A stretch of DNA of 15,713 nucleotides from an uncultured Actinomycetes bacterium (GTDB taxonomy: Bacteria; Actinomycetota; Actinomycetes; Nanopelagicales; Nanopelagicaceae). Below, one piece after another: positions 1-15,713 of the stretch. Both the position numbers and the translations under genes were made by a program. The notes under the pieces are model-generated. The model saw only the letters and a program-made list of their open reading frames with translations. It was not told where the DNA came from and ran no database searches. Each line of letters starts with the position of its first letter. Position 1 is the first letter of the stretch. The stretch lies in NCBI GenBank assembly GCA_903844585.1, contig CAIMUD010000145.1, forward strand, positions 1-15,713. The letters are read 5' to 3'.

Positions 1-862
1 CCAGCCGCGTGGTCAGCGAGAGTTCGCCGCGCAGGGCATTGGTTTCCCGCAGGTAGTAATTGAATACGGTGATAGCTTGTTGGCCGATCGCCTGTTCCAG
101 CGTGGCGGCATTGACATTGGGGTTACCGTCACGATCACCGCCTATCCATGTACCGAAAGTAAGCGGCCTAGCGGTTACTGGCAGATCAATCCCAAGACGC
201 TTTAGCTCCCGAGAAAAGTCGCTAAGAACTTCTGGCATGGTGTTGAGCTGTAAATCATCAAGGTAGTAAAGAGCGTTAAGCGCCTCATCCATCGGCTCCG
301 GCCGATCTAGGCGTAGCTCATCTGTCTGCCACAAGATATCTACAAACTCTGCAAGGCGTTCCTGTTGAACTGGCGATGAATTTAAATCAAGAAGTTTTGC
401 AATTTCACCAAGCTTTGAAAGAACTGATCTACGAGCAGCCTCAGTTGGATGTGCCGTAAATACCGGGCGAACCGATAATTCGCTAATCCATTTTGTGAGC
501 TCTTCTTTTGTGAATTGATGGCCAGGTGCTTGTGCTTTATACGCTTCTTCAATTTTATCTATCGCGCGTGATAACCAAGAACCACCTTGTGCTCGAGCTT
601 GACTTAAAACTCGTGCACGGTGAACTTGTTCAGCAACATTTGCAAGATGAAAGTAAGTACTGAAAGCGCGTACCAGTTGCACCGACTGCTCAACTGAGAG
701 TTTTTCAAGAACTTCCGCACCGCCACCCTCACGAACATCTTTTCGTACATCTTCAACTAATTTGAGAAGTTCTGATCCTTCTTGACGGACAAGTGACTCA
801 CCTAAAAGGTCACCAAGCATGCGGACATCACTTCGCAGCGCTATGTCATCGTTTAAGTTCAC
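1..862 (-). CDS. ppc: Phosphoenolpyruvate carboxylase, N-terminal part (cut by left edge)
   Basis: PEP carboxylase makes oxaloacetate from phosphoenolpyruvate and bicarbonate, an anaplerotic step of central carbon metabolism in the cytoplasm. Reading the minus strand from 862 gives 287 uninterrupted codons that leave the window at base 1. The family's catalytic motif VFTAHPTEA is at about residues 134–142 (His138). The glycine-rich motif GTWIGGDRDGNPNV is at about residues 238–251. The opening DDIALRSDVRMLGDLLGE matches the usual actinobacterial N-terminus. I chose GTG at 862 because an in-frame TGA lies five codons upstream; the next candidate, ATG at residue 15, would delete conserved sequence. 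A purine-rich GAGAG a few bases upstream is a weak ribosome-binding site. The gene is divergent from mfd across a 147-bp spacer. GC content is clearly higher near the left edge than in the 5' part of the gene (see findings). Confidence 0.95.
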   Translation of the reverse strand, partial: MNLNDDIALRSDVRMLGDLLGESLVRQEGSELLKLVEDVRKDVREGGGAEVLEKLSVEQSVQLVRAFSTYFHLANVAEQVHRARVLSQARAQGGSWLSRAIDKIEEAYKAQAPGHQFTKEELTKWISELSVRPVFTAHPTEAARRSVLSKLGEIAKLLDLNSSPVQQERLAEFVDILWQTDELRLDRPEPMDEALNALYYLDDLQLNTMPEVLSDFSRELKRLGIDLPVTARPLTFGTWIGGDRDGNPNVNAATLEQAIGQQAITVFNYYLRETNALRGELSLTTRL

Positions 863-1009
863 TCGCGTATTCTCTCAGGATTCTTACGCCGTTGAATCCC
901 AATAATTCACGCTATTAAATTGGGCCTAGACTTATTAGGTAGCCCCCTCCCTTTTGGGAATCGGGGCCAAGCGGCATTTATCCGGCAATTTTGCGAAAGG
1001 AGTACAGCG
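863..1009. promoter_or_regulatory. Divergent ppc/mfd intergenic region with putative mfd promoter and leader hairpin
   Basis: This 147-bp spacer must drive both ppc (leftward) and mfd (rightward). A possible actinobacterial -10 hexamer TAGACT lies at 927–932 for mfd, giving a 5' leader of about 70 nt. An alternative is TTGAAT (892–897) with TTAAAT (915–920), spaced 17 bp. In the leader, 943–966 can fold: CCCC pairs with GGGG around an inner CCC-TTTT-GGG hairpin. No T-tract follows, so it does not look like an intrinsic terminator. I see no clear ppc promoter. All assignments here are by eye. Confidence 0.35.
996..1002 (+). promoter_or_regulatory. Shine-Dalgarno site that fixes the mfd start
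   Basis: AAAGGAG ends seven bases before the ATG at 1010. It is the best ribosome-binding site in this part of the window. It shows that translation starts at 1010 and not at the in-frame TTG at 920, whose 30 extra codons run through the putative promoter and hairpin and do not look like Mfd. Confidence 0.8.
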
Positions 1010-4000
1010 ATGCGAGCTCTGCTTAAGCTTTTTTCGACTAATGAAGAACTCTCATCTTTGCTCAATAATTCGCGCAAAGTTGTAACTCCGCCACCGACGT
1101 TGCCATTTCTTGTAGCACTTCGCTCGGCTACGCGCCCACTTCTTGTCGTTACAAGTTCAAGTCGAGGTGCTGAAGATCTGGCTAATGAACTTCGAGAGTT
1201 ACACGAAAATGTATTCGAATTTCCTGCTTGGGAAACTTTGCCACATGAGAAATTAAGCCCGCGTAGTGACACTGTCGCACGAAGAATTTCTACGCTCATA
1301 ACTTTGCGAGAAAATAACTTTAGTGATTACCCAATCGTTATTGCTCCGGTCCGCTCATTTATTCATCGATTCAATTCCGACCTTGCATCTAAACCACTTC
1401 GAGTTTTATCAATTGGTGCGGAAGTCGAATTAACCGAATTCATCGGCCACTTAACCGAGCTCGCATATACCCGAACTGATTTAGTTGAGAAACACGGTGA
1501 GTTTGCTGTGCGAGGCGGAATTCTTGATGTATTTCTTCCACTATCTATTTATCCAATTCGAATTGACTTTTTCGGTGATGAAATCGAGAGCATTAGTAAC
1601 TTTGAAGTAAATAATCAAAGAACCACAACAGTTGTAAATAGCGCCGTCTCAATTCTGCCGTGCCGTGAGTTATTACTCACCGAAGATATCCGCAAAAAGG
1701 CTGGGCACCTTAGAGGTAAATATCCTGCTGCTGCTGAAATTCTCTCCCGGATGGAGGAGGGCATAGCAACCGATGGAATGGAATCGCTACTTTCACTATT
1801 AGTGAGTGAGACTGACTCTATTTTGGATCGAATGCCAAAATCCACCGAAGTTATTTTCTTAGATGAGGAAAGAATCAAGTCGAGAGCAATTGATTTGATA
1901 GCAACAGATGAAGAATTTCTGGCGGCGTCATGGTCCAGTGCAGCTTTTGGTGCAGATGCTCCCCTTGCTCTTGGTAAATCTCCGTATATGCAATGGGATG
2001 AAGCGCTGATTGAAATTGAAAATGTGAAGTTTATTTCGCGCTCATTTAATAACTTTGGAAGTGATTTAGAGGCCGAAACGACTTTTCTTGATTTCACAGC
2101 GATAGAACCATATAAAGGAAACGTCGATGGCGCAGTTGCAGCGCTTAAAGATGCAATTTCAGAACGAAAGAAAACTTTCTTTACTGCAAGCGGCCACGGA
2201 ATGGTCGAGAGGTACAACGGAATTTTAAGAAACTCAGATGTAGCTTTGAACGTAACTTCTTCTGCAATTGCACATGGATTTAAATCCGACACCTATGGAA
2301 TCTTCTTTATGACTGAGAGAGATTTATCGGGAAGCAAAGGATCGAGTAAAGACACAGCCCGTATGCCCTCAAAGCGTAAGCAAGCAATTGATCCTCTTGA
2401 GCTAAAAACTGGTGACTATGTTGTGCATGAGCAGCACGGAATCGGTCGTTACGTTGAACTGATTGCACGCACAACAAATGATGTTACCCGCGAATATTTA
2501 GTTATCGAATATGCTTCTGCAAAGCGAGGACAACCCGGAGATCGTGTATTTGTGCCGACCGATACTTTGGAACAAGTTAGTAAATATATTGGCGGTGAAA
2601 CTCCAACTGTTCACCGAATCGGAAGTGGCGAGTGGCAGAAAGCGAAAGGGCGTGCGCGTAAAGCTGTGCGCGCAATTGCTGGTGAGTTAATTCGTCTATA
2701 TGCAGCTAGAACAAGTTCGCCAGGTTTTGCATTTTCAGCTGATACTCCTTGGCAACGCGAACTAGAAGATGCATTTTCTTATATTGAAACTCCGGATCAA
2801 CTCTCAACAATTGAAGAAGTGAAGAGAGATATGGAACGTCCTTATCCAATGGATCGCATAGTTTGCGGTGACGTTGGTTATGGAAAGACGGAAATAGCTG
2901 TTCGCGCTGCCTTTAAAGCAGTACAAGATGGCAAACAGGTTGCTGTGTTGGTGCCAACAACGCTTTTAGTCCAGCAACACATAAAAACTTTTGCAGAAAG
3001 ATACTCCGGTTTCCCAATTAAAGTTGCTGGCATCTCTCGATTTAACACCGCGAAAGAAAGTAAAGAAATCCTCGCTGAGCTTGAGAAGGGAAGCGTTGAT
3101 GTAGTTGTCGGCACCCATCGATTGTTATCGGCAGATGTACATTTCAAAGATTTAGGACTTGTCGTCGTTGACGAAGAGCAGCGATTTGGTGTTGAACAAA
3201 AAGAATCACTAAAGAAAATGCGCACAACTGTTGATGTGCTTGCTATGTCTGCAACACCAATTCCTCGAACCCTGGAAATGGCTGTGACCGGAATCCGTGA
3301 AATGTCCACCATTACAACTCCACCAGAAGAGCGCCATCCAATCCTTACTTATGTAGGACAGAGTGATGATGGCCAAATCCGTGCAGCCATTCACCGCGAA
3401 CTCTTGCGCGACGGACAAGTTTTTTATGTACACAACCGAGTTGAATCAATCGACCGTGCTGCAGCGAAAATTCAGGAGTTAGTTCCTGAAGCTCGCATTC
3501 GAGTAGCCCACGGACAAATGTCTGAGAGTGTGCTTGAAGATGTGATTCTTGCTTTTTGGAATCGAGATTTTGATGTTCTCGTCTGTACAACAATCGTCGA
3601 AAGTGGACTCGATATCGCGAATGCAAATACGCTCATTGTCGAACGCGCTGACAACTTTGGCCTCTCGCAACTTCATCAGTTACGTGGTCGAGTTGGTCGA
3701 GGAAGAGAACGTGCTTATGCATATTTCCTATATCCCGCAGATCAACCACTTTCAGAAGTTGCACTTGACCGCTTAAAAACTATTGCAACAAATACAGAAC
3801 TTGGTTCAGGTATGAGAGTTGCGCTGAAAGATTTGGAAATAAGAGGCGCAGGCAATCTCCTTGGTGGCGAACAATCAGGTCATATCGCTGACGTTGGTTT
3901 TGATTTATATATGCGCATGGTGGGTGAAGCAGTTAACGAGTACAAAACTGGAATTGTTCCGCAAGGTGAAGAAGATCTGCGCAGAGATTGCAAAGTTGAA

Positions 4001-4444
4001 TTACCAGTTAACGCCCACCTTTCTGAGGAATATGTTCCGGGGGAGCGCCTACGCCTGGATCTTTACCGGCGTTTGGCTGATGTAGCAACACCTGCAGAAG
4101 TTCAATCGATTCGCGAAGAGTTAGTAGATCGTTTTGGAGAGCTGCCAGTAGAAGCACAAGCACTTCTTGAAGTTGCAGAACTTCGTGCACTTGCAAAATC
4201 ACATGGAATTGGCGAAGTAGTAGTTACTGGAAAATTTTTGCGCCTGTCTCCACTCCTCCTACCTGAATCACGTCTATTGAAATTAACTCGTCTTTATCCT
4301 GGCTCGTTATATAAGGGTGCCACTCGTACCGTCATGGTGACGTTGCCAAAGAACCACGCATGGATTCCGTCACAACCCACTCCAGAAATAGTGGATACTT
4401 CTCTTCTGGTTTGGGTAAAACAAGCCGTAAGCGAACTCACCTAA
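1010..4444 (+). CDS. mfd: Transcription-repair coupling factor Mfd
   Basis: Mfd is a DNA translocase that removes RNA polymerase stalled at lesions and recruits UvrA for nucleotide excision repair. The protein is 1144 aa, the usual length. The N-terminal UvrB-like module is seen in FPAWETLPHEK and GEFAVRGGILDVFLP. The RNA-polymerase-interacting region begins around residue 469 (DYVVHEQHGIGRYVEL). The translocase motor has Walker A GYGKTE at about 622–627, the DEEQ box at about 721–724, motif III SATPIPRTL from about 747, and the motif VI RGRVGR at about 892–897. The C-terminal D7 region, which holds the UvrA-binding surface in an autoinhibited state, occupies the last 150 or so residues. The gene starts a plus-strand run that reaches the next gene after 15 bp, so co-transcription with the lipoprotein and mazG is likely. 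No frameshift or missing motif was seen. Confidence 0.97.
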   Translation: MRALLKLFSTNEELSSLLNNSRKVVTPPPTLPFLVALRSATRPLLVVTSSSRGAEDLANELRELHENVFEFPAWETLPHEKLSPRSDTVARRISTLITLRENNFSDYPIVIAPVRSFIHRFNSDLASKPLRVLSIGAEVELTEFIGHLTELAYTRTDLVEKHGEFAVRGGILDVFLPLSIYPIRIDFFGDEIESISNFEVNNQRTTTVVNSAVSILPCRELLLTEDIRKKAGHLRGKYPAAAEILSRMEEGIATDGMESLLSLLVSETDSILDRMPKSTEVIFLDEERIKSRAIDLIATDEEFLAASWSSAAFGADAPLALGKSPYMQWDEALIEIENVKFISRSFNNFGSDLEAETTFLDFTAIEPYKGNVDGAVAALKDAISERKKTFFTASGHGMVERYNGILRNSDVALNVTSSAIAHGFKSDTYGIFFMTERDLSGSKGSSKDTARMPSKRKQAIDPLELKTGDYVVHEQHGIGRYVELIARTTNDVTREYLVIEYASAKRGQPGDRVFVPTDTLEQVSKYIGGETPTVHRIGSGEWQKAKGRARKAVRAIAGELIRLYAARTSSPGFAFSADTPWQRELEDAFSYIETPDQLSTIEEVKRDMERPYPMDRIVCGDVGYGKTEIAVRAAFKAVQDGKQVAVLVPTTLLVQQHIKTFAERYSGFPIKVAGISRFNTAKESKEILAELEKGSVDVVVGTHRLLSADVHFKDLGLVVVDEEQRFGVEQKESLKKMRTTVDVLAMSATPIPRTLEMAVTGIREMSTITTPPEERHPILTYVGQSDDGQIRAAIHRELLRDGQVFYVHNRVESIDRAAAKIQELVPEARIRVAHGQMSESVLEDVILAFWNRDFDVLVCTTIVESGLDIANANTLIVERADNFGLSQLHQLRGRVGRGRERAYAYFLYPADQPLSEVALDRLKTIATNTELGSGMRVALKDLEIRGAGNLLGGEQSGHIADVGFDLYMRMVGEAVNEYKTGIVPQGEEDLRRDCKVELPVNAHLSEEYVPGERLRLDLYRRLADVATPAEVQSIREELVDRFGELPVEAQALLEVAELRALAKSHGIGEVVVTGKFLRLSPLLLPESRLLKLTRLYPGSLYKGATRTVMVTLPKNHAWIPSQPTPEIVDTSLLVWVKQAVSELT

Positions 4445-4459
4445 GAAAGCGAGCACCAC

Positions 4460-5065
4460 GTGAAGAAGATTATTGCTGTTCTGGCCATTGCATCAGGACT
4501 GCTCTTAACAGGGTGCTCACAAGCAGAGACAGCCGCAACTCTTGGTGACATAAAGATTTCACAGGCCGAACTTCAATCAACAGTCGACTCAATTCTTAAA
4601 GAGCGCACAAAAGTTGATACGACACAGATGAAGCTTGAAACTGGTGAGGCGTTAAACCGTGGCCAGCTGCGTTTTAAAATTTTAATGACAGTATTTGCTG
4701 AAATCGGTAAAGAGCTTAAGCTCGATGTGACACCAGCACTTCTTGCACAGGAGCGCGCATCACTTGTCGAAACTATTGGCGGCGAAGCAAATCTTGAGAA
4801 GAATTTGGTAAATGCAACGATTGCCCCTAAAGATTTTGATATTTATGTTCGAGCACGTGTAATCAACCAACAAATTACACAAGCTCTAGGGCAATCAGGA
4901 ATAGCACAGGATCAGATTGATTCAAAAATTGCACAACTTCTCAGCGCTAAAGCCGTTGAATTAAAAGTTAATATCAATCCGCGATATGGAAAGTGGGATG
5001 CGGCTACGGGAGATATCTCGCCAAGTAATCCTGCTGGCGACGCAGTAACACCTACAACTAAGTAA
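4460..5065 (+). CDS. SurA-N-like lipoprotein
   Basis: This 201-aa protein has a lipoprotein signal peptide: a KK pair, a hydrophobic stretch at residues 4–16 and a lipobox L-T-G-C with Cys19 as the lipidation site. It is therefore predicted to be anchored on the outer face of the membrane. The mature part, starting TAATLGDIKISQAEL, resembles the N-terminal chaperone-like domain of SurA/PpiD proteins, followed by a long helical region. No parvulin-type prolyl isomerase domain is present, so folding catalysis is not indicated. It ends in a Pro/Thr-rich tail. The start is GTG at 4460 with only a weak purine stretch upstream. It lies 15 bp after mfd and 33 bp before mazG. In mycobacteria the same neighbourhood holds the unrelated lipoprotein LpqU. 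A role in extracytoplasmic protein handling is inferred from the fold family only. Confidence 0.75.
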   Translation: MKKIIAVLAIASGLLLTGCSQAETAATLGDIKISQAELQSTVDSILKERTKVDTTQMKLETGEALNRGQLRFKILMTVFAEIGKELKLDVTPALLAQERASLVETIGGEANLEKNLVNATIAPKDFDIYVRARVINQQITQALGQSGIAQDQIDSKIAQLLSAKAVELKVNINPRYGKWDAATGDISPSNPAGDAVTPTTK

Positions 5066-5098
5066 TCTCAAACGGATTATTTCAAAAAGGCAGAAGCT

Positions 5099-5752
5099 GT
5101 GAGCAAATCAGAACTTCAGCGCCTAGTAGAGGTTATGGATCGACTGCGTTCTCCGGGTGGTTGCCCGTGGGATGCCGAACAAACTCACGAGTCACTTCTT
5201 AAGTATTTACTTGAGGAGTCATACGAATTCATCGATACCGTCGATAGCGGTGACCGCGAAGGCATGCGCGAAGAACTTGGTGATGTTTTGCTTCAGGTCT
5301 ATTTCCATTCTCGAATTGCAGAAGATCATCTAACAGATCCATTTTCAATTGAAGATGTGGCAAAAGCAATCGCAGATAAGTTAATTCGTCGCCACCCTCA
5401 CGTATTTGAGGATTTGCAAGTTTCTGGAATGGAAGAGGTAATAGAGAACTGGGAAGCGATCAAAGCAAAAGAGAAAGGGCGCACATCTGCAATCGATGGA
5501 ATCGCACTTGCTCAACCGGCTCTTCCTCTTATTAGTAAATTGCTTTACCGGGCAGAAAAATTTGGTGTCAAAGTTAAGGTCGATGAATTTGTTTCATCTG
5601 ATAAAGCCACAGAGGAGAGTGTTGGCAAGGCGCTTGCAGCTGTCATTGCATGGGCTCACGCCAATGAAATCGACCCAGAAAACGCACTTCGCAAGCAAGC
5701 TCGTGCAATTACCGCGCAGATTCAGGCATCAGAGACGGGTAATGAAGCACGG

Positions 5753-5755
<3 letters not shown>
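5099..5755 (+). CDS. mazG: Nucleoside triphosphate pyrophosphohydrolase MazG
   Basis: MazG hydrolyses (d)NTPs, including damaged ones, to monophosphates and pyrophosphate, and so cleans the nucleotide pool. The 218-aa protein opens with the family signature GCPWDAEQTHESL at residues 21–33. The metal-binding residues follow: E39, E40 and E43 (EExxE), then E59 and D62 (ExxD). The stretch LIRRHPHVFEDL is also typical. The C-terminal half keeps the AEKFGVKV segment but lacks a clear second set of EExxE ligands, so only one catalytic site is expected. Start is GTG at 5099, eight bases after AAAGG. It is 33 bp downstream of the lipoprotein gene. Its place between mfd and eno matches other actinobacteria. 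Confidence 0.93.
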
Positions 5756-7088
<1,333 letters not shown>

Positions 7089-7091
7089 GTA

Positions 7092-7511
7092 ATGCAAGCC
7101 CGACGTCGTCAATATAAATCTCGTCGACGTTCTTCTCGCCCCAGAAATGGTCGCGCGCTTTCCCTTGCAGCGATTCTCTTTCTATTTGCTTTAACTCTTG
7201 CGCCACCAATTAAGCATTACTTTACGCAGAAAGCTCAGATCAATTCACTGCGTTCCCAATTGACATCTGATCGCGCTGCACTTGATTCAGCACGCAAAGA
7301 GTTAGAACTTTGGAAAGATCCGAGTTACGTAAAGTCACAAGCTCGCGAGCGTTTGCATTTTGTTCTTCCGGGTGAGCGACAATACATAGTGACTGGCGTT
7401 GAAGGAGAAAATACAAATATCGATCAGACAAAAGTTGCTGACCAACTTCCCGAAGGCCAGCCCTGGTATAGCCGCTTGATTGCATCAATAACTGAATCAG
7501 GCGTTAAGTAA
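7092..7511 (+). CDS. Septum formation initiator (DivIC/FtsB family)
   Basis: This is a small bitopic membrane protein of the divisome; family members bind FtsL and FtsQ to activate septal peptidoglycan synthesis. The 139-aa protein has an Arg-rich cytoplasmic tail (residues 1–22), one transmembrane helix (about 23–40), a coiled coil with heptad-like spacing (about 45–74), and the conserved segment DPSYVKSQARERLHFVLPGE (76–95) that ends the family domain. The last 40 residues are variable and polar. It lies 3 bp after eno and overlaps the DUF501 start by one base (TAATG). The order eno–divIC–DUF501–ppx is a conserved actinobacterial cluster (Rv1023–Rv1026 in M. tuberculosis). The divIC versus ftsB label is a naming choice, so no symbol is assigned. 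Confidence 0.9.
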   Translation: MQARRRQYKSRRRSSRPRNGRALSLAAILFLFALTLAPPIKHYFTQKAQINSLRSQLTSDRAALDSARKELELWKDPSYVKSQARERLHFVLPGERQYIVTGVEGENTNIDQTKVADQLPEGQPWYSRLIASITESGVK

Positions 7512-8017
7512 TGGCGCCCGATAATTTAGGAAAAAAAGCAACAGAAAATGATTTGAATTGCATTGAAGTACAACTAGGTCGCACGCCTAGAGATGTGCAT
7601 GCAATCGCTTACCGATGCCCGTGCGGTAATCCTGCAGTTGTCGAGACTCCTCCGCGTTTGTCTGATGGAACACCCTTCCCAACTTTTTACTACGCAACTT
7701 GCCCACGGCTAACGGCAGCTATCTCAACACTTGAATCAACAGGACTGATGGCTGATATGAATGAGCGACTTGCATCCGATGCAGAACTAGGTGGTGCATA
7801 CGCCGCAGCACATGATGATTACATTGCTGCACGTGCTGCCCTAAGAGTTGACGTTCCAGAAGTTGAAGGCATCTCTGCCGGTGGAATGCCAAACCGTGTG
7901 AAATGTTTACATTCACTTGTCGCACATTCTCTTTCTGCAGGCCCCGGTGTAAATCCACTCGGTGATGAAGCTCTCGCTAAATTGCCAGAGTGGTGGAAGA
8001 ACGAGCCATGCGAGTAG
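7511..8017 (+). CDS. DUF501 family protein
   Basis: This 168-aa soluble protein belongs to a family of unknown function that is widespread in actinobacteria. Recognisable blocks are QLGRTPRDVHAIAYRCPCG at residues 21–39, PTFYYATCPRLTAAISTLE (57–75) and SAGGMPNRVKCLHSLVAH (122–139), followed by GPGVNPLGDE. Cys36 and Cys38 (CPCG), Cys64, Cys132, His134 and His139 are candidates for a metal site, which is an inference. It starts by the TAATG overlap with divIC and overlaps the ppx start by 10 bases, so translational coupling is likely. The constant linkage to ppx and divIC suggests a function tied to the envelope or to polyphosphate, but nothing in the sequence proves it. Confidence 0.9.
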   Translation: MAPDNLGKKATENDLNCIEVQLGRTPRDVHAIAYRCPCGNPAVVETPPRLSDGTPFPTFYYATCPRLTAAISTLESTGLMADMNERLASDAELGGAYAAAHDDYIAARAALRVDVPEVEGISAGGMPNRVKCLHSLVAHSLSAGPGVNPLGDEALAKLPEWWKNEPCE

Positions 8018-8916
8018 CTGCAATTGATTGCGGAACAAACTCAATTCGTTTGCTCATTGCAGATATCGAAGGGAACTCTTTCCGCGAAGTAACACGACTC
8101 ATGGAAGTTGTGCGACTTGGACAAGGCGTAGACCAAACCGGGCAATTTCATCCAGATGCAATTGCACGCACACTTACTGCCGTTGATAAATATGCTGCTG
8201 AAATTGCAAAGCGTGGAGCCCAGAAAATTCGCTTCTGCGCCACCAGCGCTACGCGAGATGCGACTAATCGCGATCTATTTATCGAAGGAGTATTCGAAAG
8301 ACTTGGAGTACGACCAGAAGTCATTTCTGGTGAAGAAGAAGCAAGCCTTTCTTTTATGGGAGCAACAAAAGATTTACCTGCAAGTGATGGACCTTTTCTA
8401 GTTGTAGATATCGGCGGGGGATCAACTGAGTTTGTTATCGGTACAGATCACGTTGATGCGGCAAAGAGCGTAAATATTGGTTGTGTACGTATGACAGAGC
8501 GCCACTTTGTGAGTTCTAATCCAGAGCCAGGTGAAATCGCATCTGCTACGCAAGATATCGACGAAGCGATTGCACAAGCTGCAAAAGTTGTTCCAATCAC
8601 GTCAGCAAAGACACTCATCGCAGTTGCAGGTACTGCAACAACAGTCGCAGCAGCTGCGCTAAAGCTTTCCGAATATGACAGATACGCAATCCACCTTTCA
8701 CATATTTCTGCCCAAGATGTCCATGCTGCATCAAAAATGTTTTTCACACTTAATCGAGATGAGCGGGCAGCTCTTGGTTATATGCACCCCGGCAGAGTTG
8801 ATGTGATTCCTGCAGGATCACTGGTTCTATCACGAGTCCTGCTTGCAACAGGTGCAAAAGAATTTGTTGCATCCGAATCAGACATACTTGATGGAATGGC
8901 TTGGTCACTTGCTTAA
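8008..8916 (+). CDS. ppx: Ppx/GppA family phosphatase (exopolyphosphatase-like)
   Basis: Family members release phosphate from the ends of polyphosphate or hydrolyse pppGpp, and so link phosphate storage to the stringent response. The 302-aa protein has the actin-like ATPase fold: phosphate-1 loop AAIDCGTNSIRLL (4–16), the segment CATSATRDATNR, the SGEEEASLSF block carrying the catalytic glutamate (about 108–112), phosphate-2 loop DIGGGSTEFVIG (134–145), and VAGTATTVAA. It ends with HPGRVDVIPAGSLVLSRVL and lacks the extra C-terminal HD domain of long Ppx proteins, as is usual in actinobacteria. I chose ATG at 8008, where the IDCGTNS motif is correctly placed and GGAAG lies upstream; an in-frame GTG at 7990 would add only six residues. 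Polyphosphatase versus pppGppase cannot be settled from sequence. Confidence 0.93.
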   Translation: MRVAAIDCGTNSIRLLIADIEGNSFREVTRLMEVVRLGQGVDQTGQFHPDAIARTLTAVDKYAAEIAKRGAQKIRFCATSATRDATNRDLFIEGVFERLGVRPEVISGEEEASLSFMGATKDLPASDGPFLVVDIGGGSTEFVIGTDHVDAAKSVNIGCVRMTERHFVSSNPEPGEIASATQDIDEAIAQAAKVVPITSAKTLIAVAGTATTVAAAALKLSEYDRYAIHLSHISAQDVHAASKMFFTLNRDERAALGYMHPGRVDVIPAGSLVLSRVLLATGAKEFVASESDILDGMAWSLA

Positions 8917-9604
8917 AACTTTGCCTCAATTAGATAAGGCAATTACTGCTTGCACACAATGCCCGCGATTAGTCCAGTGGCGAGAAGAAGTTGCAGTGAC
9001 TAAGCGGAAGTCTTATGAAAATGAAAAGTATTGGGGCAAACCTGTTCCGGGCTTTGGGCCAAAGGATGCGGCGCTGGTAGTAATCGGACTTGCACCTGGT
9101 GCTCATGGCGCCAATCGAACAGGACGTGTTTTTACGGGTGATAGTTCGGGAGACTGGCTCTACAAATCGTTACATAAAAATGGATTGGCAAAGATTCCAA
9201 CAAGTTCGAGTGCAAAAGATGGACAAGAGCTAATCAATACTCGCATTCTCTGCACAGTCAGGTGTGCGCCTCCGGATAACAAACCAAGTACGGAAGAGAA
9301 AAGTACGTGCCACCCATTTTTTTCTAATGAAATCGCCCTCTTGCTGCCTACAGCAAAAACATTTTTGGCCCTTGGAAGGGTGGCATGGAACTCGACTTAT
9401 GTAACGCTTGTAGAACTCGGCGCAGATTTACCAAAGCCTAGAAAACCTTTTGCCCATGGCGCAACGATTAAATTCACAGGGGGCGATGGGGTAAAACGCA
9501 CGCTTATTGCCAGCTACCACCCAAGTCAGCAGAATACTTTTACCGGAAAACTTACAGAAAAGGCGCTTGATACCGTGATTGCAAAGGCTAAAATAAATTT
9601 ATGA
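8891..9604 (+). CDS. Family 5 uracil-DNA glycosylase (UDGb), Fe-S type
   Basis: This enzyme removes uracil, and in family 5 also some deaminated purines, from DNA and leaves an abasic site. With the ATG at 8891 it is 237 aa. Four cysteines suited to a [4Fe-4S] cluster are C21 and C24 (CTQCPRL), C125 and C140. Motif A, GLAPGAHGANRTGRVFTGD (66–84), has the family-5 form, with Ala-His where other families carry the catalytic Asp or Asn. Motif B is SYHPSQQNTFTGKLT (208–222). It overlaps the end of ppx by 26 bases; TTG at 8909 is a possible shorter start, and no strong ribosome-binding site decides between them. The stop overlaps the next start (ATGA), pointing to coupling. Its product, the abasic site, is the substrate of the SRAP protein encoded two genes downstream. 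Confidence 0.88.
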   Translation: MEWLGHLLKTLPQLDKAITACTQCPRLVQWREEVAVTKRKSYENEKYWGKPVPGFGPKDAALVVIGLAPGAHGANRTGRVFTGDSSGDWLYKSLHKNGLAKIPTSSSAKDGQELINTRILCTVRCAPPDNKPSTEEKSTCHPFFSNEIALLLPTAKTFLALGRVAWNSTYVTLVELGADLPKPRKPFAHGATIKFTGGDGVKRTLIASYHPSQQNTFTGKLTEKALDTVIAKAKINL

Positions 9605-10266
9605 TCACAAAGAAGAACGCCTTTGGTTTAGTCGCTTTTGTTACCGCTGCAAACCTACTTGTAAATATTTATTACGAGATCTTCGAAGTTGTGCCCATTA
9701 ACGATGCAAAAGCCTCACTCTTTGGCCATTTTTCACACGGGCTTGCGGGCGCTCCAGGACGCGTATTTGACCTACTTAGCTACTTCACAATCTGGAGCCA
9801 GATTGTTGTTGCGATAACTTTCTATGCTTTATATAAAAATTCAACTAGAAAAGATCGCTTTACTACGCTTCTGCTACCGACGGCAATCATGATGGTCACA
9901 ATCACAGGCATTATGTTCTACGCACTTATTTATCCTGTTAACCCACCAAAAGGTGCAAATATTTATCCTAGCTTTGTCTCTCATGCTGTTGTCCCCGTGA
10001 TTTCTGTACTTGCATGGATCGCATATGGACCACGTGGATTTATGAAAGTAAAAGCAATACCTTCACTCTTTATCATTCCAATTATTTGGGTTGGTCTAAC
10101 TCTCGTTCGAGGAGTTATAAGTACTCAATATCCTTATGGAGTTCTTGATGTAACCGATATTGGTTACATGTGGTTTTTCATTACTGTCGTGGCAATTATT
10201 GTTTTTGGAGTTGTACTTGGACTTATTTACGCAGCTGTTGACAAGCTTCGCGCTAAAGCCAGCTAA
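9601..10266 (+). CDS. Pr6Pr family membrane protein
   Basis: This is a 221-aa polytopic membrane protein with about six hydrophobic helices, for example near residues 7–25, 61–78, 91–112, 125–142, 152–170 and 187–212. The blocks FDLLSYFTIWSQ, SHAVVPVISVLAW and YPYGVLDV followed by GYMW match the Pr6Pr (FAR-17a/AIG1-like) family, whose bacterial members are uncharacterised. Conserved histidines and aromatic residues near the membrane face might form an active site, because eukaryotic relatives include lipid hydrolases, but that is a distant link. Start is ATG at 9601, overlapping the UDGb stop. It is followed after 9 bp by the SRAP gene. Nothing shows a functional tie to the repair genes on either side. 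Confidence 0.75.
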   Translation: MITKKNAFGLVAFVTAANLLVNIYYEIFEVVPINDAKASLFGHFSHGLAGAPGRVFDLLSYFTIWSQIVVAITFYALYKNSTRKDRFTTLLLPTAIMMVTITGIMFYALIYPVNPPKGANIYPSFVSHAVVPVISVLAWIAYGPRGFMKVKAIPSLFIIPIIWVGLTLVRGVISTQYPYGVLDVTDIGYMWFFITVVAIIVFGVVLGLIYAAVDKLRAKAS

Positions 10267-10275
10267 TAATTTCTG

Positions 10276-11004
10276 ATGTGTGGCCGCTATGCCTTGTCAG
10301 CATCTGCTGAAGATATAGCGCTGCAATTTGATGCTGAGAAGAAGCCTGACGCATTTCTTCCTGCTCAGTGGAATATTTCACCAACCCAGCCAATTTTAAT
10401 TGTTAGCGGTATTGATACATCAGGAGACGCCAGAACAATTTCGAAAGTCTCTTGGGGTCTAGTGCCAAATTGGAGCGAAGATACCTCGCGTGCATCCAAT
10501 GCGATTAATGCTCGCGTGGAGTCTGTTTCAGAGAAACCAAGTTTTAGATCTGCATTTCGAAAGCGTCGTTGCTTAATCCCAGCTAGCGGATATTTTGAAT
10601 GGGCCACAGAGTTGGGTAAATACAAACCCAAACAACCTTTCTATATCCATAACGAAGATGAGTCCCTACTTGCAATGGCAGGGATTTATGAAGAGTGGAT
10701 TAACCCTGTTACAAGTACTCCACTTACAAGTGCAGCAATCATTACGCGCGAATCTGTTGGAGTTATTGCACCAATTCACCATCGCATGCCAGTTCTGTTA
10801 CCGAAAGATCGCTGGGCTATGTGGCTTTCCACGGATTCACTTAGCGAGAGCAAAGTTCAGGAGTATCTGGCTCTGCTTGAAACCCCAAAGCCAGATGCCG
10901 GGTTGGTTTTTAGGCCGGTCTCTTCGGCGGTCAATAACGCACGAAATATCGGGCCCGAACTCATCGCTGGGATTGAGCTTGGAGAGCCGCAGACGCTCTT
11001 CTAG
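10276..11004 (+). CDS. SOS response-associated peptidase (SRAP; YedK/HMCES homologue)
   Basis: SRAP proteins form a covalent thiazolidine crosslink with abasic sites in single-stranded DNA and protect them during replication. The 242-aa protein begins MCGRY, so removal of Met exposes the catalytic Cys2. Other expected residues are present: N78 and R80 in the NARVE block, E108 in GYFEW, and His168 in HHRMPV. WGLVPNW (60–66) and the closing VNNARN block are also family hallmarks. In many bacteria the gene sits near imuB/dnaE2 or other SOS genes; here the LexA box and dnaE2 follow directly. The LexA box lies downstream of this gene, so the sequence does not show SOS control of SRAP itself. No ribosome-binding site is evident before the ATG. 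Confidence 0.95.
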   Translation: MCGRYALSASAEDIALQFDAEKKPDAFLPAQWNISPTQPILIVSGIDTSGDARTISKVSWGLVPNWSEDTSRASNAINARVESVSEKPSFRSAFRKRRCLIPASGYFEWATELGKYKPKQPFYIHNEDESLLAMAGIYEEWINPVTSTPLTSAAIITRESVGVIAPIHHRMPVLLPKDRWAMWLSTDSLSESKVQEYLALLETPKPDAGLVFRPVSSAVNNARNIGPELIAGIELGEPQTLF

Positions 11005-11024
11005 CAGCCTTTTCACGCCCAGGG

Positions 11025-11062
11025 TTGCCTTCTGTCAGGGGCTGTGACTATCTTTCGAACAT
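11025..11062 (+). promoter_or_regulatory. Putative promoter of the DUF6504–dnaE2 operon (leaderless)
   Basis: TTGCCT (11025–11030) and TATCTT (11049–11054) form a -35/-10 pair with an 18-bp spacer. Initiation 7–9 bases after the -10 falls on about 11061–11063, which is the A of the DUF6504 ATG. No Shine-Dalgarno sequence precedes that ATG. No other start is available upstream before an in-frame TGA at 11045, which supports a leaderless transcript. Placement is by eye. Confidence 0.6.
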
Positions 11063-11070
11063 ATGTTCGA
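11055..11070. promoter_or_regulatory. LexA operator (SOS box)
   Basis: TCGAACATATGTTCGA is a perfect 16-bp palindrome. It equals the established actinobacterial/mycobacterial SOS box TCGAAC-N4-GTTCGA in all twelve fixed positions. It starts directly after the -10 hexamer and covers the predicted transcription start and the ATG of DUF6504. LexA bound here would block initiation until RecA-stimulated LexA cleavage. I saw no second copy in the window. Confidence 0.92.
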
Positions 11071-11371
11071 ATACTCAGATCAGGAGCTCGCCCCGCTCTC
11101 CGGAGCCGACGAGGTCGTTGCCCATGAAGGAATTCCGGTCGAGTTCTTTTACAAGGGCCGCGCATTTCATATTCACGCGCTTCTTTCAAAATGGAAAGAG
11201 ACCGCTGAATGGTGGAAGCACATTGGAGAAGGTGATCGCCTGCCATCACTCGGTGAAAAGTTATATTGGAAAGTAGAAGCAGCGCCGGTCGGAACCGTAA
11301 ATACATTTGAGATTGAGTTTGATTTAGCGACAAACTCTTGGCAAATCCGCCCGACATCTCGTGGCCGGTAA
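11063..11371 (+). CDS. DUF6504 family protein, first gene of SOS operon with dnaE2
   Basis: This is a small 102-aa soluble protein. Features are VEFFYKGRAFHIHALLSKW (26–44), the tryptophan-rich EWWKH block and a closing part with YWKVEAA, FEIEFDLATNSWQIRP. This pattern fits the DUF6504 family, which I recall as often encoded beside actinobacterial DNA polymerase Y/ImuB or DnaE2 genes; its function is not established. Its ATG lies inside the LexA box, so the first codons are also the operator. Its last 11 bases overlap the GTG start of dnaE2, so the two are co-transcribed and probably translationally coupled. A role as an accessory factor of translesion synthesis is inferred from position and regulation only. 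Confidence 0.75.
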   Translation: MFEYSDQELAPLSGADEVVAHEGIPVEFFYKGRAFHIHALLSKWKETAEWWKHIGEGDRLPSLGEKLYWKVEAAPVGTVNTFEIEFDLATNSWQIRPTSRGR

Positions 11372-14300
11372 GCAATTTACACACTTGCGGGTTGCAAGTG
11401 GATTTTCATTTAAATTTGGCACCGCTCTTCCAGAGAGCATCATCGTAAAAGCAGCGCGCCTTGGAATGTCATCGATTGCACTTACTGATCGAGAAGGCAT
11501 GTCTGGCGCTATTCGTTTTGCTAAAAGTTGTGAAGAAGCCGGCATCACTCCGATTCTTGGCATCAACTTAAGTTTTATCCAGAAGCGATACCGCGTCACG
11601 CTATTAGCTAAAGCCCACCACCTCTCCTCGCTATACCGGCTTGTCACCGCTATCAATATGGATAATAGCGAAAGCCTGCTAACGCTTGAGCTGCTCAAAA
11701 AGTTTAAGGAATACTCCTCCAACGTTTTAGTTATGCACGGCGCAGAATCTGCAGTGGGTGAAGCAATTCTGCGAAGAAAAGAGAGCGAAGCGCTCGGGAT
11801 GTTAGAGGCAAGTAGTGCGTTTTTTGCCGGTCAATCAATTGAATGCGTAAGCCATCAGAGTAGAGAGGAAGCACTTTTCTCAACACAAAGCGCCGCCCGG
11901 TTACTTGGCTTTGCCAGAAGCCACAACCTAGAAGCGGTATTAACAAATGCGGTTCGCATGCTTGACGCCGAAGATGCGCCCGTTGCCGATGTATTAGATG
12001 CTGCACGCAAACTTGTTGCAATCAACCGTAACAATATTGAGCGCAGTAATTCGGAAGGTTATTTAAAGAGCGCAGAAGAGATGTATGAGATTGCAGATGA
12101 GATTGCTATCGCTGCAGGAGAAAAGAACGGCAATGGCCTACTTGCCACTACTAATAAATGGGCAGAGCTATGTGGACTTTCACCACGTTTGGATGTTGGC
12201 ATTGGAGCAATTCACTTACCCGAGCCACAAGTATTGGGCGCTACCGATAGCCAAGGCCTTGCAGATCAACTACGCCAGCAATGTGAAGCTGGCTTAAGCA
12301 GTAAATACACCGGCGAGCTATCTGTGAAAGCAGCTGCGCGGTTAGAGGAAGAACTCACAGTTATTCGGGGACTTGGTTTTGAATCCTACTTTCTAACCGT
12401 TGCACAGATTGCGCAGAGTGCAAAAAGTAAAGGGATACGCGTTGCTGCCCGGGGTAGCGGGGCAGGTTCGATTGTTTGTTATCTCTTAGGAATCTCTGGA
12501 ATCGAACCAATTAATAACTTCTTACTCATGGAGAGATTTTGTTCACCGCTACGCCGAGATTTACCTGATATCGATATCGACGTTGAATCAGATCGTCGTT
12601 TAGAAATTTATGATGATGTCTTTGCAAAGTACGCAGACCCAGATTGGCAAAGCCCTGGCAATACATCGCGCTGCGCAACCGTTGCGATGGTCGAAACATA
12701 TAAAGCACGTAGCGCAATTCGCGATGTAGGAGCTGCTATTGGGATGTCTCCTATGGAGGTGGATGCACTTGCTAAAGCGCTACCTCGAATTAGATCGAGC
12801 AATATTGCTCGCGCAATCGAAACAATCCCAGAGCTGCAGGGCCTTAATCTCAATTCGGCTCTCATCAAAACAGTTGTACAACTTGCAGCAAAGCTCGATG
12901 GTCTCCCACGCCACCTAGCAATGCACCCATGCGCCATCGCACTCTCTGATAGTTCGCTTCAAGATTTTGCACCTTTGCAGAGAAATGCAAGCGGTTATCC
13001 GATGGTGCAATTTAATAAAGATGATGTAGAAGCGATTGGCTTACTTAAACTTGATGTTCTCGGCGTCCGCATGCAATCTGCTATCTCATTTACTCTTTCT
13101 GAAATTGAGAGAGTCGAAGGGGAGAAAATTGATATCGATGAAATCAACTTTGATGACAAGCTAACTTTTGATCTCATTAAATCCACACGCACGTTAGGTC
13201 TCTTTCAAATTGAGAGTCCAGGCCAGCGCGAACTTGTAGGAAAATTTGCTCCTTCATCATTTAACGATTTAATTATTGGAATCTCACTCTTTCGCCCGGG
13301 GCCAGTTAAAGCCGACATGATCTCGCCATTTCTAAGGACAAGGCATGGCTTTGCACAACGCTCATTTATTCATCAGGATCTTGAGGAGATATTGACTGAG
13401 ACAGAAGGCGTTGTTGTATTCCACGAACAAGTAATTCGTATCATCGCAAAGATGACAGGAGTTACTTATGCAGATGGCGATCAAAAGCGCCGCTTACTTG
13501 GCACAAGAGAAGGCCAACAAGAAGTCTGTGATTGGTTCTACTCACTCGCACTCTCTCGCGGTTATGAAATGGCTACCGTAGATAAAGTCTGGAAAGTCTT
13601 ACGAGATTTTGCATCCTTTGGATTCTGCAAAGCACATGCTGCAGCCTTCGCACTTCCTACTTATCAATCAGGTTGGCTTAAAACTCATCACACCGCTGCA
13701 TTTATCGCAGGAGTACTCACGCATGACCCAGGCATGTACCCAAAGCGTTTGCTCATTGATGAAGCGCGCCAATGGGGGATTGAGATTGCACCGGTAGATG
13801 TAAATAAATCAGAAGCCGTTTACAGAGTTGAAAAGACAAACGCAGTAACCCGCAAGCCATTTCAAGCGGTAAATACAAAAGCATCGGGCGAACTTCTGAC
13901 ACTTCCTGATGCACGTGGGTATGCAATCCGAATGTCCCTTGCAGATATCTCTGGAATATCTGGCGAAGAAGTAAGCAACATAGTCAGCGCCAGACCCTAT
14001 TTAGATCTTGCAGACTTTATCTATCGCTCTAAAGCAAGTGCCCCAACAACCCAAGCCCTTGTAAATATTGGGGCCTTCGATGAAATCTGCGGCGTGGGGA
14101 AAAACGGGGTTAATAGACGCGATCTTTATATACATCTGCAAGAGTTACAGAAAATAAACGGTAATAAAAAGAAGGTTGACTCATCGCAACTCTCTTTTAA
14201 TTTACTCACAAGTGATATTGAAAGCCTTGGCTTGCCAGATATAACGCAAGAAGAACAGCTAAAAAATGAGCTCACCGTCCTTGGCATGGATGTGACAAGC

Positions 14301-14672
14301 CACCTCCTTGCACCTTATGGAGAATTCTTAAACTCAATCGGCGTAACAAAATCTTCTGATCTCATTAAAGCCAGATCAGGTTCTTCTGTTGTTGTAGTAG
14401 GGGTAAAAGTTGCCCTACAAACACCACCTATTCGCACGGGCAAACGCGTTATGTTTCTAACTCTTGATGACGGGCATGGTTGTAACGATCTAACTTTCTT
14501 TGAAAGTGCTCAAGAAAACTTCGCGTATTTAATTAGAAATACGGCGCTAATTCTGGCTCGAGGAGAAATCCGCAGAACAGGCCCTCGTGGTGTATCTATT
14601 CGCGCTACGGGTGCATGGGATTTAAATGATGCTTATTCATCATGGAAAAACGAAATCAAAATTGCCAAGTAG
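11361..14672 (+). CDS. dnaE2: Error-prone DNA polymerase, DnaE2-type alpha subunit
   Basis: DnaE2 is a C-family polymerase used in SOS mutagenesis and lesion bypass. The protein is 1103 aa. The polymerase core is intact: LPDIDIDVESDRR carries the first catalytic aspartates (402–407), LKLDVLG carries the third (D565), and MHPCAIAL, FRPGPV and HEQVIRI are also present. The segment NIERSNSEGYLKSAEEM, the short C-terminus with ELTVLGMDVTSHLLAPY and the terminal OB-fold (VVVVGVKVAL to IRATGAWDL), without the long tau-binding tail, point to DnaE2 and not the replicative DnaE1. The N-terminal PHP domain has lost its metal ligands: HxH is RVA (10–12), the LTDH histidine is Arg, and the TNDVH histidine is Arg. 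The start is GTG at 11361, overlapping DUF6504 by 11 bases. No imuA' or imuB gene is adjacent on either side. Confidence 0.92.
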   Translation: MAGKQFTHLRVASGFSFKFGTALPESIIVKAARLGMSSIALTDREGMSGAIRFAKSCEEAGITPILGINLSFIQKRYRVTLLAKAHHLSSLYRLVTAINMDNSESLLTLELLKKFKEYSSNVLVMHGAESAVGEAILRRKESEALGMLEASSAFFAGQSIECVSHQSREEALFSTQSAARLLGFARSHNLEAVLTNAVRMLDAEDAPVADVLDAARKLVAINRNNIERSNSEGYLKSAEEMYEIADEIAIAAGEKNGNGLLATTNKWAELCGLSPRLDVGIGAIHLPEPQVLGATDSQGLADQLRQQCEAGLSSKYTGELSVKAAARLEEELTVIRGLGFESYFLTVAQIAQSAKSKGIRVAARGSGAGSIVCYLLGISGIEPINNFLLMERFCSPLRRDLPDIDIDVESDRRLEIYDDVFAKYADPDWQSPGNTSRCATVAMVETYKARSAIRDVGAAIGMSPMEVDALAKALPRIRSSNIARAIETIPELQGLNLNSALIKTVVQLAAKLDGLPRHLAMHPCAIALSDSSLQDFAPLQRNASGYPMVQFNKDDVEAIGLLKLDVLGVRMQSAISFTLSEIERVEGEKIDIDEINFDDKLTFDLIKSTRTLGLFQIESPGQRELVGKFAPSSFNDLIIGISLFRPGPVKADMISPFLRTRHGFAQRSFIHQDLEEILTETEGVVVFHEQVIRIIAKMTGVTYADGDQKRRLLGTREGQQEVCDWFYSLALSRGYEMATVDKVWKVLRDFASFGFCKAHAAAFALPTYQSGWLKTHHTAAFIAGVLTHDPGMYPKRLLIDEARQWGIEIAPVDVNKSEAVYRVEKTNAVTRKPFQAVNTKASGELLTLPDARGYAIRMSLADISGISGEEVSNIVSARPYLDLADFIYRSKASAPTTQALVNIGAFDEICGVGKNGVNRRDLYIHLQELQKINGNKKKVDSSQLSFNLLTSDIESLGLPDITQEEQLKNELTVLGMDVTSHLLAPYGEFLNSIGVTKSSDLIKARSGSSVVVVGVKVALQTPPIRTGKRVMFLTLDDGHGCNDLTFFESAQENFAYLIRNTALILARGEIRRTGPRGVSIRATGAWDLNDAYSSWKNEIKIAK

Positions 14673-14690
14673 ACTGCACCTCGGTCATTG
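14670..14690 (+). promoter_or_regulatory. Putative tRNA promoter -10 overlapping the dnaE2 stop
   Basis: The dnaE2 stop codon TAG is the first half of TAGACT (14670–14675), a -10 hexamer like that of mycobacterial rRNA promoters. A start about seven bases later would leave a leader of roughly nine bases before the tRNA. No good -35 is seen 17–18 bp upstream, inside the dnaE2 coding end. Confidence 0.4.
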
Positions 14691-14766
14691 GCCCCCATAG
14701 TCCAATGGCAGAGACAGAGGACTTAAAATCCTTCCAGTGTCGGTTCGAGTCCGACTGGGGGCACCA
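14691..14766 (+). tRNA. tRNA with anticodon UAA (Leu by anticodon), class-I shape, CCA encoded
   Basis: The 76-base gene folds as a cloverleaf. The acceptor stem GCCCCCA pairs with TGGGGGC, followed by A73 and an encoded CCA. The D-arm has a three-pair stem GTC/GAC with AATGGCA in the loop. The anticodon stem GAGGA/TCCTT (one G·U pair) holds the loop CTTAAAA, giving anticodon TAA at 14724–14726. The variable loop is only CCAGT. The T-arm GTCGG-TTCGAGT-CCGAC is perfect. UAA reads the leucine codon UUA, but bacterial tRNA-Leu normally has a long variable arm (class II). Amino-acid identity is therefore uncertain even though the tRNA call itself is firm. Confidence 0.93.
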
Positions 14767-14924
14767 AAAGCAACATATTCAGTTAACTACTTTTAAAATA
14801 ATCTGCACACAAGCAAAGCTTGCGAACCTGCTGACTCTGCCATTGGGGTGACCCCCGGTGTTAAACATTGAGCGTGAAGGGATATGTACTACCAAAATAT
14901 AAATATTTGCTTAATACTTGGTCA
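14767..14924. other. AT-rich spacer after the tRNA with hairpins and inverted D-arm copy
   Basis: This 158-bp gap has no gene that I can support. It contains a small hairpin CAAGC-AAA-GCTTG (14810–14822) and a GGGG-TGA-CCCC hairpin (14845–14855). The 12-base sequence CTCTGCCATTGG (14835–14846) is the exact reverse complement of the tRNA D-arm at 14702–14713. The final 40 bases are AT-rich (TATAAA at 14898–14903) and presumably hold the promoter of the next gene, although no clean -35/-10 pair or ribosome-binding site is visible. Confidence 0.5.
14835..14846 (-). repeat. Inverted copy of the tRNA D-arm
   Basis: CTCTGCCATTGG here is the perfect reverse complement of CCAATGGCAGAG at 14702–14713. 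After one mismatch the match continues for three more bases (CAG), so 15 of 16 positions agree. It reads on the strand opposite to the tRNA. Confidence 0.75.
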
Positions 14925-15713
14925 ATGAAGAGAGCTTTTTTAATACTTCTGACACTGTTTCTAATTTTTAATAACGGTTCCGCATTTGCTGTAGATCCAG
15001 ATGCCTCGACAAAAGCTCAAATTGAACAAGTCAACGCTGAAATTGTTCAGCTTGCAAACCGAATAAGCCTTGCAAATTACCCACCTGATGTCTGTAGTCA
15101 AAGTTATCCGCCCTTAGTAGCTGCAGAGGCTGAGCAAAATAGATTAGCTCGCGACTTTCCTTTTCAACTTTTTGATGTTGGAACCGGCAATACTTACACT
15201 CTTGAGGATTTATCAGTAAAAGCTAATCGCCCAATTACCATTGTGACAAAGGAACAGATGGCTGCTGCCATAGCAGCAGTTGAGGGGGCAAAGGAACCTT
15301 GTAACGCTTATAGCGCCTTAGTAAACAGAATTGATTTGCTTCGGAATCAGATTTTGTCGAGTTTAATCAATTATGGGGATGGCACAAATCCAAACGGACA
15401 AGCTTGTGCGGAATCTATGAATAACTTGAATGCAGAGTTAGGGCGTCAAAATTCGGAAGTGAATTTATTTATAAATCTTTGGGCTAATCCGGCAGAAACT
15501 ATTGATTTTGTAAATAGATATTCACAAGAGGTAGGAGTATCTATTAAAGAATCATACAAAATTCTTTATACTAAAAGCTTGGCAGCATTAAATACGGCAA
15601 TAGATAAAATGAAACTCTATCAATCTAGCACTAGTCCAGGTGAAAATATTCAACCGTTACAAATTTGTGAAACTGTTAGACAATACAAAAATGAGTATTC
15701 GAACGCAAAAATC
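14925..15713 (+). CDS. Secreted protein of unknown function (cut by right edge)
   Basis: An open frame of 263 codons starts at ATG 14925 and leaves the window without a stop. Residues 1–22 form a clear Sec signal peptide: KR, a hydrophobic core AFLILLTLFLIF, and a likely cleavage after SAFA. No lipobox is present. The mature part is polar and mostly helical, with Leu/Ala/Gln-rich stretches at about 28–50, 130–150 and 160–185 that could form coiled coils. Four cysteines (57, 126, 161, 248) are spaced roughly one per helical segment and could form disulfides outside the cell. I do not recognise a family. Base composition is more AT-rich than in the housekeeping genes upstream. The ATG has no ribosome-binding site nearby, so the transcript may be leaderless or the start may differ slightly. 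Confidence 0.75.
   Translation, partial: MKRAFLILLTLFLIFNNGSAFAVDPDASTKAQIEQVNAEIVQLANRISLANYPPDVCSQSYPPLVAAEAEQNRLARDFPFQLFDVGTGNTYTLEDLSVKANRPITIVTKEQMAAAIAAVEGAKEPCNAYSALVNRIDLLRNQILSSLINYGDGTNPNGQACAESMNNLNAELGRQNSEVNLFINLWANPAETIDFVNRYSQEVGVSIKESYKILYTKSLAALNTAIDKMKLYQSSTSPGENIQPLQICETVRQYKNEYSNAKI

Follow-up and report, generated by a model that had tools for sequence, protein, structure and literature searches.

Our analyses support a LexA-type operator (SOS box) that carries the start codon of a DUF6504 gene, in a stretch of 15,713 nucleotides from an uncultured actinomycete (hereafter, the window). We consider it most probable, at roughly 0.8, that the site constitutes a composite DNA-damage promoter of a two-gene mutasome-type operon, in which the operator itself would provide the start codon. 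The basis of this reading is the sequence, its conservation, the linkage between box and reading frame, one gain and one loss of that linkage and the spacing of the promoter elements, from which we infer LexA and PafBC binding, the transcription and translation starts and the operon. A first-pass annotation had described the site as an operator on the start codon of a leaderless SOS transcript; the overlap is confirmed as a real observation, and its interpretation is partly supported.

The putative operator, TCGAACATATGTTCGA, was located by reading the sequence and by a box search at positions 11055 to 11070 of the forward strand, on which all the features described below are found. It directly abuts the -10 element TATCTT (11049 to 11054) and contains the DUF6504 ATG (11063 to 11065), both at the positions annotated before. 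It is the only perfect LexA box of the whole window under the actinobacterial consensus TCGAAC-N4-GTTCGA, used here as stated in the first-pass annotation; by arithmetic, a 12-letter match of this kind is expected by chance about 0.001 times per 15.7 kb. Boxes with up to two mismatches amount to three in the window versus 0.64 expected from shuffled sequences, with 8 of 200 shuffles reaching three. The operator extends to an 18-bp palindrome, TTCGAACATATGTTCGAA (11054 to 11071), the first base of which is the final T of the -10 element, and among 83 linked loci (those in which the box carries an in-frame ATG) a T precedes the box in 93% and an A follows it in 95%. An in-frame TGA (11045 to 11047) shuts the frame upstream, and none of the codons between it and the ATG (CTA TCT TTC GAA CAT) is a start codon. 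The earlier claim that no alternative start exists upstream is therefore correct, and it extends downstream, the ATG at 11063 being the sole in-frame start from the upstream stop to +45. The further claim that operator and first codons are the same bases is true of one half of the site: the coding part consists of the right arm (11065 to 11070) and two centre bases only, and spells M-F-(E/D), whereas the left arm (11055 to 11060) lies upstream of the ATG and is noncoding.

The association between box and start codon was examined in 80 loci fetched with interior-peptide patterns, and hence not chosen by their N-terminus; they represent the best 80 of 197 confirmed relatives and are biased towards the closest kin of the window. 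An in-frame ATG was found under the box in 76 of these 80 (in L077 with one mismatch), so that box and ATG move together when the spacer is aligned across near relatives. Three others (L072, L073 and L075) keep the box with an out-of-frame ATCT centre and a start moved downstream. In the remaining one (L069) a run of T stands in place of the left arm and the frame opens TTG TTC GAA, which could reflect either a natural operator loss or an assembly fault. Considering all freshwater-type loci, 83 of 86 ATG-bearing boxes are open and in frame across 26 spacer lengths, and the three exceptions (L191 to L193) all belong to an unlinked clade. This spacer, measured from the ATG to a conserved W..WW motif, is in frame at all of its 26 lengths in the 83 linked loci, a state that is partly implied by the definition of the linked class, the definition-free figure being the 76 of 80 given above. 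Taxonomy labels assign 4 of the 83 to Candidatus Nanopelagicales, while most carry no order and a few are doubtful (e.g. Bifidobacterium). Two additional loci, L145 and L177, were kept as possible independent linked cases, which could be due to chance, in base-conservation, codon and tree counts, and were left out of the phase, alternative-start and RNA-folding counts; for base-conservation and codon counts, two sequence-identical loci of the resulting 85 were merged.

A chance position of the operator at the 5' end of the gene, with the true start elsewhere and the N-terminal MFE as an artefact of frame reading, might explain the overlap, and certain observations are compatible with it. An ATG occurs at the same place in unlinked boxes (20 of 65 outgroup boxes), and in G001, the nearest kin of the window, the identical 16-mer precedes, on another contig, an ORF that we take to be dinB-like without being used as its start (a stop follows after four codons). 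Other in-frame starts are also available in many linked loci: another ATG, GTG or TTG precedes the conserved domain in 47 of 83 and lies upstream in 30, the box ATG being the sole candidate in 25. We nevertheless regard this scenario as unlikely in view of the 83 of 86 ATG-bearing boxes open and in frame over so many spacer lengths, of the unlinked clade, where by contrast all three phases are present and stops occur in the phase of the box, and of the window, where no other start is available as far as +45.

A second set of evidence concerns the relationship between the operator and the protein N-terminus. A protein search with the DUF6504 sequence returned 263 matches, and in an alignment of the window protein with 46 of the 120 listed, M1-F2-E3 was at least 90% conserved in the 47 proteins, followed by residues hypervariable in both sequence and length. 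Such conservation would fit MFE being maintained for protein function, with an operator that coincides with it, yet this is the least probable of the explanations considered here. At codon 2, TTC is used in 83 of 83 linked loci (the rest of the same genes contain 136 TTC and 186 TTT), and at residue 3 (L145 and L177 included) there are 79 E, always encoded by GAA, and 4 D, encoded by GAT. Among conserved residues with degenerate codons, synonymous change is missing at codons 2 and 3 only; all the others at or above 80% conservation, invariant Phe and Glu included, vary synonymously. The use of TTC at codon 2 partly follows from requiring a box, but that of GAA over GAG does not, because the last base of this codon falls beyond the 16-mer, where it brings the palindrome to 18 bp; residue 3, in turn, is restricted to E or D because the first two bases of its codon, GA, are set by the box and the third is not. 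In addition, MFE is absent from the unlinked clade and from the outgroups, many of which begin with M-(T/S)RRYD, and conservation is equally high in the noncoding left arm and in the coding arm, a result partly implied for both by the definition of the box. In an AlphaFold model of the protein (mean pLDDT 74), the first ten residues average 45 and residues 5 to 14 fall below 50; a PDB fold search with the same protein gave no match at E 0.001 or better. A functional MFE motif was accordingly judged unlikely on account of codon invariance, the exchange of E and D and its absence from unlinked and outgroup proteins. We conclude from these codon patterns that the operator would shape the protein by imposing M-F-(E/D), and residues 1 to 3 of the DUF6504 protein seem to be set by the bases common to both. 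The mutual constraint between operator and N-terminus proposed earlier is thus retained as a tie between the two, but one that looks one-directional, from the operator to a poorly modelled protein tail.

Upstream of the -10 element, the window contains a -35-like TTGCCT (11025 to 11030, 18 bp from the -10) and a PafBC/RecA-NDp-like element, TGTCAGGG (11033 to 11040, 8 bp before the -10), which the first-pass annotation overlooked. Together with TATCTT, the latter matches the RecA-NDp pattern TGTCR, 8 bp, TANNNT, whose letters reportedly go back to work by Gamulin in 2004. The TTGC block is conserved in linked loci (83 to 98% per base), usually one base nearer to the -10, and within the 81-locus set, made up of the window and its 80 relatives, 75 of the 77 linked loci carry TGTC-12-TANNNT, which L002 and L080 lack. 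Elsewhere it occurs in 8 of 12 class-wide loci linked by rule, in 3 of 3 and 46 of 79 unlinked loci and in 0 of 11 box-less ones, and all 132 matches show exactly 8 bp from the 8-mer to the -10 even with 7 and 9 allowed. Arranged by start codon, 83 of 89 boxes with an in-frame ATG and 49 of 82 others have it, whereas letter shuffles average 0.3 among the 89 and 0.1 among the 82. The gap between -10 and box in linked loci is 0 bp in 71 and 1 bp in 4 of the 75 matches.

The arrangement has the shape of a RecA-NDp/PafBC promoter, to which PafBC would bind. WYL genes were identified in 14 of 14 relatives' genomes, with a tandem pair resembling pafB/pafC in 13, a count in which other WYL regulators are not distinguished. 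A genome-wide RecA-NDp scan was discarded as a definition of the regulon, with 0 to 9 matches per strand and genome versus 0 to 4 for reversed-pattern controls making it too weak alone. According to the accessible portions of the literature, PafBC activates transcription via RecA-NDp promoters (PMC6789036), involving a -26 motif and sigma adaptation (PMC11804915), and the RecA-NDp-like motif, which resembles that of PafBC, extends to other actinobacteria (PMC8223512).

The spacing of -10 elements in this lineage provides an estimate of leader length. In 400 kb of a relative's genome (G143), 54 of 368 ORFs have a TANNNT that ends 6 bases ahead of their first start, compared with 14 ORFs each at 7 and 8 bases and a background of about 6 at greater distances, and this peak persists when the count is restricted to ATG starts and when TAA/TAG hexamers are excluded. 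Although 43 of the 54 hexamers begin with TAA or TAG, no similar peak exists at 9 or 12 bases; an origin of the peak in in-frame stops, through the rule of taking the first start after a stop, was rejected since TAC/TAT hexamers by themselves account for 11 cases at 6 bases and for about 2 at other distances. At DUF6504, the -10 and the ATG are separated by 8 bases in the window and by 9 in four relatives, and with 8 compared to an optimum of 6 a leader of 0 to 2 nt is therefore expected. On this spacing, A11061, giving a 2-nt leader (5'-AUAUG), is probably the likeliest +1 and would be at least as likely as the strictly leaderless A11063. In mycobacteria, an ATG or GTG at the 5' end is described as necessary and sufficient for leaderless translation, leadered starts requiring a Shine-Dalgarno site (PMC4633059, in excerpt). 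This 5'-end rule favours A11063, or else a tolerance of 2-nt leaders here, and by analogy a 2-nt leader without a Shine-Dalgarno site could be translated poorly. The lexA genes of these relatives offer a parallel, 11 of 14 (L098 to L111) having TANNNT exactly 6 nt before the ATG, with their boxes upstream; this spacing suggests a leaderless lexA transcript in the lineage, as is described for M. tuberculosis.

Transcription might instead begin upstream, giving an ordinary leadered messenger with the flush promoter inactive, a scenario for which the gene order leaves some room. The gene for an SOS-response-associated peptidase (SRAP; 10276 to 11004) is co-directional and ends 58 nt before the ATG, making read-through possible, but an SRAP gene occupies this place in 11 of the 77 linked loci whose sequence extends far enough, the window included. 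None of the 83 linked loci shows a Shine-Dalgarno match of four letters or more before the box ATG (the score is 0 in 76 and 3 in 7), and the promoter elements occur at exact spacing. Read-through RNA would also fold the operator into a hairpin in which the G of the AUG is paired; this hairpin appears in 82 of 83 modelled read-through RNAs, as it would for any palindrome, and mean AUG accessibility drops only from 0.75 to 0.67. We consider a leadered transcript of this kind very unlikely. As for the unlinked clade, a Shine-Dalgarno site was considered as its substitute and set aside, its matches being weak (3 to 4 letters), and the regain of a proper site is not claimed.

Under our preferred reading as a composite promoter, the -35-like TTGC, the PafBC-type TGTC element and the TANNNT -10 would together drive transcription into the operator that starts at the -10. 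LexA bound to the operator would cover the start point and block transcription; upon DNA damage, RecA-driven cleavage of LexA would free the operator, and PafBC activated by single-stranded DNA would aid the polymerase. The transcript would then start inside the operator, at A11061 or A11063, with a 2-nt leader or none, and translation would proceed from the operator's own ATG, the right half-site encoding M-F-(E/D). We count against this reading a result from M. tuberculosis, where, in the part of the report available, dnaE2 overexpression persists when RecA is absent and PafBC is silenced (PMC8151990).

The gene that begins in the operator (11063 to 11371) codes for a 102-residue DUF6504 protein with the MFE N-terminus, which scores 40.1 bits against PF20114, above the gathering cut-off of 24.2. 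Its stop is overlapped by the gene of a DnaE-type polymerase (11361 to 14672), and the two presumably form one operon. Since this polymerase falls below the cut-offs of both the error-prone NCBIfam model NF004225 (607 bits, cut-off 939) and the replicative model NF004226 (640 bits, cut-off 1002), it is named DnaE2-like from context only.

Perfect SOS boxes are scarce in the genomes of 18 relatives (0 to 3 per genome), the one at DUF6504 being the only one in 9 of them. A search for lexA identified the gene in 14 of these genomes, each time preceded by a box, and did not find it in the other 4, G001 included. In G015, the genome of L069, neither lexA nor a perfect box was found. Six loci (L241 to L245 and L247) that we presume from their ORFs to be recA-like have the TGTC element as in linked loci and a box 0 to 1 bp after the -10, the conserved part of the RecA-like frame opening well downstream of the box.

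A class-wide draw of 246 genomes across the class of G004 placed the trait in a broader context. PF20114 was present in 102, and the loci of 101 were read (L113 to L213), the remaining genome, G004, being that of the linked locus L008. DUF6504 is preceded by a box, perfect or with a single mismatch, in 91 of these 101 loci; in many other actinomycetes the box stands tens to hundreds of bases before the domain, with an N-terminus of the M-(T/S)RRYD type. Twelve loci were linked by rule, of which 8 were retained: 6 freshwater-type loci, L145 and L177. The other four (L113, L134, L178 and L197) have the box 110 to 182 bases before the domain in outgroup genomes, and were taken as chance, excluded from linked counts and relabelled as unlinked for the tree, yet the promoter-spacing count still includes them, both in its 12 class loci and in its 89 boxes. 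Among freshwater-type loci of this draw, unlinked cases (14) are commoner than linked ones (6). Linked loci are few in the class-wide draw, and the link between box and ATG is therefore a trait of part of one lineage.

The history of the link was reconstructed on a FastTree phylogeny of the DnaE N-terminal part, comprising the 142 loci, out of 182, in which the DnaE alignment covers more than 250 residues; 5 of the 142 lack a box and were not counted for changes. The linked and unlinked states require 4 changes on this tree, in which a freshwater clade with support 100 comprises 79 linked loci, 17 unlinked loci and 1 without a box, and the unlinked loci form a clade of 17 members with support 83, in which the box is retained. 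We read the 4 changes as one probable gain at the base of the freshwater clade, one loss in the 17-member clade and two single cases. The unlinked clade keeps the 12 specific operator bases with a centre of ATCT (12), ACAT (3), ACTT (1) or ACCT (1), the centre in the 83 linked loci being ATAT (62) or AAAT (21).

Leaderless transcripts, joint control of mutasome genes by LexA and PafBC and operators over leaderless promoters are already known; what appears to be new, judging from the literature searched, is an SOS box that carries a start codon and is linked to it across part of one lineage. As in the actinobacterial LexA/RecA regulon, the box follows TCGAAC-N4-GTTCGA and, with at most one mismatch, stands before lexA, recA-like and dinB-like ORFs in relatives, but at DUF6504 it overlaps the start and encodes protein, which it does not do at the recA-like and dinB-like ORFs. 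The mycobacterial imuA'-imuB/dnaE2 cassette resembles our case in the joint control of mutasome genes by LexA and PafBC and in a TGTC element 8 bp before TANNNT; dual control of the mycobacterial mutasome (PMC10421592, citing Adefisayo 2021) and genes bearing both sites (PMC8223512) are mentioned in the passages accessible from those papers. In 33 other actinomycete loci -10 and operator are 7 to 12 bp apart, whereas the two elements typically abut here. Leaderless SOS transcripts have been described in M. tuberculosis for lexA, and for recX from a promoter inside recA (PMC2897130, PMC3062782); in these, the mRNA of a DNA-damage gene starts at the ATG, as the DUF6504 transcript may do, but the portions seen of those sources describe neither an operator that overlaps a start codon nor a link of box and ATG throughout a lineage. 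Similarly, the acuR operator of Rhodobacter lies at a promoter making a leaderless mRNA (PMC3017554), where the inverted repeat overlaps the promoter and the available extract does not describe coding by the operator. Literature searches for a LexA or SOS box on a start codon, and for LexA in Nanopelagic bacteria, gave no such report by title or start of abstract among the matches listed, and DUF6504 was not mentioned in the literature searched, subscription journals being mostly outside it.

The site offers a clean natural case in which a regulatory site and a coding sequence use common bases, with internal controls in the unlinked operators at recA-like and dinB-like ORFs, the clade with a broken link and the genome with half an operator, and it allows asking to what extent a protein can be shaped by an operator and by what route the two become uncoupled again. 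The promoter pattern also suggests that the joint PafBC-LexA mutasome promoter may reach beyond mycobacteria into small-genome freshwater actinobacteria. More tentatively, and with clearly less confidence, the site could be seen as a single element, roughly 40 bp long around a core of 18 bp, that LexA, the ribosome and a PafBC-assisted RNA polymerase would all read and that became fixed as a whole at the root of the lineage, so that the preference of the repressor would dictate the N-terminus. A start inside the palindrome would keep the hairpin out of the mRNA while read-through transcripts would carry it, insulating the mutagenic operon; this insulation from neighbouring genes is speculation.

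On the 3' side of the polymerase gene, a tRNA-like sequence was read by eye at 14690 to 14770 of the window, at a position where many relatives have a Y-family polymerase gene. The Y-family polymerase (PF00817) gave one match in each of 14 genomes; in 11 of them it lies on the strand of DUF6504, about 3.5 to 4.3 kb further downstream, in G104 at about 5.7 kb and in G143 and G173 far away.
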